In this document: positions 1-64,000 of the stretch, one piece after another
How positions within the stretch are numbered: the first letter of the stretch is position 1
Layout: every line of letters begins with the position of its first letter
NCBI RefSeq assembly: GCF_003994255.1
Contig: NZ_ML133857.1
Coordinates: 124,001-188,000 of the forward strand
Source of the DNA: Brachybacterium paraconglomeratum
GTDB taxonomy: Bacteria; Actinomycetota; Actinomycetes; Actinomycetales; Dermabacteraceae
Length of the DNA stretch: 64,000 nt
Direction: 5' to 3'
Position numbers and translations under genes: made by a program
Notes under the pieces: model-generated
Database searches by the model: none
What the model was told of the DNA's origin: nothing
What the model saw: the letters and a program-made list of their open reading frames with translations, nothing else

Positions 1-458
1 GACGCACCAACGGCGCCGCCGGCTACACGATCGTGCAGCACGTGCAGCACGGCTACGCGATGATGGCCGCCTACATCGAGCGGCACCATGCCTTCCTCCG
101 TGGCGCGCTGGACTGGAAGTCCAGCCACCGTACCTACATGATCCTCACCGGGACGATGGCCGCGCTGCACGTCGAGGCGCTCAAGCGCATGCCCGACAGG
201 CTCCCGCCCCGTCCCGGCATCGAGGCCCTCGCCCGCAGCCTCACCGGCGGGGAGCTCGTCCACGCCGACCACTGGCTCGTCGCCACCGAGGAGGCGGCGA
301 GGGCCGGGGAGGAGCTGGACGCGACCGAGCTGCTCGAGGTCATGCTCGCCACCGCGCCGTCCTGGTACGTCGGCCTCGGGCCCGACGAGCCGATCCCGGC
401 CGCGGAGCTGCTGGCCTCGGCCCGCACCTACGGCGAGGACGCGGCCGACCAGTACTGA
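1..458 (+). CDS. Hypothetical protein, 5'-truncated by the window edge
   Basis: The reading frame is already open at base 3 and has no stop before the TGA at 456-458, so only the C-terminal part (about 151 residues) is visible. It is rich in Ala, Glu and Leu and looks helical, with no transmembrane segment or cysteine motif. I do not recognise the family. An internal GTG at 33 could be read as a start, but it has no ribosome binding site and upstream codon use is equally typical, so I treat the gene as continuing off the left edge. The next gene is convergent. Confidence 0.6.
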   Translation, partial: RTNGAAGYTIVQHVQHGYAMMAAYIERHHAFLRGALDWKSSHRTYMILTGTMAALHVEALKRMPDRLPPRPGIEALARSLTGGELVHADHWLVATEEAARAGEELDATELLEVMLATAPSWYVGLGPDEPIPAAELLASARTYGEDAADQY

Positions 459-477
459 GCGCCACCCAGGGGCGGGC

Positions 478-1836
478 TCAGCAGGTCGCGACGAGACGCA
501 GCAGCACCCGCGCGCCGAAGCGCACCGCGTCCACCGGCACCCGCTCGTCCACGCCGTGGAACAGCGGGGCGAAGTCGAGGTCCGCGGGCAGCTGCAGCGG
601 CGCGAAGCCGTAGCCGGCGATGCCGAGCAGGCTGAGCGGCTTGTTGTCGGTGCCGGCGCTGAGGCAGTAGGGCAGCACCTTCGAGCCCGGGTCCTCCGCC
701 TGCACCGCCGCGGTCATCGCGTCCACCAGCGGGGACTCGCGCGGGGAGTCGACGGAGACGCCGATGTGGTCCACGACCACCTCGACGTGCTCACCGGCCA
801 GCTCGTCCAGCAGGGCCAGCAGCTCCTCCTGGTGCCCGGGCAGGAAGCGGCAGTCGAAGCCGGCCTCCGCGGTCTGGGGGATGACGTTGACCTTGTACCC
901 GCTCTCGAGCATCGTCAGGTTCGCCGAGTCGCGCAGGGTCCCGGCGACGAAGTGGCGGGCCCCGCCGGTCAGGGGCAGGAAGCGGTCGATGTCCTGCTCG
1001 TCCCAGCCCTGCCCGGTGATCTCGGTGATCCCGTCGAACAGCGCGCGGACGCTGGCGATGTACTCGATCGGGAACTCGTGCTCGTCGATCGCGGTGATCG
1101 CGTGGGCCAGGCGCACGATGGCGTTCTCGTCGTTGGGGACCGAGCCGTGCCCGGCGCGGCCGGTGGCGCGCAGCCGCCCCCAGGCCAGGCCCTTCTCGGC
1201 GGTCTGGACGAGATAGGCGCGCACGTCCTCGCCGGTGGACTCCTCGGGCAGGGTGATCGAGTAGCCGCCCACCTCGCTGATCGCCTCGGTCATGCCGTCG
1301 AACAGCTCGGGGTGGTTCTCCACCAGCCACTGGGCGCCCCAGACGCTCGCATTCTCCTCATCGGCGAAGAAGGCGAACATGAGGTCGCGCGGCGGGGCCT
1401 GCCCGCTGCGGGCCAGGTGACGGGCGACGGCCAGGATCATCCCGACCATGTCCTTCATGTCCACGGCGCCGCGGCCGTAGATCATCCCGTCGATGATCTC
1501 GGCGCCGAAGGGGTCCACCGACCAGTCCTCGGCGCGAGCCGGGACCACGTCGAGGTGGCCGTGGAGGATCAGGCCGCCGCGCTCGCGGTCCTCGCCCGGC
1601 ACGGTCACCAGCACGCTGGGACGGCCGGGGTGCGACTCGACCACCTGCGGCTCGAGGCCCACCTCGCACAGCCGCTCGACGACGTACTCCGCCGCCTCGG
1701 TCTCGCCCTTCCCCCAGGTCTCGGGGTCGTTCCCGCCGAAGTTCGTGGTGTCGATCCGGATGAGCTCGCGGGTGAAGCGCACGGCCTCGTCCTGCAGCAG
1801 GGCGAGCTCGTCGGCGGTGGGGGCGGCGATCGGCAT
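478..1836 (-). CDS. M20 family metallopeptidase
   Basis: This 452-residue protein is a zinc-dependent M20/M25/M40 exopeptidase or deacylase. The first metal-binding motif HGHLDVVP lies near residues 93-100 and is followed by GRGAVDMKD, which carries the bridging aspartate, and by ADEE, which carries the catalytic and metal-binding glutamates near residue 160. A lid (dimerisation) domain lies in the middle and the late metal-binding histidine lies in FHGVDERVP. It has no signal peptide and is probably cytoplasmic, cleaving dipeptides or N-acyl amino acids; the exact substrate cannot be read from sequence. The ATG is preceded by GAGGAGGA at good spacing. Full length compared with the family (about 430-460 residues). 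Confidence 0.9.
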   Translation of the reverse strand: MPIAAPTADELALLQDEAVRFTRELIRIDTTNFGGNDPETWGKGETEAAEYVVERLCEVGLEPQVVESHPGRPSVLVTVPGEDRERGGLILHGHLDVVPARAEDWSVDPFGAEIIDGMIYGRGAVDMKDMVGMILAVARHLARSGQAPPRDLMFAFFADEENASVWGAQWLVENHPELFDGMTEAISEVGGYSITLPEESTGEDVRAYLVQTAEKGLAWGRLRATGRAGHGSVPNDENAIVRLAHAITAIDEHEFPIEYIASVRALFDGITEITGQGWDEQDIDRFLPLTGGARHFVAGTLRDSANLTMLESGYKVNVIPQTAEAGFDCRFLPGHQEELLALLDELAGEHVEVVVDHIGVSVDSPRESPLVDAMTAAVQAEDPGSKVLPYCLSAGTDNKPLSLLGIAGYGFAPLQLPADLDFAPLFHGVDERVPVDAVRFGARVLLRLVATC

Positions 1837-1893
1837 GCCGGGTCCTCCTCGGGGTCGGGTCCGTTCACCGTACCCGGCCCCGACGGGAGAGGT

Positions 1894-2385
1894 TCAGGAC
1901 TGTGAACGCTCGAGATGCGCGCGCACGAACCACTGGAACTTCTCCAGCTCGGCGGACTGCCCGATCAGGATGTCCTCGGTGATCGGGTCGAGCTCGCCGG
2001 CGAGGGTGATCGCCTTGCGGTGGGAGGCGATGACGCCGTCGTAGACCTGGTCGATCGCGGCGAGGTGCTCCTGGGTGCCGGCCCTGCCGAGCTCGTAGTC
2101 GCTCCAGCCGCGCTCGGCGACGAGGCGACCCGGGGTGCCGACGGGGGAGGCGCCCAGCTGTGCGATCCGCTCGGCGACCTCGTCGGCGTAGCCGCGCACG
2201 AGCTCCACCTGCGGGTCGAGCATCTCGTGCACCGCGATGAACTGCGGGCCCACCACGTTCCAGTGGGCATGCTTGAGGGTGAGGTGCAGGTCGTTCAGGG
2301 CGTGGAGGCGGTCCTGCAGTGCTTCCACGAGTCGGCGGGAGTCGTCGGTGCCGAGGCCGGGGACGGTGTAGCTGAGGTCGGTCAT
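1894..2385 (-). CDS. dps: Dps family DNA-protection ferritin
   Basis: This 163-residue protein has the usual Dps length. Dps dodecamers oxidise and store iron and protect DNA in starvation and oxidative stress. The ferroxidase residues between subunits are visible: HWN at 41-43, His53 in AVHEML, and Asp68 and Glu72 in YADEVAER. The motif IAQLGASPVGTP follows, as in the family. The start ATG has AAGGAG seven bases upstream. The gene stands alone on the minus strand, just upstream of the M20 peptidase on the same strand with a 57-base gap, so read-through is possible. Confidence 0.92.
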   Translation of the reverse strand: MTDLSYTVPGLGTDDSRRLVEALQDRLHALNDLHLTLKHAHWNVVGPQFIAVHEMLDPQVELVRGYADEVAERIAQLGASPVGTPGRLVAERGWSDYELGRAGTQEHLAAIDQVYDGVIASHRKAITLAGELDPITEDILIGQSAELEKFQWFVRAHLERSQS

Positions 2386-2546
2386 GAGTGCTCCTTGTCG
2401 TGGTCGGGTCCCGGCGGCCGGGCGGCGGTGCCGGGGACGTACGGATCCTTCCCCTCCATCCTGTCATCGACCCCCTGCCGCCGACAGGGACCTCCCTCCT
2501 GCCCCGTACGATGGTCCCGTCAACGTCCCGTGCGGAAGGAGCGCCC

Positions 2547-3500
2547 ATGAGACCCGTCGACGAGCTGCGCGACCGGCTCCACGCCGCGCGCCGACGCGCT
2601 GAGATCGCGGGTGCCCGCGCCGACGTCCTCGCCCAGGCGCGCGCCGTGGTCCCCGAGCTGCCGCGCGACGCCGATGCGGGCCACCTCGAGCGGGCCGCCC
2701 GACGCCTGGTGCGGCGCGCCGCGCAGGACGAGTTCGCCCGCGAGGGGATCACGCGGATCCCCGTCCCCGAGGCGACCGGACGGGCCGAGCTGCGCCGCGC
2801 CGACCTCGCCTCCGACGCGGCCTTCCACGCGGTCGTCGAGGACGTGCTCAGCGCCGTCGAGATCGTGCCGAGCCCGCTGGAGAGTGACGACGCGGTCGCG
2901 CTGCGCGACGCCCGTGCCTCGTCCGACGCCTACGGCCTCTCGCCCGAGGTCGCCTCCGATCTCGCGTCCTACCTGCTGGGCCGCGCCTTCCTGCTGCGCG
3001 ACGAGGAGCGCGACCTCGACGCCTATCTCGACCGGCACGAGAGGCAGATCCGCGAGGACATGCGCAGCGCGCTGGTGCGCCTGGTGCGGGTGCCGCTCGA
3101 GCTGCGCAGCGCCCGTGAGCGCCACAACCGGATCGCGAGCGGCCTCGCCCCCGAACGCGCGGGCACCGCGCACGGAGCCGGGACGGGTGCCGGGACGGCC
3201 GGTGGGGCGGGGAGCGGCGCGAGCGGTGTCGGCGCCGCTGCCCGCGAGGCCCTCTCGCAGCGCGCCCGCTCGGCGATGGACCACGCCCGCGCCGAGGCCG
3301 GTCGTGCCGCCCTCGGCGCCCTGCGCAGCGGTGCCGGCCGCGCCTTCGAGCGCTACGGCCGAGGGGACGACGGCGGGGACGTGCGGGGCGGGGAGGCGCG
3401 GAGCGCCGCGGACCGGGCCCGGGACCAGCGGTCGGGCGGGCAGCAGACCGGCGGGCACCGCGCTGCCGAGCAGACCGTGCACGACCCGCGATCGGACTGA
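2547..3500 (+). CDS. Hypothetical helical protein
   Basis: This 317-residue protein is not recognised. Residues 1-210 are charged and mostly helical (many Arg, Glu, Ala), with an internal segment SPEVASDLASYLLGRAFLLR that could pack as a helix bundle. Residues 215-317 are a low-complexity Gly/Ala/Arg tail. It has no signal peptide, no transmembrane segment and no cysteine. The ATG at 2547 was chosen because GGAAGGA sits at 2534-2540; the frame is open further upstream, but no start there has a binding site. The antisense frame is also open because of the GC content, but that is a shadow. Confidence 0.6.
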   Translation: MRPVDELRDRLHAARRRAEIAGARADVLAQARAVVPELPRDADAGHLERAARRLVRRAAQDEFAREGITRIPVPEATGRAELRRADLASDAAFHAVVEDVLSAVEIVPSPLESDDAVALRDARASSDAYGLSPEVASDLASYLLGRAFLLRDEERDLDAYLDRHERQIREDMRSALVRLVRVPLELRSARERHNRIASGLAPERAGTAHGAGTGAGTAGGAGSGASGVGAAAREALSQRARSAMDHARAEAGRAALGALRSGAGRAFERYGRGDDGGDVRGGEARSAADRARDQRSGGQQTGGHRAAEQTVHDPRSD

Positions 3501-3577
3501 TCGGGCGTCGGTCGGGCCCATCGGCCGGACCCATCGGTCGAGCCCGTCGGCAAGCCGGCGCGCCGTCCCCCTCGACG

Positions 3578-3615
3578 CACTGCGGCGCCGCCCCCTCGGG
3601 GACGGCGCCGCAGTG
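3578..3615. terminator. Bidirectional intrinsic terminator
   Basis: A perfect 13-bp stem (CACTGCGGCGCCG at 3578-3590 with its complement at 3603-3615) encloses a C-rich/G-rich loop that can itself pair. It lies between two convergent genes ending at 3500 and 3633, so it can serve both. There is no clear U-tract, as is common in such GC-rich genomes. Confidence 0.7.
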
Positions 3616-3632
3616 CAGTGGGAGGGACCGGC

Positions 3633-4106
3633 TCAGACCCCGGCCTTCTCGGAGAGCTGGCGCTTGATCCGCGCGAGCATCCCCGACATGCCGTTCAGTC
3701 GCAGCGGGCTGACCACCTCGGCCAGGCCCAGCTCCCCGGTGACCGTGTCCGGGGTGTCCAGCACCTCGCCCACGGAGCGACCGTCGAGGGCCTCGGCGAG
3801 GATCGCGGCGAAGCCGCGCGTCGTCGGCGCCTCCGGCGGGGCGGAGAAGAACAGGTGCGCGGTCGCTTCACGACCCTGCCCCTCCACCTCCGTGGCCAGG
3901 AAGATCGGGGACTGGCACTCGGGCACCGGCTCGAGCAGCTCCGGGTGCTCGGAGTAGCGCTCGGGCAGCTCGGGCAGGCCCTGCGAGAACTCCAGCAGCA
4001 GCTGCAGGCGATCCTTCCCGCCGAGCGCGTGGAAGTCGTCGGCGATCTCCGCGAAGCCCTCGGGCAGCGCGGAGGTCGCGGCGTCGGCGCTGTGCGTCGG
4101 GCTCAT
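3633..4106 (-). CDS. sufE: SufE family cysteine-desulfurase activator
   Basis: This 157-residue protein belongs to the SufE family, which accepts persulfide sulfur from a cysteine desulfurase (SufS) and passes it to Fe-S cluster assembly. The sulfur-acceptor cysteine is Cys64 in VPECQSPIF, the counterpart of the conserved SufE cysteine loop. The C-terminal [14 protein letters not shown] matches the family end. The start overlaps the stop of the upstream rhodanese by four bases (ATGA at 4103-4106), so the two are translationally coupled. The pairing of a sulfurtransferase with SufE suggests a sulfur-transfer unit; no other suf genes lie in the window. Confidence 0.88.
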
Positions 4107-5017
4107 CGGGCGGGGACCCCGCCGGGCTCGGTGCCCTGGGCGATCGGCAGGCGCACGCCGTTGCCCCACTCGGTCCAGGAGCCGTCGTAGTTGCGCACCG
4201 AGTCGAAGCCGAGCAGGTGGGTGAGCACGAACCAGGTGTGCGCGGAGCGCTCGCCGATGCGGCAGTACACGACCGTCGGCGTCCCGGTCTCGAAGCCGAG
4301 CTCGCCCTGGTAGATCGCCTCGAGCTCCGCGCGGGACTTGAAGCGGCCGTCCTCCGCGGCGGCGCGGGCCCACGGCACCGAGCGCGCGGTGGGGATGTGG
4401 CCGCCGCGCACGGTGCCCTCCTGCGGGTAGTCGGGCATGTGGGTGCGCTCACCGGAGTACTCCTGCGGGGAGCGCACGTCGATCAGCGGCCCGCCGAGGA
4501 AGTCCAGCACATCCTCACGGTAGGCGCGGATCGGGGCGTCCTCGCGCTCGATGACGGGGTAGCCGCTGGTCGGCGCGGGGCGGCCCTCGGTCGAGGTCGT
4601 CATCTCGCGACCCTCGGCCTCCCAGGCGGCGCGGCCGCCGTCGAGCAGGCGCACGTCCTCGTGGCCGAACAGGCTGAACACCCACAGTGCGTAGGCGGCC
4701 CACCAGTTCGACTTGTCGCCGTAGATCACCACGGTGGTCTCGCGGGTGATGCCGGAGGCGTCCATGAGCTTCGCGAAGCTCTCGCCGTCGACGTAGTCGC
4801 GGGTGACCGGGTCGTTGAGGTCGAGGTGCCAGTCGATCTTCACCGCGCCGGGGATGTGCCCCGTCTCGTACAGCAGCACGTCCTCGTCGGACTCGACGAC
4901 CACGAGGCCCTCGGTCTCGCCCGCGGCGAGCCGGTCCGCGAGCCACTGCGTGGTCACGAGCCGCTCGGGGTGGGCGTAGTCCTGCAGAGAAGGAGCCGGA
5001 TCGGCGGGAATGGTCAT
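4103..5017 (-). CDS. sseA: Thiosulfate/3-mercaptopyruvate sulfurtransferase (rhodanese)
   Basis: This 304-residue protein has two rhodanese domains, as in SseA/CysA. The N-terminal domain (about 20-140) has Asp101 (YGDKSNWWA) where a catalytic cysteine would be and is structural only. The C-terminal domain (about 165-300) carries the active loop CRIGERS with Cys252, the form common in actinobacterial thiosulfate sulfurtransferases. The start ATG at 5017 has AAAGGTG upstream, and a longer upstream frame was rejected because it lacks this site and looks unlike the family. It is translationally coupled to sufE. Confidence 0.9.
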
Positions 5018-5186
5018 CAGTTCACCTTTCGACGGTCGATATCGCACGACGTATGCCCCCAGTCTGTCACCGTCGTGCGCGCAGTGGCGATCCGGCGATG
5101 ACGCTGTGCGCGGACACGCGGGAGGAGACCGCGCGGACACGCGCGATGTGCTTCCCCTGCGGGGCCCGTGCTCCTACGGTGGCCCC

Positions 5187-5612
5187 ATGATGGAAGACCT
5201 GGACACAGAGCCCGTCATCCCCAGCCTCGACCTCACCGTCCTCGACTGCCCCGACGCCCTCCAGCTGGCCACCTTCTACGCGAAGCTGCTCGGCTGGCGG
5301 GTCGAGGAGGGCAGCGACTCCGACTGGGCGGAGCTGATCCCGCCCCGCGGCCGCCGCAGCGAGGACGACCCCGAAGGCGAGGCCTCCCTCGCCTTCCAGA
5401 AGGTGGCGGACTTCCGCCGCCCCACCTGGCCCGACGGCGACCACCCCCAGCAGTTCCACCTCGATCTCTCCGTCACCGACATCGACCGCGCCGAGCCCCG
5501 GGCACTCGCCCTCGGCGCGACCGTCCACGAGCACCAGCCCTCCGCCTCCGGCAGCTTCCGCGTCTACCTCGATCCTGCGGGACACCCCTTCTGCCTGTGC
5601 CTGACGGCCTGA
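5187..5612 (+). CDS. VOC family (glyoxalase/bleomycin-resistance-like) protein
   Basis: This 141-residue protein has the paired beta-alpha-beta-beta-beta repeats of the vicinal oxygen chelate superfamily. The N-terminal half contains DCPDALQLATFYAKLLGW and the second half HLDLSVTDIDRAEPRALALG followed by YLDPAGHPFCLC. The fold supports metal-dependent enzymes, but many such short single-domain actinobacterial members have no known substrate. Two ATGs (5187, 5190) are adjacent; no good ribosome binding site is visible, so the start is uncertain and translation may be leaderless. A hairpin terminator follows. Confidence 0.8.
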   Translation: MMEDLDTEPVIPSLDLTVLDCPDALQLATFYAKLLGWRVEEGSDSDWAELIPPRGRRSEDDPEGEASLAFQKVADFRRPTWPDGDHPQQFHLDLSVTDIDRAEPRALALGATVHEHQPSASGSFRVYLDPAGHPFCLCLTA

Positions 5613-5668
5613 GGGCTGGGTCCGTGTGACGTCCGCCTGACGAGCCGGCGCCGCCGGGCCCCGTCCCT

Positions 5669-5698
5669 GCGCCCCTCCGTGTGTGCACGGAGGGGCGC
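5669..5698 (+). terminator. Intrinsic terminator after the VOC gene
   Basis: A perfect 13-bp stem (GCGCCCCTCCGTG at 5669-5681 with 5686-5698) closes a TGTG loop. It lies 57 bases after the VOC stop codon. The following TCTGCGTCG is only weakly U-rich. Confidence 0.75.
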
Positions 5699-6100
5699 TC
5701 TGCGTCGTGGAGAGGCTCGGCGCGGTGAGGCGGCGGGGATGTGCGGCCGACGACGATCCCCTGATGCCGGGAGCGGTCGACGCCGTGCTGCGCCGGCATG
5801 GGCGAGGGCCCTGTGTGCGTCGTCGGGAGTCGCCTTTCGTCACGACGTCAGGTGGAGGTTGAGGGGAATTCGAAAATGCTGGTTCTCTGGATCGTTCGAT
5901 ATTTCGGTGTATTCGGTGAGAGTGTCGTCCATTCCTTCCGCCCGCCGCCTCTCGTGGCCTGTCGCCTGGCCTTCCGTGGTCGTGGCGCGTGGCGTCCAGT
6001 GCGTCTCGAGGGTCCGCCCTCGGCGCCGGATGCGTCGACGTGGAGTCGGGGGAGAGTGCAGGTCGAGCGCCTAGCAGGAGGGTGCGACAAACAAGCATCG

Positions 6101-6203
6101 TCGTCCACAGCGGGGTGTGTTCCGGTGGATGACTCCGCGCTCGATCCTCGCGCGGAGGGCTCGTCCACAGTGACTTCTCCTCCCCACGGGGTGGTTATCC
6201 ACA
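6101..6203. promoter_or_regulatory. Cluster of DnaA-box-like TCCACA sites
   Basis: TCGTCCACAG occurs twice, exactly 60 bases apart (6101-6110, 6161-6170), and a consensus DnaA box TTATCCACA follows at 6195-6203. All are in the same orientation upstream of the DUF222-HNH gene. The 9-mer matches the known DnaA box, but the function here is inference: it could be a DnaA-controlled promoter, a titration site, or a site for another factor. Confidence 0.4.
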
Positions 6204-6316
6204 AAACGATCCCCATTTCGCTCTGGGGGTTCTGACATGGGCGTGTGGTCGGTAGTGTCTAGGTATTCGAAGAAGGGCTCATCGGTGAGTGCCCGGACAG
6301 CAGGGAGGTGGCGGCA

Positions 6317-8131
6317 GTGGGGGAGTTCGACGACATCGAGGACGAGAACGCGCGCCGCGACGCTTCATCGTCCGAGACCGCGCGACAGTCCTCGTCGAGC
6401 GATGCCTCCTCGGTGCCGGGTCCGTCGAGCCCCGGCTCCGCCGCTGACCCCGTCGCTGGACCCACCGCAGGTCCCGCAGCCGACCCGGACAACGGTCCCG
6501 CAGTCGACCCGGACAACGGCCCCGCTTCGGACCCCGCCGTCGGCCCCGCCGCTCCCGACCGACCCGAGCGCGAATGGCGCGTGCGCGCCCGGCGGGAGCT
6601 CACCGAGGAGCTGATCCTCGAGGAGGTCGGCGGTATCGAGGGGAAGAACGCCGGCCGCGTGCTCGCGCTCCACTCCCTCATGCGAGAGGAGACGCAGCTC
6701 CACGCCCGCCGCCTCCGCCATCTCGCGGACTTCTTCGCCGTCGACCCGGACAACGCGGGCTCGCTGATCGACGCGGACATGACCGCGATGAAGGTCGCCG
6801 TGGGACTGCGCTGCTCCATCACGCAGGCCACCTCACAGATCCGCGACGCCCACCACGCCGTCGTCGACCTGCCCCGGATGTTCGCGCACCTCGAGGCCGG
6901 CGACCTGCCGGAGGACTACCACCGCTTCCTGCTGCGCCAGGTGCGACGGCTCGACGCCGACCAGATCCGCCTGGTCGACGAGCACCTGGCCGGCGTGGAG
7001 ATCCCCTCGATCCCCCGCAGCACCTTCGAGGCCCAGGTGCGACTGGCCGTGGCCTCCGTCGGGAACGAGCTGAAGCCGCCCCGCGAGGCACGCGAGGTAC
7101 GGATCGACGGTGTCGACTCCGAGCAGGGCGTCGCCTGGATCACGATCACCGGCCCGATCCCCGAGATCCGCAGCCTCGGCCTGCGGCTCGACGCGAGCGC
7201 CCGCGCCGTCCAGCGCGCCCAGCGCGTCGCGCTCGAGGCAGGGGAGGAGGAGCCGTTCCCCTTCGACCTCGACGGCGACGTCCGCGACCGGGAGCGCCCC
7301 CTCAGCCTGTCGGCCCTGCGCTACGCGATCCTCACCCGCACCATGCTCGACCTCGACCCGGTCGAGGAGACCGCGCAGCCGTTCAAGATCCTCGTCACCG
7401 TGCCCGTGACGACCCTGCTCGGGATGGACGACTCCCCGGCGATGCTCGACGGGCTCACCCCCATCCCGGCCGACCTCGCCCGGGACCTCGCCGCGACCTC
7501 CTCCGTCTGGTACCGGATCCTCACCGACCCGGTCTGCGGGACCCACCTCCCCGCCCGGATCGACACCTACCGGCCCGACGCGCAGCAGCGCATGCAGCTG
7601 CGGCTGCGCCACCCCGTCTGTGCGGCGCCCGGATGCACCCGCCCCACCGCGCTCGCCGCGGAGGACGACCACATCATCGAGTACGACCACCACGATCCCG
7701 CCCGAGGCGGCCCGACCTCCCTCTGGAACCTCCACCGGCTGTGCCGGCGCCACCACCAGCTCAAGACCGCCGGGCTGATCGACCCCGCCAGGGATCCCCA
7801 GGACGACCCCGACCGCGGGGACCGCAGCACCAGCGCCGAACCGCTGGTCACGACCTGGCAGCTCGAGCAGGACCTCCGGGTGCGCACCGCAGAGAACACC
7901 GATCTGCTCACCCCGCGCATGACCCGCCGCCTCGCCCAGGCCGAGCGGACGCACCGCCGCGCCCGGGAGGCCAGGCAGCGCGGACGCGACGAGCCCCGCT
8001 GCCGAGCCCTCGACGAGGCCGAGGACCATCTCGCCGAGATCCAGCTCGAGGACGAGTTCACCAGAGTGCGGACGAAGCGCCGCATCATCCCGCCCGGGCC
8101 GCCGCTCGACGTGGACCACCCGCCGTTCTGA
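6317..8131 (+). CDS. DUF222 (13E12-type) protein with HNH endonuclease domain
   Basis: This 604-residue protein has the layout of the actinobacterial DUF222-HNH (13E12 repeat) family. A low-complexity N-terminus (1-85) contains a 24-base tandem duplication at 6470-6517. A helical DUF222 region spans about 90-330, and the HNH domain is near 430-485: Cys435 and Cys440, DDHIIEYDHH at 450-459, and Cys476 with His479/His480. The C-terminus (about 520-600) is charged and helical. These proteins are probable nucleases of unknown role that occur in many copies in actinobacteria. GTG at 6317 is chosen because GGGAGG at 6303-6308 is then well spaced; a GTG at 6308 overlaps that site. Confidence 0.85.
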   Translation: MGEFDDIEDENARRDASSSETARQSSSSDASSVPGPSSPGSAADPVAGPTAGPAADPDNGPAVDPDNGPASDPAVGPAAPDRPEREWRVRARRELTEELILEEVGGIEGKNAGRVLALHSLMREETQLHARRLRHLADFFAVDPDNAGSLIDADMTAMKVAVGLRCSITQATSQIRDAHHAVVDLPRMFAHLEAGDLPEDYHRFLLRQVRRLDADQIRLVDEHLAGVEIPSIPRSTFEAQVRLAVASVGNELKPPREAREVRIDGVDSEQGVAWITITGPIPEIRSLGLRLDASARAVQRAQRVALEAGEEEPFPFDLDGDVRDRERPLSLSALRYAILTRTMLDLDPVEETAQPFKILVTVPVTTLLGMDDSPAMLDGLTPIPADLARDLAATSSVWYRILTDPVCGTHLPARIDTYRPDAQQRMQLRLRHPVCAAPGCTRPTALAAEDDHIIEYDHHDPARGGPTSLWNLHRLCRRHHQLKTAGLIDPARDPQDDPDRGDRSTSAEPLVTTWQLEQDLRVRTAENTDLLTPRMTRRLAQAERTHRRAREARQRGRDEPRCRALDEAEDHLAEIQLEDEFTRVRTKRRIIPPGPPLDVDHPPF

Positions 8132-8290
8132 CTGCCGTGTACTGATCCGGACGCCCCGCCGCGGCGCCAGGTCGACCATGAACGGCGCCGACCGTGCTGT
8201 TCGCCCGCGGTTCACCGCCGCGACCGGAGGCGGAGACGCGCGACTCCTAGCGTGAGGGCACCGCGATCACTTGCCCGGAGGAGCCCCGCC

Positions 8291-9643
8291 ATGACCGAGA
8301 CCGCCCGCCCCCGACGACGCCTCCTGGTCATCTCCGTCGACGCGATGAGCGTCGTGGACGTGCCCTTCGCCCGCACCCTCCCGCACTTCGCCCGGATCCT
8401 CGAGGGAAGCTGGGGCAGCGCCGAGGCGATCTACCCGTCCGTCACCTACCCGAACCACACCTCGCAGACCACCGGCCGCACCGCCGACGGCCACGGCATC
8501 TACGCCAACGAGAAGGTCACCCCCGGGGAGCGGGTCCCCGACTGGTTCTGGGACGCCCGCGACATCGCCTGCCCCACCCTCTTCGACCTCGCGAAGGAGC
8601 AGGGCCTGAGCACCGCCGCCGTCGGCTGGCCCGCCACCGGCTGGTCACCCTCGCTCGACATCGCCGTCCCCGAGATCTGGGACCGCGCCGGGCTCGAGCC
8701 CACCCTCGCCGTGCTGCGCGAGGCCGCCACCCCGCGTGGCCGCGAGTACGTCGACCGCCATGCGCACGAGATCGGCTGGGACCGCAAGCACCGCTTCGGC
8801 CGCTTCAACACCGCCGTCGCCGCCGACATCCTCCGCACCGACGCGCCCGACGTGCTCTTCCTCCACCTCGTCGACGTCGACTCCGCCCGCCACGCCACCG
8901 GCCGCTTCACCACCGAGGTCAAGGAGGCGTTCGAGCGGGTCGACGGCTGGCTCGGCGAGCTCCTCGCCGCCCTCGAGGACGCCGGCACCGCCGCCGAGAC
9001 CGACATCGCGATCGTCTCCGACCACGGCCACGTCGAGGTGGGGCGCGTGCTGCGCGCCAACGCGCTCCTGGCCCGGCAGGGCTTCGTGCGCCTCGACGCT
9101 GACGGCGAGGTCAGCAGCTGGGACGCCTGGGTGCACGGCTGCGGCCTCACCGGCCAGCTCCACCTGCACCCCGAGGCCGACGAGACCACGCGCGAGAAGG
9201 TGCTCGCCCTGGTCGAGGACTGGGTCGCCGACCCCGAGGTGCCCGTCCAGGCCTTCCACCCGCTGACCGACATGCACGAGGACTACGGCTGGTCAGGCCC
9301 CTTCCTCGGCATCCTCGAAGGGGTCAGCGGCACCGCCTTCCAGAACCTCTGGGACGGCCGCTGGCTGATCGACCGCTTCGATGCCGAGTACGAGTTCCTG
9401 CTCTCCCAGCACGGACACCTCCCCGAGCAGGACATCCAGGCCGTGTTCGCGATGACCGGGCCCAGCATCGAGACCGGGCGCCGCATCACCCGCTGCACCG
9501 TCACCGACGAGGCCGTCACCTTCGCGCACCTGCTCGGCCTCGAGATCCCGGACGCCGACGGACGCGTGGTCGAGGAGATCCTGCGGCCGGCGCCCGTCCA
9601 TCAGGACGCGGTGGGTCAGGAGGCGGTGAGTCAGGACGCGTAG
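8291..9643 (+). CDS. Type I phosphodiesterase/nucleotide pyrophosphatase family protein
   Basis: This 450-residue protein belongs to the alkaline-phosphatase superfamily, nucleotide pyrophosphatase branch. Asp17 (SVDAM) and the nucleophile Thr52 in YPSVTYPNHTSQTTG mark the first metal site, and VSDHGHVEVG (Asp244, His245) the second; a late HGHLPEQ supplies another metal-binding histidine. There is no signal peptide, so it is likely cytoplasmic or leaves by an unseen route. GGAGGAG precedes the ATG, and a TAGCGT -10-like element lies at 8249-8254. The last 14 residues (HQDAVGQEAVSQDA) are a short repeat encoded by near-identical 15-base units. The 3' end overlaps the convergent asparaginase gene by 13 bases. 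Confidence 0.85.
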   Translation: MTETARPRRRLLVISVDAMSVVDVPFARTLPHFARILEGSWGSAEAIYPSVTYPNHTSQTTGRTADGHGIYANEKVTPGERVPDWFWDARDIACPTLFDLAKEQGLSTAAVGWPATGWSPSLDIAVPEIWDRAGLEPTLAVLREAATPRGREYVDRHAHEIGWDRKHRFGRFNTAVAADILRTDAPDVLFLHLVDVDSARHATGRFTTEVKEAFERVDGWLGELLAALEDAGTAAETDIAIVSDHGHVEVGRVLRANALLARQGFVRLDADGEVSSWDAWVHGCGLTGQLHLHPEADETTREKVLALVEDWVADPEVPVQAFHPLTDMHEDYGWSGPFLGILEGVSGTAFQNLWDGRWLIDRFDAEYEFLLSQHGHLPEQDIQAVFAMTGPSIETGRRITRCTVTDEAVTFAHLLGLEIPDADGRVVEEILRPAPVHQDAVGQEAVSQDA

Positions 9644-10620
9644 GCCTCGAAGGCCGCGCGGATCCCGTCGGCCGACGCCCCGGAGGCCAGCAGCACCTGC
9701 AGCAGCAGGCGGGCCTTCGGGGCGGGCAGCAGCCCGGCCATCACGGCGCCCGCGTCCAGCAGGTCCACCTCGGAGCCGGGATAGCCGTAGTGGTGCGTGG
9801 AGGTGCCGCCGCCGAAGGGCCGCGCCGCGACCACGACAGGCACCCCCTCGCCCAGCAGGCGGCGCAGACGCGGCATCGCGGCGGGAGAGACGTGCCCCAT
9901 CCCGACCCCGTCGACCACCAGTCCCGCCAGCGCCTCGGCGGGGAGATGGTCCAGCAGCGCGAGGTCCTCGTCGAGGCCCGCGGTGAGCAGCGGCACCGCC
10001 GGGAAGCGGTCCGGCGGGAGTCCGCCGGAACGGGCCGGACGCGGCAGCGGGAGATGGAGGAGGCGCAGGTCCTCCCCGCCGACGATCGCGAGCGGCCCCG
10101 AGGGCTCCGAGGCGAAGGCCGAGACCCCGCGGGACGAGGCCTTCACGACCCGGTCCGCGAGATGCGCGTGGGCGTCGAACACGACCAGCACGCCCAGGCC
10201 GCGGGCCGACGGGGCGGTCGCCGCGCGGACCGCGTCGCGGAGGTTCGCGGGCCCGTCGGCGCCGGGCGCGCTCGCCGGACGCATCGCCCCGGTCACCACC
10301 AGCGGCGCCTCCCGGTCCCAGAACCGGTCGAGCAGGAACGCCGTCTCCTCGAGGGTGTCGGTGCCGTGGGTGAGCACCACGCCGGCCGCGCCGGAATCGA
10401 CCGCGGCTCGCGCACTCTCCAGCACGGCGCGCAGGTGGTGGGGGCGCACATCGGAGGAGGAGATGTTCGCGAGCGCTCGGGGTCGCAGCTCGACGTCCCC
10501 GCCGACGGCGGCGAGCAGCCGCGCCCCCGCGTCGTCGTCCGGGCGGGCGCTCTCGCCGCGGGCGTCCTCGGTCATGAAGATGGTGCCGCCGAGGGAGAGC
10601 ACCTCCACGAAGGCGCTCAC
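9631..10620 (-). CDS. L-asparaginase (type I/II fold)
   Basis: This 329-residue protein hydrolyses asparagine to aspartate and ammonia or a related amide. Both catalytic threonine motifs are present: GGTI with Thr13 and THGTDTLEETA with Thr87 and Asp88. There is no signal peptide, pointing to the cytoplasmic form. The GTG start at 10620 overlaps the stop of the upstream SRPBCC gene by four bases (GTGA), so it is the last gene of the rlmC-SRPBCC-asparaginase unit. The 3' end overlaps the convergent phosphodiesterase gene by 13 bases. Confidence 0.88.
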   Translation of the reverse strand: MSAFVEVLSLGGTIFMTEDARGESARPDDDAGARLLAAVGGDVELRPRALANISSSDVRPHHLRAVLESARAAVDSGAAGVVLTHGTDTLEETAFLLDRFWDREAPLVVTGAMRPASAPGADGPANLRDAVRAATAPSARGLGVLVVFDAHAHLADRVVKASSRGVSAFASEPSGPLAIVGGEDLRLLHLPLPRPARSGGLPPDRFPAVPLLTAGLDEDLALLDHLPAEALAGLVVDGVGMGHVSPAAMPRLRRLLGEGVPVVVAARPFGGGTSTHHYGYPGSEVDLLDAGAVMAGLLPAPKARLLLQVLLASGASADGIRAAFEAYAS

Positions 10621-11270
10621 TCGGTCTCGATCTCCTCGCCGAGATAGGCGGCGGCGGTGCGCACCGAGGCCTTGCGGGCGGGCTTGCGGTCCGCGCCCCC
10701 GGCGACGTGCGCCTCGTACCAGGCATCCGCCGTGGCGCGCGTGAACTCCGCGCCCTCGGGGGAGCCGGCGAAGCTGCCCAGGCGACGCATCAGGTCCTTG
10801 CCCGGATCCTCGAGGTGCTGGGCCAGCGCGTACAGCGCCGCGTCCCAGCCGCAGCCGGTCGCGGCGGGTCCGAAGGTCGCCCAGTGCGCGTCGGCGGGGA
10901 CGGTGTGGCGCAGGGTGAGGATGCTGCCCCCGCCGTCGCCGTCCGCGCCTTCTCCCGCAGCGGTGATCAGCAGTTCCAGGTCGCTCGAGCTCTTCCCGAA
11001 CTCCCAGGTCAGCAGCAGACGATGCGGCGGCTCGACCTCGACCAGGCGGCCGCTGGTCTCCATCTCGGGCAGCTCGTAGCGCCCGCCGGGGACCACGTCG
11101 CCGCTGGCGGTGCCGAACCAGCGGGCGAGCCGCTCGGCCGTGGTCAGCGCCTCCCACAGCTGCTCCGGGGCGGCGTCGAAGGTCTGGGAGAGCGCGACCG
11201 TGTTCCCGTTCTTGGCAGGGGTGACCGTGCGGGTCACGGCGGTCAGCTGGGCGGTGGGGGTGGGAGTCAT
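10617..11270 (-). CDS. SRPBCC (AHSA1-like) domain protein
   Basis: This 217-residue protein has an activator-of-Hsp90-type START-like fold. FDAAPEQLWEALTTAERLARWFG is the typical first helix region, followed by GGRYELPEM and the LLLTWEFG strand. Such proteins bind small hydrophobic ligands; the ligand here is unknown. The C-terminal 35 residues add a basic tail (RKPARKASVR). Both ends overlap neighbours by four bases: its ATG overlaps the rlmC stop and its TGA overlaps the asparaginase GTG. Confidence 0.82.
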   Translation of the reverse strand: MTPTPTAQLTAVTRTVTPAKNGNTVALSQTFDAAPEQLWEALTTAERLARWFGTASGDVVPGGRYELPEMETSGRLVEVEPPHRLLLTWEFGKSSSDLELLITAAGEGADGDGGGSILTLRHTVPADAHWATFGPAATGCGWDAALYALAQHLEDPGKDLMRRLGSFAGSPEGAEFTRATADAWYEAHVAGGADRKPARKASVRTAAAYLGEEIETE

Positions 11271-12463
11271 GAGAGGCCTTCCTCGCCGGGGGCGATGCGT
11301 CGCAGACGCACGATCACCTCGGCGTGCTCGGTGTGGGGGAACATGTCGACGTAGCGGCCGGCGACGATGCGCAGCGAGGGCATCGCGGCGAGGTCGTCGG
11401 CCAGGCTCGCCGGATTGCAGCTGGAGTAGAGGACGTCGCGGACCCCGGAGCGCTCGAGCCAGCCGGCGAGCTCCGGCCCGAGGCCGCGGCGCGGCGGGTT
11501 CACCACGACGATATCGGGCGGGCCTGCGGGACCGGTGGCCTCCTCGATCGCCCACGCGGTCGCGTCGGCCGCGAGGAAGCGGACGTCGGCGCCCGCGGCC
11601 TCCGCCCCCTCGCGCGCCCCGTCGATCGCCTGGGCGGAGACCTCCACCCCGGTGACCCGCGCGGCGGGGAGGGCGCGGGCGAGATGCAGGGCGAAGCCGC
11701 CGAGGCCGCAGTACAGGTCCCAGATCCGCAGGCCGGGGCCCGTCTCCTGGTCTTCCTGCGTCCCCGCGATCTCGCGCGCCCACTCCGCGCCCTGGCGGTA
11801 CAGGGCGCCGGCGACCTCGGTGTGGGTCTGCAGGAAGGACTGCGGGCGGGAGTACAGCGTGACGTCCCCGGTGCGCACGGCGAGACGACCGGCCCCGGCC
11901 AGCGGGATCTCCTCCTCGCCCTCGACGCGCGTGGTGTGCTCGGGGTGGATGTTCGCGCTGACCGACACGACCGAGGGATGCGCCTCGAGCAGCCGCGGCA
12001 GGTGCTCGCGCAGCCGCTCCAGCGCCGCGGTGCTGCGCAGCACGAAGCGGAGCAGGTGCTCCCCGTCCGGAGAGCTGGTGACCAGCACGTTCTTGATCTC
12101 GCCGCGGCGGCGGGCGACGTCATAGGGCGGGATCTGCGCCCGACGGATCAGGGCCTTCGCCCCCTCGAGCACCTCCTCGACCCCGTCCGGGTAGAGGGGG
12201 CAGTCGCACAGGTCGGTGCCCGCGGACTGCCCGGGCAGGGTCAGCAGAGGTGCCTGGGCGGTGCCGCCGACGGCCATCTTCCCGCGGGCGCGGAAGCCCT
12301 GCTCCGCGCCGACGATCGGCTCCGACCAGATCGTGCCCGACGCGAGATGCGGGGCGAGCAGCTGCTCGACGCGCTCACGGCCGCGGGCGAGCTGCCGCGG
12401 GCGGGGGAGGTCCAGCAGCGTGCAGGACCTGCACGCGCCGGAGTCGAAGTGGTGGCACCGCAC
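11267..12463 (-). CDS. rlmC: 23S rRNA (uracil-C5)-methyltransferase, RlmC/RumB type
   Basis: This 398-residue SAM-dependent methyltransferase makes 5-methyluridine in 23S rRNA. Cys3, Cys11, Cys14 and Cys86 or Cys88 match the family's 4Fe-4S ligands at the N-terminus. The SAM motif is DLYCGLGGFALHLA, the motif IV region is VVNPPRRGL, and the catalytic cysteine lies in YSSCNPASLADDL, with a final HTEHAEV. There is no TRAM domain, as expected for RlmC rather than RlmD. The start codon has no strong ribosome binding site. It heads a coupled three-gene unit. Confidence 0.88.
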   Translation of the reverse strand: MRCHHFDSGACRSCTLLDLPRPRQLARGRERVEQLLAPHLASGTIWSEPIVGAEQGFRARGKMAVGGTAQAPLLTLPGQSAGTDLCDCPLYPDGVEEVLEGAKALIRRAQIPPYDVARRRGEIKNVLVTSSPDGEHLLRFVLRSTAALERLREHLPRLLEAHPSVVSVSANIHPEHTTRVEGEEEIPLAGAGRLAVRTGDVTLYSRPQSFLQTHTEVAGALYRQGAEWAREIAGTQEDQETGPGLRIWDLYCGLGGFALHLARALPAARVTGVEVSAQAIDGAREGAEAAGADVRFLAADATAWAIEEATGPAGPPDIVVVNPPRRGLGPELAGWLERSGVRDVLYSSCNPASLADDLAAMPSLRIVAGRYVDMFPHTEHAEVIVRLRRIAPGEEGLS

Positions 12464-12674
12464 CCCAGGAGTCTACGAGCCCGGCCGTCGGCTGTCGCAC
12501 CCCCGCGCTACCGTCGCCGACGGGTCACGAGACGCGGCCGGACTCCCTCGACAGAGGCCGCGCGGCAACCGGAACCGAACCCGGTGCCCGTCGAGGAAGA
12601 CCCGGCCGGGGGCGTCCGCCCATCCGGTCAGACGGCTCGGGTCCTCTGCGGGCCCTTCTCGGAAGGTGATTCGC

Positions 12675-13673
12675 ATGCATCTCGACGACCACGCGGCGAG
12701 CTGGCGCGACCAGCTCATCGAGCTGTCCCTGCCCGGGGTCGGGGCGGTGACGGCACGGGTGGACGACGGGTCGCCCGCGGTGGAGGCCTCGGAGGACGAG
12801 CCCGGCTTCCGGCGGAGGGAGCCGACGGTGCCGCCGGCGCGGGAGACGGTGCGCCGCACGCTCGCCGCGCGTCCGCCGCTCGAGCTCGAGCACACCTGGC
12901 TCGTCGTACCGGCGCTCGGACCCGTGCTGCCGGTGGAGGAGGGCGTGAGGCTGGTCGGCGACCTGTCCGGCCTGCGGCCGCCCGTGGAGGTGCGGGGAGA
13001 GAGCGCCCTGCCGGCCCGTCCCAGTCGCGAGGGTGCGGAGGTCGGGGCTCCGATCGGGGCTCCTCGGCGGCGTCCGCTCTCCCCGCGCTGGGGCTGGTTC
13101 CGCGTCCCCGCCGTGGCGGCGGCGCTGCGGGCGAGGGGAGGAATCGTAGGTCGCGGAGCGCTCGTCGGCCCTCGCCGGGAGTGGTTCGAGCCGGCCGTCG
13201 CGACGCGCGAGGACCTGCTGGGCGCCCATCCCGACCAGGCGCTCGAGAGCGCGCTGGCGGTCGCGCGGGAGCTCGGACAGGTGGCGGTGCTGCGGATCGG
13301 GCCGGACGGGCTCGACGTCCACCCCACCGGCGCGGACCCGCGGGTCCCCGTGCTGGAGGGGCTCCCGCTGCAGGTCACGGCCCGGCCCGCGCAGTGCCCG
13401 CTGCAGGGCGAGGACGGCTGCGGGCCCTGCCGGCCCGTCGGCGGCCCCTGGATCCGCGCCTCGCAGGAGGCGCAACTCGACTGGGAGGCACGGCGTGCGC
13501 AGGCCGTCGGAATGCTGGGCTGCGGGGTGTGCTTCGGGGAGGCGCTGCCGCCGGAGCCGGATCAGCCGCAGGTGCCGCGCCTGGCGGAGGCGACGCCCGT
13601 CACGCACCTGGGCCGGCTGCACCTCCGCGGCGGCGGGAGCGTGCAGATCGACCCGCTGATCAGGCCGCGCTGA
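12675..13673 (+). CDS. Hypothetical protein with two CxxC pairs (putative zinc site)
   Basis: This 332-residue protein is not recognised. The C-terminal third holds CPLQGEDGCGPC and, about 45 residues later, GCGVC; the CGPC and CGVC pairs together resemble a structural zinc site, which is inference. The N-terminal part contains hydrophobic strands (WLVVPALGPVLPVEEGVRLVG) and an Arg/Pro-rich linker near 105-140. No signal peptide or transmembrane segment is seen. The ATG has GGAAGGTGA upstream at 12661-12669. It is divergent from rlmC, with 211 bases between them. Confidence 0.6.
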   Translation: MHLDDHAASWRDQLIELSLPGVGAVTARVDDGSPAVEASEDEPGFRRREPTVPPARETVRRTLAARPPLELEHTWLVVPALGPVLPVEEGVRLVGDLSGLRPPVEVRGESALPARPSREGAEVGAPIGAPRRRPLSPRWGWFRVPAVAAALRARGGIVGRGALVGPRREWFEPAVATREDLLGAHPDQALESALAVARELGQVAVLRIGPDGLDVHPTGADPRVPVLEGLPLQVTARPAQCPLQGEDGCGPCRPVGGPWIRASQEAQLDWEARRAQAVGMLGCGVCFGEALPPEPDQPQVPRLAEATPVTHLGRLHLRGGGSVQIDPLIRPR

Positions 13674-13691
13674 CCCCGTTCGCCGCGCCGA

Positions 13692-14159
13692 TCAGGCGAA
13701 CCACTCCGTGGGCGGGCCCAGCTGCAGCAGCACCGAGAACACCACCGCGACCGCGATGATCGCGATCAGGCCCGCGAGCAGCGGCCGGCGCAGCGCGAGG
13801 GCGACCACCTTCTCCGGGAACGAGCGCGGGGAGTCCTCGCGCAGCCGCCAGCTGTCCCCGAGCATGCCCTTCCGGTGCGCCCAGCGCTCGAAGGGGACGG
13901 TGAGATAGGGGACCAGGGCGGAGCCCAGCCCCATCGCCAGGCGCCCGAGGCTCCAGCGCTGATCGACCGCGACCAGCACCGTCACCACCACATAGGACAG
14001 GAACACGAAGCCGTGCAGGCTCCCGCCGATCCGCACCCCCACCTCGGTGACCTGCAGCGCGTACTTCAGCAGCATGCCGAGCAGCAGCAGGGTCCAGGTG
14101 ACCATCTCGGCCAGGGCCAGCAGACGGTACAGGCGGGACGGGGTCCGGATCAGACGCAT
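13692..14159 (-). CDS. DUF3817 family membrane protein
   Basis: This 155-residue protein has four hydrophobic segments, near 12-32, 40-62, 72-95 and 128-150. MTWTLLLLGMLLKY, SLHGFVFLSYVV and RWSLGRLAMG match the DUF3817 integral-membrane family, widespread in actinobacteria and of unknown function. ATG at 14159 is assigned; an in-frame ATG at 14168 would add three residues and cannot be excluded. Its stop faces the convergent CxxC protein gene 18 bases away. Confidence 0.75.
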   Translation of the reverse strand: MRLIRTPSRLYRLLALAEMVTWTLLLLGMLLKYALQVTEVGVRIGGSLHGFVFLSYVVVTVLVAVDQRWSLGRLAMGLGSALVPYLTVPFERWAHRKGMLGDSWRLREDSPRSFPEKVVALALRRPLLAGLIAIIAVAVVFSVLLQLGPPTEWFA

Positions 14160-14262
14160 GGTCCTCATGGTGCCAGAGGCCCGCTGGATCCCACCCGGGA
14201 GCAGGGGCGGGGTGCGACGATCGTCGGATCCGGTGCGGCGGCGCGCCTGGAAGGGTGGGGTC

Positions 14263-14916
14263 ATGACGACGCACACGATCCCCGGAGAGCTGTTCCTGCT
14301 GCTGACCAACGACGCCGGTCGGCAGGACTCGACCTCGTACCGCACCCAGGCCCTCGCCGCCGCCGCGATCGCCGAGCTCGCCCTGCGCGAGCGGATCGCG
14401 CTGACCGAGGAGCGCAGTCCGAAGGTGCAGGTGCTCTCCACCGAGCCCACCGACCTGCCCGTCCTCGACCAGGCCCTGGGCGCGCTCGCCGAGCTCGAGG
14501 GGAAGTCGCTGAAGTCCGCGATCGGCCACCGCACGATGAACCTCACCGAGGTGATCGGCGAGGGCTACGCCGCCGTCGGCGCCGTGCAGCGCAAGGACGG
14601 CTGGTTCACCACCACCTGGCCCACGCACGACGACGAGCTCGAGACCGCGCTGCGCGCCCGTCTCGCCGCCGCCGTCGAGGACCCCTCCCGCGCCTCCCTG
14701 CAGGACGGGCTGCTGCTGGAGATCCTGCGCGCCCTCGGGATCGCCCACCGGATCCTCAAGGACGACCTGCCCGGCCTCTCCCGTCGTGAGCTCGATCAGC
14801 GGATCGAGGCCCTCGAGATCGACAGCCCCGCCGCGACGGCCGTGAAGCGGGTCGTGGACGACATGACCGCGGCGCTCGCCGCGGCCACCGTGGTCACGAC
14901 GGTCAGCTCGACCTGA
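14263..14916 (+). CDS. GPP34 (GOLPH3/Vps74-like) family protein
   Basis: This 217-residue protein matches the bacterial GPP34 family, related to the eukaryotic phosphoinositide-binding GOLPH3. Signs are the start IPGELFLLLTNDAGRQ, the helix AAAAIAELALRERIAL, the repeated LGIAHRILKDDLPGL region and a C-terminal VVDDMTAALAAATVV helix. Bacterial members are common in actinobacteria and their role is not known. A GGGTGGGG stretch precedes the ATG. The last 14 bases overlap the convergent hrpB gene. Confidence 0.8.
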   Translation: MTTHTIPGELFLLLTNDAGRQDSTSYRTQALAAAAIAELALRERIALTEERSPKVQVLSTEPTDLPVLDQALGALAELEGKSLKSAIGHRTMNLTEVIGEGYAAVGAVQRKDGWFTTTWPTHDDELETALRARLAAAVEDPSRASLQDGLLLEILRALGIAHRILKDDLPGLSRRELDQRIEALEIDSPAATAVKRVVDDMTAALAAATVVTTVSST

Positions 14917-17401
14917 GCCGCGCCGTGGTCCGCGCGGTGGCCGGCGCCGTCCACGGATCCTCCGGCCAGGGATGCTTCGGATAGCGGCCCCGCATCTCCT
15001 TGCGCACCTCCCGGTACGGTCCGTCCCAGAAGGAGCGCAGGTCGTCCGTGACGGCGAGCGGCCGACGGGCCGGGGAGAGCAGGTGGAAGAGCACCGGCAC
15101 CCTGCCCCGCACCAGCCGCGGCGTCTCGGCGAGGCCGAACAGCTCCTGCAGCTTCACCGCGAGGACTGGTCGGCCGCCCTCCTCATCCGGCGCGGGATAG
15201 TCGATCCGGGCGGTGGATCCCGAGGGGACGGGGAGCCGTTCGGGGGCGAGGGCGTCGAGCTCGGACGCCTCCGGCCAGGGCAGCAGGGTGCGCAGCGCCG
15301 AGACCAGGTCGATGCCGTCCAGGCGGGTCCTCACGTGCGGGGCGAGCCAGGTCTCGAGGGTGGCCAGGAGTGCGTCCTCGTCCATCGCCGGCCACGGGTC
15401 GCCGAGCTCGCGGTGGATCAGGGCGAGCCGGTGGCGGAGGTTGCGGGCGGTGTCGGACCAGTTCAGGGCGTCGAGGCCGCGCTCGCGGACCGCAGCGAGG
15501 ACGGCCGGGGCGGTGTCGTCGGCGGTCGCGGCGACGGGAGTGGAGGACAGCTCGATCGCGCCGAGCGCGCGTCGGCGGCGGGCACGGACGGTGCCGTTCT
15601 CGAGCCTCGCCGTGCGCTCCTCGACGAGCAGACCGGCGCCGAGGTCGAGGGCCTCGTCCTCCGTGAGCGGAGCGGCGGCACGGATCACCGCGCCCGTGCC
15701 GTCGGCGGCCCGCCCCTCCGCGCGCTGCACCTCCCAGACCGCGAGCCACGGCGCGCCGAGCAGGCCGCTGCCCTCGGGCAGGGCCGCTCGCGTGCCGGAG
15801 GCGAGGAGATAGGAGCGGGAGCCGTCGCCCACCCGGCGAGCGATCCGCTCCGGGCGGGCGAGGGCGAGGACCGCGCCGGGGGAGGCGCTCCCGTCCGAGG
15901 AGCCGGCGAGGCGCGTCAGGCGGTCGCGCTCTCGGCGCCAGCGCTCGGCGCCGGGGGCTCGGCCGGCGCGGAGATCGGCGAGGAGGCGGGGGAGATCGGC
16001 GCCCGTGGGGCGGTGGTCGTCGGAGACCGCGGCGACGATCTCCGCGGCCGACGGCCCGCCTGCGAGCAGGGCCCGCGCCTCGCGCACCCCGACCGGGAGC
16101 TTCGCGGTGCGACGACCGGCCGGGGTGGGGCGGCCCTCTTCGTCGACCAGGCCCAGCGCCCGCAGGGTGTCCTCGGCGGCGCGGATCTCCGCGGCCGGCG
16201 GCGGGGTCAGCAGCGGCAGACCCTCCCCGCGCGGCGTCCCCCAGCAGGCGAGCCAGAGCGCCGCATCGGTGAGGTCCGCGGCGGTGATCTCCGGCGGGGA
16301 CTGGGCCGGCATCCCCGCGAGCTCCGCCTCGGAGAACACCCGCACCGCCCGGCCCGGGCCCTGTCGGGCGGCACGGCCGGCGCGCTGCTCGATCGCGGCC
16401 CGCGATGCGCTGACCGTGACCAGGCCCGACATGTCGCGGCCGCGATCCCGCCGCACCTCGCGGGACAGTCCCGCATCGACCACCAGATGCACCCCGGGCA
16501 CCGTGAGGGAGGATTCCGCGAGCGCCGTGGAGACCACGATCCGGGGCGGCTCACCGGGGCGACGCCCGCCGGTCGCGCGGTCCTGCTGGGCGGCGGGCAG
16601 ACGGCCGTGGAGGGGGAGGACCTCGACGCCGTCCACCAGGCCCTGCAGGCGGGCGACCGTCTGGTCGACCTCCCGAGCGCCGGGCACGAAGACCAGGGCG
16701 TCGCGGCCCTCCTCACGCTGGGCGCGGGCCGCGGTGCGGGCGAGATGGTCCAGGAACTCGCGGGTGACGCCGCGGGCGTCCAGGCGTGGGGACGGGGAGG
16801 GGGCGTGCTCGGTGCGCAGAGGGTGCAGGGCGCTCGGCACCTCCACGATCGCCGCACCGTCCAGCACCTCCGCGACAGCCCGCGCATCGAGCGTCGCCGA
16901 CATCGCCCCGACCAGCAGGTCCTCCCGCAGCTGCCGCGTCTCGGCCAGCATTCCCAGCAGCAGGTCCGTCTCCAGGGACCGCTCGTGGACCTCGTCGAGC
17001 ACCACCGCCGAGACGCCCGGCAGCTCCGGATCGGCCAGCAGGCGCCGAAGCAGCACGCCCGGGGTGAGCATCTCGACGGCCGTGCCCTTCCCGACCGTCC
17101 GCTCGCCGCGGACCGTGAAGCCGACGGGGCCGCCGAGCGGGCTGCCGTCGAGGGAGGCGAGACGGCGGGCGGCCGCGCGCACCGCCACCCGGCGCGGCTG
17201 GGTGACCAGGGTCAGTCCGCCGACGAGGTTCGCGACCAGAGGCGGCACCAGTGTCGTCTTGCCCGTGCCGGGCGGGGCAGTGACCACCATCGCGCCCGTC
17301 CGCGCCGCGGCCCCGAGCTCCTCCCGTGCTGCGGCGACGGGCAGCCCCGCCCCGACGACGTCCAGGTCGAAGCGGTGCAGGGCAGGGGAGCGGTCCGTCA
17401 T
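14903..17401 (-). CDS. hrpB: ATP-dependent RNA helicase HrpB
   Basis: This 832-residue DEAH-box helicase has the full HrpB architecture. Walker A is APPGTGKTT (42-50), motif II DEVHER (136-141), motif III SAT, and a motif VI-like QRAGRAARQGPGR lies near 350. The helicase-associated domain follows, and the HrpB C-terminal domain ends with LARGRVPVLFHLLSPARRP-like sequence and MRGRYPKHPWPEDP. The role is RNA unwinding; HrpB is not well defined functionally. The family length is about 820 residues, so it is complete. The ATG at 17401 fits the family N-terminus. Confidence 0.92.
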   Translation of the reverse strand: MTDRSPALHRFDLDVVGAGLPVAAAREELGAAARTGAMVVTAPPGTGKTTLVPPLVANLVGGLTLVTQPRRVAVRAAARRLASLDGSPLGGPVGFTVRGERTVGKGTAVEMLTPGVLLRRLLADPELPGVSAVVLDEVHERSLETDLLLGMLAETRQLREDLLVGAMSATLDARAVAEVLDGAAIVEVPSALHPLRTEHAPSPSPRLDARGVTREFLDHLARTAARAQREEGRDALVFVPGAREVDQTVARLQGLVDGVEVLPLHGRLPAAQQDRATGGRRPGEPPRIVVSTALAESSLTVPGVHLVVDAGLSREVRRDRGRDMSGLVTVSASRAAIEQRAGRAARQGPGRAVRVFSEAELAGMPAQSPPEITAADLTDAALWLACWGTPRGEGLPLLTPPPAAEIRAAEDTLRALGLVDEEGRPTPAGRRTAKLPVGVREARALLAGGPSAAEIVAAVSDDHRPTGADLPRLLADLRAGRAPGAERWRRERDRLTRLAGSSDGSASPGAVLALARPERIARRVGDGSRSYLLASGTRAALPEGSGLLGAPWLAVWEVQRAEGRAADGTGAVIRAAAPLTEDEALDLGAGLLVEERTARLENGTVRARRRRALGAIELSSTPVAATADDTAPAVLAAVRERGLDALNWSDTARNLRHRLALIHRELGDPWPAMDEDALLATLETWLAPHVRTRLDGIDLVSALRTLLPWPEASELDALAPERLPVPSGSTARIDYPAPDEEGGRPVLAVKLQELFGLAETPRLVRGRVPVLFHLLSPARRPLAVTDDLRSFWDGPYREVRKEMRGRYPKHPWPEDPWTAPATARTTARLRSS

Positions 17402-17433
17402 GCCCCCATCATCCCCGGTGCGGAGGTCGCGCC

Positions 17434-17982
17434 TCAGTCGATGAGGTCGAACTCGACCTGCTCGGTGTCGGCGCACACGCTCGTCACCGAGAGGGTCCAC
17501 AGGTCCACGGCGACGGTCTCGCCCAGGGTGATCGGTCCGATCTCCCGGGCGGGGCTGTCGCCGACCTGCGCCATGAGCTGCGCGCTGTCGCCCTCGATGC
17601 TCTCGAGGGAGACGGTGAGGGGCTCCCCGCCGCGCTGGGGCAGGCCGGGGTTCGCCTCCCCTCCCAGCTCCGCGTAGAAGGCGCCCTCGCCCGTGCAGGG
17701 CTCCGGCGGGACGAAGCCCTCCGGTGCGGGCGTGACCTCATAGGACTCCTGCGGCACGACGGCCGCGGTCTTCCCGCCCTCGTCGGAGGCGCCCCCGGCG
17801 GAGTCGTCCCCGGCGGAGTCGTCCCAGTCCGAGGCGGCGGGCTCCTCGGCGGTCGTGCCCTGGGCGGCGGGGGAGGAGGTCTCCTCCCCGGGGGAGCCGC
17901 TGCACCCGGCGGCGAGGAGCACGGCGGCCAGCACGGCGGCGAAGCGTGCGGAGCGGGAACGGCGGGCGACGGTGACGGCCAC
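17434..17982 (-). CDS. Putative lipoprotein
   Basis: This roughly 182-residue protein begins with a basic stretch, a hydrophobic helix and the lipobox LLAAGC, so it should be lipid-anchored outside the membrane. Residues 30-75 are disordered (Ser, Asp, Glu, Gly). The C-terminal domain (about 85-182) contains two cysteines (EPCTGEG and SVCADT) that could form a disulfide, with strands typical of small secreted domains. GTG at 17982 has GAGGA at the right spacing; a GTG at 17994 lacks one. The family is not recognised. It lies 32 bases upstream of hrpB. Confidence 0.7.
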   Translation of the reverse strand: MAVTVARRSRSARFAAVLAAVLLAAGCSGSPGEETSSPAAQGTTAEEPAASDWDDSAGDDSAGGASDEGGKTAAVVPQESYEVTPAPEGFVPPEPCTGEGAFYAELGGEANPGLPQRGGEPLTVSLESIEGDSAQLMAQVGDSPAREIGPITLGETVAVDLWTLSVTSVCADTEQVEFDLID

Positions 17983-18102
17983 GGGGATCCTCACGGCAGG
18001 ACGGGACGAGACGGGCGACACGCTAGCGGACCGGCGCCCTCGTGGCACCATCGGGGGAGCCCGGCAGTCGGGCGGTCACGAGCGCGCAGGGGAGGGGACG
18101 AG

Positions 18103-18867
18103 ATGGCGAGCAGGCCCGAGCGACCCGTCCCGAGCCCGAAGGCGCTCGCCGGACGCAGGGACCCCGCCCGCTCCGTGCGGCCCGTGGACTGGACCGCCGT
18201 ACCGGGGCGCCGACCCGAGCCGGGCGCCCGGCCCGAGCGGGCCGACCTGCCCTCCGCCCCGCTGCCGCGCCGACGGGCCCGGACGGTCGAGCTGCCGCGG
18301 GCCGCGTCGGCCGCTCCGAGCGACGCCGTGCACACGCTCGACGCGGACGATCCGCGACCGCTGCCCCGGCCCCTGCGGATCCGCGACGAGGACATCCGCG
18401 CCGTCGGCGTGACCGGGGCCGACGGCGAGCGGATCGTGCAGGCCGTCGCCGACCCCGAGGACGCCTGGACCGCCGACGCCGGGACCAGCGACCACTTCCT
18501 CCGCGGCGACCTCGTCGTGCAGGTGCGCCGCGCGGACAACGCCGTGATCGGCCTGTTCTCCGCCCGCTACGCGCTCAGCGTGCGCCCCGACGAGTACGAG
18601 CCCGCGCTCGACATCGCCGAGGACGCCGCCGGCCCCTCCACCCGCGGCGGGCAGGGCACGCGCCACCCCACCTCGCGCCGCGAGCTGCTGGGCCGCATGC
18701 AGCAGGCAGGGTTCGTCATCACCCCCGGGGCGACGCACGGCCGCGTCACGCATCCCGACCATCCCGGCCTCGTGCTGCCCTTCGCCTCGACCCCCTCGGA
18801 CCGCCGCTTCACCCGGCACGCCGTCGCGCAGATCCGACGCGTCTTCGGCATCGACCTGCGGCGCTGA
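18103..18867 (+). CDS. Hypothetical protein with HicA-like C-terminal domain
   Basis: This 254-residue protein has a proline/arginine-rich N-terminus (1-90). A middle domain (about 95-170) resembles a small alpha/beta module with GDLVVQVRRADNAVIGLFSARYALSV. The C-terminal 65 residues (SRRELLGRMQQAGFVIT, then THGRVTHP, VLPFAS, and IRRVFGIDL) follow the pattern of the HicA mRNA-interferase fold: a first helix, a Gly-x-His strand pair, and a final helix. The HicA reading is inference from the pattern only. There is no HicB-like gene next to it. GGGGAGGGGACG precedes the ATG. Confidence 0.55.
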   Translation: MASRPERPVPSPKALAGRRDPARSVRPVDWTAVPGRRPEPGARPERADLPSAPLPRRRARTVELPRAASAAPSDAVHTLDADDPRPLPRPLRIRDEDIRAVGVTGADGERIVQAVADPEDAWTADAGTSDHFLRGDLVVQVRRADNAVIGLFSARYALSVRPDEYEPALDIAEDAAGPSTRGGQGTRHPTSRRELLGRMQQAGFVITPGATHGRVTHPDHPGLVLPFASTPSDRRFTRHAVAQIRRVFGIDLRR

Positions 18868-18920
18868 GAGCGCTCACGGCGAGGGCGGCGCCGGAGCGGA
18901 ATACCCCCGGACAGGAAAGT

Positions 18921-18948
18921 GCCCCGGCTCGTCCCCACGAGCCGGGGC
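18921..18948. terminator. Bidirectional intrinsic terminator
   Basis: A perfect 12-bp stem (GCCCCGGCTCGT at 18921-18932 with 18937-18948) closes a CCCC loop, between convergent genes ending at 18867 and 19071. CATCCCTTTCCC follows on the plus strand and CACTTTCC on the minus strand. Confidence 0.75.
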
Positions 18949-19070
18949 CATCCCTTTCCCCCGCGTCCCGGATCAGCGGATCCCGCCTCCTCCTCAGTCA
19001 GCGGGTCCTCCGGTGACGCGTTGAGAACAGTGAACACGCGCTGCCGGGAAAAGCACTGTGCCGAGGCTGT

Positions 19071-19811
19071 TCATTCCCTGGTAATCGGGGCTCCGGGCGG
19101 CCCGGAGTCCTCGCTGACCTGCATCGCATCGAGGATCGAGAAGCTCGCGTGCCCCAGCAGACGCAGCAGTCGGACCAGTCGGTCGAAGGCGATCGCGCCC
19201 GCCACCGCGCGCATCACCGCCACGTCCTGCGAGACGGACGGCCCGGCCCCCGCCGGCCCTGCCTCGACAGGCCCTGCCCCGGTGCTCATCCAGTCCACGT
19301 CCGAACGGGCGATCTGCGCCATCGGCTCCGCATAGCGCAGCAGCATCCCGAGATCCGTCGGCGCCTCCCACTCCTCCAGGGAGCGCAGCAGCCGGTCCAG
19401 CGCACGGCGCGGGGCGGAGTCGACGTCCGGCCAGCCGAGGTGGGCGAGCAGCGGGGCGATCGAGGGATGCTCGCCTCCCGCCGCCTTCGCCCCGTCCGCC
19501 TCGACCGCTGCGCTCTCCTCGTCGGTCGGATCCTCGAGGCCCAGGGCGAGGGTCTGCGACTCGGCGAGCACCTCGATCAGCGGGACGTCGGGATCGTCGA
19601 GCAGGGCCGTCACCCGTGCGATCCGCGCGATCGGGGCGCCGGCGACCTCGCGCAGCACCTGGATCAGCTCGAGGCGCTCGACATGGGCGCGGCCGTAGTC
19701 CTGCCGGGTCGTCGTGATCCTCTCGCCCGGCGGCAGCAGCCCCTCGCGCCGGTAGTACTTGATCGAGGCGGAGGAGACCCCCGTCGCCTCCGCGAGCTCG
19801 TGCAGGAGCAT
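19071..19811 (-). CDS. MerR family transcriptional regulator
   Basis: This 246-residue protein has a MerR-type winged helix at the N-terminus (MLLHELAEATGVSSASIKYY, then REGLLPPGE), followed by a helical dimerisation region. The C-terminal 150 residues form a long sensor region (WPDVDSAPRRALDRLLRSLEEWEAPTDLG) without the cysteines of metal-sensing MerR proteins, so an organic ligand is likely. It is divergent from the DUF2306 gene with 83 bases between them, and that gap carries repeated GATAGT half-sites, suggesting it controls both genes. Confidence 0.85.
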   Translation of the reverse strand: MLLHELAEATGVSSASIKYYRREGLLPPGERITTTRQDYGRAHVERLELIQVLREVAGAPIARIARVTALLDDPDVPLIEVLAESQTLALGLEDPTDEESAAVEADGAKAAGGEHPSIAPLLAHLGWPDVDSAPRRALDRLLRSLEEWEAPTDLGMLLRYAEPMAQIARSDVDWMSTGAGPVEAGPAGAGPSVSQDVAVMRAVAGAIAFDRLVRLLRLLGHASFSILDAMQVSEDSGPPGAPITRE

Positions 19812-19828
19812 GACCCGTCCTCCCCTCG

Positions 19829-19885
19829 GATAGTGCGCCGACCAGCGACTATCTTGATGGCGCCGGTGTGGATAGCGGCACTATC
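19829..19885. promoter_or_regulatory. Array of GATAG/CTATC half-sites, likely MerR operator
   Basis: Four half-sites lie between the divergent genes: GATAGT 19829-19834, ACTATC 19848-19853, GATAGC 19871-19876 and ACTATC 19880-19885. Arranged as inverted repeats they surround a promoter for the plus-strand gene: TTGATG (19854-19859) and CACTAT (19879-19884), separated by exactly 19 bases. A 19-base spacer is the known hallmark of MerR-activated promoters. Confidence 0.6.
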
Positions 19886-19894
19886 GTCTCGTGC

Positions 19895-20395
19895 ATGGAC
19901 GCTCTCACGCCAGTGATCACCCTCCACGCCGTCTCCGCCCTCGTCGTCCTGCTGCTCGGGCCCTTCCAGATCCTCCGTCGGCGCCGCGACCGCGCCCACC
20001 GGATCCTCGGCGGCGTGTGGGCGGCGGCGATGGTGGTCACGTGCGTCTCGAGCTTCTGGATCCGCGACGGAGGGTTCAGCTGGCTGCACGGGCTGTCCAT
20101 CTGGACCCTCGTCTGCCTCGTCGCGGCGATCGTCGGCATCCGCAGCGGGAGCGTCGAGATGCACCGCGGCTTCATGGTCGGCTCCTATCTCGGAACCCTC
20201 ATCGCCTTCGCCTTCGCTGCGCTGGTGCCGGTGCGGCTCATCCCGCAGCTGCTGCGCAGCGAGCCGCTGATCGTGGCGGTGACGGTGCTCGCCGTCGCCG
20301 CGGCGCTCACGGTGCTGGTGGTGACGGTGGTGCGCTCTCAGCCGCCGACGGGGACGCGGAACTCCTGCCCGCCGGTGCCGACCTCGTCGGTGTAG
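19895..20395 (+). CDS. DUF2306-like membrane protein
   Basis: This 166-residue protein has four predicted transmembrane helices. His10, the HRILGGVWAAAMVVTCVSSF segment, and HRGFMVGSYLG with a conserved histidine match the DUF2306 family of small membrane proteins, some of which are thought to bind heme. The ATG at 19895 lies only about ten bases after the -10-like element at 19879-19884, so the mRNA may be almost leaderless. The final 58 bases overlap the convergent DUF4352-like gene. Confidence 0.75.
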   Translation: MDALTPVITLHAVSALVVLLLGPFQILRRRRDRAHRILGGVWAAAMVVTCVSSFWIRDGGFSWLHGLSIWTLVCLVAAIVGIRSGSVEMHRGFMVGSYLGTLIAFAFAALVPVRLIPQLLRSEPLIVAVTVLAVAAALTVLVVTVVRSQPPTGTRNSCPPVPTSSV

Positions 20396-21048
20396 CTGAT
20401 CTCCGCGAGCACCGTGTCCTCGGGGACGTCGGCGTACAGCTGCGCCTCGGCCTCCTCGCCGGCAGGGATCTCCGGGCCGGAGGTCGAGAAGGCGCCGTAG
20501 CGGATGTTGATCTCCGTGCCGGAGTCGTCGTAGAGGCGGAAGCGGTCGGTGTCGAGCCCGATGGACGTGGAGCTGCTGTTCTCGATCGTCACCGCCACGC
20601 CGATGAACTTGTCGTTCTCCGGTGTCTTCGTCTCGCCGCCCAGCTCGAGGGTGGTCCCCTCCTCGGGCTTCGAGACCGTCAGCGTGAAGATCTCGTCGCT
20701 CGGCGAGGTGGCATCGGCCGACGGGCCCTCGGTGGGCTTGTCCACCGGCTGGTCGGTCTCGATCTCGGTGGGCGCCTCCGAGGTGGGCGAGCTCGGGTCG
20801 TCGGTCGGATCGTCGGAGGGGTCCTCGCTCGGGGGAGGGTCCACGATCGAGCTCGGGGGCGACGTCGGCTCCTCGCCGCCGTCCTTTCCGACGAGATAGA
20901 GGCCGACGCCGATGCCGGCGACGACCAGCAGCAGCACGAGCACGCAGCCGCAGGCCAGCGCGATGTACAGCGGGGTCCGGCTCTTCGCCGGCGGGAGCGG
21001 GGGCGCTCCGGTCGGCGGGGTCGGCGGCATGCCGTACGGGGTGCTCAT
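20338..21048 (-). CDS. DUF4352-like membrane-anchored protein
   Basis: This 236-residue protein has a short proline-rich cytoplasmic N-terminus (1-23), one transmembrane helix (about 25-50), a disordered acidic linker of Pro, Ser, Asp and Thr (about 55-115) and a C-terminal beta-sandwich (about 118-236). IGVAVTIENSSSTSIGLDTDRF-like strands and FSTSGPEIPAGEEAEA match the DUF4352/telomeric-like fold of extracellular immunoglobulin-like domains. It is likely displayed on the outer side of the membrane. AGTCCTCCAC upstream gives GGAGGACT before the ATG. Its promoter shares the ATGGGGAG palindrome with the two WXG100 genes. Confidence 0.72.
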   Translation of the reverse strand: MSTPYGMPPTPPTGAPPLPPAKSRTPLYIALACGCVLVLLLVVAGIGVGLYLVGKDGGEEPTSPPSSIVDPPPSEDPSDDPTDDPSSPTSEAPTEIETDQPVDKPTEGPSADATSPSDEIFTLTVSKPEEGTTLELGGETKTPENDKFIGVAVTIENSSSTSIGLDTDRFRLYDDSGTEINIRYGAFSTSGPEIPAGEEAEAQLYADVPEDTVLAEISYTDEVGTGGQEFRVPVGG

Positions 21049-21084
21049 GAAAGTCCTCCACCTGTGCCGGGAGCGTCGTGGACC

Positions 21085-21130
21085 ACGCTATCCCGGGGTC
21101 GGGCAGGGCGCGATGGGGAGGACTCCCCGT
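21085..21130 (-). promoter_or_regulatory. Promoter with ATGGGGAG-CTCCCCAT palindrome, copy A
   Basis: Read on the minus strand, ACGGGGAG-TC-CTCCCCAT (21113-21130) is followed after 22 bases by TAGCGT (21085-21090) and then the DUF4352-like start codon 37 bases on. The same layout occurs at 27900 and 29789. The palindrome would be centred near -43, the position of a class II activator site; that role is inference. Confidence 0.6.
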
Positions 21131-21235
21131 CGGACCTGAGGCCGAGGATCCTGCGGGAGCGCGCCCCCGAGGGCCGAGGCTCCGCCATACTGGTGAGCGT
21201 TCCGACGACCAGCCCACCCTGCGGCGGCACGGCCG

Positions 21236-23083
21236 ATGAGCGAGACCCGCGCGACGGTGCCGTCCGACGAGGAGACGAGCACCGTGCTGACGAGACTCCA
21301 CGACGCGCTTCGACTGCGCACTTCCCCCACGATCTTCTTCGGCTCGGCGGCGATCATCCTCGCCTTCGTGATCGCCACGATCGCCTTCACCGAGCCGATG
21401 GGAGCGGCGACCGCCAGCGCCTCGCAATGGCTGATGACCAACCTCGGATGGTTCTACATCCTCGGCGTCACCGTGTTCCTGGCGTTCCTGATCTTCATCG
21501 CCGCCGGTCGCTTCGGCCGCGTCAAGCTCGGCCCCGACGACGAGCCGCCCGAGCACTCCGGCACGGCCTGGTTCGCGATGCTCTTCGCCGCCGGGATCGG
21601 CTCGATCCTGATGTTCTGGGGCGTCGCCGAGCCGATCAGCCACTTCGGCGACCCGCCGCGCGCCACCGAGCTCGGCCTCGAGGCCGGCACCTGGGCCGCC
21701 GCCCGGGACGCCATGAACTTCACGTACTACCACTTCACGCTGCACACCTGGGCGATCTTCACCCTGCCCGCCCTGTGCTTCGCCTACTTCATCCACAAGC
21801 GGAACCTGCCCCCGCGCGTGAGCTCGATCTTCCAGCCGCTGCTCGGCGAGGGCATCCACGGGCCGATCGGCAAGATCATCGACATCATCGCGATCATCGG
21901 CACCGTCTTCGGCGTCGCGGTCTCGGTGGGGCTGGGCACCCTGCAGATCAACGGCGGCCTCAACCAGCTGTTCGGGGTCCCGGAGAACGCGGTCTGGAAC
22001 CTCGTCATCATCGGCGTGGTCAGCGGGCTGGCGCTGATATCCGTGTCCCTCGGCCTGGAGAAGGGGATCAAGGTCCTCTCCAACCTCAACATCGTCATGG
22101 CCGTGCTGCTGCTGCTGTTCGTGCTGGTCGCCGGCGGCTCGACCCTGTTCATCCTGAAGGGGACCCTGGAGTCCTTCGGCAACTACCTCGTCGCTCTGCC
22201 CGAGCTCGCGCTGTGGAACGACACCCAGGCCGACTCCGGCTGGCAGAACACCTGGACCGTCTTCTACTGGGCCTGGACCATCACCTGGTCGCCCTTCGTG
22301 GGCATCTTCATCGCCCGCATCTCCAAGGGCCGCACCATCCGCCAGTTCGTCTCCGGCGTGCTCGCGGTGCCGGCCGGCTTCTCCGTGATCTGGTTCGGGG
22401 TCTTCGGCTACGCGAGCTTCGACATCGAGCTGCGCGGCGAGGGCGGGCTCGTAGACCGCGTCGTGGGCGACGGGGACATCCCCGGCGCGCTGTTCGCATT
22501 CCTGGACAACTTCCCGGCTGCGTTCTTCGTCTCGGTGATCGCGATCATCGTGGTGGTGATCTTCTTCGTCACCTCCGTGGACTCCGCGGCCCTGGTCACC
22601 GACTCGATGGCCAACGGCCACGAGGACTACAACCCGCTGGGCCAGCGCATCTTCTGGGGCGTCGCGATCGGGCTGATCACCGCGACGCTGCTGGTGTTCT
22701 CCGGCGAGGACGGGCTGACCGCCCTGCAGTCCACGATCATCCTCGTGGGCCTGCCGTTCTTCGTCATGGGCTGGTTCCAGATGTACGCCCTGCTGCGCGC
22801 GCTGAAGGAGGATGCCGGTGAGCTGCCGCAGATCCGCACCCGTGAATGGGCGCAGGTGCTGCCGCCCGAGGAGTACGAGCGGCGCGAGGAGGACGAGGAG
22901 TACGACACCGATGACTACGTCGTCGAGCCGACCTTTACCACCGAGGTGCCGGTCATGAGCGACATCTACGAGGACGTCGAGGAGGTCGAGCCCGACACGG
23001 CGCCCGATGCCGGGACGCTGCCGGCCCGCACCGGCAGCGCACGGGCGACGCTGCCGAAGGACCTGCGGGACGAGTCGCGCTGA
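21236..23083 (+). CDS. BCCT family transporter (betaine/choline/carnitine type)
   Basis: This 615-residue protein takes up quaternary-ammonium compounds such as glycine betaine or choline, usually for osmoprotection, driven by Na+ or H+. Twelve transmembrane helices are evident. The glycine-rich AMLFAAGIGSILMFWGVAEP and the core signature WAWTITWSPFVGIFIARISKG are family landmarks. The C-terminal 90 residues are cytoplasmic and very acidic (EEYERREEDEEYDTDDY), a region that senses osmotic state in related carriers. ATG at 21236 has no clear ribosome binding site. It is divergent from the DUF4352-like gene. Confidence 0.9.
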   Translation: MSETRATVPSDEETSTVLTRLHDALRLRTSPTIFFGSAAIILAFVIATIAFTEPMGAATASASQWLMTNLGWFYILGVTVFLAFLIFIAAGRFGRVKLGPDDEPPEHSGTAWFAMLFAAGIGSILMFWGVAEPISHFGDPPRATELGLEAGTWAAARDAMNFTYYHFTLHTWAIFTLPALCFAYFIHKRNLPPRVSSIFQPLLGEGIHGPIGKIIDIIAIIGTVFGVAVSVGLGTLQINGGLNQLFGVPENAVWNLVIIGVVSGLALISVSLGLEKGIKVLSNLNIVMAVLLLLFVLVAGGSTLFILKGTLESFGNYLVALPELALWNDTQADSGWQNTWTVFYWAWTITWSPFVGIFIARISKGRTIRQFVSGVLAVPAGFSVIWFGVFGYASFDIELRGEGGLVDRVVGDGDIPGALFAFLDNFPAAFFVSVIAIIVVVIFFVTSVDSAALVTDSMANGHEDYNPLGQRIFWGVAIGLITATLLVFSGEDGLTALQSTIILVGLPFFVMGWFQMYALLRALKEDAGELPQIRTREWAQVLPPEEYERREEDEEYDTDDYVVEPTFTTEVPVMSDIYEDVEEVEPDTAPDAGTLPARTGSARATLPKDLRDESR

Positions 23084-23104
23084 GACGCTCGACCCGCCCG
23101 TGGA

Positions 23105-24094
23105 TCAGGCCGGGTCGACCTGGTGGCGATCGGCGCTGCGGCGGTAGTACATCGCCAGCACCGCGCCGGAGAGGTTGTGCCAGATCGAGAAGATCGCGGC
23201 CGGCAGCGCGGCGGCGGGGCTGAACGATGCCGCGGCGAGCGTCGCGGCGAGGCCCGAGTTCTGCATCCCGACCTCGACGGAGGTGGTGCGGGCGGCGCGC
23301 TCGCCCTGGCGCAGCAGGCGGGCGCCCCAGTAGCCCAGCAGGTAGCCGAGGCCGTTGTGCAGCACCACGGCCAGCAGCACGATCGCGCCGGCGGAGACGA
23401 TCGCCTCGGTCGAGCCTGAGACCACCGAGACGACGACCAGCGAGATGCCGGCGACGGAGACCCACGGCAGGGCCGGCAGGACCCGGTCCACGAGCCTCCC
23501 GGCGATCAGGCGCACCACCAGGCCGCCGATCACCGGGATCAGCACCATCTGCACGATCGACAGCGCCATCGACCCCGCGTCCACGGGGAGGTACGAGCCG
23601 GCGATCCACAGGGTCAGCAGCGGGGTGAACAGCGGGGCGAGCAGGGTCGAGATCGAGGTCATCGTCACCGACAGGGCGGTGTCCGCCTTCGCGAGGTAGC
23701 AGATCACGTTCGAGCTGGTGCCGCCGGGGGCGCAGCCCACGAGGATCACGCCGACGGCCAGCTCGGGGGGCAGCTGCAGCAGCAGCGAGACCCCGAGCCC
23801 GATCAGCGGCATGATCACGTACTGGGCCACGACGCCGATGAGCACCGGGAGCGGGCGGCGCACGACGAGTGCGAAGTCCGGGAGCGTGAGGGTGAGCCCC
23901 ATCGCGAACATGATCACGCCCAGGTAGATGCTCGTGAACGGCGCGAGGGCCTGGCCCACGGGCGGGGCGAAGAAGCCGATCGCCGCGGCGACGAGGATCA
24001 GGGCGGGGAAGATCGTCACCGCGATGCGCGCGGAGCGGTCCTCCGAGGCGCGCGCGGTGCTCGCGGGCGCGGGGGACGGGGTCTGGGTGCTCAT
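23105..24094 (-). CDS. Bile acid:sodium symporter (BASS) family transporter
   Basis: This 329-residue protein has about ten transmembrane helices and the BASS family landmarks: IMFAMGLTLTLPDF, GCAPGGTSSNVICYLAKAD in the crossover region, and EVGMQNSGLAATLA, the second Na+-site motif. Bacterial members carry organic acids such as pantoate or keto acids; the substrate here cannot be told. The C-terminus is complete. The 3' end lies 21 bases from the convergent BCCT gene. Confidence 0.88.
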   Translation of the reverse strand: MSTQTPSPAPASTARASEDRSARIAVTIFPALILVAAAIGFFAPPVGQALAPFTSIYLGVIMFAMGLTLTLPDFALVVRRPLPVLIGVVAQYVIMPLIGLGVSLLLQLPPELAVGVILVGCAPGGTSSNVICYLAKADTALSVTMTSISTLLAPLFTPLLTLWIAGSYLPVDAGSMALSIVQMVLIPVIGGLVVRLIAGRLVDRVLPALPWVSVAGISLVVVSVVSGSTEAIVSAGAIVLLAVVLHNGLGYLLGYWGARLLRQGERAARTTSVEVGMQNSGLAATLAAASFSPAAALPAAIFSIWHNLSGAVLAMYYRRSADRHQVDPA

Positions 24095-24160
24095 GGGAGC
24101 ACTGTACTGCCCTGTGAGACGGCTGTCCGAGATGTGGACGCCTGGTGGTCGTGCCGGCCG

Positions 24161-25657
24161 TCAGCCCCGCTGGCGCGCCGGGACCTGCCAGGCGTGCACC
24201 GGCTCGCCCGAGTCGACGGCGGCGCGATAGAGGCGGGTCATCTCCGCGAGCGCCTGCTCGCGGGTGCCGCCGCGCAGCTCGAGCGAGGTGACGGTGTCGA
24301 TCTGCCAGCGGGCGCCGTTGCGGCCCGTGCGGGCGCGCTCGGTGAGGATCTCCTGGTAGCGGGCGATCCCCTGCGCGTCGGCGCCGAGCTCGCGCAGCCC
24401 CTGCATCGCCTGCGGGATCAGGTGCTCCTGAAGCAGGTCCGCGACCCGCACCCGGCCCACCTTCGGCCAGCGCACCCGCGCCTCCAGGCCCCAGCGGGCG
24501 CACTGCTGGAAGGACTCGTCGGCCTGCTCGAAGCTCATCCGCGACCACAGCGGCCGCCGCTCGTGCACCAGCGAGCGGACGATGCCGTAGAAGAACGCGG
24601 CGTTCGCGGCCATGTCCGCGGCGGTCGGGCCGGCCGGGAGCAGACGGTTCTCCAGCCGCAGGTGGGGCACGTCGGTGCCGGGATCGTAGATCGGTCGGTT
24701 CCAGCGCCACACGGTGCCGTTGTGGAGCATCAGCTCGTGCAGGCGGGGGGAGTGGCCCTCGGTCAGCAGCGGCTCCTCCGCCATCTCCCGCGACTCGGGG
24801 ATCAGCGCCGGGAACAGGCGCACGTTCTCCTCGAAGAGGTCGAACATCGAGGTGATCCAGCGCTCCCCGAACCACACCCGCGGCCGCACTCCCTGCGCCG
24901 CATACTCGGGCGGGCGCGTGTCCAGGGCCTGCACGAAGGTGGGGATGCGGGTCTCGTGCCACAGCCGCCTGCCCAGCAGGAACGGGGAGTTCGCGGCGAG
25001 CGCGACCTGCGGTCCGGCGATCGCCTGCGCCGCGTTCCAGGCGGCTGCGAACTGCTCCGGCGGCACCTGCAGGTGCAGCTGCATCGAGGTGCACGCGCTC
25101 TCCGGCGCGATCGAGTCGAAGGTGGTGTCCACACCCCGGCCCTCGCCCTCGATCCGCAGGGTGATCTCCTCGCCGCGGGCCTCCATCACGCTGGACTCCA
25201 GCGCCTCGTAGCGGGCACCCGGGGCGCGCCACGCCTCGTCGGCGAAGAGATCCTCGGAGATCGTGGGCAGATGGCCGACGGGCACCACGCGCGCCCCGCG
25301 GGCCTGCGCCGCCGCGTCGGCCCGGTCGACGGCGGCGCCGAGCGCCGTCTCCAGCTCGCGCAGCCCGGTCCCCTCCGGATGGGTCACCGGGAGGTTCGCC
25401 TCGAGGTTGAACCGCCCGATCTCGTGGACGTACTGCTCGTCGTCGAGGTCCTCCAGCAGAGTGTCCGCGATCAGCGCCGGGGCCATCGAGTCGCGGTCGG
25501 CGAGGTTCATCTCCAGCTCGACGCCCACCGTCCCCTCGTCCACGAACTCGGCCGTGTCCAGGAAGGTCTCGAAGAGGTCGAGATTCCGGCGCAGCTCCCG
25601 CCGATAGCGGGTGCGCTGGGAACGGGTGTACTCGGTGCTGCCGATCTCGCGTCCCAT
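24161..25657 (-). CDS. Glutamate-cysteine ligase family 2 (GCS2-like) protein
   Basis: This 498-residue protein belongs to the GCS2 superfamily, which ligates glutamate to an amine using ATP. Metal-binding acidic motifs are seen in GVELEMNLAD (about 45-54) and HEIGRFNLEANLPV (about 78-91). CTSMQLHLQV, LHNGTVWRWNRPIYD and HLRLENRLLPAGPT form the rest of the active site. In actinobacteria such enzymes make gamma-glutamylcysteine for ergothioneine (EgtA) or unknown products; no egt genes are nearby. GGAGGTCA precedes the ATG. Confidence 0.82.
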   Translation of the reverse strand: MGREIGSTEYTRSQRTRYRRELRRNLDLFETFLDTAEFVDEGTVGVELEMNLADRDSMAPALIADTLLEDLDDEQYVHEIGRFNLEANLPVTHPEGTGLRELETALGAAVDRADAAAQARGARVVPVGHLPTISEDLFADEAWRAPGARYEALESSVMEARGEEITLRIEGEGRGVDTTFDSIAPESACTSMQLHLQVPPEQFAAAWNAAQAIAGPQVALAANSPFLLGRRLWHETRIPTFVQALDTRPPEYAAQGVRPRVWFGERWITSMFDLFEENVRLFPALIPESREMAEEPLLTEGHSPRLHELMLHNGTVWRWNRPIYDPGTDVPHLRLENRLLPAGPTAADMAANAAFFYGIVRSLVHERRPLWSRMSFEQADESFQQCARWGLEARVRWPKVGRVRVADLLQEHLIPQAMQGLRELGADAQGIARYQEILTERARTGRNGARWQIDTVTSLELRGGTREQALAEMTRLYRAAVDSGEPVHAWQVPARQRG

Positions 25658-25826
25658 GGGGTGACCTCCGGTCCTGACGGGTGTGCCCGCTCATCCAAGC
25701 ACGTGCGGGCGCGGTGCGGCAGGGCCCATCCGCCCCGCGGGAGATGGCGCACATCCGGGGACGGGCTTACCGTGGTGGACAGCGAGACCAGCGCTCATCG
25801 AGGAGCGCCCGCCGAAGGAGGCTCCG

Positions 25827-27050
25827 ATGTCGGACCTGAAGGACAGCTACGACCACCTGATCATCGGCGGGGGCATCGCCGCGGACGCCGCCGCCCGGGC
25901 GATCCGGGAGGCTGACGAGGACGCGAGCATCGCGATCCTCTCCGCGGATCCGCACGCCCCCGTGTATCGGCCGGCGCTCTCCAAGGACCTGTGGACCGGC
26001 GAGGACCCCGACCCGGACAGCCAGGACCTCGGCACCGCGGCGGCGACCGGGGCGGAGCTGTTCACCTCGACCCTCGTCACCGAGCTGCTGCCCGCCTCGC
26101 ACACCGCGGTCACCGCGCGCGGCCAGCGGGTCCACTACCGCAAGGCGCTGCTGGCCACCGGCTCCTCGCACCGCCACCTGCCCGGCGTGCACGACTCCCG
26201 CGTGCTGAGCCTGCGCACCGTCGGCGACTACCGCCACCTGCGCACCCTCGCGACCGACGGCGCCCGCGTGGTCGTCGTCGGCGGCGGGTTCCTCGGCACC
26301 GAGATCGCCGCGGCGCTCACCCGCACCGGCGCCGAGGTCACCCTCGCCCACGGTGGGACCAGGATCCTCGAGCACATGCTCCCGGACTCCCTCACCTCCC
26401 ACCTCGAGCAGGTCTTCACCGAGCACGGCATCGAGCTGGTCGGCGGCTTCCGCCTCGCCGGGATCTCCGCCGACGCGACCCTCACCCTGCACGCCGCGAA
26501 CCGCGAGACCCTCACGGCCGACGCGGTCGTGCTCGGCCTCGGCGCGCAGCCCGCGACCACCCTCGCCGAGCACGCCGGGATCTTCACCGACCGCGGGTAC
26601 GTGGTCGTCGACCCGCACCTGCGCACGAGCTCCCCGGACGTCTTCGCGGCCGGGGACGTGGTGCTCTACGACGACGCGCTGCTGGGACGGCGCCACGTCG
26701 AGCACGTCGACCACGCCGAGGCCTCCGGCGCGGTCGCGGGCGCGAACATGACCCGCCCCGAGGAGGAGCGGGAGGAGTACACGCACACCCCGCTGTTCTT
26801 CTCCGACCTCTTCGACGACGGCTACGAGGCGGTGGGCCGCCTGGACAGCTCCCTCGAGATGCGCGAGGTGTGGGACGAGGAGCACCGGGCCGCGGTGGTC
26901 CACTACCTCGACGAGGGCGTGGTCGAGGGCGTGCTGCTGTGGAACACCTGGGACTCGGTGCCCGCCGCGCGGGAGCTGATCGCCCAGTCCCAGGCCGGTG
27001 ACCTGTACATCGACGCGCTCGAGAGCAGGATCCGGCCCGGCGGCGCGTGA
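25827..27050 (+). CDS. FAD-dependent NAD(P)H oxidoreductase (ferredoxin-reductase/AIF type)
   Basis: This 407-residue flavoprotein has two Rossmann motifs: IIGGGIAADAAARAI near 12 for FAD and VVVVGGGFLGTEIAAALT near 148 for NAD(P)H. FAAGDVV near 270 binds the FAD ribityl chain. The C-terminal domain resembles the AIF/rubredoxin-reductase type. Typical partners are ferredoxins or rubredoxins, but none is adjacent. AAGGAGG precedes the ATG at ideal spacing. The next gene starts 12 bases after the stop and is probably co-transcribed. Confidence 0.87.
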   Translation: MSDLKDSYDHLIIGGGIAADAAARAIREADEDASIAILSADPHAPVYRPALSKDLWTGEDPDPDSQDLGTAAATGAELFTSTLVTELLPASHTAVTARGQRVHYRKALLATGSSHRHLPGVHDSRVLSLRTVGDYRHLRTLATDGARVVVVGGGFLGTEIAAALTRTGAEVTLAHGGTRILEHMLPDSLTSHLEQVFTEHGIELVGGFRLAGISADATLTLHAANRETLTADAVVLGLGAQPATTLAEHAGIFTDRGYVVVDPHLRTSSPDVFAAGDVVLYDDALLGRRHVEHVDHAEASGAVAGANMTRPEEEREEYTHTPLFFSDLFDDGYEAVGRLDSSLEMREVWDEEHRAAVVHYLDEGVVEGVLLWNTWDSVPAARELIAQSQAGDLYIDALESRIRPGGA

Positions 27051-27062
27051 CAGACTGGGCGG

Positions 27063-27839
27063 GTGAGCACGCCGATGAACACCTCCCTGCCCTGGCCCGA
27101 CGGCGCCGAGGTGCTGCCGATCGCCCCGCTGCGCCCGGTCCTGGACCGCCTGGCCTCCCTCGTCACCGTCCACGAGCAGGACGTCGCCATGGTGCCCGGC
27201 CTCGCCGTCACCGAGGAGGAGGTCGCCGCCGATCCGCCGCCCGCCCTCGAGCAGCTCGTCGACGAGCTCGGCGGGATCACCCTGCGCGACCTGCCTGTGC
27301 TGACCCTGCTGGTCGAGAACCGCACCGACGTCGGCCCGTACACGCTGCTGGGCGAGGCGACCAGCTACTACCCCCTCTACGAGACCCCGGACACCGCCGT
27401 GGTGCTGACCCTCGACGAGAACGGGACCCCCGGTGCGGTCTACGGCATCGGCGAGGACCTCGCCCTGCAGCTCGCCGCCCCGGACCTGCCCACCTACCTG
27501 GGCCTCTTCACCGATGCGCTCGAGGCGACCCTTGCCGAGCTCTCCTCCCGCGGCCCCGCCGAGGACGACACGGAGACCGCGCGCACCGACGCCGCCGAGC
27601 AGCTCATGGACGCCCACCTCTTCGCCGCGATCCTCGGCATGGTCGAGGACGTGCCCGAGGCGGAGCTCGTCGCCCCCGCCGCGGGGGAGGCGGACGGTGC
27701 GCTCGCGCTCGCCGACCTGCGCGGCGCCGCGCTCGGCACCCGCGTGGACCCGATGGAGGTCGAGACCGACGGGGACCCGCTCGAGATGCACCTGGGCTGG
27801 CGCGAGCACGGCCTCGTGCTCGCCGTCCACGGCGGCTGA
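27063..27839 (+). CDS. Hypothetical protein, possible SUKH-like fold
   Basis: This 258-residue protein is very acidic, with no signal peptide or transmembrane segment. The central part (VVLTLDENGTPGAVYGIGED followed by LPTYLGLFTDALEATL) follows the pattern of SMI1/KNR4 (SUKH) proteins, many of which are immunity proteins in polymorphic toxin systems. The match is by eye only. It lies directly upstream of the WXG100-nuclease locus but on a transcript likely begun with the FAD oxidoreductase. GTG at 27063 has no good binding site; ATG at 27075 is an alternative. Confidence 0.5.
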   Translation: MSTPMNTSLPWPDGAEVLPIAPLRPVLDRLASLVTVHEQDVAMVPGLAVTEEEVAADPPPALEQLVDELGGITLRDLPVLTLLVENRTDVGPYTLLGEATSYYPLYETPDTAVVLTLDENGTPGAVYGIGEDLALQLAAPDLPTYLGLFTDALEATLAELSSRGPAEDDTETARTDAAEQLMDAHLFAAILGMVEDVPEAELVAPAAGEADGALALADLRGAALGTRVDPMEVETDGDPLEMHLGWREHGLVLAVHGG

Positions 27840-27899
27840 GCCGGGCGCGCGATGACGCCCAGGTGACCGCCGGGCGAACATCTCGCCTCGCCGCGCACG

Positions 27900-27945
27900 A
27901 TGGGGAGAACTCCCCATTCCAGCCCCCGGCCCCCGTCCCTAGCGT
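27900..27945 (+). promoter_or_regulatory. Promoter with ATGGGGAG-CTCCCCAT palindrome, copy B
   Basis: ATGGGGAG-AA-CTCCCCAT (27900-27917) is followed after exactly 22 bases by TAGCGT (27940-27945). The WXG100-nuclease start codon is 50 bases further on. Same layout as copies A and C. Confidence 0.65.
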
Positions 27946-27995
27946 GAGGGCGAGCAGGTCATGACCGGGGGAGCACCGGGGGAGCGGGGAACGAC

Positions 27996-29216
27996 ATGGC
28001 GGGATTCCTGGGGGCCGACACCGAGGCGCTGCGCGCCCTCGGCCGGGCCGTCGGCGGCGGTGCGGAGCGGCTCGAGCAGCTGACCGCGCAGCTCGACGGG
28101 ATCGTCGGCGGCGCCCGCTGGCAGGGCCCGGACGCCGACGCCTTCCGCGCCGACTGGGTCGGGCGCGTGCGCACCGGGCTGCACGCCCGCATCGGCGCGC
28201 TGCGCGGCGAGGCGGCGGAGCTCGCCGGGCAGGCCGAGGAGCAGGACGGGGCGTCGGGCGGCCCGGGCGTCCCGGGCGGCGCAGGGGCGGCTCCGCCGCC
28301 GGGCCTGGCCGGGGGCCTCTCCGAGGGACCGCTGCCGGGGGCCGAGGGCGGGATCCGGCTGATGGCGGCGCATGCGCCGCTCGGCGCCGCCGACGCCTCC
28401 GCCGCCGTCGGGGAGAGCCCGCTCGCCTTCCCGGAGACGGGCATGGAGCTCGCCCCGCCCGAGACCGCGCACCGCATCGAGGTCGACGCGGACCACGCCC
28501 TCGCCCCCGACGGCGCGGACGAGCCCTTCGGCCTCGACGAGGACGGCACGCCGATCACGCTCGAGCCCGACACCCGCTACGACGTCGGCGAGCACGGCAC
28601 CTACTACACCGACGACGAGGGACGGATCGAGTACGTCGAGGCCGCTGGCGGCGGCGAGACGATGAACCCGAACCTGCGCGAGACCCTGCCGGACGCGACG
28701 TACCACGTCAACGAGCAGGCCTACTACCGCACCGACGAGCTGGGCCGCACCGAGCACCTGTACGTGCCCGACGTCGTCGTCGACCGCGAGATGGCCCGCT
28801 CCCAGTCGATCCAGTCCACGATCGCCGAGCGCTGGGACATGAGCGGGGACGGCACCTCCGAGCCGGTCGAGTTCAACGCCGGGCACGTCCTGGCCCGGCA
28901 GCTCGGCGGGATCCGCGAGGAGATCAACTACACCCGCCAGTGGGACGAGGTGAACCAGGCCCGCAGCGGCCAGGACACCATCTATACCTACGAGAGCCTC
29001 ATGGCCGACGGGATCTCCGACGAGGACCGCTCCTACTCCTACGAGACCCGCATCGACTGGGGCGAGGAGCAGCCGTCCGGCGTCGGCCCCGAGCACGACA
29101 GCGCGCCGTGGGAATACGTGCCCTCCGGCTACGACGTGCGCATCCACGAGGACGGCGAGCAGATCGTCGAGGACCACCTGCCCAACTACCCTGAGGGCGC
29201 GACCTTCCCCCGCTGA
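27996..29216 (+). CDS. WXG100-type protein with C-terminal DNA/RNA non-specific endonuclease toxin domain
   Basis: This 406-residue protein looks like a type VII-secreted polymorphic toxin. The N-terminal domain (1-82) is a WXG100-like helical hairpin with Trp42-x-Gly44 between helices and EEQ at its end. A Gly/Pro-rich linker (85-120) follows. The C-terminal half contains YHVNEQAYYRTDELGRTEHL and FNAGHVLARQLGG with His296, then EINYTRQWDEVNQ, matching the endonuclease NS_2 layout of Bacillus YeeF-like toxins (GH catalytic pair, then Asn for metal). Residues 192-216 repeat the 232-257 motif. The start follows a GGGGGAGCGGGG stretch. A YezG-like gene lies 29 bases downstream. Confidence 0.75.
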   Translation: MAGFLGADTEALRALGRAVGGGAERLEQLTAQLDGIVGGARWQGPDADAFRADWVGRVRTGLHARIGALRGEAAELAGQAEEQDGASGGPGVPGGAGAAPPPGLAGGLSEGPLPGAEGGIRLMAAHAPLGAADASAAVGESPLAFPETGMELAPPETAHRIEVDADHALAPDGADEPFGLDEDGTPITLEPDTRYDVGEHGTYYTDDEGRIEYVEAAGGGETMNPNLRETLPDATYHVNEQAYYRTDELGRTEHLYVPDVVVDREMARSQSIQSTIAERWDMSGDGTSEPVEFNAGHVLARQLGGIREEINYTRQWDEVNQARSGQDTIYTYESLMADGISDEDRSYSYETRIDWGEEQPSGVGPEHDSAPWEYVPSGYDVRIHEDGEQIVEDHLPNYPEGATFPR

Positions 29217-29245
29217 GCGGGGACGTCGACGCGAGAAGGAGCACC

Positions 29246-29755
29246 ATGAGCCAGCCGCCCACCCCGCAGGACCCGGCCGCGCAGCGCCCGTCGACGCCCT
29301 CGCCGATGGAGCGCCAGGGCGCCCTGACCCGGGATCTCGCGACCGTGCTGCTGAGCTCGCTGGACCTCACCGAGCAGTGGCGGCACGTGGGCGCGGCCTT
29401 CCTCCCGCACGGCGAGGAGTGGGCCGGGCGCCTCGTGATCACCGACCGCGACGGGACCTCCCGCGGCGGGGACAGCGTCTTCGCCGTCGACTCGCAGGTC
29501 ACGCTGCTGCTGGATGCGCTCCAGCACTGCACCGCCGAGCAGCGCCAGGCCTTCGTGTCCCTGCGCCTGGACGCCACACGACCGCCCGAGGACCCCGACC
29601 GGATCGCGCTCGGCGCCGACCTCGTCTACGACCAGGACCCGGGCGACTTCGACGGGCTCGGCGGCATCGACGCGGACTACGCCCGCGCGCTCGTAGGACG
29701 GGTGGGCGCGGACCGGGTCCCGGACTGGGTGCGGGAGCTCGCCGCCGGCGAGTGA
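29246..29755 (+). CDS. Putative YezG-like immunity protein
   Basis: This 169-residue acidic protein has a disordered N-terminus (1-25) and a domain with WRHVGAAFLPHGEEWAGRLVI, LLLDALQHCTAEQRQAFVSLRL and DLVYDQDPGDFDG. This order resembles the YezG/DUF600 immunity family, which in Bacillus neutralises the YeeF nuclease toxin. The neighbouring toxin has the matching nuclease class, so a cognate pair is likely (inference). AGAAGGAGCACC precedes the ATG. The 29-base gap suggests the same operon as the toxin. Confidence 0.6.
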   Translation: MSQPPTPQDPAAQRPSTPSPMERQGALTRDLATVLLSSLDLTEQWRHVGAAFLPHGEEWAGRLVITDRDGTSRGGDSVFAVDSQVTLLLDALQHCTAEQRQAFVSLRLDATRPPEDPDRIALGADLVYDQDPGDFDGLGGIDADYARALVGRVGADRVPDWVRELAAGE

Positions 29756-29788
29756 GTCCTGGTGGTGCCCCCGCTGATCCCGGCCGGG

Positions 29789-29835
29789 ATGGGGAGTCCT
29801 CCCCATGGCGGTGGGAGCCCCGGGACGCATAGGTT
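29789..29835 (+). promoter_or_regulatory. Promoter with ATGGGGAG-CTCCCCAT palindrome, copy C
   Basis: ATGGGGAG-TC-CTCCCCAT (29789-29806) is followed after 23 bases by TAGGTT (29830-29835). The second WXG100 gene starts 67 bases further on. It begins 33 bases after the immunity gene, so the second WXG100 gene has its own promoter. Confidence 0.6.
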
Positions 29836-29902
29836 CGGGGGCGTGCCCGTAAGGCACGAGGCGGGGACTGCGATACGGGGACTGCGAGGGGGACAGGGAG
29901 GC

Positions 29903-30976
29903 ATGAACGGATTCTGGGGGGCGGACGCCGAGGCCCTGCGGACGATGGGCATGGTCTGCGCCCGGCGCGCGGAGCTGCTCGACGAGCTCGAGGGGCGGCT
30001 CTCCGCGGTGATCGACACCGTCGAGTGGGTGGGGGAGGACGCCGAGCGGTTCCGCGCCGACTGGTCCGGGAGCGTGCGCCCCGGTCTCCAGGACCGCGGC
30101 CTCGAGCTGCGCCAGCAGGCGCGACGCCTCGCCCAGCACGCCGAGGAGCAGGAGGCCGCCTCGAGCCCCGACAGCTTCGGCGGCCCCTGGTCGAGCCCCG
30201 GCGAGTTCCTCGCGGACATGGCGCGGATGGCGCAGGGGATGCTGCCGGACCTGCTCGGCGGCGGGAGCGGGCCCGCGGGCCGCTTCGCCGAGATGCTGCG
30301 CGAGGCGCTCGCCACCCCCGAGGGTCGGGCCGCGCTGCTCGGCGCCTTCCTCGGGAGCCTGCTCGGCGGGCTGCTCGCCGACCTCGTCCTGCGCGGTCTC
30401 GCCCTCGGCATGCTCCTCGAGGAGCTGCTTGCCGGGCTCGGCGCAGGCGGCGGGCTCGGGAACCTGATCGGGGAGGAAGGGCGCCTGGGCGAGGGGTCCG
30501 GCGGCGGGGAGGCCGGTGGGGGTGCTGGTGCCGAGTCCGGCTCGGGCACGGGCTCCGAGAGCGCCGGTGGCTCCGACGGGTCCTCGAGCGGTGCGGGGCA
30601 GCCCACGTCCGGCGGGGCCGGGGGCGAGTCCGGTGGTGGTTCCGACGGCGGGTCGTCGTCGGGCGGCGGGTCCGGCGGGGGCGGTGCCGAGGGGACCGGT
30701 GGATCCGGCGGCGCCGAGGCGGGTGCTGCGGGGACCGGGAGCGAGGCCCCTGCGCAGGGCGGCGCGATGGGCCTGCAGGGACTTGTGGACGGCCCGGCGC
30801 AGACCGCCGGAGCGCTGCCCGCGGGTCGGCTCGAGGCGCCCGGCGCGGAGGAGCCGGGCACCCTGTTCGAGCGGCTGGTGGCCATGATCGGGGAGATGCT
30901 CGGCGGCGGCACCGGCGGCGGCGCGTCGAGCCCTCGCGGCACCTCGGCGATCGGCGAGGGGATCGGCTGGGACTGA
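29903..30976 (+). CDS. WXG100-type protein with Gly/Ser-rich repeat region, no toxin domain seen
   Basis: This 357-residue protein has an N-terminal domain (1-85) clearly paralogous to the toxin at 27996: both share GADxEALR near 6-13, W-x-G at 42-44, FRADW at 50-54 and AEEQ near 80. A hydrophobic stretch (about 130-185, GAFLGSLLGGLLADLVLRGL) follows. The next 110 residues are almost all Gly, Ser, Ala, Glu and Thr. The end (FERLVAMIGEMLGGG) is another short helix. No nuclease or other toxin motif is present. It may be a secreted structural partner or a decayed toxin. GACAGGGAGGC precedes the ATG. Confidence 0.7.
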   Translation: MNGFWGADAEALRTMGMVCARRAELLDELEGRLSAVIDTVEWVGEDAERFRADWSGSVRPGLQDRGLELRQQARRLAQHAEEQEAASSPDSFGGPWSSPGEFLADMARMAQGMLPDLLGGGSGPAGRFAEMLREALATPEGRAALLGAFLGSLLGGLLADLVLRGLALGMLLEELLAGLGAGGGLGNLIGEEGRLGEGSGGGEAGGGAGAESGSGTGSESAGGSDGSSSGAGQPTSGGAGGESGGGSDGGSSSGGGSGGGGAEGTGGSGGAEAGAAGTGSEAPAQGGAMGLQGLVDGPAQTAGALPAGRLEAPGAEEPGTLFERLVAMIGEMLGGGTGGGASSPRGTSAIGEGIGWD

Positions 30977-31048
30977 GCCGTCGGCCCGGCAGGTCTACCC
31001 TGGTGAGACGGCTCCGCACCCCGGCGGGCCCCGTGAAGGAGCAGTGAC

Positions 31049-31948
31049 ATGACCGCGACCAGCCCCCGTACCCCCGCCCCGGTGCTCGTGCTCGTCCCCG
31101 GCGCGACCGGGGCCCCGTCGGACGGCGGACCCGGCTACCGCCTCGCCGACCCCACGGTCCCGCAGCTCTCCGTCACCGACCTCGTCGCCACCCGCGGCGA
31201 CGGCGTCTTCGAGACCATCGGCGCCTTCGACGGCAGCCCCGTCAACGTCGGCCCCCACCTCGCCCGCCTCGCCCGCAGCGCCGAGATGATCGACATGCCC
31301 GCCCCCGACCAGGCGCTGCTCGCCGAGGCGGTCGACGCCGCGATCGCCGCCCACGAGAGCGTCGCCGAGCTCAGCGTGCGCGTCATGTACACCCGCGGCG
31401 TCGAGGGCACCGGCACGCCCACCTGCTGGATCCACGCCAAGGCCTCCGACGACTGGAGCCCGTACCGGGCCGGGATGAAGGTGGCCGTGCTGGACCGGGG
31501 CCTGGCCACCACTGCCGCGGAGACCAGCCCCTGGCTGCTGCAGGGCGCGAAGACCCTCAGCTACGCCGTGAACATGGCCGCGGTGCGCGAGGCGAAGCGA
31601 CGCGGCGCCGCCGACGTCCTCTTCGTCTCCAGCGACGGCTACGCCCTCGAGGGCCCCACCTCCACCCTGCTCGTGCGCCGCGGCGACACCTTCCTCACCA
31701 CCCCCGCGAGCGCCGGCGTGCTCGCCGGCACCGCCGTCGCGACCCTCTTCGCATGGCTGCGCGAGCAGCAGGGCCTCGCCACCGGCGAGGAGCTCATGAC
31801 CATCGAGGACGTGAAGGGCTCCGACGGCGCCTGGCTGCTGTCCTCCACCCGGCTCGCCGCCCCGATCACCCACCTCGACGAGCACGAGCTGCCCGTCGAC
31901 GCCGAGCTCACCGCCCGCTTCGAGCGCGTGCTCAAGGGCGGGATCTGA
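31049..31948 (+). CDS. Class IV aminotransferase (aminodeoxychorismate lyase/BCAT-like)
   Basis: This 299-residue PLP enzyme has fold type IV features. The PLP lysine is Lys168 in QGAKTLSYAVNMAAVREA. DVLFVSSDGYALEGPTSTLLV carries the conserved glutamate and the phosphate-binding turn. DGVFETIGAFDG and HLARLARSA are the N-terminal signatures. The close match of the Lys and Glu motifs to PabC suggests 4-amino-4-deoxychorismate lyase in folate synthesis, but no pabA or pabB lies nearby, so a D-amino-acid or branched-chain role is possible. GAAGGAG precedes the ATG. Confidence 0.82.
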   Translation: MTATSPRTPAPVLVLVPGATGAPSDGGPGYRLADPTVPQLSVTDLVATRGDGVFETIGAFDGSPVNVGPHLARLARSAEMIDMPAPDQALLAEAVDAAIAAHESVAELSVRVMYTRGVEGTGTPTCWIHAKASDDWSPYRAGMKVAVLDRGLATTAAETSPWLLQGAKTLSYAVNMAAVREAKRRGAADVLFVSSDGYALEGPTSTLLVRRGDTFLTTPASAGVLAGTAVATLFAWLREQQGLATGEELMTIEDVKGSDGAWLLSSTRLAAPITHLDEHELPVDAELTARFERVLKGGI

Positions 31949-32914
31949 TCAGGAGCGGGATCTGAGCGCGAGCACTTCGCGGGCGAGGTCGACGTCCACC
32001 ACCAGGGTGTGGATCGCGCCGCTGCGCAGCACCCCCACCACCCCGGGCGCCTTCTCCTCCCCGGCCGCGACGCCGAGGACCTCCGGGATCCGCAGCAGCT
32101 CCGAGAAGGTCACCGCGAGCACCCGCTGATCCGTCGGCGCCCCGAGCGGGACCCCCTCGGCGTCCACGAACCGGCCGCACACATCGCCCACCGGGCGCTG
32201 CGCCTCGAAGGCCGCGCGCTCCTCCTCGCCGAGCGCCATCAGGTCCAGCACGTGCGGGGAGGAGTGCACGCCGAGCGAGCCGATGCCCACCACCGCGAGC
32301 TCGACCTGCGCGGCCGCCTCCAGCACGGTGCGGATCGAGGACTCCGCCCGCAGCGTCGCGACCGCCGTCGCGGACTCCAGCACCGCCGGGGCGTAGAGCG
32401 TCCGCGGCGTCGCCCCGAGCCGGGAGGCGAGCACCCGCAGCACGGACTCGCCGGAGTCGAACTGGTCCAGGGCGCTGTGCCCGCCCACCAGCGGCAGCAC
32501 CGTCGGCGTCGGCCGGGGGCGGAGGGAGTCCAGGGCGGCGACGGCGCTCTGGACGGTCTGCCCCCAGGAGACTCCGAGGCTGCGCACCCGGCCCGCGCGC
32601 TCCGCGATCAGCGCCGCGCCCTGCCGTGCGACGGACTCCATCGCCGAGGCCCGCGGCGCGGAGACCACATGCGCCTCCCGCAGCGAGAACGTCGCCCGCA
32701 GCGCCGCCTCGAGCGCCTCGTCGCGGCGCGGCGGGCCGTCGGGGTCGTGGATCGTGATCTCGACGATCCCGCGCTCCCGGGCCTGGGAGAGGATCCGTGA
32801 GACGTTCGAGCGGGACAGACCCAGCTCCTTGGCCACCTCCGTCTGCGAGCGGCCCTGCTCGTGATAGAGGCGCGCCGCGCGCACCACGAGGGCGGTGTCT
32901 CGAGGGGCGGGCAT
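31949..32914 (-). CDS. SorC family sugar-binding transcriptional regulator
   Basis: This 321-residue protein has a helix-turn-helix (about 18-45, RSQTEVAKELGLSRSNVSRI) followed by the SorC/DeoR-type sugar-phosphate-binding domain (GVSWGQTVQSAV, PLVGGHSALDQFDSGE, GIGSLGVHSSPH). It should sense a phosphorylated sugar and control a sugar operon. The nearby divergent PTS IIA gene 111 bases away is a plausible target. Its stop is directly next to the stop of the convergent aminotransferase gene (no base between). Confidence 0.87.
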   Translation of the reverse strand: MPAPRDTALVVRAARLYHEQGRSQTEVAKELGLSRSNVSRILSQARERGIVEITIHDPDGPPRRDEALEAALRATFSLREAHVVSAPRASAMESVARQGAALIAERAGRVRSLGVSWGQTVQSAVAALDSLRPRPTPTVLPLVGGHSALDQFDSGESVLRVLASRLGATPRTLYAPAVLESATAVATLRAESSIRTVLEAAAQVELAVVGIGSLGVHSSPHVLDLMALGEEERAAFEAQRPVGDVCGRFVDAEGVPLGAPTDQRVLAVTFSELLRIPEVLGVAAGEEKAPGVVGVLRSGAIHTLVVDVDLAREVLALRSRS

Positions 32915-33025
32915 GGGCTCTCCTGGCGGGCGGCGGCGCGGGACGCGCCGGACGGAACGAGCCCAGCGTACGCAGGCGAGCGCCGACGGGTGCCAGAATC
33001 AGGGGGTCGCCGTCCTGGAGGAACC

Positions 33026-33529
33026 ATGAGCACAGATCCGCGCACGCCCCGCGCACCGCTCGCGCTGAGCCTCGTCCTCGCCCGTCTCGAGGCGGCCGAC
33101 GCGGCCGACGCGCTGCGCACCCTCGCCGGGCACCTGCTGGACGACGGCGCCGTCACCGAGGCCTTCCCCGAGGCGCTGCAGGCGCGCGAGCGGCGCTACC
33201 CGACGGGCCTGCCCACCCCGATCCCCACCGCGATCCCGCACGCCGACCCCGAGCACGTGCTCGTCCCGGGCCTGGCGCTCGCGACCCTCGCCCGCCCCGT
33301 CGCCTTCGGAGAGATGGGGGCCGGCGGCGGCCAGGTCCCGGTGCAGCTGCTCGCCATGCCGCTGCTGACCGACGCGCGCGAGCACCTCGCCGCCCTGCAG
33401 CGCCTGATGGCCCTGCTGCAGGACGAGCAGGCGGTCGCCGCGCTGCTCGAGGCCGAGGACGCCGAGACGCTGAGGGCACGGGCCGAGGCCCTGCTGGGAC
33501 GGGCCGAGGACGAGGAGGAGATCGCATGA
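33026..33529 (+). CDS. PTS sugar transporter subunit IIA (fructose/galactitol type)
   Basis: This 167-residue protein has the EIIA-2 fold, in which phospho-HPr gives its phosphate to a histidine. The site is His72 in TPIPTAIPHADPEHV, matching the family GIAiPH motif. Residues 100-125 (GGGQVPVQLLAMPLLTD) form the central sheet. No IIB or IIC is present here, so it is an orphan or a regulator. GGAGGAACC precedes the ATG. It is coupled to the Nudix gene by an ATGA overlap and is divergent from the SorC regulator. Confidence 0.83.
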   Translation: MSTDPRTPRAPLALSLVLARLEAADAADALRTLAGHLLDDGAVTEAFPEALQARERRYPTGLPTPIPTAIPHADPEHVLVPGLALATLARPVAFGEMGAGGGQVPVQLLAMPLLTDAREHLAALQRLMALLQDEQAVAALLEAEDAETLRARAEALLGRAEDEEEIA

Positions 33530-33993
33530 GGAGCCCCAGGCTGGGAGTGAAGGCCCTGATCGTCCGCGAGGGGCAGGTGCTGATGAACCGCTACCTGGAA
33601 CCGGACGGTCGGGAGGTGTTCGCCCTGCCCGGCGGCGGGCAGGAGCACGGCGAGGACCAGGCCGCGGCGATGGTCCGCGAGTGCCGCGAGGAGATCGGCG
33701 CCGAGGTCGAGGTGCACCAGCCCGCCTGCCTGTTCGAGATCATGATGGACCGCCGCATGGTCGACGACTCCCCGATCCCGCCGTTCCACCAGGTCAACGT
33801 CGCCTACTGGTGCGGACTGGCCGAGGGGGAGGAGCCCGGGGAGGGCACCGAGCCGGACCCCGGCCAGGCCGGCACCGCCTGGCTGGCGCTGGACCGGCTC
33901 GGCGAGCACGTCGTCCACCCGCCCGAGCTCGCCCGCTGGCTCGAGCAGGACCCCGGCTCCCGACCGTTCAGCCTCGGGGTGTGCCGCGGCTGA
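33526..33993 (+). CDS. Nudix hydrolase
   Basis: This 155-residue protein hydrolyses a nucleoside-diphosphate-linked substrate. The Nudix box is complete: GGGQEHGEDQAAAMVRECRE with EEIGAEV immediately after it, supplying the RE and EE metal ligands. An N-terminal VKALIVREGQVLM strand precedes it. The substrate is unknown. ATG at 33526 overlaps the PTS IIA stop by four bases and has GAGGAGGAG upstream, so it is co-translated with the PTS subunit. Confidence 0.87.
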   Translation: MRSPRLGVKALIVREGQVLMNRYLEPDGREVFALPGGGQEHGEDQAAAMVRECREEIGAEVEVHQPACLFEIMMDRRMVDDSPIPPFHQVNVAYWCGLAEGEEPGEGTEPDPGQAGTAWLALDRLGEHVVHPPELARWLEQDPGSRPFSLGVCRG

Positions 33994-34062
33994 GCGGGCG
34001 ATAGCCTGGTGGGAGTGTCCAGCGGCGGTCGAGTCCGCCGCGACCCGAGAGCTAGGAGCCCC

Positions 34063-34911
34063 ATGACCACCTCGCCCCGCATCGACTTCCACGACGGCCG
34101 CTCCATCCCGCAGCTCGGCTACGGCGTGTGGCAGGTCGAGAACGAGGTCGCCGCCGACGTCGTCGTCAAGGCCCTCGAGGCCGGCTACCGCCACGTCGAC
34201 ACCGCCCGCGGCTACAACAACGAGGCCGGCGTGGGCCAGGCTCTGAAGGCCGCCGGCCTCCCGCGCGACGAGGTCTTCGTGACCTCGAAGGTCCCCAACC
34301 AGGACCAGGGCCGCGACGCGACCCTGCGCTCCTTCGACGCGTCCATGGAGGACCTGGGCCTGGACGAGCTCGACCTCTACCTCATCCACTGGCCCGCCCC
34401 GTCCAAGGGCCTGGCCCTGGAGACCTGGAAGACCCTCGTGGAGCTCAAGGAGCAGGGTCGGATCCGCTCCATCGGCGTCTCGAACTTCCGCCGCGAGGAC
34501 CTCGAGACGATCGAGGCCGAGACCGGCGTGCTGCCCGTCCTGAACCAGATCGAGGTCCACCCGTACCTCGGCAACGCCGAGCTGCGCGCCTTCCACGCCG
34601 AGAAGGGCATCGTCACCGAGGCCTGGTCGCCGCTGGGCCAGGGCGGCGGCGAGCTCGAGGACCCCGTGGTCACCGCCGTCGCCGAGGCGCACGGCGTGAG
34701 CGCCGCCCAGGTGCTGCTCGCCTGGAACCTCGCGCTCGGTAACGTGGTGATCTCGAAGTCCGTCACCCCCGAGCGGATCGCCGCGAACCTCGCCTCCCTC
34801 GAGGTCACGCTCACCGACGACGAGCTCGCGAAGATCGCCGCGCTCGACAAGGGCGCCGCCGGCCGCCAGGGCCCGGACCCCGACACCTTCGCCGGTCACC
34901 AGGGCGCCTGA
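34063..34911 (+). CDS. Aldo/keto reductase
   Basis: This 282-residue enzyme has the full AKR tetrad: Asp46 and Tyr51 in VDTARGYNNE, Lys76 in TSKVP, and His109 in LIHWP. The NADPH-binding end VISKSVTPERIAANL lies near 230-245. The length equals the 2,5-diketo-D-gluconate reductase subgroup. It reduces aldehydes or ketones with NADPH; the substrate is not deducible. CTAGGAGCCCC precedes the ATG. A strong terminator follows. Confidence 0.9.
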   Translation: MTTSPRIDFHDGRSIPQLGYGVWQVENEVAADVVVKALEAGYRHVDTARGYNNEAGVGQALKAAGLPRDEVFVTSKVPNQDQGRDATLRSFDASMEDLGLDELDLYLIHWPAPSKGLALETWKTLVELKEQGRIRSIGVSNFRREDLETIEAETGVLPVLNQIEVHPYLGNAELRAFHAEKGIVTEAWSPLGQGGGELEDPVVTAVAEAHGVSAAQVLLAWNLALGNVVISKSVTPERIAANLASLEVTLTDDELAKIAALDKGAAGRQGPDPDTFAGHQGA

Positions 34912-34946
34912 GCCCCGGACCCACCTCCGCGGCCCCGCCGCACACC

Positions 34947-34988
34947 ACGACGCGCCGCGTCTCCCATCAGGGAGGCGCGGCGCGTCGT
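34947..34988 (+). terminator. Intrinsic terminator after the aldo/keto reductase
   Basis: A 19-bp stem (34947-34965 with 34970-34988, one G-T pair) closes an ATCA loop. It lies 35 bases after the reductase stop. It has no U-tract. Confidence 0.8.
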
Positions 34989-35139
34989 CGTGCGGGGAGG
35001 GCCCCGGCGAGGGCGGCTCCGCCGCCGGGGTGACGCCGTCCGTCGGCCGACCGTCGCCCTCGCCGTCAGGTCGATGCCCTCGCCTCGACGCCAGGCCGAC
35101 GCCCTCGCCGCCCGGCCGCCTCCACGAGCCCGACCGCGG

Positions 35140-35222
35140 AGCTTTTGCTGCCGTGAGGACTCTTGTGCGCCCCGACATGGGTCGTGGCGTCACAAAAGCT
35201 GAGGGCAGCGCAGTCGTAGGGT
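35140..35222 (+). promoter_or_regulatory. Inverted repeat and possible promoter upstream of ECF sigma factor
   Basis: AGCTTTTG (35140-35147) and CAAAAGCT (35193-35200) are perfect inverted 8-mers 45 bases apart in DNA otherwise poor in A and T runs. GTCACA (35189-35194) overlaps the second arm, and TAGGGT follows at 35217-35222. Either a regulator site or an autoregulated ECF promoter would fit; this is inference. Confidence 0.4.
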
Positions 35223-35265
35223 CGGGCTCTGACACACCGGCGCCGGTGCCGGACAGGAGGGGGAT

Positions 35266-35847
35266 GTGAGCACACCGCAGAGTCCCGATCCCGAGCAGCG
35301 ATTCACCGCCCTGTTCGACGGCACGTACGGCGACGTCCTCCGCTTCGTCCGCCGCCGACACGGGGACGAGGGTGCGGAGGACGTCGTCGCTGACGCCTTC
35401 CTGGTGGCCTGGCGCCGCTTCGAGGACCTGCCCGAGGATCCCGGCGACGCCCGGGCCTGGCTGTTCGGCATCGCCCGAGGGACGCTCGCCAACTCGCGGC
35501 GCGGAGTGCGTCGCCGCGATGCGCTCGGTGTGCGGCTCGCGGACCATGGCGCCCGAGCCGGGCAGGTGAACGACGATGCGGCGACGCTGCGGCTCGATGT
35601 CGGCCGCTCCTGGACGCACCTCACCGAGACGGAGCAGGAGGTCATCGCCCTCACCGTCCTCGACGGACTCACCTCGGCGCAATCCGCCCGGGTTCTCGGC
35701 GTCACGCCCGTCGCCTACAGGCTGCGGCTGTCCCGCGCCCGACGGCGGCTGCGTCGTCTGGTGGAGGACGGCCCGCCGCCCATCCCTCGCCCCGCCGCCG
35801 ACCGCACCGCACGCTCTGTCGAAACCACCTGGGAGGCGACCTCATGA
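35266..35847 (+). CDS. ECF-type RNA polymerase sigma factor
   Basis: This 193-residue protein has sigma region 2 (GDVLRFVRRRHGDEGAEDVV, then ADAFLVAWRRF) and region 4 (LTETEQEVIALTVLDGLTSA, then ARVLGVTPVAYRLRLSRARR), with no other domain, as in extracytoplasmic-function sigma factors. GTG at 35266 is chosen because GGAGGGGG is well placed; an ATG two bases earlier runs into a stop. It is coupled by ATGA to a membrane protein that may act as its anti-sigma factor. Confidence 0.85.
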   Translation: MSTPQSPDPEQRFTALFDGTYGDVLRFVRRRHGDEGAEDVVADAFLVAWRRFEDLPEDPGDARAWLFGIARGTLANSRRGVRRRDALGVRLADHGARAGQVNDDAATLRLDVGRSWTHLTETEQEVIALTVLDGLTSAQSARVLGVTPVAYRLRLSRARRRLRRLVEDGPPPIPRPAADRTARSVETTWEATS

Positions 35848-36680
35848 GGACCACGACGCTCGAGAACACCCTGCGGGACCTGGACCCCGCTCCGCCGACA
35901 GGTGAGGGGCGCCCGGCACGGGCCGATGCAGATCTCCACCGGATCCTCGCCACCCCGCGCGACGGCGGCGACCGCTCCGATCACCTGTCTGTCAGCGACC
36001 GTCCTGCCGTCGGCGCCCGCCCGCTCGTCGGCCGTCCTCGACGTGCGCGATGGCGCGCCGGGCTGGTCGCCGTCGCCGCGGCGACGCTGATCGTGACGAC
36101 GGGCGTGGTCGGAGTCGACATCCTGCGGCCCACCACGGCTTCCGCGACATGGACACCGGTCGGGGATGCCGTCCCCGCCGATGCCCCCGGAGCGCGGCAG
36201 TGCGTGCAGTGGTGGCAGGTCGAGTCCTCCGCGCTCCGACCGGTCCTGCAGGAGCGGCGCGGGGACACCACCCTGGTCCTCGGCGTCGACGACCAGGGCC
36301 GCGAGCTGCTGTGCACCGCGACCCTGACCGACGGGCAGGAGCCGACCGGAGGGATGACCTCGCTGACAGAGCCGGGTGCTGCGCCCCCGGCGGCCGGAGA
36401 CGTCGCCGTGACCGTCGTGATGACCACGTTTCAGGAGGCCATGCTGCAGAACGGGTGGCAGGCCGAAGGATCCACGGCTGTCGCCGGCGACGTCGGGGAG
36501 GACGTGACACGGGTGGTGCTCGAGACCGGCGCAGGGCCGGTCGAGGCGAGTCTCGCCGAGGGCCGCTTCGCTGCCTGGTGGCCGATCGAGGACGACTCCG
36601 ACCCCCACCCCGAGGTGCGTGCGCAGATCACCACCGCCGACGGGGAGACCCGGACCGTGACGCTGCGCGAGCGGGGCTGA
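35844..36680 (+). CDS. Membrane protein paired with ECF sigma factor (possible anti-sigma factor)
   Basis: This 278-residue protein has an N-terminal cytoplasmic segment (1-70), one transmembrane helix (about 72-94, GLVAVAAATLIVTTGVVGV) and an extracellular domain with Trp-rich QCVQWWQVESS and WWPIEDDSD. Its position after an ECF sigma gene, with an ATGA overlap, matches actinobacterial sigma/anti-sigma pairs of the CU044_5270 type. No zinc-binding HxxxCxxC motif is present, so it is not a ZAS-type anti-sigma factor. The binding role is inference. Confidence 0.65.
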   Translation: MRTTTLENTLRDLDPAPPTGEGRPARADADLHRILATPRDGGDRSDHLSVSDRPAVGARPLVGRPRRARWRAGLVAVAAATLIVTTGVVGVDILRPTTASATWTPVGDAVPADAPGARQCVQWWQVESSALRPVLQERRGDTTLVLGVDDQGRELLCTATLTDGQEPTGGMTSLTEPGAAPPAAGDVAVTVVMTTFQEAMLQNGWQAEGSTAVAGDVGEDVTRVVLETGAGPVEASLAEGRFAAWWPIEDDSDPHPEVRAQITTADGETRTVTLRERG

Positions 36681-36705
36681 CCCGGCGGGGCCGTAGAGTC
36701 GGGGC

Positions 36706-37497
36706 ATGCCGCTGCCCACCGCCGCCGCCCCGACCGAGGTGCGTCTCGCGCACTGCCTGCTCGACGCCGACGGCGCCGTGCTCTCCGCCTCCCGTGCCGA
36801 CGAGCCGTTCTACGCCGCGAGCACCATCAAGCTGCACGTGCTCCTGGCCGTGCTGCGCGCCGCCGAGCAGGGCGAGCTCGACCTCGAGACGGAGCTGGCC
36901 GCGACGTGCACCTTCACCGGCGCCGATGGGGAGGAGTTCATCCTGTCCGGCGACCACCTCGATCCCACCCACCCCGAGCCCGGCACCCCGATCGCGCTCC
37001 GGGCTCTCGCGACGAGGATGATCGACCGCTCCAGCAACGAGGCGACCGACCAGCTGCTCGAGCTCGTCGGCCTCGATGCCATCGCGGCGATCGTCGGTGA
37101 GCTGGGGCTCGGGGCGACCCGGGTCGAGAGGCTGATCGGGGACGCCGCGGCACTCGAGCGCGGCCTGACCAACGAGACCTCCGCCGCGGACCTCGCCCGC
37201 ACCATGCACCACCTCGTCGCCGGCCCCGGCCTCGCAGGCGACTCCCACGAGCTCGCCCTCGCGGCGCTGCACGCGCAGACGATCCCGATCATCGCCACGG
37301 TGCTGCGCGACGGCGTCCGATGGGGGTCGAAGTCCGGGTGGGTCGACGGGTACCGGCACGACGTCGCCTACGTCGAGGATCCCGCCGGGGCCGGGCGCCG
37401 GATCCTCGCGGTGATGACCGCGGGACTCGCGGAGGACGAGGCCGATGCGCGGATCACCGCACTCGCCGCGGAGCTCCTGCCCGGGCTCACCGCCTGA
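36706..37497 (+). CDS. Serine hydrolase, class A beta-lactamase-like
   Basis: This 263-residue protein has the penicilloyl-serine transferase motifs: SxxK at Ser39-Lys42 (AASTIKLHV), SSN at 109-111 (DRSSNEATDQ) and KSG near 209 (GSKSGWVDG). The usual class A Glu166 omega loop is not obvious; TNETSAADLARTM contains the nearest acidic residue. No signal peptide is visible, which is unusual for a beta-lactamase and suggests a cytoplasmic peptidase or esterase. Resistance cannot be inferred. It lies 25 bases after the putative anti-sigma gene. Confidence 0.78.
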   Translation: MPLPTAAAPTEVRLAHCLLDADGAVLSASRADEPFYAASTIKLHVLLAVLRAAEQGELDLETELAATCTFTGADGEEFILSGDHLDPTHPEPGTPIALRALATRMIDRSSNEATDQLLELVGLDAIAAIVGELGLGATRVERLIGDAAALERGLTNETSAADLARTMHHLVAGPGLAGDSHELALAALHAQTIPIIATVLRDGVRWGSKSGWVDGYRHDVAYVEDPAGAGRRILAVMTAGLAEDEADARITALAAELLPGLTA

Positions 37498-37507
37498 GCG
37501 AGGAGCC

Positions 37508-37972
37508 TCAGCGCGCGCGACGGGCCGCGGCGATGTCCGCGAGATCCTGCGCCATCGTCGGCTTCGAGGCGGCGAGCCCGAAGCGGGCCGAGGCGCCGTC
37601 GACCAGGGCTCGCGGCCCGCGCCGCAGCGGCAGCTCGGCGACGCTCTCGAGGCGCAGCTCGGTGTCCCCGTCCACGAGCTCCCGCAGCGTGAACACGGTG
37701 CGATAGCCGATCTCGCCCACCCCGGAGCGGATCACCGTGCGCTGCAGCGGCTCGGCCTCGACGACCTCGAGCTCCATCGTCCCGGTCATCCCCAGCATCG
37801 AGCGCGTCTCCCGCCAGCGGGTGCCCTCGGCGTAGGGACCGCCCGTGAGGATCTCGACCTCCTCCACCCCGGTGAGCACCTGCGGGGTCCCGGCGATGTC
37901 GGTGAGCACCTCCCAGACGGCCGCGGGCGGGGCGTCGACGGTGTGGACGAGCAGGAAACGAGGGGCGGTCAT
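37508..37972 (-). CDS. SRPBCC family protein
   Basis: This 154-residue protein has the START-like ligand-binding fold of polyketide cyclase/dehydrase type: VDAPPAAVWEVLTDIAGTPQ at the start, the strand WRETRSMLGMTGTMELEVVE, and a C-terminal helix LVDGASARFGLAASKPTMAQ. The ligand is unknown. It is on the minus strand after the murein-peptide operon but separated by a hairpin terminator, so it likely has its own promoter. Confidence 0.82.
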   Translation of the reverse strand: MTAPRFLLVHTVDAPPAAVWEVLTDIAGTPQVLTGVEEVEILTGGPYAEGTRWRETRSMLGMTGTMELEVVEAEPLQRTVIRSGVGEIGYRTVFTLRELVDGDTELRLESVAELPLRRGPRALVDGASARFGLAASKPTMAQDLADIAAARRAR

Positions 37973-37985
37973 GGCCCCGAGGGCA

Positions 37986-38033
37986 GGCCGCGCGCCGCCC
38001 GACGGGACGGAGCGTCCGACGGGCGGCGCGGCC
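37986..38033 (-). terminator. Intrinsic terminator after the NlpC/P60 gene
   Basis: A GC-rich stem of about 14 bp with a small bulge (outer arms at 37986-38001 and 38020-38033, inner GGACG/CGTCC) lies ten bases beyond the stop of the NlpC/P60 gene on the minus strand. Confidence 0.65.
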
Positions 38034-38042
38034 GCACGCGGC

Positions 38043-39131
38043 TCAGGCGTCGATCACGCGACGCGCCCCGGCGTACTCCCCGGTCGGGTCGTACTCGGTC
38101 AGCGACATGATCTCCACGCTGCGCGCCGCGTTCGGGGCCTGCATGATCAGGTCGTCCCCGAGGTACAGGGCGACGTGGCGGATCGAGTCGCCGCCCGGCT
38201 CCGTCGCGAAGAACACCAGGTCGCCGCGGCGCAGGTCCTCCCGCGCCACCTCCGCGAGACCGGAGTGGTTCATCTGGTCGCCGGCATCGCGGGCGATCCG
38301 GAGGCCGTGGTGATGGAAGAGCGTGTACGTGTACCCGGAGCAGTCGAAGCCCCAGGCGCTCACGCCCGCCCACAGATAGCGCAGGCCCAGGAAGCGCTCG
38401 CCGGTGGCGATCACGTCCTCGACCGTCGGGGTCGGCGGCTGCTCGCCCCGCGCCCGCACCGCCACGTCGCCGGAGGGCAGATAGGCCGGACCGGCACCGG
38501 GCACGGCGACCTTCACGGCCTTCGCGGTGCGGCCCAGAACAGGCAGGATCGTGTCGAAGGAGACGTCGATCCCGGGGTGGTTCCCGGACGGCGTCCCGGT
38601 GAGGGTGCTGGTCAGCGCGGTGACGGTCGCGGTCTGGGAGGTCTCGGCGCGGCGGGCGAAGCCCTCGTCGACCACGAGATGGGAGAGCGGCACCCAGCCG
38701 GGGTAGCCGCGCGGATCGCGCGGGGTGGACTGCGCGGTGACGACCACGTGCGCCCAGTCGCCGTCGATCTCGTCGACGATCACCTCGCTGCCGAGCACGG
38801 CCTGGCTCTCGAGCTCGCCCGTCAGCCAGCGCCGGGTCTCGGTGTCCTCCATGTTCGCGTTCCAGGCGTCGAGGTCGACGGGGGCCGACACCGCCGGGTC
38901 GTCGATCCCGGGCCGGTTCGTGCGCGGGTCGACCCACAGCGTCGTCGCGGAGACGGCGACGTGGGCGCGATCGCCCGGGGCGGGCGCCCTGCCGGCGGCG
39001 GGGCGCGGCGCGGGGGCGGCGGAGGCGGGACCGAGCGCGGCGAGGGAGGCGACGGCGAGGCCGGCGGTGCCGGTCGCGGCCAGGCGCAGCCCGTCGCGTC
39101 GCGTGAGGTCGGGGAATCGGCGGATGGTCAT
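38043..39131 (-). CDS. Secreted NlpC/P60 (C40) endopeptidase, YkfC-like
   Basis: This 362-residue protein has a Tat-like signal (TRRDGLRLAATGTAG, cut near ASA-AP at 38), two SH3-like regions (about 55-225) and a C-terminal NlpC/P60 domain with Cys264 (WGFDCSGYTY), a catalytic histidine in IRHVALYLGDD and a third residue near QAPNAAR. The layout is that of gamma-D-glutamyl-L-diamino-acid endopeptidases such as YkfC. Its neighbour is a dipeptide epimerase, as in Bacillus ykf, which supports a role in murein-peptide recycling. AAGGAGA precedes the ATG. Confidence 0.85.
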   Translation of the reverse strand: MTIRRFPDLTRRDGLRLAATGTAGLAVASLAALGPASAAPAPRPAAGRAPAPGDRAHVAVSATTLWVDPRTNRPGIDDPAVSAPVDLDAWNANMEDTETRRWLTGELESQAVLGSEVIVDEIDGDWAHVVVTAQSTPRDPRGYPGWVPLSHLVVDEGFARRAETSQTATVTALTSTLTGTPSGNHPGIDVSFDTILPVLGRTAKAVKVAVPGAGPAYLPSGDVAVRARGEQPPTPTVEDVIATGERFLGLRYLWAGVSAWGFDCSGYTYTLFHHHGLRIARDAGDQMNHSGLAEVAREDLRRGDLVFFATEPGGDSIRHVALYLGDDLIMQAPNAARSVEIMSLTEYDPTGEYAGARRVIDA

Positions 39132-39213
39132 GGCATCTCCTTCAGGGGGTCGGCGCCGGGGCGCCGACGGGGGAGGGGCGTGAGGGATCGGGGGCGGTCG
39201 GACAGCTGGCTGC

Positions 39214-40341
39214 TCACCGACCACCTCCCTCGGCATCCACGTCGGGGCGGAGCAGCTCGAGCCCGAGGCCGGGCCCGCCGGAAAGGCGCAGCACGCCGCG
39301 CTCCTGGACGATCCCGCCGCGGGGCAGCGCGGAGGCGAACCAGGCCGGCGGGTCCAGGTCGATCATCGTGATCGCCGGGTGCGCGAGCGCGAGGTGCGCG
39401 GCGGCCGTGATCGAGATGCGCGGCTCCATCATGGCCCCCAGCATGCAGTCGATCCCGGCCCGACGTGCCGCCTCGGCGACCTCGATCGCGCCGCGCAGCC
39501 CGCCGGTCTTGGCGAGCTTGATGTTCAGCAGGTCGCAGGCCCGCGCCTCGATGAGCCGGTGCGCATCGACCGCCGACCACACGGCCTCGTCGGCCATGAT
39601 CGGCAGGGACACGGCGGCGGTGACGCGGGCGAGGCCCTCCACGTCACCGGCCGCGACGGGCTGCTCGACGAGCTCGACGGGCAGGCCGTCCGCCTCGAAC
39701 CCGGTGATGATCTCGACCGCCTGCTCGGGCAGCCAGCCCTGGTTCGCATCCAACCGCAGCCGCGCCGACGGGGCCGCCTCGACGACCGCGGCGAGCCGCT
39801 CCCGGTCCTCGGCGATGTCGTGGCCGAGCTTGATCTTCAGGATCTCGTGCCCGGCCGCGACGGCCTCCCGCGCCCGCTCCGCCATGGTCGCCGGCTCCTC
39901 GAGGGAGACGGTCATGTCGTTGCGCATCGTCGACACGGCGCTGCCGCCCAGCAGCTCCACGAGCGGCCGCCCCGCCGCGCGGGCCCAGGCATCGTGGAGG
40001 GCCACCTCGAGCGCCGCCTTCGCGCTCGTCGCCCCGGGCATGGCCGCCGCGATCCGGGCGGAGAGCTCGCCGATCGTGCCCCGCGCGCCGCGCAGCGCGG
40101 CGCCGAGCGGCCCGTCGAGCGCGGCGAGGATGCTGGCGGCGTCCTCGCCGGTGACCGCGACGGTCTCCGCAGCCGAGCCCTGCCCGACCGCGCCGCCGGC
40201 GAGCTCCACCTCGGCGACCACGTACTCGACCGCCTCGGTGCGGCGGGCCGCCGTGACGAAGGGATGGCGCAGCGGCGCGCGGTGGCGGTGGCGGCGCACC
40301 GCCGCCACCTCGAGCACCGCCTGCTCAGCGCTCTGCTCCAT
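39214..40341 (-). CDS. L-Ala-D/L-Glu (dipeptide) epimerase
   Basis: This 375-residue enolase-superfamily enzyme has the lysine pair at 169/171 (ILKIKLG), metal ligands Asp198 (LRLDANQGW), Glu226 and Asp251 (ADEAVW), and a second-side lysine at 275 or 278 (NIKLAKTGG). The C-terminal MIDLDPP (DLD at 328-330) is the signature that binds the amino group of the dipeptide in Ala-Glu epimerases. It converts L-Ala-D-Glu from peptidoglycan to L-Ala-L-Glu. ATG at 40341 is assigned; a GTG at 40356 would overlap the DUF819 stop (GTGA) and is also plausible. Confidence 0.87.
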   Translation of the reverse strand: MEQSAEQAVLEVAAVRRHRHRAPLRHPFVTAARRTEAVEYVVAEVELAGGAVGQGSAAETVAVTGEDAASILAALDGPLGAALRGARGTIGELSARIAAAMPGATSAKAALEVALHDAWARAAGRPLVELLGGSAVSTMRNDMTVSLEEPATMAERAREAVAAGHEILKIKLGHDIAEDRERLAAVVEAAPSARLRLDANQGWLPEQAVEIITGFEADGLPVELVEQPVAAGDVEGLARVTAAVSLPIMADEAVWSAVDAHRLIEARACDLLNIKLAKTGGLRGAIEVAEAARRAGIDCMLGAMMEPRISITAAAHLALAHPAITMIDLDPPAWFASALPRGGIVQERGVLRLSGGPGLGLELLRPDVDAEGGGR

Positions 40342-40352
40342 GATCCCGCCGC

Positions 40353-41504
40353 TCACAGCGCCGACATGATCTGCGCGGCGGCGAGGCCGAGGAAGGTGCC
40401 CAGGAACGAGCCCATCAGCGCCATCAGCACGCCGACCGGCACGAGCTGGCGGTTGAAGGCGCTGGCCACGACCGGCGCAGAGGCGATCCCGCCGATGTTC
40501 GCGGTCGAGGAGACCGCGATCGAGAACAGGTCGGTGCGGGTGAGCTTGGCGTAGACGACCATGATCGCCAGGTGCACGAGCACCACCAGGAGACCGATCA
40601 GCAGGTACAGCGGCGCCTGCGTGAGCGCGGAGAAGTCGGAGCCCGCGGCGATCTGGCCGATCACGATGAACAGCATCAGCGTCGCGATCTCGGTGGAGCC
40701 GCCGATCCGTCCCAGCGGCGTCTGGGCGATCACGAGGCCGAGCACGGAGACGATGACGATGGTCCAGGTGGTCCCGTTGACGACGTCGCCCAGCTCCGGG
40801 AGGAGGCCGCCGACCCAGATCGCGAGGGTCGAGACGAAGATCGAGCCGAAGACGACGGTCGCGAGGGACTGGACGGTGATCGGCGCCTCCTCCGTCTCGA
40901 AGTCGTCGCCGTGGTCGATCAGATGCGTCGAGCGGGCCTTCGTGAAGCGGTCGAAGCGGCCGGAGATCGCGACGGAGGAGAAGGCGACGGTGAGCCAGAT
41001 CGAGTAGATGAGCGTGTCGGTGATCAGGGCGTAGCCGAAGATGTTCTCCGGCGCCTGGAGGATGTCCTGCACCGCGACCATGTTCGCGCTGCCGCCGGTC
41101 CAGGAGGCCAGCAGTGCGCCGAGCACCTTCCACGCCTCCGGGTGCAGGGCGCTCTGGAAGGCGAGGAACACGCCCACCATCGCCACGAACAGGGAGGCGG
41201 CGGAGACGGCGTAGGTCAGCAGCAGCCGCGGGCCGAGCTTGATGATGCGGCGCAGGTCGCAGCCGAACAGGAACAGGAGGATCATCGCCGGCAGGACGAC
41301 GTCCTTCACGGCGGCGATGGGGGCGCGGGTCGCATCGTCCTGCCCGAACACCCCCGCGGAGTTCAGGGCGGCGCACAGCAGGTACATCAGCACCATGCCG
41401 GGCACGTACTTGAACAGCTTCCAGCCGGTGGTGCGCTCGAGCACGATCAGCGCGCACGAGAGCGCCAGCAGGACGCCGAGCATCAGCAGTCCGTCGGTGA
41501 TCAC
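40353..41504 (-). CDS. DUF819 family membrane transporter, probable murein-peptide carrier
   Basis: This 383-residue protein has about ten transmembrane helices. AMILLFLFGCDLRRIIKLGPR, LLASWTGGSANMVAVQDIL and SSTANIGGIASAPVVASAF match the DUF819 family. Its position ahead of a dipeptide epimerase and a murein endopeptidase suggests it imports peptidoglycan peptides, which is inference. GTG at 41504 is preceded by GAGGAGACCCC. It follows a strong terminator on the same strand, so it should have its own promoter in the 41505-41560 stretch. Confidence 0.83.
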   Translation of the reverse strand: MITDGLLMLGVLLALSCALIVLERTTGWKLFKYVPGMVLMYLLCAALNSAGVFGQDDATRAPIAAVKDVVLPAMILLFLFGCDLRRIIKLGPRLLLTYAVSAASLFVAMVGVFLAFQSALHPEAWKVLGALLASWTGGSANMVAVQDILQAPENIFGYALITDTLIYSIWLTVAFSSVAISGRFDRFTKARSTHLIDHGDDFETEEAPITVQSLATVVFGSIFVSTLAIWVGGLLPELGDVVNGTTWTIVIVSVLGLVIAQTPLGRIGGSTEIATLMLFIVIGQIAAGSDFSALTQAPLYLLIGLLVVLVHLAIMVVYAKLTRTDLFSIAVSSTANIGGIASAPVVASAFNRQLVPVGVLMALMGSFLGTFLGLAAAQIMSAL

Positions 41505-41561
41505 GGGGTCTCCTCGGTGAGTGGGGAAGGGGTGCGGCCGTGCCCCCGGCGGCTGCGGGGA

Positions 41562-41622
41562 CAAAAAAATCGGAAGCACCGGGAACCGGCGCCTCGGGCG
41601 AGGCGCGGTGCGGTGCTTCCGA
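41562..41622 (-). terminator. Strong intrinsic terminator with U-tract
   Basis: On the minus strand, an 11-bp outer stem CGGAAGCACCG (41611-41621 read in reverse, pairing with 41571-41581) encloses a second GGCGCCTCG/CGAGGC hairpin and is followed at once by ATTTTTTT (41563-41570). This is the only terminator in the window with a run of seven T. It lies between DUF3870 and DUF819. Confidence 0.85.
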
Positions 41623-41670
41623 CGGGATCCGGTTCGGTGAGGTTCCGGGCGGACGGCTGCGTGTATGCGG

Positions 41671-41997
41671 TTATGACTCCTGGTCGGGGAGGGCCGACAG
41701 GTCGCGGTACTTCGCGGCGGCGCTGCGCACGGCGGCGGCGAGAGCCTTCTGCGAGGACCCGTGGTACCTGTCGGTGATCGACTCCACCAGGGCGTCCTCC
41801 TCGAGCAGGGATCGACCGACCACCAGCTCGCGGACGAAGTCGACCGTGAGCGTCAGCGTGGCGGTGCAGTCGGCTGCCTGGATGACGTGGGTCTCAGTAT
41901 CGACGACGAGGCCGACGAAGAACAATCCCCACTGCGTCGTGATCGGATTGTTGCTCGGGGACTTCGCCTCGCCCGTGAGGTAGATCGTGCGGGTCAT
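41671..41997 (-). CDS. DUF3870 family protein
   Basis: This 108-residue protein matches the DUF3870 pattern: MTRTIYLTGEAKSPSNNPIT, FFVGLVVDTETHVI with ADCTATLTLT, FVRELVVGRSL and ITDRYHGSSQKALAAAV. It is cytoplasmic with no known activity. It is on the same strand as the murein-peptide operon but is separated from it by the strong terminator at 41562-41622. A functional link to the operon is possible but unproven. Confidence 0.8.
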   Translation of the reverse strand: MTRTIYLTGEAKSPSNNPITTQWGLFFVGLVVDTETHVIQAADCTATLTLTVDFVRELVVGRSLLEEDALVESITDRYHGSSQKALAAAVRSAAAKYRDLSALPDQES

Positions 41998-42047
41998 CCG
42001 GTGATCCTATGCGGGGTCCAGGAGGGCGGACGAGGTGGTCTCGACGC

Positions 42048-42086
42048 TGCGGCCCCGGACCGGGCGGTGCCCGGCCCGGGGCCGCA
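42048..42086 (-). terminator. Intrinsic terminator after the secreted repeat protein
   Basis: A GC-rich stem (11 bp plus 5 bp, interrupted by an A-C mismatch; 42048-42064 with 42070-42086) lies 20 bases downstream of the minus-strand gene at 42106. Confidence 0.65.
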
Positions 42087-42105
42087 GGTCGTGGGAGGGA
42101 GGAGG

Positions 42106-43089
42106 TCAGCGGAGGTTCGCCGGACCGGCCTGCTCCGCGGCCTTCTCGGCCTCGGCGCGACGCTCGTCGCGCTGGGTGTCGAGGCCCTGGGCGTGGTCCG
42201 CCGGGGCGGACTGCGCCATCAGCGCACGCTTCTGGGCGGCGGGCTGGAGATCGACGAACTGGCCGCCGAGCTCGCCGCGGACACGGTTCTCGGAGCCGGT
42301 GGGCGCGGGGTCGTTGCCCTCGCCGGTCAGGTCGCCGCGGATGATCGTGTCGGTGACGTCGACGCCGTCGGTGTTGTCCGAGGCGGTGACGTCGCCGCCG
42401 AAGTAGGTGGCGCCCTCGCAGGTGATCTTCTGGCCGCCGGAGCCGAGCTGCACGCCGGCGTTGCCGGTCAGCGACGCGTTCCCGTCGAGCTCGCCCGCGC
42501 AGAAGGTGGTGCCCTCGGTCGCGCCGGTGACGGTCAGGTCGCCGGCGAGGCTCGAGTCGAGGATGTCGGTGAACTCGGTGTTCTCGCTGGTCACGTTGCC
42601 GCCGATGGTGTTGCCGCTGAGGTGCACGAGGCCCTGGGCGACGTTCACGCGGCCGGAGATCGAGGAGTCGTAGGAGTACAGGAAGGGCGAGGCGCCCTCG
42701 GCCGCACGGCCGTTGTAGCTGCCCTCCACCGCGGACTCGTCGAGGTAGACGCCGTAGCCGCCGTTGGAGACGACGTTGCCGGCGATCTCGGAGGTGGAGG
42801 CGTCGAAGTAGCCGTCGCCCTGGACGACGACGCGGCCGCCGACGGAGGAGTCGGTGATGAGGAGGTCGGCGCCGGCCTGGACGCGCACCTGGCCCTCGAC
42901 GGTGACGTCGGTGAGGACGCAGGACTTGTCCTTCGCGACGACGAGGTCGCCGGGGACGGTGACCGAGGAGGCCTCGCCGTCGCAGCGGGTGGTCAGGGCG
43001 GCGCTCGCGGAGCCGGCGGTCGCGGCGATGCCGGCGGCGGCGAGGGCCGCGGCGGAGAGCAGGGTCACGGAACGGGAGAGGGTGCGCAC
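42106..43089 (-). CDS. Secreted beta-helix-like repeat protein
   Basis: This 327-residue protein has a clear signal peptide (1-30, cleavage after SASA). Residues 45-240 form short beta-rich repeats of the type G-x-V-x-V-x-x-G with Asn and Ser turns (GQVRVQAGADLLITDSSVGG, then GRVVVQGDGYFDASTSEIAG), like polymer-forming or pectate-lyase-type helices. Three or more cysteines are scattered. The C-terminal 60 residues are charged and helical. No LPXTG or lipobox is present, so it is likely released. The family is not recognised. AAGGAGCCCC precedes the ATG. Confidence 0.7.
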   Translation of the reverse strand: MRTLSRSVTLLSAAALAAAGIAATAGSASAALTTRCDGEASSVTVPGDLVVAKDKSCVLTDVTVEGQVRVQAGADLLITDSSVGGRVVVQGDGYFDASTSEIAGNVVSNGGYGVYLDESAVEGSYNGRAAEGASPFLYSYDSSISGRVNVAQGLVHLSGNTIGGNVTSENTEFTDILDSSLAGDLTVTGATEGTTFCAGELDGNASLTGNAGVQLGSGGQKITCEGATYFGGDVTASDNTDGVDVTDTIIRGDLTGEGNDPAPTGSENRVRGELGGQFVDLQPAAQKRALMAQSAPADHAQGLDTQRDERRAEAEKAAEQAGPANLR

Positions 43090-43274
43090 TGGGGCTCCTT
43101 GGGCGCCGCGCCGGGCAGGGCGGGGCTGTGGGGGTTCGATAGGGGTGCGTCACGACCGTAGCGACTCGCATCACACCGGACAATCGATTCGGCCAGATTC
43201 GCCGGAGTTCACCAAGATTTCCCCTGCTCGTGCCCCGGGCGACGAGCTCTCGTCCCCCTCGACCCGGCCGCAGG

Positions 43275-44753
43275 TCAGAGCGGGAGGCGCACGTAGGTCG
43301 TCTCGAGGTACTCGGCGAGCCCCTCGTGGGAGCCCTCCCGGCCCAGCCCCGACTCCTTCACCCCGCCGAAGGGGGCCGAGGGGTCGGAGCCCACGCCCAG
43401 GTTCACCGCGACCATCCCCGACTCGAGCCGTCCGGTGACGGCCGTGACCTCGCCGAGGTCCTCGCCCATCACGTAGGACATCAGCCCGAACTCGGTGGCG
43501 TTGGCCGCCGCGATCATCTCCTCGACGTCGTCCAGCACCGTGATCGGCGCGAGCGGGCCGAAGATCTCCTCGCGCTGCACGCGGGCATCGCGCGGCACGT
43601 CGCCGAGCACCGTCGCCTCGTGGAAGAAGCCCCCGCCCTCGCCGGTGCCGCCGCCGGTGAGGACCTTCGCGCCGCGCTCGACCGCGTCGGCCATCAGCTC
43701 CTGGACGGAGTCGACGGCGGCCCGGTCGATCAGCGGGCCGAGGGTCGTGGCGGGATCCGCGCCGGGGCCGAGCACGAGCTGCTCGGTGCGCTCGACCAGC
43801 CGGTCGGTGAACTCCTGCGCGACGGAGGAGTGGACGTAGAACCGGTTCGCGGCGGTGCAGGCCTCGCCGTTGTTGCGGAACTTCGCGAGCATCGCCGCCT
43901 CGACCGCGGTCTCCACGTCGGCCGAGGGGAGGACCAGGAAGGGAGCATTGCCGCCGAGCTCCATCGAGGTGCGCAGCACGTGTTCGGCGGACTGCGCGAT
44001 GAGGGTGCGGCCCACCGCGGTGGAGCCGGTGAAGGAGACCTTCCGCAGCCGCGGATCGGCCATCAGCGTCGAGGACAGGCCCTTCGAGTCGCTCGTGACC
44101 ACGCAGTTCACCACCCCGTCGGGCACGCCGGCCTCGGCGAGGATCGCCATCAGCGCCAGCGAGGTCAGGGGCGTCTTCTGCGCGGGCTTGAGCACCACGG
44201 TGCAGCCGGCCGCGAGGGCCGGGCCGATCTTCCGCGTCCCCATCGACAGCGGGAAGTTCCACGGCGTGATCAGGAGGGTGGGGCCGACGGGCCGGACCGT
44301 GGTGAGCACGGCGTGGTCGGCGGCGGGGGCGTGGCGGAACCGGCCGGGCTCGCGCACCGCCTCCTCGCTGAACCAGCGCAGGAACTCCGCGCCGTAGGAG
44401 ACCTCGCCGTACGCCTCGGCGAGCGGCTTGCCCATCTCCAGGGTCATCAGCGCCGCGAGGTCGTCGGCCCGCTCGTGGCACAGCTCGTAGGCGCGGCGCA
44501 GGATCTCCGAGCGCTCGCGCGGCGTGGTCGCTGCCCAGTCCGCCTGCGCGGCGCAGGCGGCGTCCAGGGCCTTCGCGCCGACGGAGGCGGCGTCGGCGTC
44601 GACCACGCGGGTCAGCGCCGCGCCGGTGGCGGGGTCGATCACCTCGAGTGCGGCGGTGCCGCCGAGGAAGCGGCCGCCGACGAAGGAGCTGGTCGGGGTG
44701 CGCTCGAGCACCTCCGCGATCCGGGTGGGGGTGAGGGCGGGCTGCTGGGGCAT
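43275..44753 (-). CDS. gabD: NAD(P)-dependent succinate-semialdehyde dehydrogenase
   Basis: This 492-residue aldehyde dehydrogenase has Cys299 (NNGEACTAANRF) as the nucleophile, Glu265 (SMELGGNAP) as the base and the coenzyme motif FTGSTAVGRTLI. PWNFPLSMGTRKIGPALAAG is the N-terminal signature. It matches the SSADH family by length and motifs; related aldehydes may also be used. No GABA transaminase is adjacent. GAGGTTCCG precedes the ATG. Confidence 0.85.
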   Translation of the reverse strand: MPQQPALTPTRIAEVLERTPTSSFVGGRFLGGTAALEVIDPATGAALTRVVDADAASVGAKALDAACAAQADWAATTPRERSEILRRAYELCHERADDLAALMTLEMGKPLAEAYGEVSYGAEFLRWFSEEAVREPGRFRHAPAADHAVLTTVRPVGPTLLITPWNFPLSMGTRKIGPALAAGCTVVLKPAQKTPLTSLALMAILAEAGVPDGVVNCVVTSDSKGLSSTLMADPRLRKVSFTGSTAVGRTLIAQSAEHVLRTSMELGGNAPFLVLPSADVETAVEAAMLAKFRNNGEACTAANRFYVHSSVAQEFTDRLVERTEQLVLGPGADPATTLGPLIDRAAVDSVQELMADAVERGAKVLTGGGTGEGGGFFHEATVLGDVPRDARVQREEIFGPLAPITVLDDVEEMIAAANATEFGLMSYVMGEDLGEVTAVTGRLESGMVAVNLGVGSDPSAPFGGVKESGLGREGSHEGLAEYLETTYVRLPL

Positions 44754-44838
44754 CGGAACCTCCTGCGTCGACGGGTGCTCCCTCCAGTCTGCACCCGCCC
44801 CGCCGTGCCCGGTCGTTCTCAGCCGTGCCCGGCCGGGC

Positions 44839-46674
44839 TCAGCCGGCGGCGGCGAGGGCGTCGACCGCGCCGATCAGGCCCAGGTGGCTGAAGGCCTGGG
44901 GGAAGTTCCCGATCATGCGGCGGTGCGTCCCGTCGTACTCCTCGGCGAACAGGTGCAGGTCGTTCCCGCAGGCGAGCAGGGTCTCCATCAGCTGTTCGGC
45001 CTCGTCCCGTCGGCCGGTGGCGGCGTACTGCTGGACCAGCCAGAACCCGCAGACGAGGAAGGGGTGCTCGTCGCCGGGCAGGCCGTCCTGGCCGCGGGTG
45101 CGGTAGCGCAGCAGGAGGCCGTCCTCGGTGCGCAGGTCCTGCTCGATCCGGTCGACGGTCGCGAGCATCTGCGGGGCGTCGGCCGGGAGGAAGCCGGTGT
45201 GCGGGATCTGCAGCAGGGAGGCGTCCACCTCCGTGCTGCCGTAGGTCTGGGTGAAGGCGCCGTCGGGGCCGACGCCCTTCTCGAGGACCTCCGCGCGGAC
45301 CCGGTCGCGCAGCCGGGTCCACTCCGCGAGCTCCTCCTCGGAGGCGGGCAGGCCGTGCTCGGTGACGGCGCGCACCGCCCGGTCGAAGGTCGCCCACACC
45401 ATCACCCGGCCGTGGGTGAAGAAGGCCGGCTCCCCGCGCATCTCCCAGATGCCCTGGTCGGGGTCGTCGACGTGCGCGGTCGTGAAGCGCACCAGCGCCT
45501 TCTGCAGCGGCCAGGACCAGCGCGACTCCGCGACCCCGGCCTCCCGCATCGCCGACAGCGCGATCATCACCTCCCCGACCACGTCCGCCTGGTACTGGGT
45601 GGAGGCGCCGTTGCCGATCCGCACCGGGAGGGAGCTCTCGTAGCCGGGCAGGTGCACGAGCTCCCGCTCGGGGAGGTTCCGGTCCCCGGTGATCGTGTAC
45701 ATGATCTGGAGCCGCGCGGGGTCCCCGGCGATCGCGCGCAGCAGCCACTCCCGCCAGGACACCGCCGCGTCGACGTGCCCGTGCGCGAGCAGTGCCTCCA
45801 GCGACAGCGCCGCGTCCCGCAGCCAGCAGAAGCGGTAGTCCCAGTTGCGCACCCCGCCGAGGTCCTCGGGCAGGCTCGTCGTGGGCGCGGCGACGATCCC
45901 GCCGCTGCGGCGATGGGTCAGGGCGCGCAGCACCAGCAGGGAGCGGGCGACGGGCTCGGCGTACTCGTCCTCGACGCGGATGCTCCCCAGCCAGGAGGAC
46001 CACTCCACGCTGGTCGCCGCGAGCGCGGCCTCGACGTCGGGCGCCGCGGGCACCTCCTGCCAGGACGGGAACCAGGTCAGCACCCAGTCGGCGCCCTCCC
46101 CGGCGCTCAGGCGGTGCCGGCCGTGGTGGGAGCGGTGCCCGGCGCGGAGGGCCGGGCCGTGCAGCGAGACGGCGTCCCCGCCCGCGACGGCCAGCAGCAC
46201 CCCCTGGCCGGCGGCGTCCTCGCTGCGACGCACCCACGGCACCGCCTCGCCGTACTCGAAGCGGAGCACGAGCTCCTGGACCACCTCGACCTCTCCCTCG
46301 GTGCACGAGACCGAGCGGATCAGGTCGGAGAGGTCCGCGTCGGCGCCGTCTGGGTGGGCGACGGGGTCCGGCGAGGGGATCGCGCGCTCGGCGCCGACCG
46401 GGAGGAGCTCGACCACGGTCGCGGCACCGGTGGGGGAGCGCCACTGAGTCTCCAGCACCATCGTGCCCGGCAGGTAGCGGCGGGAGACCACCTCCCCGTC
46501 CGCGATCCGCAGCGACCAGTGCCCGTGCCGGTCCTCGCCCAGCAGCGAGGTGAACAGGGCGTCGGAGTCGAAGCGCGGCATGCACAGCCAGTCGACGTCC
46601 CCCTCCCGCGTCACGAGCGCGGCGGTGCGCTGGTCGGAGAGCAGGGCGTGGTCCTCGATCGGTGCGGCGGTCAT
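44839..46674 (-). CDS. Glycoside hydrolase family 15 protein (trehalase/glucoamylase type)
   Basis: This 611-residue protein has the GH15 two-domain form: an N-terminal beta domain (1-250) and an alpha/alpha barrel. GVRNWDYRFCWLRDAALSLE is the family core motif, GIWEMRG holds the catalytic acid and EEYDGTHRRMIGNFPQAFSH supplies the base region. Actinobacterial members of this length are usually trehalases or alpha-glucosidases. No signal peptide is visible, so it is cytoplasmic. It is divergent from rclA with 92 bases between. Confidence 0.88.
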   Translation of the reverse strand: MTAAPIEDHALLSDQRTAALVTREGDVDWLCMPRFDSDALFTSLLGEDRHGHWSLRIADGEVVSRRYLPGTMVLETQWRSPTGAATVVELLPVGAERAIPSPDPVAHPDGADADLSDLIRSVSCTEGEVEVVQELVLRFEYGEAVPWVRRSEDAAGQGVLLAVAGGDAVSLHGPALRAGHRSHHGRHRLSAGEGADWVLTWFPSWQEVPAAPDVEAALAATSVEWSSWLGSIRVEDEYAEPVARSLLVLRALTHRRSGGIVAAPTTSLPEDLGGVRNWDYRFCWLRDAALSLEALLAHGHVDAAVSWREWLLRAIAGDPARLQIMYTITGDRNLPERELVHLPGYESSLPVRIGNGASTQYQADVVGEVMIALSAMREAGVAESRWSWPLQKALVRFTTAHVDDPDQGIWEMRGEPAFFTHGRVMVWATFDRAVRAVTEHGLPASEEELAEWTRLRDRVRAEVLEKGVGPDGAFTQTYGSTEVDASLLQIPHTGFLPADAPQMLATVDRIEQDLRTEDGLLLRYRTRGQDGLPGDEHPFLVCGFWLVQQYAATGRRDEAEQLMETLLACGNDLHLFAEEYDGTHRRMIGNFPQAFSHLGLIGAVDALAAAG

Positions 46675-46766
46675 GGGGCCAGTGCATCACGGACGGCGGG
46701 CCGACGGGCCGGAGCGGACCGGGAGAGGACGGGGGCGGAGGTGGACCGGCGGACTACGGTGAGCCC

Positions 46767-48158
46767 ATGACGAACTCCGAGATCAGCCTGTCCGTGGACG
46801 TGCTCGTGATCGGCTGGGGGAAGGGCGGCAAGACCCTCGCCGCGGCCCTCGCCGGCACCGGCCAGAAGGTCGCGATGATCGAGCAGTTCGAGTCGATGCA
46901 CGGCGGGACCTGCATCAACATCGGCTGCGTCCCCACCAAGACCCTCGTGCACGACGCCCAGGAGCGCCGCGAGGACGACGACGCCGCCTCCTGCTGGGCA
47001 CGGGCCGTCCAGCGCCGCGACACCCTCATCGGGACGCTCCGCGACGTCAACCACCACATGCTCGCCGACCTCGGCACGGTCACCCTCGTCGACGGCCGTG
47101 CCCGCTTCGTGGGCGAGCGGACCGTGGAGGTCAGCGGCGGCGAGGACCGCCTCACGGTCACCGCGCCGACGGTCGTGGTGAACACGGGCGCGGTGCCCTC
47201 GCGCCCGGATCTGCCCGGGATCGACTCCCCTCGGGTGCACGACTCCACCTCGCTGCAGCACGTCGATCCCTTCCCGCGGCGGCTCGCGGTGGTGGGCGCC
47301 GGGCCGATCGGGCTCGAGTTCGCCTCGATGTTCGCGGGCTTCGGCGCCGAGGTGACGGTGCTGAACCGTCGCCCCCGCCTGCTGCCCGCCGAGGACGAGG
47401 AGGTCGCCGCCGAGGTGCAGTCCGTGCTCGAGGGCGACGGCATCACCGTGCTGCACGAGGCGGACCTCCGCGGCGTCGAGGACGGGGCGGAGGAGGCGCT
47501 GCTGCGCCTCGAGGTCGCGGGGCGGTCGCGCGAGCTCGCGGCCGATGCCGTGCTGCTGGCCACCGGGCGTCGCCCCGCCACCGACGACCTCGGGCTCGAG
47601 GCGGCGGGCATCGACGTGGACGAGCGCGGCGCGATCGTGGTCGACGAGCACCTGCGCACCAGCGCCCACGGCGTCTACGCGCTCGGCGACGTGCACGGCG
47701 GCGCCCAGCAGACCTACCTCTCCCTCGACGACCACCGCATCGTCCTCTCCCAGCTCACCGGCGACGGTTCCCGCTCCACCTCCGACCGGGTCGCGGTGCC
47801 GACGACGACCTTCCTCACCCCGCCGCTCGCGGCCGTGGGCCTCACCGAGTCGGAGGCGCGGGAGCAGGGACGGGACGTGCTGGTCGCGACGCAGAAGGTC
47901 GCCGCGATCAAGGCGATGCCCCGCCCGAAGACCCTCGGCGACCCCCGCGGGCTGGTGAAGATCGTGGTCGACGCGGGCACCGACGAGATCGTCGGCGCAC
48001 GGCTGTTCCACGTCGACGCCCAGGAGGTCATCAACCTGATCGCCCTCGCGATGCGCGCCGGCACCACGGCGACGCAGCTGCGGGACGGGATCTGGACCCA
48101 CCCCTCCTCGACCGAGGCGCTCAACGAGACGCTCGAGAAGCTCGCGCCGGTCGAGTGA
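46767..48158 (+). CDS. rclA: RclA-type FAD-dependent disulfide reductase
   Basis: This 463-residue protein matches RclA over its whole length. The N-terminal IGWGKGGKTLA replaces the usual GAGxGG. The redox pair is Cys49 and Cys54 in GGTCINIGCVPTKTLVHDA. VVGAGPIGLEFASMFAGFG is the NAD(P)H motif, and QQTYLSLDDHRIV and the end THPSSTEALNE are typical of RclA. RclA proteins reduce hypothiocyanous acid and respond to reactive chlorine in other bacteria. No AraC-type RclR regulator is adjacent. ATG at 46767 has GGTGAGCCC upstream. Confidence 0.87.
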   Translation: MTNSEISLSVDVLVIGWGKGGKTLAAALAGTGQKVAMIEQFESMHGGTCINIGCVPTKTLVHDAQERREDDDAASCWARAVQRRDTLIGTLRDVNHHMLADLGTVTLVDGRARFVGERTVEVSGGEDRLTVTAPTVVVNTGAVPSRPDLPGIDSPRVHDSTSLQHVDPFPRRLAVVGAGPIGLEFASMFAGFGAEVTVLNRRPRLLPAEDEEVAAEVQSVLEGDGITVLHEADLRGVEDGAEEALLRLEVAGRSRELAADAVLLATGRRPATDDLGLEAAGIDVDERGAIVVDEHLRTSAHGVYALGDVHGGAQQTYLSLDDHRIVLSQLTGDGSRSTSDRVAVPTTTFLTPPLAAVGLTESEAREQGRDVLVATQKVAAIKAMPRPKTLGDPRGLVKIVVDAGTDEIVGARLFHVDAQEVINLIALAMRAGTTATQLRDGIWTHPSSTEALNETLEKLAPVE

Positions 48159-48168
48159 GCCGCGGGCG

Positions 48169-48208
48169 CGGCGGGACGGGGGCGGACGGCGTCCTCCCCG
48201 CCCCGCCG
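48169..48208 (+). terminator. Intrinsic terminator after rclA
   Basis: A 13-bp stem with one A-C mismatch (48169-48181 with 48196-48208) and an inner GGAC/GTCC stem lies just after the rclA stop. Confidence 0.6.
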
Positions 48209-48348
48209 TGCCACCCGTCGGCACTGCCGGGGTGAGGCAGTTCATCGCGCCGCGAAGCCCCTGATCGCAGGCGCTTTCCCGCCGCTTTTCCAGGGTTCTC
48301 CGAGGGTTCCTCGACGGGAGTCCGAGGCACGGTGCGGAGCGTGGGGCC

Positions 48349-49359
48349 ATGAGCTCCACCCCGCCCTCCTCCCCGGTGCCTCCTCACTCCCCGCAGGGCC
48401 CCGACGCCCCGCCCGTCGAGGACGCGGGGGGCGCCTCGGCATCGGAGGTCAAGAGCCTCTCCGTGCCCGGCCTGCTCGCCGGCGGCGCCGCCGCGGCGAC
48501 CACCTCCGTGATCGGCGGCCAGCTCGGCATCAGCGGCACCGTGCTCGGTGCCGCGATCACCTCCGTGATCTCCGCGGCCGTGGTCGCCTTCTACACCGAC
48601 TCCGTCAACGGCACCGCCCGCAGGCTCAAGCAGGTCAAGGCCAAGGCGGGGGAGAAGGCGCAGTCCCGCGTCCGGGGCGGGGAGGTGCACTCCTCGCGCA
48701 CTCGCCGCGGTGCGGGCGAGGACGGCGCCGTCGGGACGGCCGCCGCCGGAGCGTCCGAGGACCGAGCCGGTGCGGACGGCGCCTCCGGGGAGACGCCGGG
48801 TCGCGGCCGACGGATCGCGAGGATCGCCCTGATGAGCGTGGTCATCGCCCTGATCGGCATGGCCGCCGTGTTCGGCATCCAGCGCCTGACCGGCACGGAG
48901 CTCTCCCCGGGCACCGGCGAGATCCAGCGCTCCGTCACCGGAACCGAGCACGTGACCCCGCGCGAGGACTCCGGCGGCACGACCGAGGACGGGACGTCCG
49001 AGGACGGCACCGGCGAGGACGACACGGAGCAGCAGGACGGGACCACCATCGACCCGCAGCAGCAGGACGGCAACACCGGCGAGGGCACGACCGGAGAGGG
49101 CACCACTGGCACCACCGGTGAGGGCTCCACCGGGGAGGGCACCGGCGGCGACGGCACTTCCGAGGAGGGCGGCGGCACGAGCGGCGACGGCAGCTCCTCC
49201 GGCGGAAGCTCTTCCTCCGGCGGCGGCGAGGACGGCGGCGGCACCTCCGGGAGCGGGTCGTCCGGCAGCGGCACCTCCGGGAGCGGCTCCGCGGGCGGTT
49301 CGAGCTCCGGCAGTGGTGCCTCGGGCAGCGGATCGGGCTCGACCGGCTCCGAGAGCTGA
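48349..49359 (+). CDS. Hypothetical membrane protein with Ser/Gly/Thr-rich tail
   Basis: This 336-residue protein has a Pro-rich start (1-30), a weak Ala/Gly-rich hydrophobic pair (about 38-80), a basic cytoplasmic segment (90-150), one clear transmembrane helix (about 155-180, IARIALMSVVIALIGMAAVF) and an extracellular tail of 155 residues that is nearly all Gly, Ser, Thr, Asp and Glu. The tail has repeated G-E-G-T-T-G and S-G-S-G units and no folded domain. Function unknown; it may span the wall. No ribosome binding site is obvious before the ATG. Confidence 0.65.
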   Translation: MSSTPPSSPVPPHSPQGPDAPPVEDAGGASASEVKSLSVPGLLAGGAAAATTSVIGGQLGISGTVLGAAITSVISAAVVAFYTDSVNGTARRLKQVKAKAGEKAQSRVRGGEVHSSRTRRGAGEDGAVGTAAAGASEDRAGADGASGETPGRGRRIARIALMSVVIALIGMAAVFGIQRLTGTELSPGTGEIQRSVTGTEHVTPREDSGGTTEDGTSEDGTGEDDTEQQDGTTIDPQQQDGNTGEGTTGEGTTGTTGEGSTGEGTGGDGTSEEGGGTSGDGSSSGGSSSSGGGEDGGGTSGSGSSGSGTSGSGSAGGSSSGSGASGSGSGSTGSES

Positions 49360-49420
49360 CCCGTCGGAGGCCCCTCCGGCAGGTCCGGCGGCGGCGCGGG
49401 GTCGAGCGGTCCCGGGTGGC

Positions 49421-49500
49421 CCCGGCCCGTCGGCTCTCAGCCCGGCCCGTCGGCTCTCAGCCCAGCCCGTCGGCTCTCAGCCCAGCCCGTCGGCTCCCAG
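49421..49500. repeat. 20-bp tandem repeat, four copies
   Basis: The unit CCCGGCCCGTCGGCTCTCAG occurs four times head to tail (49421-49440, 49441-49460, 49461-49480, 49481-49500). Copies 1 and 2 are identical; copy 3 has one change and copy 4 two. It sits in the 179-base gap between convergent genes and outside any coding region. Confidence 0.9.
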
Positions 49501-49538
49501 CCTGCGGCAACCGACCCTCGGCCTGCGGCAGCAGGTCC

Positions 49539-51056
49539 TCAGGCCTCCCCGTCGTCCTCCGTGCCGCCCTCCCCGGTGACGAACTCGCGCAGGTGGGCGG
49601 AGAGCTCGAGGCGGCTCGGCTCGTGGCAGTACATCATGTGCCCCGCCTCGTAGTACTCCACCCGGATCCGCTCCGAGTAGTCCTCGCGCGGGATCGCGAG
49701 CTGCGCGAGCACGTGCTCGCTGGCGTGGAACGGGGTCGCCGCGTCGTGATAGCCGTGGGAGACCAGCACCCGGGTGTGCGGGGACTTGCGCAGCACGTGG
49801 GCGAGATCGGAGGCGACCTCCACCGAGCGGTTCTCGAAGTCCTTGTAGCTCCACGGGTGCACGCGCCCGGACATGATCTCGTAGACCACGTCGGCGGAGA
49901 ACTCGAGCTCCCCGCGCAGGTAGTGGTTGATCGCCGCGGTGTAGCTCGGGGCGAGCTGGTCGATCGACGGATCGGTCTCCATCCGCGCCGCATTGCCGTC
50001 CCCGGCGGGCGCCGTGAAACGGCCGTCGATCCGGCCGGTCACCAGGCCCTCGTCCCGCAGCAGCTCGGCGAGGAAGGCCTGGTGCTCGACGCGCAGGTCC
50101 GCGCGCTCCACCCAGTCCGGGTCCACGCCGATCAGCGCGCCGATCCGGGCCGCGGCCTCCTGCTTCTGCGCGGGGTCCAGCCGCAGCCCCGCCGCGAGCA
50201 GCGCCGGGTACTCCTGCTCGGCGAAGGCCTCGGCCTCGTCGACCACGTCCTGCAGCAGCCGGTCCTCGTGCTTGCCGTGGGCGTGCGCGATCGCGGCATA
50301 GGTGGGCAGGTAGTGGAGGTAGGGGCGGTCATTGCCGGGGGAGAACACGATCGTGCCGAAGTCCAGCACCGGCGAGATCAGCACGATCCCGGCGACAGCG
50401 AGGTAGTAGCGGTCCAGCAGCCGGGCCGCGACGGCGGAGGCGCGGGTGGTGCCGTAGGACTCGCCGGCGAGATGGACCTCGGAGGTCCAGCGGTCGTTGC
50501 GGGTCAGCCAGTCGATGACGAACGCGGCGATCAGGTCGCGGTCCGCGGTGAGGCCGTGATGGCGGGCGGGCTTCTGTCCGGGCGCGGGGCGGGAGAAGCC
50601 CGTGGTCATCGCGTCGACCACGACGAGATCGGCGTCGCGCAGGATCGTCTCGTGGTTGTCCAGCAGGCGGTGAGGGGGAGCGGCGGGGGCGCCCGCGTCC
50701 CCCGAGTCGACGCGGCGCGGGCCCAGCAGGCCCAGGTGCAGCCAGACGGTCGAGGCGCCGGGGCCGCCGTTGAAGGCGAACACCACCGGGCGGGGCTGCT
50801 CGCCCGGGGACGTCGCGACGTAGGAGACGGAGAACAGCTCCGCATAGGGCCTGCCGCGGCCGTACTCCTCGCCGTCCGGCTCCTCGCGCAGCACCACGGT
50901 GCCGGCGGTCGCCGTGTAGTTCAGCGGCCCGTCCTCGAGCGCGAGGCTGTGCAGGGTCGTGACCAGGCGGTCCTCGGGGGCGGTCCGGTCGGCATCGGAA
51001 CCCGGGCTGCTGCCGGTCGCGGGGGAGGTGCTGGGGGCGGCGGACTGGTCGTTCAC
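49539..51056 (-). CDS. S10-like serine carboxypeptidase family protein
   Basis: This 505-residue alpha/beta hydrolase belongs to the S10 (carboxypeptidase Y-like) family. FNGGPGAS (95-102) is the oxyanion motif, Ser200 in HLAGESYGTTRA is the nucleophile, Asp lies in SHGYHDAATPF and His in YYEAGHMMYC. No signal peptide is found, whereas eukaryotic members are secreted. The N-terminal 30 residues are disordered. GTG at 51056 has AAGGAG six bases upstream. Substrate unknown. Confidence 0.85.
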   Translation of the reverse strand: MNDQSAAPSTSPATGSSPGSDADRTAPEDRLVTTLHSLALEDGPLNYTATAGTVVLREEPDGEEYGRGRPYAELFSVSYVATSPGEQPRPVVFAFNGGPGASTVWLHLGLLGPRRVDSGDAGAPAAPPHRLLDNHETILRDADLVVVDAMTTGFSRPAPGQKPARHHGLTADRDLIAAFVIDWLTRNDRWTSEVHLAGESYGTTRASAVAARLLDRYYLAVAGIVLISPVLDFGTIVFSPGNDRPYLHYLPTYAAIAHAHGKHEDRLLQDVVDEAEAFAEQEYPALLAAGLRLDPAQKQEAAARIGALIGVDPDWVERADLRVEHQAFLAELLRDEGLVTGRIDGRFTAPAGDGNAARMETDPSIDQLAPSYTAAINHYLRGELEFSADVVYEIMSGRVHPWSYKDFENRSVEVASDLAHVLRKSPHTRVLVSHGYHDAATPFHASEHVLAQLAIPREDYSERIRVEYYEAGHMMYCHEPSRLELSAHLREFVTGEGGTEDDGEA

Positions 51057-51127
51057 ACGAGCTCCTTCGTCGGATGCGGCATCGCGCTCGATGCTACGCG
51101 GGCCCGCTGCGCGGGGCCTCCTGCAGA

Positions 51128-51188
51128 AAGGGGACGTGAGCGGCACGCCGCAGAGCTCAGCCGCGCAGCGTGTCGCTCACGTCCCCTT
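51128..51188 (-). terminator. Intrinsic terminator after the SSS-transporter pair
   Basis: Perfect 15-bp arms (AAGGGGACGTGAGCG at 51128-51142 and its complement at 51174-51188) are 31 bases apart. It is on the minus strand, 21 bases after the small membrane protein stop. Confidence 0.7.
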
Positions 51189-51209
51189 CGTGCGGACGCG
51201 GCGGCGGGA

Positions 51210-51533
51210 TCAGTCCAGGGCCGAGATGTCGTGGGGCTCCTCGGCGCCGTCCTCGTTGTCCCGCACGACCATGCGGATCGGGTCCAGGCGCGTCCAGATC
51301 AGGAACGCGGCCGCGACGACGACCATGGCGATCCCGGCCCAGAGGTTCGCGTTCAGGCCGTCGGTCTTCGCGGCCTCCTCGGGGCCGAAGGCGAACAGCC
51401 CCATCACCACGAGCACCAGGCCGAACAGGCCCAGCAGCGTGCCGATGAAGTTGCGGATGTCGAAGGCGCCGGCGGTCTGCACGGTCGCGTCCTCGGGGAG
51501 GTCCTGCCCGGCGGATCCGGTGGGTGTGTTCAT
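51210..51533 (-). CDS. Small membrane protein accompanying an SSS transporter
   Basis: This 107-residue protein has two transmembrane helices (about 28-48, FIGTLLGLFGLVLVVMGLFAF; about 65-82, WAGIAMVVVAAAFLIW) and an acidic C-terminal tail. A small two-helix membrane protein next to an SSS gene is a recurrent actinobacterial arrangement, possibly an accessory subunit. GGAGGAGAGACACC precedes the ATG, and the gap to the upstream transporter is 20 bases. Confidence 0.75.
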   Translation of the reverse strand: MNTPTGSAGQDLPEDATVQTAGAFDIRNFIGTLLGLFGLVLVVMGLFAFGPEEAAKTDGLNANLWAGIAMVVVAAAFLIWTRLDPIRMVVRDNEDGAEEPHDISALD

Positions 51534-51553
51534 GGTGTCTCTCCTCCGTGCGC

Positions 51554-53251
51554 TCAGGCGAAGATGAAGTTCAGGGCGATGACCAGGACGAGGGCGATGC
51601 CCGCCATCGGCACCGGGCGGCGCCAGAAGGGCATGTCCTTCTCCTCGGGGTCGACCAGATCGGCCCTCGGCGTCTCCGAGTAGACCAGTCCCTTGAGCTC
51701 GTGGGCGGGCTTCGGGGCGGTGATCTGGGTGACCGCGACCGAGACCACGATGTCGACCACGAAGGCGGTCGCCGCGCTCATGAACGCGAGGCCCTGGCCG
51801 GGCAGGGAGAAGACCCCGAGGAAGGTCGAGGAGCCCCACAGGATCACGGCCGAGAGCGTGCCCGCGACCAGGCCCGTCCAGCCGGCCGTCGGCGTCATCC
51901 GCTTCCAGAACATGCCCAGGATGAACGTCGCGAACAGCGGCGCGTTGAAGAAGCCGAACAGGGTCTGGAGGTAATCCATCAGGTTGGAGAACTGCGCGGC
52001 GATCAGCGCGGTGAAGATCGCGATGACGCAGGCCGCGGCCGTCGCGAGCCGGCCCACCTTCGTGTAGTGGTCGTCGGGCGCGTCCTTCTTCACGTACTGC
52101 TGGTAGAGGTCGTAGGAGACCACCGTGTTGAAGGCGGAGATGTTCGCGGCCATGCCGGCCATGAACGCGGCGAGCAGGCCCGCGATGGCGACGCCGAGCA
52201 GGCCGTTGGGGAGCACGTCCCGCATCAGCAGCAGCAGGGCGTCGTTGTAGTTCACGCCCGTCGCAGCAGCGCCCGAGGCGTCGCCCGCGTGGTCGAGCTG
52301 CTTGAACTCGGTGAGCTCCCCGACCAGCACCGCGGCGATCATGCCGGGGATGATCACGATGAAGGGGATGAACATCTTCGGGAAGGCGCCGATGATCGGG
52401 GTCATCCGCGCGGCGGTGATGGACTTCGACGCCATCGCACGCTGCACCTCGACGAAGTTCGTGGTCCAGTAGCCGAAGGAGAGCACGAAGCCCAGGCCGA
52501 ACACGATGCCGATCACGGACAGCACGGGGCTGTCGAAGCCGGAGAGGGCCTGGCCGGGCCAGGAGTGCAGCTGCTCGGAGCCGAGCATCCCGTCCCCGGC
52601 GATGCGCTCCTTCATCCCGGACCAGCCGCCCACGCGGTGCAGGCCGATCAGCGTCAGCGGCAGCAGCGCCGCGACGATCACGAAGAACTGCAGCACCTCG
52701 TTGTAGATCGCGGCGGAGAGGCCGCCGACGGTGATGTAGAAGAGCACGAACGCGGCGGCGAGCACGAGGCCCACCCACATCGGCCAGCCCAGCAGGCGGT
52801 TGACGATCGTGGCCAGCAGCGAGAGGTTCACGCCCGCGATCAGCAGCTGTGCGACCGCGAAGGAGATCGCGTTGACCAGGTGCGCGCCCTTCCCGAAGCG
52901 CATGCGCATGAACTCGGGGACGCTGCGCACCTTCGAGCCGTAGTAGAAGGGCATCATCACCACGCCGAGGAACAGCATGGCGGGGATCGCGCCCACCCAG
53001 AAGTAGTGCATCGTCGGCATGCCGTACTGGGCGCCGGTGGCGGACATGCCCATGATCTCGACCGCGCCGAGGTTGGCGGAGACGAAGGCGAGGCCGGTGA
53101 CCCAGGCGGGCAGCGAGCGGCCGGAGAGGAAGAACTCGATGGAGGTGGAGACGCCGCGCTTGGCGTACCAGCCCACACCGAGGACGAAGACGAAGTAGAG
53201 CGCGATGATCGCGTAGTCGATCCATTGCGCGTCGAGTCTGAGGTCGACCAT
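51554..53251 (-). CDS. Sodium:solute symporter (SSS) family transporter
   Basis: This 565-residue protein has about 14 transmembrane helices and the SSS architecture of galactose or inositol carriers. SGRSLPAWVTGLAFVSANLG and the late FGYWTTNFVEVQRAMASKS are family landmarks. The Na+-site helices include ISAFNTVVSYDLYQQYVKKD. The substrate is uncertain; a sugar is likely because a sugar ABC operon lies divergently upstream. It is probably co-transcribed with the small protein that follows. AAGGAGACCCTTC precedes the ATG. Confidence 0.88.
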   Translation of the reverse strand: MVDLRLDAQWIDYAIIALYFVFVLGVGWYAKRGVSTSIEFFLSGRSLPAWVTGLAFVSANLGAVEIMGMSATGAQYGMPTMHYFWVGAIPAMLFLGVVMMPFYYGSKVRSVPEFMRMRFGKGAHLVNAISFAVAQLLIAGVNLSLLATIVNRLLGWPMWVGLVLAAAFVLFYITVGGLSAAIYNEVLQFFVIVAALLPLTLIGLHRVGGWSGMKERIAGDGMLGSEQLHSWPGQALSGFDSPVLSVIGIVFGLGFVLSFGYWTTNFVEVQRAMASKSITAARMTPIIGAFPKMFIPFIVIIPGMIAAVLVGELTEFKQLDHAGDASGAAATGVNYNDALLLLMRDVLPNGLLGVAIAGLLAAFMAGMAANISAFNTVVSYDLYQQYVKKDAPDDHYTKVGRLATAAACVIAIFTALIAAQFSNLMDYLQTLFGFFNAPLFATFILGMFWKRMTPTAGWTGLVAGTLSAVILWGSSTFLGVFSLPGQGLAFMSAATAFVVDIVVSVAVTQITAPKPAHELKGLVYSETPRADLVDPEEKDMPFWRRPVPMAGIALVLVIALNFIFA

Positions 53252-53674
53252 GAAGGGTCTCCTTGCGACGAGGAGGCGTGCCGCGACGTCGAGGAGGAGG
53301 TGGCGCGCGGGCGGGGAACGGCGCCGCCGTGGCGCCGACGGGGGACGTTACCACCGGGGTGCCGGGTGTTCCCGTCGGCCGACGGGCTCCGCGGCGGGGG
53401 AGTGAGGTGGGACACCTCGGCGGCGGTGCGGCCAGGGCGCGCAGGTCGGCGTGCGCTCGCCCGTCGGGAGCGTCCTCGCAGTTCCCGCGAATGTTGACCA
53501 GCGGTAGACGATGCGGCATTCTCGTCGGGCGCGAGCTCGCCCGTGCGGCGATCGCGCGCCGCTCGCGCCCCGGGGTGGACAAACGGGTCGTGAACGTTCA
53601 CGATGTACCTGTGCCCCCGAGCACATCACGCCCGCGACCGCGGTGCACTCAAGGACGAGGAGTGATGACCTGCG
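53252..53674. other. Divergent control region between SSS transporter and ABC operon
   Basis: This 423-base region holds no gene. Near its right end are TTGACC (53494-53499) with a CATTCT 17 bases later as a weak plus-strand promoter, and the perfect palindrome at 53588-53603. GC-rich Arg/Pro-coding shadows fill the left half. Confidence 0.6.
53588..53603. promoter_or_regulatory. LacI-type operator, 16-bp perfect palindrome
   Basis: TCGTGAACGTTCACGA is a perfect 16-bp palindrome with a central CG step, the hallmark of LacI/GalR-family operators. It lies 72 bases upstream of the solute-binding protein start codon. Confidence 0.75.
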
Positions 53675-55009
53675 ATGAACCCCCGCTTGTCACGACGATC
53701 GGCGCTGGTCGGAGGTGGTGCGGCGCTCGCCGCCGGCCTCGCGGCCTGTGCGCCGCCCAACCCCGGCGAGGTCAACGCCGAGCCGACCATCCCTGCCGCT
53801 GACGGCAAGGTCCATCTGACGTACTGGGCCTGGCTGAAGGACCTGCAGAAGGTCCTCGACGTCTTCAACGCCTCCCAGGACCGCATCCAGGTCGACGCCA
53901 CCTGGATCCCCGGCGGCAACACCGGCGGCTACGCGAAGATCCTCTCCGCGGTCGCCGCGGGCGGAGGCCCTGACATCGCCCAGGTCGAGCTGCGCCAGAT
54001 CCCCGAGTTCGCGCTCGCCGGCGCGCTGGTGAACCTCAGCCGCTACGGCTTCGACGAGGACGAGTCCGCCTTCGACCCCGGCGCGATCAGCCAGGCGAAG
54101 GTGGGCGAGAACATCTGGGGCGTCCCGCAGGACACCGGCCCCATGGCGAGCTTCTACAACCGCGAGGTGCTCGAGGGCGAGCTGGGCCTGACCTTCCCCT
54201 CCACCTGGGACGAGTTCCGCGAGACCGCCGGCATCGTCTCCGAGGCCGGCAAGCAGATCATCAGCCTCGATCCCTCCGACGGCTCCCACCCCATCGGCTG
54301 GGTCATGCAGTCCGGCGCCGCGTGGTTCCGGCCCGAGGGCGACGGCTGGATCGTCGACATGACCGACGAGGCCTCGATGCGCGTGGCCGAGTTCTGGGAC
54401 GGCATCTTCGGCGAGGGCCTGGTCGGCACCGGCTACGGCTCCTACACCACCCCCTGGTACGCCGCGGCGGCCGACGGGAACGTGCTCGCCTCGATCAGCG
54501 GCTCGTGGTCCGACGCGCTGAACGAGACCGTGCCCGGCGGCTCCGGCAAGTGGGCCGTCGCGCCCATGCCCACCTGGCCCGACGGCTACGCCTCCGGCGG
54601 CCACGGCGGCTCCGCCGCCGCGATCCTCGCCAACTCGAAGCACCCGGCCGAGGCGCTCGAGTTCCTCACCTGGATGTGCACCGACCCCGCCGGCATCGAC
54701 GCGATGATCGAGTACTCCGGCATCGGCTGGTCGCCCGCCGCCGACTACATCGGCGAGAAGCGGCAGCAGCCCAGCGAGTTCTTCTCCGGCCAGAACTACA
54801 ACGAGGAGGTCATCGTCCCGATGGCCGCCGGGCAGAACCTCGACTGGACCTGGGCGCCGCTCATGCAGCGCGCCCAGGCCCTGATCGGCGACGGCATGAC
54901 CGCCGCCGTCACCGGCGAGGTCCCGCTCGCGGACATGTTCGCGAACGCGCAGAAGGAGATCGTCGAGATCATGCGCACCATCGGTCTGAACGCGGAGGAG
55001 GCACGATGA
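53675..55009 (+). CDS. ABC sugar transporter, extracellular solute-binding lipoprotein
   Basis: This 444-residue protein has a Tat-like signal (SRRSALVGGGAALAAGL) with lipobox LAAC (Cys25). The mature part has the bacterial family 1 sugar-binding fold: TYWAWLKDLQKVLDVFN, an early GGPDIAQVEL, SFYNREVLEG and WDEFRETA. It should bind a mono- or oligosaccharide outside the cell and hand it to the two permeases that follow. Its stop overlaps the first permease by four bases (ATGA). Confidence 0.9.
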   Translation: MNPRLSRRSALVGGGAALAAGLAACAPPNPGEVNAEPTIPAADGKVHLTYWAWLKDLQKVLDVFNASQDRIQVDATWIPGGNTGGYAKILSAVAAGGGPDIAQVELRQIPEFALAGALVNLSRYGFDEDESAFDPGAISQAKVGENIWGVPQDTGPMASFYNREVLEGELGLTFPSTWDEFRETAGIVSEAGKQIISLDPSDGSHPIGWVMQSGAAWFRPEGDGWIVDMTDEASMRVAEFWDGIFGEGLVGTGYGSYTTPWYAAAADGNVLASISGSWSDALNETVPGGSGKWAVAPMPTWPDGYASGGHGGSAAAILANSKHPAEALEFLTWMCTDPAGIDAMIEYSGIGWSPAADYIGEKRQQPSEFFSGQNYNEEVIVPMAAGQNLDWTWAPLMQRAQALIGDGMTAAVTGEVPLADMFANAQKEIVEIMRTIGLNAEEAR

Positions 55010-55890
55010 AGGGCAAGAGCGCCCCCTGGCTGCTGCTGGCACCGTTCCTGGTGCTGTTCATCGGGACCATGATCGTCCCGATCATCATGGCGATCGGCTA
55101 CAGCTTCACGCGCGTCGAGCGCCTGGGCCTGCTCGGCGAAGCCGGTGTGGACAGCGTCTTCGCCGGCCTGGAGAACTACATCGCCGCGCTGACGAACGCG
55201 AACTTCATCGCCTCGATCGGGCGGATGGTCCTGTTCGGCGTCGTGCAGGTGACGGTGATGATCGTGGCCGCCACGATCCTCGCCCTGCTGCTCGAGAGCG
55301 CCTCGGCGAAGTGGCCCGGCTTCTTCCGCGCCACCTACTTCCTGCCCTACGGCATCCCCGGCGTGATCGCCACGATCCTGTGGTCCTTCCTCTACATCCC
55401 GGGGCTGTCCCCGATCGTGGACGTGCTCGGCGCCGTCGGCATCACCGTCGACTTCCTCGGCCCGAACATGGTGCTGTGGTCCATCGCGAACATCGTCACC
55501 TGGACCTACACCGGCTACAACATGCTGATCATCGTCGCGCAGCTCAAGGCCATCCCCGGCGAGCTGTACGAGGCCGCGAAGATCGACGGCGCGAGCTCCT
55601 TCCGGGTGGCCCGCTCGATCCAGATCCCGCTGATCCGCCCCGCCCTGATGCTCACGATCATCTTCTCGATCATCGGCACCCTGCAGCTGTTCGCCGAGCC
55701 GCGCCTGCTGCAGACCATGAGCGCGGGGATCACCTCGGAGTACACCCCGAACATGTCCGCCTATGCCTTCGCGTTCCAGTACAACGACATCGGCATGGCC
55801 GCGGCGCAGTCCGTGATCATCGCGGTCGCCGCCTTCCTGTTCTCGGCCCTCGCGCTGGGGATCTCGAACTGGATGGAGAAGCGCCGATGA
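55006..55890 (+). CDS. ABC sugar transporter permease 1 (MalF type)
   Basis: This 294-residue protein has six transmembrane helices and the EAA loop LYEAAKIDGASSFRVARSIQ, which docks the ATPase. It lacks the extra N-terminal domain of MalF. It pairs with the next permease. It overlaps both neighbours by four bases. Confidence 0.9.
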   Translation: MKGKSAPWLLLAPFLVLFIGTMIVPIIMAIGYSFTRVERLGLLGEAGVDSVFAGLENYIAALTNANFIASIGRMVLFGVVQVTVMIVAATILALLLESASAKWPGFFRATYFLPYGIPGVIATILWSFLYIPGLSPIVDVLGAVGITVDFLGPNMVLWSIANIVTWTYTGYNMLIIVAQLKAIPGELYEAAKIDGASSFRVARSIQIPLIRPALMLTIIFSIIGTLQLFAEPRLLQTMSAGITSEYTPNMSAYAFAFQYNDIGMAAAQSVIIAVAAFLFSALALGISNWMEKRR

Positions 55891-56828
55891 GCACCACCGA
55901 CAACGCACCCACCCACCGCGCGAAGCCGCTCGGCAACGCGGCCAGGGCCGCCCGTGGCGACGGCCGCGCGGGAAGCCGCGACGCGGGCCGCAAGCCCACC
56001 ACCACGATCATCGTCACCGCGATCCTCGCGATCGTCGCCGTGTACTTCCTGGTGCCGGTGTACTGGGTGGTCATCAACGCCACCAAGTCCACCGAGGACC
56101 TCTTCGGCACCAGCGGGTTCTGGTTCGGCGAGACCTTCCAGCTGTGGGAGAACCTCCAGTCCGTGCTCACGGCCAACGGCGGGATCTTCCCCCGCTGGGC
56201 CCTGAACTCGATCCTGTACTCCGGGGTCGGCTCCGTGCTCGCGACCTACTTCGCGGTCGCCGCCGGATACGCCCTGGCCAAGTACCGCTTCCGCGGCCGC
56301 GGCCTCGTCTACGGGCTCGTCCTCGGCGGCGTGCTCGTGCCCGGCACGGCCGTGGCGCTGCCGCTGTTCTTCCTGTTCAGCTCGATCGGGATCACCAACA
56401 CCTACTGGGCGGTGCTGATCCCCTCGCTGGTGAGCCCCTTCGGGCTCTTCCTCGCCTCGATCTACGCCGGCGCCGCGGTGCCCGACGAGATGCTCGAGGC
56501 GGGTCGTCTGGACGGCGTGAACGAGATCGGACTCTTCCACCGCCTGGCCCTGCCGCAGCTGACCCCCGCGATCGTGACGATCCTGCTGTTCCAGTTCATC
56601 GCGATCTGGAACAACTACATGCTCCCGCTGGTCATGCTGGCCGACGAGAAGCTGTACCCGATCACCCTGGGTCTGGACAACTGGCGGGCCCAGACGGATC
56701 GCCTGCCGGAGTTCTACCAGCTCACCACCGGCGGCGCGCTGCTGTCGGTGATCCCGCTGGCGATCCTCATCCTGGTGCTGCAGCGCTTCTGGCGCGGCGG
56801 CCTCACCGAGGGCTCCGTCAAGGGCTGA
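55887..56828 (+). CDS. ABC sugar transporter permease 2 (MalG type)
   Basis: This 313-residue protein has six transmembrane helices after a basic disordered N-terminus (1-37). The EAA loop is EMLEAGRLDGVNEIGLFHRL. The C-terminal helices end with VLQRFWRGGLTEGSVKG, as in MalG-type permeases. No ATPase gene is in the operon; a shared MsmK-type ATPase elsewhere is expected. A terminator follows after 23 bases. Confidence 0.9.
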   Translation: MSTTDNAPTHRAKPLGNAARAARGDGRAGSRDAGRKPTTTIIVTAILAIVAVYFLVPVYWVVINATKSTEDLFGTSGFWFGETFQLWENLQSVLTANGGIFPRWALNSILYSGVGSVLATYFAVAAGYALAKYRFRGRGLVYGLVLGGVLVPGTAVALPLFFLFSSIGITNTYWAVLIPSLVSPFGLFLASIYAGAAVPDEMLEAGRLDGVNEIGLFHRLALPQLTPAIVTILLFQFIAIWNNYMLPLVMLADEKLYPITLGLDNWRAQTDRLPEFYQLTTGGALLSVIPLAILILVLQRFWRGGLTEGSVKG

Positions 56829-56851
56829 TCCACCGGACAGTCCCGCAGCGA

Positions 56852-56891
56852 GGGCGGCACGCACCGGCAGATGCGCCGGCGCGTGCCGCCC
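56852..56891 (+). terminator. Intrinsic terminator after the sugar ABC operon
   Basis: GGGCGGCACGC (56852-56862) pairs with 56881-56891 and an inner CCGGC/GCCGG stem extends it to about 16 bp. TTCTCGT follows. Confidence 0.75.
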
Positions 56892-56984
56892 TTCTCGTGC
56901 CAGAGCTCTCCCGTCGGGCGTCGCCGCCCGCACCCCTTCGCCGCCCTGCACTGCGCTGCCCCGGGGGTGACCGCGCGGGCTCCT

Positions 56985-57022
56985 GGCAGCACGACGTGCC
57001 ATATATGCCACGTCGTGCTGCC
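56985..57022. repeat. 38-base near-perfect palindrome with AT-rich centre
   Basis: Arms GGCAGCACGACGTG (56985-56998) and its exact complement (57009-57022) flank C-CATATATG-C, itself containing an 8-base palindrome. Only one base pair (56999/57008) fails to match. It is too symmetrical for a plain terminator and has no U-tract. It may be a protein-binding site, a REP-like element or a hairpin. Confidence 0.75.
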
Positions 57023-57195
57023 GAGCGCCCGTCCGCCCCTTCGGCGGCCGCCACGTGACGCGGCTGTGCCCCTCCGCGGCCCCGCCCGGCCCTGTGGCAC
57101 GGCGGTGTCGGTGCGCGACCCGTCCGCCACTTTTCCGGCACGCCGGTTTCCCGCACCCGGTGGCGGGACGGCCCCGGGTGCTCTTGGATGGAGGG

Positions 57196-58584
57196 ATGAG
57201 CTCCTCCCGCGGCCCCGCCCCCGTCCCCGCCCGACGCCCCGCGCCGGCCGCCGACCGGCTCCCTTCCCCGCCGCGCCGACGCTCCGTCCTCGCCGCGGCG
57301 GCGGCGCTGCCCCTGGCCGGGGCGGGGCTGTCGGGCTGCGGCGCGCTCGAAGGGATCGTCGGCGACGACATGGAACCCGACCTCGTGGCCGAGCTGCCCC
57401 GTCGGAAGCCCGGCGAGACGGACGGGCTCGGCCGGCGCGTCGTCCCCTTCACCGCCCACCTGCTCGCCGGCATCGACCGCGAGCCGGTCAACGCCGTCTG
57501 CTCCCCGCTCTCGGCGCAGACCGTGCTGACCATGGCCGCGCTGGGCGCCGCGGGAGACACCCTCGCCCAGATGGAGGAGGTGCTCGGCGGCACCGTCGAC
57601 GAGCTCGCCACCACCGCCAACACGCTCTCCGCGGTGCTCGCCGCCGTGGGGGACACGGTCCGGGAGGAGGACGACCCCGAGGGGCCGGAGCCCGCCGTCG
57701 CCTCCCTCGTCAGCAGCACCTGGCTGCAGGAGGACATGACGGTCGAGCAGGGATTCCTCGACGGCCTCGCCGAATGGTTCGGCAGCGGCGTGTTCCAGAT
57801 CGACGTCCTCGACGAGGCGGCGCGCGAGAAGGGCCGAGAGCGGATCAACGACTGGGTGGCCGAGCAGACGAACGACCTCATCGAGGACCTCGTGCCCGAG
57901 CAGGCGCTCTCCGACCGCACCCGCGCCGTGCTCGTCAACGCCCTGCATCTGAAGGCCGCCTGGCCCAGCCCTCTCGAGCGCCGCGGCGGCACCTTCACCA
58001 CGGACGAGGGCGAGGAGCTCTCCGTCGAGCTGCTCCACGGCAGCAGCTCTGCCTGGTTCGAGGACTCGGTGTGCCGCGCCACCGCGCTCGAGGCCGCCGG
58101 CGGCGAGCTCGCCCTCGCGCTGGTCCAGCCGGCCGGGAGCATCGGCGAGACGATGGACGCCTGGGCCGAGGTCGCGGGAACACCCGCGGCGGGCCTCGGC
58201 GGGCTGCTCGACGGGCTCGAGGACTCCTCGGAGCAGGTCGACCTCGCCGTGCCGCCCTTCGACATCGCCTGGGACTCCTCCCTGGTGGCGGTGCTGCAGG
58301 GCCTCGGGATGACCGACGTGTTCTCCGAGGCGGCGGACCTCTCCGGCATCACCGCCGAGGAGGACCTGGTGATCACCGAGATCCTGCAGAAGGCCGTGAT
58401 CACGGTCGACGAGGAGGGTATGGAGGCCGCGGCCGCGACTGCGGCGATGGCCGGCACGACCGCGGCCCCGGCCGAGCCGAAGGAGCTCGTCCTGGACCGG
58501 CCGTTCCTCTTCGTGGCCTATGAGCGCACGACCCGCGCGCCGCTGGTCGCCGGCTGGGTCGGGGATCCGCGGCAGACGAGATGA
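57196..58584 (+). CDS. Serpin family lipoprotein
   Basis: This 462-residue protein has a hydrophobic signal with lipobox LSGC (near 48) after a long basic start. The body matches the serpin fold: VNAVCSPLSAQTVLTMAALG, WLQEDMTVEQGFLDGLA, INDWVAEQTNDLIEDLVPE, LVNALHLKAAW, and the reactive-centre hinge ITVDEEGMEAAAATAAMAG before LDRPFLFVAYE. The small-residue hinge fits an inhibitory serpin. Anchored outside the membrane, it would block serine or cysteine proteases. The ATG sits close behind GGAGGG; a GTG at 57179 is an alternative. Confidence 0.85.
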   Translation: MSSSRGPAPVPARRPAPAADRLPSPPRRRSVLAAAAALPLAGAGLSGCGALEGIVGDDMEPDLVAELPRRKPGETDGLGRRVVPFTAHLLAGIDREPVNAVCSPLSAQTVLTMAALGAAGDTLAQMEEVLGGTVDELATTANTLSAVLAAVGDTVREEDDPEGPEPAVASLVSSTWLQEDMTVEQGFLDGLAEWFGSGVFQIDVLDEAAREKGRERINDWVAEQTNDLIEDLVPEQALSDRTRAVLVNALHLKAAWPSPLERRGGTFTTDEGEELSVELLHGSSSAWFEDSVCRATALEAAGGELALALVQPAGSIGETMDAWAEVAGTPAAGLGGLLDGLEDSSEQVDLAVPPFDIAWDSSLVAVLQGLGMTDVFSEAADLSGITAEEDLVITEILQKAVITVDEEGMEAAAATAAMAGTTAAPAEPKELVLDRPFLFVAYERTTRAPLVAGWVGDPRQTR

Positions 58585-58627
58585 GGGCGGGCCGGCGTTC
58601 TCCTCCCTGTCTGCGAGGATGTCGTCC

Positions 58628-59023
58628 ATGAACGACCTGGTGGTGCCCCTTGTCGTCGGCCTGGCGGGCCTGCTGATGATCGCGCTCTCGCTGTGGTTCC
58701 GGGTGGGCAGGCCGGTGCTGATGAGCCGCTGGATGGATCCCTGGTCGGAGGACTGGCAGGCCGAGCGCAGTGTGCTCCTCGGCCTGCCGACGGCCGGTGC
58801 GATGCTGCTCTGCGTCGCTGCGGTCGGAGCGATCCCCGAGTGGAACGTCCTGCGCCTCCTCGTCGTCGGCGCGATGGGGCTCTTGGTCGTACCGATGCTC
58901 TATTGCCTGACCGCCCCGCTGCCGCTGCCGGGTTTCCTCTACCCCGCCTGGGCCCGCGCGCTGCGCGACACCCGTGAGGAGCGCATGGAGGCGCTCCTGT
59001 CAGAACTGTCCGATGGGGACTGA
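58628..59023 (+). CDS. Small membrane protein
   Basis: This 131-residue protein has three transmembrane segments: about 4-24 (VVPLVVGLAGLLMIALSLWF), 58-75 and 80-98. A C-terminal charged helix (ARALRDTREERMEALLSELS) faces the cytoplasm. I do not recognise the family. ATG at 58628 has GAGGAT at useful spacing; ATG at 58619 is a weaker choice. Confidence 0.65.
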   Translation: MNDLVVPLVVGLAGLLMIALSLWFRVGRPVLMSRWMDPWSEDWQAERSVLLGLPTAGAMLLCVAAVGAIPEWNVLRLLVVGAMGLLVVPMLYCLTAPLPLPGFLYPAWARALRDTREERMEALLSELSDGD

Positions 59024-59166
59024 GCCCGACCGGGGCTGATTCCGGCCGGGTCCGGGCCCGAAACAGCGGGCCGACGGGAGGGCTGATGCGCCGGAGCGGT
59101 TCGCGCCCACGCGCGTCGGCTGACAGACTGGCGAAAACCGATTCACCGCCGAGAGGATCGACGAGG

Positions 59167-59450
59167 ATGCCCGCCGCGCTCACCCCCACCTCCGAGGGCT
59201 TGCTCCGTCACGGGGAGCCGCACATGATCGTCTCCGGCGCGCTGCACTACTTCCGCGTCCACCCCGCGCAGTGGCGGGACCGCCTGCGCCGCCCCAGCAG
59301 ACGCTCTACGTCACCGCCCCGCTCCTGCGCGCCGGCCGCAACGAGGTGCTGCTGCTGGACCTCGAACGTCGGCCGACGCGCTTCGCGCTCGCCGAGTCGC
59401 ACCATTTCGGACGTGCCGCCCACGCCCACCCCACCACCGAGGAGAGCTGA
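59167..59450 (+). pseudogene. GH35 beta-galactosidase remnant with internal deletion
   Basis: The first 42 codons encode a typical GH35 beta-galactosidase start (LLRHGEPHMIVSGALHYFRV, then HPAQWRDRLRR). At about 59290 the sequence jumps to another frame, codons beginning at 59292, encoding PQQTLYVTAPLLRAGRNEVL and ending in PTTEES with stop at 59448-59450, which resembles the GH35 C-terminal end. Some 1.5 kb of the middle, including both catalytic glutamates, is missing, and the two ends are out of frame. An ATG with GAGAGG upstream is still present. Confidence 0.85.
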
Positions 59451-59455
59451 TCACC

Positions 59456-60637
59456 GTGACTTCGACCCCTGACCTGCGCATCGGCGTGATCGGCATGGGC
59501 GCCCGCTCCGATCTCGCCTCCCATGCCCACCGCCCCGGCGAGGGCTCCCGCGTCACCGTCGTCGCCGACCCCGCCGAACGCGGCCGGGCCCTCGCCCGCG
59601 AGCGCTTCGGCGAGGACGTGGCGACCGCCCGCTCCGTCGAGGAGATGCTGGAGGCGCACGAGGTCGACGCGGTGATGATCCTCGCCCCCGACTTCGCGCA
59701 CGCCGGCATCGCGCGGCAGACCCTCGCCGCCGGGATCCCCACCTTCTGCGAGAAGCCGATGGCGATCTCCCTCGAGGACGCCGACGCGATGCTCGAACTC
59801 GCGAAGGAGAAGCGGGCGCGGCTGTACATCGGCCACAACATGCGGCACATGCCGGTGGTGCGGCAGATGAAGGCGATCGTCGACTCCGGCCGGATCGGCA
59901 GGGTGCGGGCGATCTGGTGCCGCCACTTCGTGGGCGCCGGCGGCGACTTCTACTTCAAGGACTGGCACGCCGAGCGGGAGAAGGCCATGAGCCTGCTGCT
60001 GCAGAAGGGAGCCCACGACATCGACGTGATCCACTGGCTCGCCGGCGGCTCCACCCGTCGCGTCTCCGGCATCGGTGACCTCGCGGTCTACGGCGGCATC
60101 ACCGACCGCCGCGACAACTCGGACCGCCGCATGGGGGAGTGGTACGACGAGGACATCTGGCCGCCCACCGCGCAGAAGGAGCTCAACCCCGTCGTCGACG
60201 TCGAGGACATCTCGATGCTGCAGATGACGCTGGACAACGGCGTGCTCGCCTCCTACCAGCAGTGCCATTTCACCCCCGACTACTGGCGGAACTACACCGT
60301 GATCGGGGACGCCGGACGGATCGAGAACATGGGCGACGGCGCCGGCGACCAGATCTACATCTGGACCTCGCGCCGCTCCGGGCCGGGCCGGCCCGACGAC
60401 GTCGAGGTGACCGCCCGCGCCGAGGGCGGTCACGGCGGCGCCGACCCGAGCCTCGTCGCCGAGTTCCTGCGCTTCGCCCGCAGCGGCGGCCGCACCGAGG
60501 TCTCCGTGATCGCGGCCCGCGAGGCGGTGGCGACCGGGGTGCGCGGCGCGGAGTCGATCCGCTCCGGCGGCGTGCCGCTCGAGGTGCCGCCGGTGGCGGA
60601 CGAGATCCGGGAGTACTTCGACGGCGGGCAGGTCTGA
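59456..60637 (+). CDS. Gfo/Idh/MocA family oxidoreductase
   Basis: This 393-residue protein has an N-terminal Rossmann domain (RIGVIGMG near 8-15) and the EKP motif (Glu99-Lys100-Pro101) with a conserved active-site lysine. A histidine in KGAHDIDVIHW follows. The substrate is probably a sugar or cyclitol. GTG at 59456 begins five bases after the beta-galactosidase remnant and uses its GGAGAG as ribosome binding site, so the two were once one operon. Confidence 0.87.
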   Translation: MTSTPDLRIGVIGMGARSDLASHAHRPGEGSRVTVVADPAERGRALARERFGEDVATARSVEEMLEAHEVDAVMILAPDFAHAGIARQTLAAGIPTFCEKPMAISLEDADAMLELAKEKRARLYIGHNMRHMPVVRQMKAIVDSGRIGRVRAIWCRHFVGAGGDFYFKDWHAEREKAMSLLLQKGAHDIDVIHWLAGGSTRRVSGIGDLAVYGGITDRRDNSDRRMGEWYDEDIWPPTAQKELNPVVDVEDISMLQMTLDNGVLASYQQCHFTPDYWRNYTVIGDAGRIENMGDGAGDQIYIWTSRRSGPGRPDDVEVTARAEGGHGGADPSLVAEFLRFARSGGRTEVSVIAAREAVATGVRGAESIRSGGVPLEVPPVADEIREYFDGGQV

Positions 60638-60676
60638 GGTCGCGCAGTCGCCGAGTCCGGCGAGCGGAGCGGCGGC

Positions 60677-62305
60677 TCAGGCCGACGGGCCCCCCGCCCG
60701 CCCGGGCGGTATCCCGTAGGCGCGCAGGGCGTCCGCGACGTCCGACGCCGCGGCGGTGCCCGCGTGCAGCGGCCACGAGGCGGCGACGAAGCCGTCGGGC
60801 CGGACCAGCAGCATCCGCGCTGCGGAGTCGCGGTCAGATCTCGGGCCGCGGCCAGCGTCCGTGCCGCGGTCTGCCCTCGTCTCGCGACCCGGCGCCTCGC
60901 CGCGGCGCGGCCCTGCACCGAAGAACGGTCCCGCCACCGCCGAGGGGACCTGCGGTCTCACGGCCTCGTCGGCCCCGACCACATGCAGCTGCCAGGTCAT
61001 CGCGCGCAGCGCCTCGCGGTTCCCGTCGGTCGGCAGAAGGCGCCGGCCGACGGCCCGGTCGCGCGCCCAGCGCGGCAGCGGCTCCCCGTCCGGGACCGGG
61101 TGGTAGTGGATGCGGTACTGGCCCAGCCACCCGCCGAGCCGGTGCCCGGCGGGGGAGGCGAGCAGCCGCGGGGCGAGCACCGCCAGCAGGTCACGGGCTC
61201 GCCGGCGCGCGAAGGCGGTGCCGCGGCCAGGCCGGGCGATCACCCCGAAGCCCCGGTCCACGATCCGCACCAGGGTCAGCGCGACCGGCCGACGCTCCGC
61301 CTCGTAGCGCTCCAGCTGACCGGGCTCCCGCAGGCCGGAGGCGACGTCGGCCAGCAGGTTCACCAGGTGGTGCGCGTCCTGCAGGCCCGTGTTCATGCCC
61401 TGCCCGCCCACGGGGGAGTGGACGTGCGCGGCATCGCCCGCGAGGAGCACCGGCCCCTGCCGGAACCGGGCGGCGACGCCATGATGGACCCGGTAGGCGG
61501 AGAACCAGTCCACGCGCTCGTACCGGATCCCGAGATCCTCGCGGGCGCCCGCGAGCGCCTCCTCCTGGTCCGGCTCCGCCCCGCCGTGCAGCCAGATCAG
61601 CCGAGCGTGCCCGCCCCCGCCCAGCGGGAACAGGATCGCGAAGCGCTGCCGGCCGAAGCGTGCGGTGAGCGCACCGGTCTCGATGCCCCGCACCCCGTGC
61701 AGGTCCGCCACGCAGAACGTCGCCTCGTCGGTCACGCCCTCGAAGGGGAGCCCCAGCCGGTGGCGCACGGGCGAGCTCGCCCCGTCGGCCCCGATCAGCC
61801 ATCGCGCCCGGACCCGGACCGGGCCGTCCGGCCCGTCGATCAGCGCCTCGACCCCCTCGTCGGCCGACGGATCCGCGGTGAAGGAGACGAGGCCGTGCCC
61901 GTAGCGGACGGGTGCGCCCTCGGTCGCGAGGGCGTCCGCGAGGAGGTGCTCGGTGCGGCTCTGCTCGAAGACCCGCGCCCCCGGGAACGGGGTGTCCCCC
62001 TGCTGCGCGGCGGCGAAGTCCGCCCCGACGCCGGGACCGCCCTGCCGGATCCGGATCCGGCCCGCTGCCTGCGCCCCGTCCAGCACCGGCGCGACCAGGC
62101 CCAGCTGATCGAGGATCTCCATGCTGCGGGATTGGATCACGATCGCCCGCGACTCCCGCGTCGGGCCCGGCTTCGGGTCCACGACCTGGGCCGACAGTCC
62201 GCGGCGGCGGGCGACGAGCCCCGCCATCAGGCCCGTCGGCCCGGCGCCGACGACCAGCAGATCGATGCTCGGCGCGGTGTCGGTCGTGTGCGCAGCGTCA
62301 TCCAT
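60677..62305 (-). CDS. FAD-dependent aromatic monooxygenase
   Basis: This 542-residue flavoprotein is of the PHBH/UbiH-like class A type. VVGAGPTGLMAGL (18-30) binds FAD, DGASSPVRHRLGL is the DG motif and LLAGDAAHVHSPVGGQGMNT binds the flavin pyrophosphate. The C-terminal 100 residues are a thioredoxin-like domain interrupted by an Arg/Gly-rich insertion. It hydroxylates an unknown aromatic. GAGGCCGCC precedes the ATG. It is divergent from the SGNH hydrolase. Confidence 0.87.
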   Translation of the reverse strand: MDDAAHTTDTAPSIDLLVVGAGPTGLMAGLVARRRGLSAQVVDPKPGPTRESRAIVIQSRSMEILDQLGLVAPVLDGAQAAGRIRIRQGGPGVGADFAAAQQGDTPFPGARVFEQSRTEHLLADALATEGAPVRYGHGLVSFTADPSADEGVEALIDGPDGPVRVRARWLIGADGASSPVRHRLGLPFEGVTDEATFCVADLHGVRGIETGALTARFGRQRFAILFPLGGGGHARLIWLHGGAEPDQEEALAGAREDLGIRYERVDWFSAYRVHHGVAARFRQGPVLLAGDAAHVHSPVGGQGMNTGLQDAHHLVNLLADVASGLREPGQLERYEAERRPVALTLVRIVDRGFGVIARPGRGTAFARRRARDLLAVLAPRLLASPAGHRLGGWLGQYRIHYHPVPDGEPLPRWARDRAVGRRLLPTDGNREALRAMTWQLHVVGADEAVRPQVPSAVAGPFFGAGPRRGEAPGRETRADRGTDAGRGPRSDRDSAARMLLVRPDGFVAASWPLHAGTAAASDVADALRAYGIPPGRAGGPSA

Positions 62306-62425
62306 GGCGGCCTCGTCTCGACGCAGGAGCGGTGGGCACCACCGTAGACCTGTCCGCCCGCGGCCCTGCTCGGCGGTACGGTGCCCACGTGCTCCGTCCG
62401 GAGCCGTGCCGTCGAAGGAGCCCGC

Positions 62426-63457
62426 ATGACCGCCGCCCGCGCCACCCGCCGCATCCTCCCGGAGGACCTCCCCGACGCATGGCCCGGGGCGGCGACCTGG
62501 ACCGGCGTCGAGGGAGGCAGCCAGCCCTGGCGCCTCGCGCCCGCGCAGCTGGCGCGGATCGGCTCCGCCGACGTCGAGGAGCTCGCCCGCATCCCGAACG
62601 GCGTGCGGCTCGCCGTCGAGACCGATGCGCGCCGGCTCGAGCTCGCGCTCACCACGCAGGGGCCCTACGCGGATGCCCCGCGCCGAGCGGACCTCGTGAT
62701 CGACGGCGAGCACACGGCGACCCTCGAGGCGGGAGGCCGCACGGAGCTGCTGCTGGACCTTCCCGGCAGCCTGTCGCGCATCGAGCTGTGGCTCCCGCAC
62801 ACGGCCCCGACGGTGCTGCACCAGGCGCTGCTGCACGAGGCGAGCGTGCTCGTCCCCGCCCCGCCGCGCGGCCCGCGCTGGACCGTGCACGGCAGCTCCA
62901 TCACCCAGTGCAACGAGGCGGACAGCCCGCTGGGCACCTGGCCCGCCCTGGTCGCGGCGCAGAACGACTACGAGCTGACGGCGCTGGGCCTGTCCGGGCA
63001 GTGCCATCTGGACCCGCCGGTCGCCGAGACGATCGGGCGCTCCCGCCCGGACCTGGTCACCCTCTGCATCGGCGCCAACATCTACGGCGCCTCCACCTTC
63101 ACCGAGCGCAGCCTGCTGCCGGCGCTGATCGGCTTCGTCGACCACGTGCGAGCGCTGACCCCGGCGCCGATCGTGCTCATGAGCACCATCACCTCGGGCC
63201 CGCACCGCGAGGACGTCCCGAACGACGCCGGGCTCACCCAGCGCCGCCTGCGGGAGATCGTCCATCAGGGCGCGGAGCTGCTCGCGACCGAGGACCCGCT
63301 GCTCACGGTCGTCGACGGGACCGAGATCATCACCGCCGAGGAGATGCACCTGCTCGGCGACCAGCTGCACCCCACGCCGGAGGGCTACCGGGTGATGGCG
63401 GAGCGGCTCGCGCCCCGGATGGCCGAGGCGCTCGTCAGCCCCGTTGCCGGCCTTTGA
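62426..63457 (+). CDS. SGNH/GDSL hydrolase
   Basis: This 343-residue protein has an N-terminal beta domain (1-145) and an SGNH fold. Block I is VHGSSITQC with Ser158, the glycine block lies in [11 protein letters not shown], the asparagine in LCIGANIYG and the catalytic Asp/His in [13 protein letters not shown]. It probably removes acetyl groups from carbohydrates or lipids. GAAGGAG precedes the ATG. The last 23 bases overlap the convergent rpmJ. Confidence 0.85.
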
Positions 63458-63560
63458 AGCGGGGCTCCGTCTTGTTGATGACGTAGAGCCGGCCGCGGCG
63501 GCGCACCACCTGGGCGCCGGGGCGGGCGGCGAGGGAGCGGAGCGAGGAGCGGACCTTCAT
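63435..63560 (-). CDS. rpmJ: 50S ribosomal protein L36, cysteine-free paralogue
   Basis: This 41-residue protein reads [13 protein letters not shown] at the start and [18 protein letters not shown] at the end, the L36 family pattern. The four zinc-ligand positions of ordinary L36 hold no cysteine, so it is the zinc-independent YkgO-type form. ATG at 63560 overlaps the L31 stop by four bases (ATGA), coupling the two. The 3' end overlaps the SGNH gene by 23 bases. Confidence 0.9.
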
Positions 63561-63808
63561 CGCGTCGCCTGCCCGTAGCGGCGGCGGAAGCGCTCCACGC
63601 GACCGGCGGTGTCCAGCACCTTGGACTGCCCCGTGTAGAAGGGGTGCGAGGCGGAGGAGACCTCCACGTCTATGACCGGGTACTCCTGGCCATCGGTCCA
63701 GGTGATGGTGCGCTCCGAGGTGGCTGTGGAGCGGGTGAGGAAGGAGAAGTCGGCGCTCGCGTCGCGGAAGACGACGGGCCGGTAGTCGGGATGGATGGAC
63801 GGCTTCAT
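63557..63808 (-). CDS. rpmE2: 50S ribosomal protein L31 type B
   Basis: This 83-residue protein starts [20 protein letters not shown] and has [20 protein letters not shown] and VERFRRRYG, the L31 type B pattern. The CxxC zinc motif of type A is absent, so it does not need zinc. AAGGAGG precedes the ATG. The set S14-L31B-L36 is typically repressed by Zur in zinc-replete cells in related bacteria; the control region lies outside this window. Confidence 0.93.
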
Positions 63809-63850
63809 GGGATGTCCTCCTTCAGAGGATGGGGTGGGGCGAGCCGGAGC

Positions 63851-64000
63851 TCACCAGCTGGACTTCGTCACGCCCGGCAGCTCACCGCGGTGGGCGGCCG
63901 CGCGGAAGCGCACCCGGGAGAGCCCGAAGGTGCGCAGGAACCCGCGCGGACGGCCGTCGATCGCGTCGCGGTTGCGCAGCCGGGTGGGGCTCGCATCGCG
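63851..64000 (-). CDS. rpsN: 30S ribosomal protein S14, cysteine-free form, 5' end beyond window
   Basis: The 49 visible C-terminal residues include [20 protein letters not shown] and FGLSRVRFR, ending [16 protein letters not shown], which is S14. The CxxC pairs of zinc-binding S14 are absent from the visible part, consistent with the long zinc-independent form. Its start lies outside the window. The gap to rpmE2 is 42 bases. Confidence 0.9.

Follow-up and report, generated by a model that had tools for sequence, protein, structure and literature searches.

A conserved gene cluster points to a DUF819 protein as a likely importer of the murein dipeptide L-Ala-D-Glu in Brachybacterium paraconglomeratum

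Genes and signals at positions 38043–41997

The window, that is, the whole 64,000-nucleotide stretch of Brachybacterium paraconglomeratum DNA that was analysed, carries four genes at 38043–41997, and Pfam matches confirmed all of them where the preliminary description had placed them, co-directional on the minus strand. The first encodes a 108-aa DUF3870 protein (41671–41997; PF12986, E = 2.2e-32) and the second (40353–41504), read from a GTG start behind GAGGAG, a 383-aa putative carrier of the DUF819 family (PF05684, E = 1.3e-96, 324 bits against a gathering cut-off of 27). They are followed by the genes of a YkfB-like L-Ala-D/L-Glu epimerase of the enolase superfamily (39214–40356) and of a YkfC-like, exported NlpC/P60 hydrolase with SH3b domains (38043–39131; PF00877 and PF23795).

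The closest solved chain to the epimerase was the L-Ala-D/L-Glu epimerase 1JPM (5.6e-73, with 1.6e-58 for the next solved relative). The DLD signature reported earlier was found at D333-L-D335 and matches the DxD of YkfB (D321, D323), which we take to have a role in specificity. The catalytic lysine pair of YkfB (K162 and K268 in the numbering of PMC5808125) was kept as K176 and K280. The best NCBIfam equivalog score for epimerases was 186.9 bits, below the cut-off of 500. Translation may start at GTG 40356, overlapping the DUF819 stop, or at ATG 40341. Judged by its sequence, the product is predicted to act as a YkfB-like L-Ala-D/L-Glu epimerase.

For the NlpC/P60 protein, the nearest solved chain was 3H41 (BcYkfC; 1.3e-73). 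In the accessible part of PMC2954226, the YkfC subfamily of NlpC/P60 is defined by Asp256 plus Tyr118 of BcYkfC (free N-terminal L-Ala). The alignment, with a numbering offset worked out in this analysis, revealed equivalents of both residues, Y in GYPGW and D in ARDAG, and the catalytic Cys lies in a DCSG motif (FDCSGY at 262). Of the SH3b profiles matching before the catalytic domain, the YkfC-named PF23795 scored above its cut-off and PF18348 just below (23.7 against 25.8). The proposed secretion of the hydrolase was borne out by an N-terminal export signal, presumably of the twin-arginine type as judged by its motif. YkfC homologues carried export signals in both phyla, including the Bacillales seeds. 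The protein is thus a predicted exported gamma-D-Glu-diamino acid endopeptidase of the YkfC kind.

The gap between DUF3870 and DUF819 contains a strong intrinsic terminator on the minus strand (41563–41621; hairpin, A, T7), with its hairpin at 41571–41621 and a T run. It was present at this junction in both phyla, and covariation supported its helix in an alignment of 20 rows, made up of the window and the 19 relatives that have a T run. Five relatives lacking a run of 5 T, as well as one locus with a duplicated DUF3870 gene (L044), were excluded, so the covariation describes existing terminators, not every relative. A generic repeated palindrome was rejected, as the exact pattern occurs once in the 3.78-Mb assembly. 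An Rfam search of 36500–44800 at E up to 1 gave no riboswitch before DUF819, and no sigma-70 promoters were found in a search that is uninformative in a high-GC genome. The terminator probably lowers or gates the expression of the carrier genes relative to DUF3870. Because of it, the description of the region as one unit holds for all four genes as regards direction, but strictly only for DUF819, the epimerase and NlpC/P60.

Convergent to the cluster, a class A beta-lactamase-like serine hydrolase gene (36706–37497, plus strand; PF13354) encodes a product with no evident export signal. Genes of this family were located within 6 kb of the cluster in 23 of 26 relatives and also inside the Fusobacterium and Peptoniphilus clusters, and the hydrolase is a possible fifth member. 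Strict linkage to DUF819 was rejected: the gene was present in 33 of 47 family genomes, including 8 of the 20 without DUF819 (a gene fragment in one of these eight). No LD-carboxypeptidase or ABC match was obtained among the eight neighbouring ORFs scanned (36706–44753).

Recurrence of the cluster and its link to one DUF819 clade

All four genes were found in the same order in 23 of the 26 relatives' loci from the window's own family, three of which were shorter than 12 kb (L060, L061, L062). This, together with recurrence in other phyla, sets the grouping beyond chance. Across the 47 genomes of the family, DUF819 was present in 27, DUF3870 in all of these but G430 (26) and the orthologous epimerase in all of them and also in G412 (28); the three genes tend to be present or absent together. 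The DUF819 transporter of the cluster had been called unusual, but the cluster is recurrent: the same genes in the same order occupied 15 of the 22 loci found in Bacillales, and rearranged versions occurred in Clostridia, Fusobacterium and Synergistota.

A survey of DUF819 and epimerase co-occurrence, suggested earlier, gave a divided answer. At the Pfam level the two were separated in most genomes, the outcome named earlier as refuting, with an epimerase in only 1 of 20 fetched Bacillota regions (22 genomes, 24 match rows; the weak matches G707 and G609 and the linked copy of the centre genome G442, which is locus L141, were left out; a second search from another centre genome gave the same sample), but within one DUF819 clade they were linked. 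The linkage is therefore a property of this clade and not of DUF819. The clade was delimited by a score threshold of 270; in one FastTree run on 152 sequences, the 124 scoring 400 or more were monophyletic with a support of only 0.69. Removal of four DNA-level repeats (L193, equal to L099, and L116, L118 and L120, repeating L115 and L119) from an initial 135 clade loci resulted in 131 distinct ones. A peptide-catabolism gene was nearby in 127 of them and an epimerase in 105, on the same strand in 104; 26 had no nearby epimerase, some having short flanks. An M20 peptidase gene was located inside the cluster in 29 of 58 clostridial-type loci. Several features of the sample bear on these counts: the 80 named loci were those among 299 whose DUF819 was most similar to that of Fusobacterium, so the clade is oversampled; the partner-counting profiles were seeded from the same loci and the window and are to that extent circular; and the Synergistota loci represent 30 of 48 match rows with flanks of at most 1.5 kb.

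At DUF819 loci outside the clade, no epimerase was detected (0/34). Among the 18 non-clade Bacillota loci, an M19 dipeptidase adjoined DUF819 in five and an M15 peptidase in two; none of the partners tested was found in the other 11, in nine distant actinobacterial, four non-clade Synergistota and three plasmid loci. Our own DUF819 profile gave no match in two of these Bacillota loci and in one of the nine actinobacterial ones.

Predicted folds of DUF819 and DUF3870

The AlphaFold model of DUF819 (pLDDT 88) resembled members of the CPA/AT group over nearly its whole length, namely AspT (Z 26.1, rmsd 3.6, 349 aligned) and CitS (Z 23.2, rmsd 4.8, 374 aligned), at an identity of 12–14% in the realigned rows. 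A PDB sequence search with the DUF819 alignment gave no match at E up to 1. The modelled fold argues for a CPA/AT elevator-type carrier, with ion coupling as a prediction only, and would tell the substrate class at best. To our knowledge, AspT/CitS carriers move amino acids or carboxylates rather than dipeptides. A CPA-reentrant fold type had already been assigned to DUF819, with CitS as the template, in the accessible part of PMC8396727, and no substrate was assigned to it in the literature found.

DUF3870 had been proposed as a partner of the carrier. No DUF3870 was found anywhere in 16 of 18 genomes, some of them metagenome bins, whose DUF819 locus lacks it, and it also occurs in other catabolic operons. 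The protein thus appears to be accessory, and an obligatory partnership with DUF819 is not supported. Its model (pLDDT 88) has a predicted IscU-like alpha/beta fold, IscU tying with other folds at Z ~8 over roughly 90 residues. IscU-type Fe-S scaffolds have three conserved cluster-ligand Cys; only one nearly invariant Cys (C44) was present in DUF3870, which does not fit this role. DUF3870 could conceivably be an enolase N-terminal capping domain: Foldseek listed such chains, the first of them at rank 2 (TM ~0.4, E no better than 0.018), but none stood among the 50 rows listed after realignment. A PDB sequence search with the DUF3870 alignment (E up to 1) returned two chance-level rows only.

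Proposed L-Ala-D-Glu salvage and known systems

The recurrence of the same cluster in distant bacteria suggests a substrate for the DUF819 carrier. We propose, with a probability of about 0.7, that the cluster recycles the L-Ala-D-Glu end of stem peptides from murein and that DUF819 imports it; the murein-peptide pathway put forward in the preliminary description is upheld by the clade-wide linkage, the YkfB and YkfC matches and the AspT/CitS-like model, with DUF819 as its likely importer. The exported YkfC-like endopeptidase would release L-Ala-D-Glu outside the cell. The dipeptide, with its two carboxylates, would enter via DUF819, which, considering linkage and predicted fold, is probably Na+-coupled or exchanges its substrate for an amino acid. 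In the cytoplasm, the YkfB-type epimerase would convert it to L-Ala-L-Glu, an activity that the B. subtilis homologue is known to have, and a dipeptidase would split the product, for which the M20 peptidase of half of the clostridial-type clusters is a candidate.

It is unlikely, but conceivable, that DUF819 takes up murein tri- or tetrapeptides intact and that trimming follows inside the cell, the dipeptide being an internal intermediate only. In many clusters from clostridia and Fusobacterium, and in some from Synergistota, the hydrolase is transglutaminase-like or beta-lactamase-like, and a hydrophobic N-terminus above our own threshold was found in none of the 26 and 16 respective profile seeds, which points to cutting inside the cell there. 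Such cytosolic-looking hydrolases stand in for exported YkfC there, a hint that longer peptides are taken up by some members of the clade. (A 491-aa Fusobacterium gene was dropped as NlpC/P60, having no Pfam match at 1e-3, and was counted apart as "NlpF".) In the window and the Bacillales seeds, however, the export signal of the endopeptidase implies that the tripeptide would be cut before uptake. A role of DUF819 in moving a product or counter-solute, e.g., exporting or exchanging alanine, glutamate or the diamino acid while peptides enter via ABC carriers, is improbable: the best structural match, AspT, is indeed an aspartate:alanine exchanger, but no ABC peptide importer was recognised by eye among the families present in at least 5 of 81 clustered loci (some Pfam-scanned), and seven distant DUF819s adjoin dipeptidases. 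That the cluster handles another dipeptide is very improbable, since, although enolase-superfamily dipeptide epimerases differ in specificity and a Thermotoga relative has high activity towards L-Ala-D/L-Phe and -Tyr (accessible part of PMC5808125), the nearest solved relative is YkfB and a YkfC-type peptidase adjoins the epimerase.

If L-Ala-D-Glu import by DUF819 is true, it would provide a substrate for this carrier family and an importer for the route that starts with exported YkfC, and cell-wall salvage in Gram-positives, gut anaerobes and Synergistota would become testable with one gene. More tentatively, and with somewhat less than even odds, DUF819 proteins family-wide could be secondary carriers of cell-wall-derived dipeptides that contain D-amino acids, with a different partner enzyme for every clade: YkfB and M20 with L-Ala-D-Glu, M15 (VanX type) with D-Ala-D-Ala and M19 with L,D-dipeptides. 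The CPA/AT group would then include a family of dipeptide carriers, and the exported-YkfC route would have its missing importer. The substrates of other clades would then be predictable from the adjoining dipeptidase, for which the M15–DUF819 pair reported in Neisseria meningitidis (accessible part of PMC12671195) would be an example.

Among known systems, dpp-ykfABCD of B. subtilis has the same epimerase and endopeptidase families in adjacent genes. According to the accessible part of PMC2954226, B. subtilis YkfC has no signal peptide and ykf lies beside the Dpp ABC importer, whereas the window has an exported YkfC and DUF819 as the proposed carrier; with this export signal and no ABC match in the scanned ORFs, its cluster differs from a B. 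subtilis-type ykf operon. An ABC-type or other carrier had been ascribed earlier to Bacillus ykf; the ABC-linked arrangement is that of B. subtilis. A further known system is ykfB-ykfC-oppA of B. cereus, in which, in the same source, YkfC has a signal peptide and YkfB has none, and for which the authors proposed cleavage outside the cell and import of L-Ala-gamma-D-Glu; there the gene after ykfC encodes an oppA-type binding protein, in place of which the window has DUF819.

Gene order in the cluster and its immediate surroundings

The window (bases 124001-188000 of one contig from a 3.78-Mb genome) carries the four genes listed in the preliminary description, co-directional on the minus strand and each with a Pfam match. 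In order of transcription they encode a DUF3870 protein (41997-41671), a DUF819 carrier (41504-40353), an enolase-superfamily epimerase (40356-39214), the start of which overlaps the end of the DUF819 gene, and, last, an NlpC/P60 protein (39131-38043). Upstream of the DUF3870 gene, on the same strand, lies a gene for a secreted-looking protein of 327 aa (42106-43089), for which no Pfam or NCBIfam match was found at 1e-3. A class A beta-lactamase-like serine hydrolase with no evident export signal is encoded downstream of the cluster and convergent to it (36706-37497); its family sits inside Peptoniphilus and Fusobacterium clusters.

Linkage of DUF819 to peptide-catabolism genes

Among the 47 genomes of the window's own family, DUF819 was present in 27 and DUF3870 in 26 (all of these but G430); 28 genomes had the orthologous epimerase (E < 1e-49), namely the 27 with DUF819 and G412. 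Genome G412 had the epimerase and no DUF819 match; G430 had no DUF3870 match, and its epimerase was in two pieces. The complete set, arranged DUF3870-DUF819-epimerase-NlpC, was found in 23 of 26 loci from relatives in this family, some genes being in two pieces, and the exceptions were L040 without NlpC, L049 without DUF3870 and L062, where the contig stops inside the epimerase. DUF819 was rare in the phylum sample (10/396 genomes, the window's own among them), and no partner gene was seen at the other nine places, where some contigs were short.

An operon of this kind with a DUF819 carrier had been described as unusual, which did not hold: among the best 80 of 299 loci taken from the named-genome scan, 15 of 22 Bacillales loci had the four genes in the window's order. 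Most Peptoniphilus loci and one Fusobacterium vincentii record showed the order epimerase-DUF819-beta-lactamase-like-DUF3870, and many Lachnospiraceae and Oscillospiraceae loci also encoded a transglutaminase-like protein together with an M20 peptidase. In Synergistota, DUF819 was found in 38 of 149 genomes; 26 of the 30 loci read belonged to the clade (DUF819 proteins with a profile score above 270), and within their short flanks 24 of these had a partner enzyme and 15 had the epimerase. Altogether, one or more peptide-catabolism genes lay no more than 6 kb from DUF819 at 127 of 131 distinct clade loci, and DUF3870 did so at 84. The proposed co-occurrence with dipeptide epimerases was borne out inside the clade, with an epimerase within 6 kb at 105 of the 131 loci (co-directional with DUF819 in 104), and failed outside it, where none of 34 loci had one nearby (three of them without a DUF819 match by the seeded profile). 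In the tree, DUF819s of the window's family clustered with those of Bacillales (support 0.93), as transfer between these lineages would give.

Transglutaminase-like and beta-lactamase-like genes never occurred together in 105 distinct clade loci outside the window's family (drawn from L077, L083-L162 and L173-L222), a figure inflated by shared ancestry; alone, the former was found in 35 and the latter in 23. This distribution suggests that the two hydrolases have a similar job, perhaps the intracellular cutting of murein peptides.

In the Bacillota sample, 22 of 299 genomes contained DUF819, and of 20 places fetched two fell in the clade, L181 with the four-gene cluster and L175 with an M20-family peptidase. 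An M19 membrane dipeptidase gene adjoined DUF819 in 5 of the 18 non-clade loci, four pairs being co-directional with gaps of 16-49 bases and one divergent, and an M15 D-Ala-D-Ala dipeptidase gene was near in two more, adjacent in one and two genes off in the other (G442, the sample's centre genome). These seven are L174, L176, L177, L182, L184, L173 and L178; none of the tested partners was found at the remaining 11. An M15-DUF819 pair is reported for meningococci in PMC12671195. Judged by gene neighborhood, such varied dipeptidases, present at a minority of non-clade loci, are the best sign that the DUF819 family may move dipeptides. New in this analysis are the linkage across the clade, the dipeptidase neighbors found for part of the remaining DUF819s and the conserved terminator described below.

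The DUF3870-DUF819 junction and DUF3870

An intrinsic terminator (hairpin followed by T7, 41563-41621, -42.4 kcal/mol, z -7.3) lies between the DUF3870 and DUF819 genes, its hairpin being a single site in the whole genome. A T run of at least 6 occupied this junction in 20 of 25 own-family relatives having both genes, against a background of just 22 T or A runs of that length across 324,560 bases of 26 own-family loci. In 20 aligned rows, 9 of 18 pairs had changed on both sides versus 3.1 in shuffles, and five pairs of the outer helix were invariant. Among the best 80 of 299 loci, 19 of the 22 from Bacillales had a terminator-like hairpin in the corresponding position, and in 14 of the 19 the stem ended less than 50 bases ahead of the DUF819 start, leaving scant room for a promoter. 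DUF819 would then be reached by regulated or partial read-through; alternatively, a promoter may overlap the hairpin itself.

The AlphaFold model of DUF3870 (pLDDT 88) resembled IscU in its arrangement (Z about 8), but IscU was tied with CO dehydrogenase, aldehyde oxidase and lipoate ligase domains, so the model suggests no more than a fold class. The protein has one nearly invariant Cys. DUF3870 seems dispensable for the cluster, as judged from 18 genomes picked for lacking it near DUF819 (several metagenome bins, completeness not given), 16 of which had no match anywhere. The gene has other settings too: in Ilyobacter it precedes genes for acetyl-CoA hydrolase and methylmalonyl-CoA mutase, and in Peribacillus its neighbor is a gene of the muconate cycloisomerase family.

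Carrier, enzymes and comparison with known systems

The AlphaFold model of DUF819, for which 53 sequences from the window and the loci were used (pLDDT 88, pTM 0.84), had CitS as its best Foldseek match (1.8e-6). On realignment AspT was best (Z 26.1, 349 residues, rmsd 3.6), followed by CitS (Z 23.2), and Na+/H+ antiporters were far lower (Z ≤13). An earlier DUF819 model on a CitS template exists (PMC8396727). L-Ala-D-Glu carries two carboxylate groups and one ammonium group and would be a plausible cargo for an AspT/CitS-like site. No DUF819 substrate was found in the open literature, to which the search was confined, including the available portions of PMC12671195, PMC8396727, PMC2954226, PMC3305447 and PMC5808125.

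The closest solved chain to the window epimerase was 1JPM, the L-Ala-D/L-Glu epimerase YkfB (5.6e-73). K176 and K280 align with K162 and K268, given as the catalytic lysines of YkfB in PMC5808125, and D333 and D335 with its DxD pair. For the NlpC/P60 protein it was 3H41, B. cereus YkfC (1.3e-73), and equivalents of Tyr118 and Asp256 are both kept; in PMC2954226 these two residues serve as the definition of the YkfC subfamily, which requires a free N-terminal L-Ala. The murein-peptide pathway proposed in the preliminary description has moderate-to-good support.

The window NlpC/P60 protein begins with a twin-arginine type signal, its hydrophobicity just over the threshold (1.64 vs 1.6). The motif was found by regular expression in 11 of 23 own-family relatives, and RR by eye in four more, the chosen start being unreliable in several of the rest; all 17 NlpC/P60 profile seeds (16 from Bacillales) had a hydrophobic N-terminus. 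For B. cereus, the authors of PMC2954226 proposed extracellular cleavage of murein peptides and import of L-Ala-gamma-D-Glu. B. subtilis YkfC is described there as having no signal peptide, whereas the window enzyme carries one of twin-arginine type.
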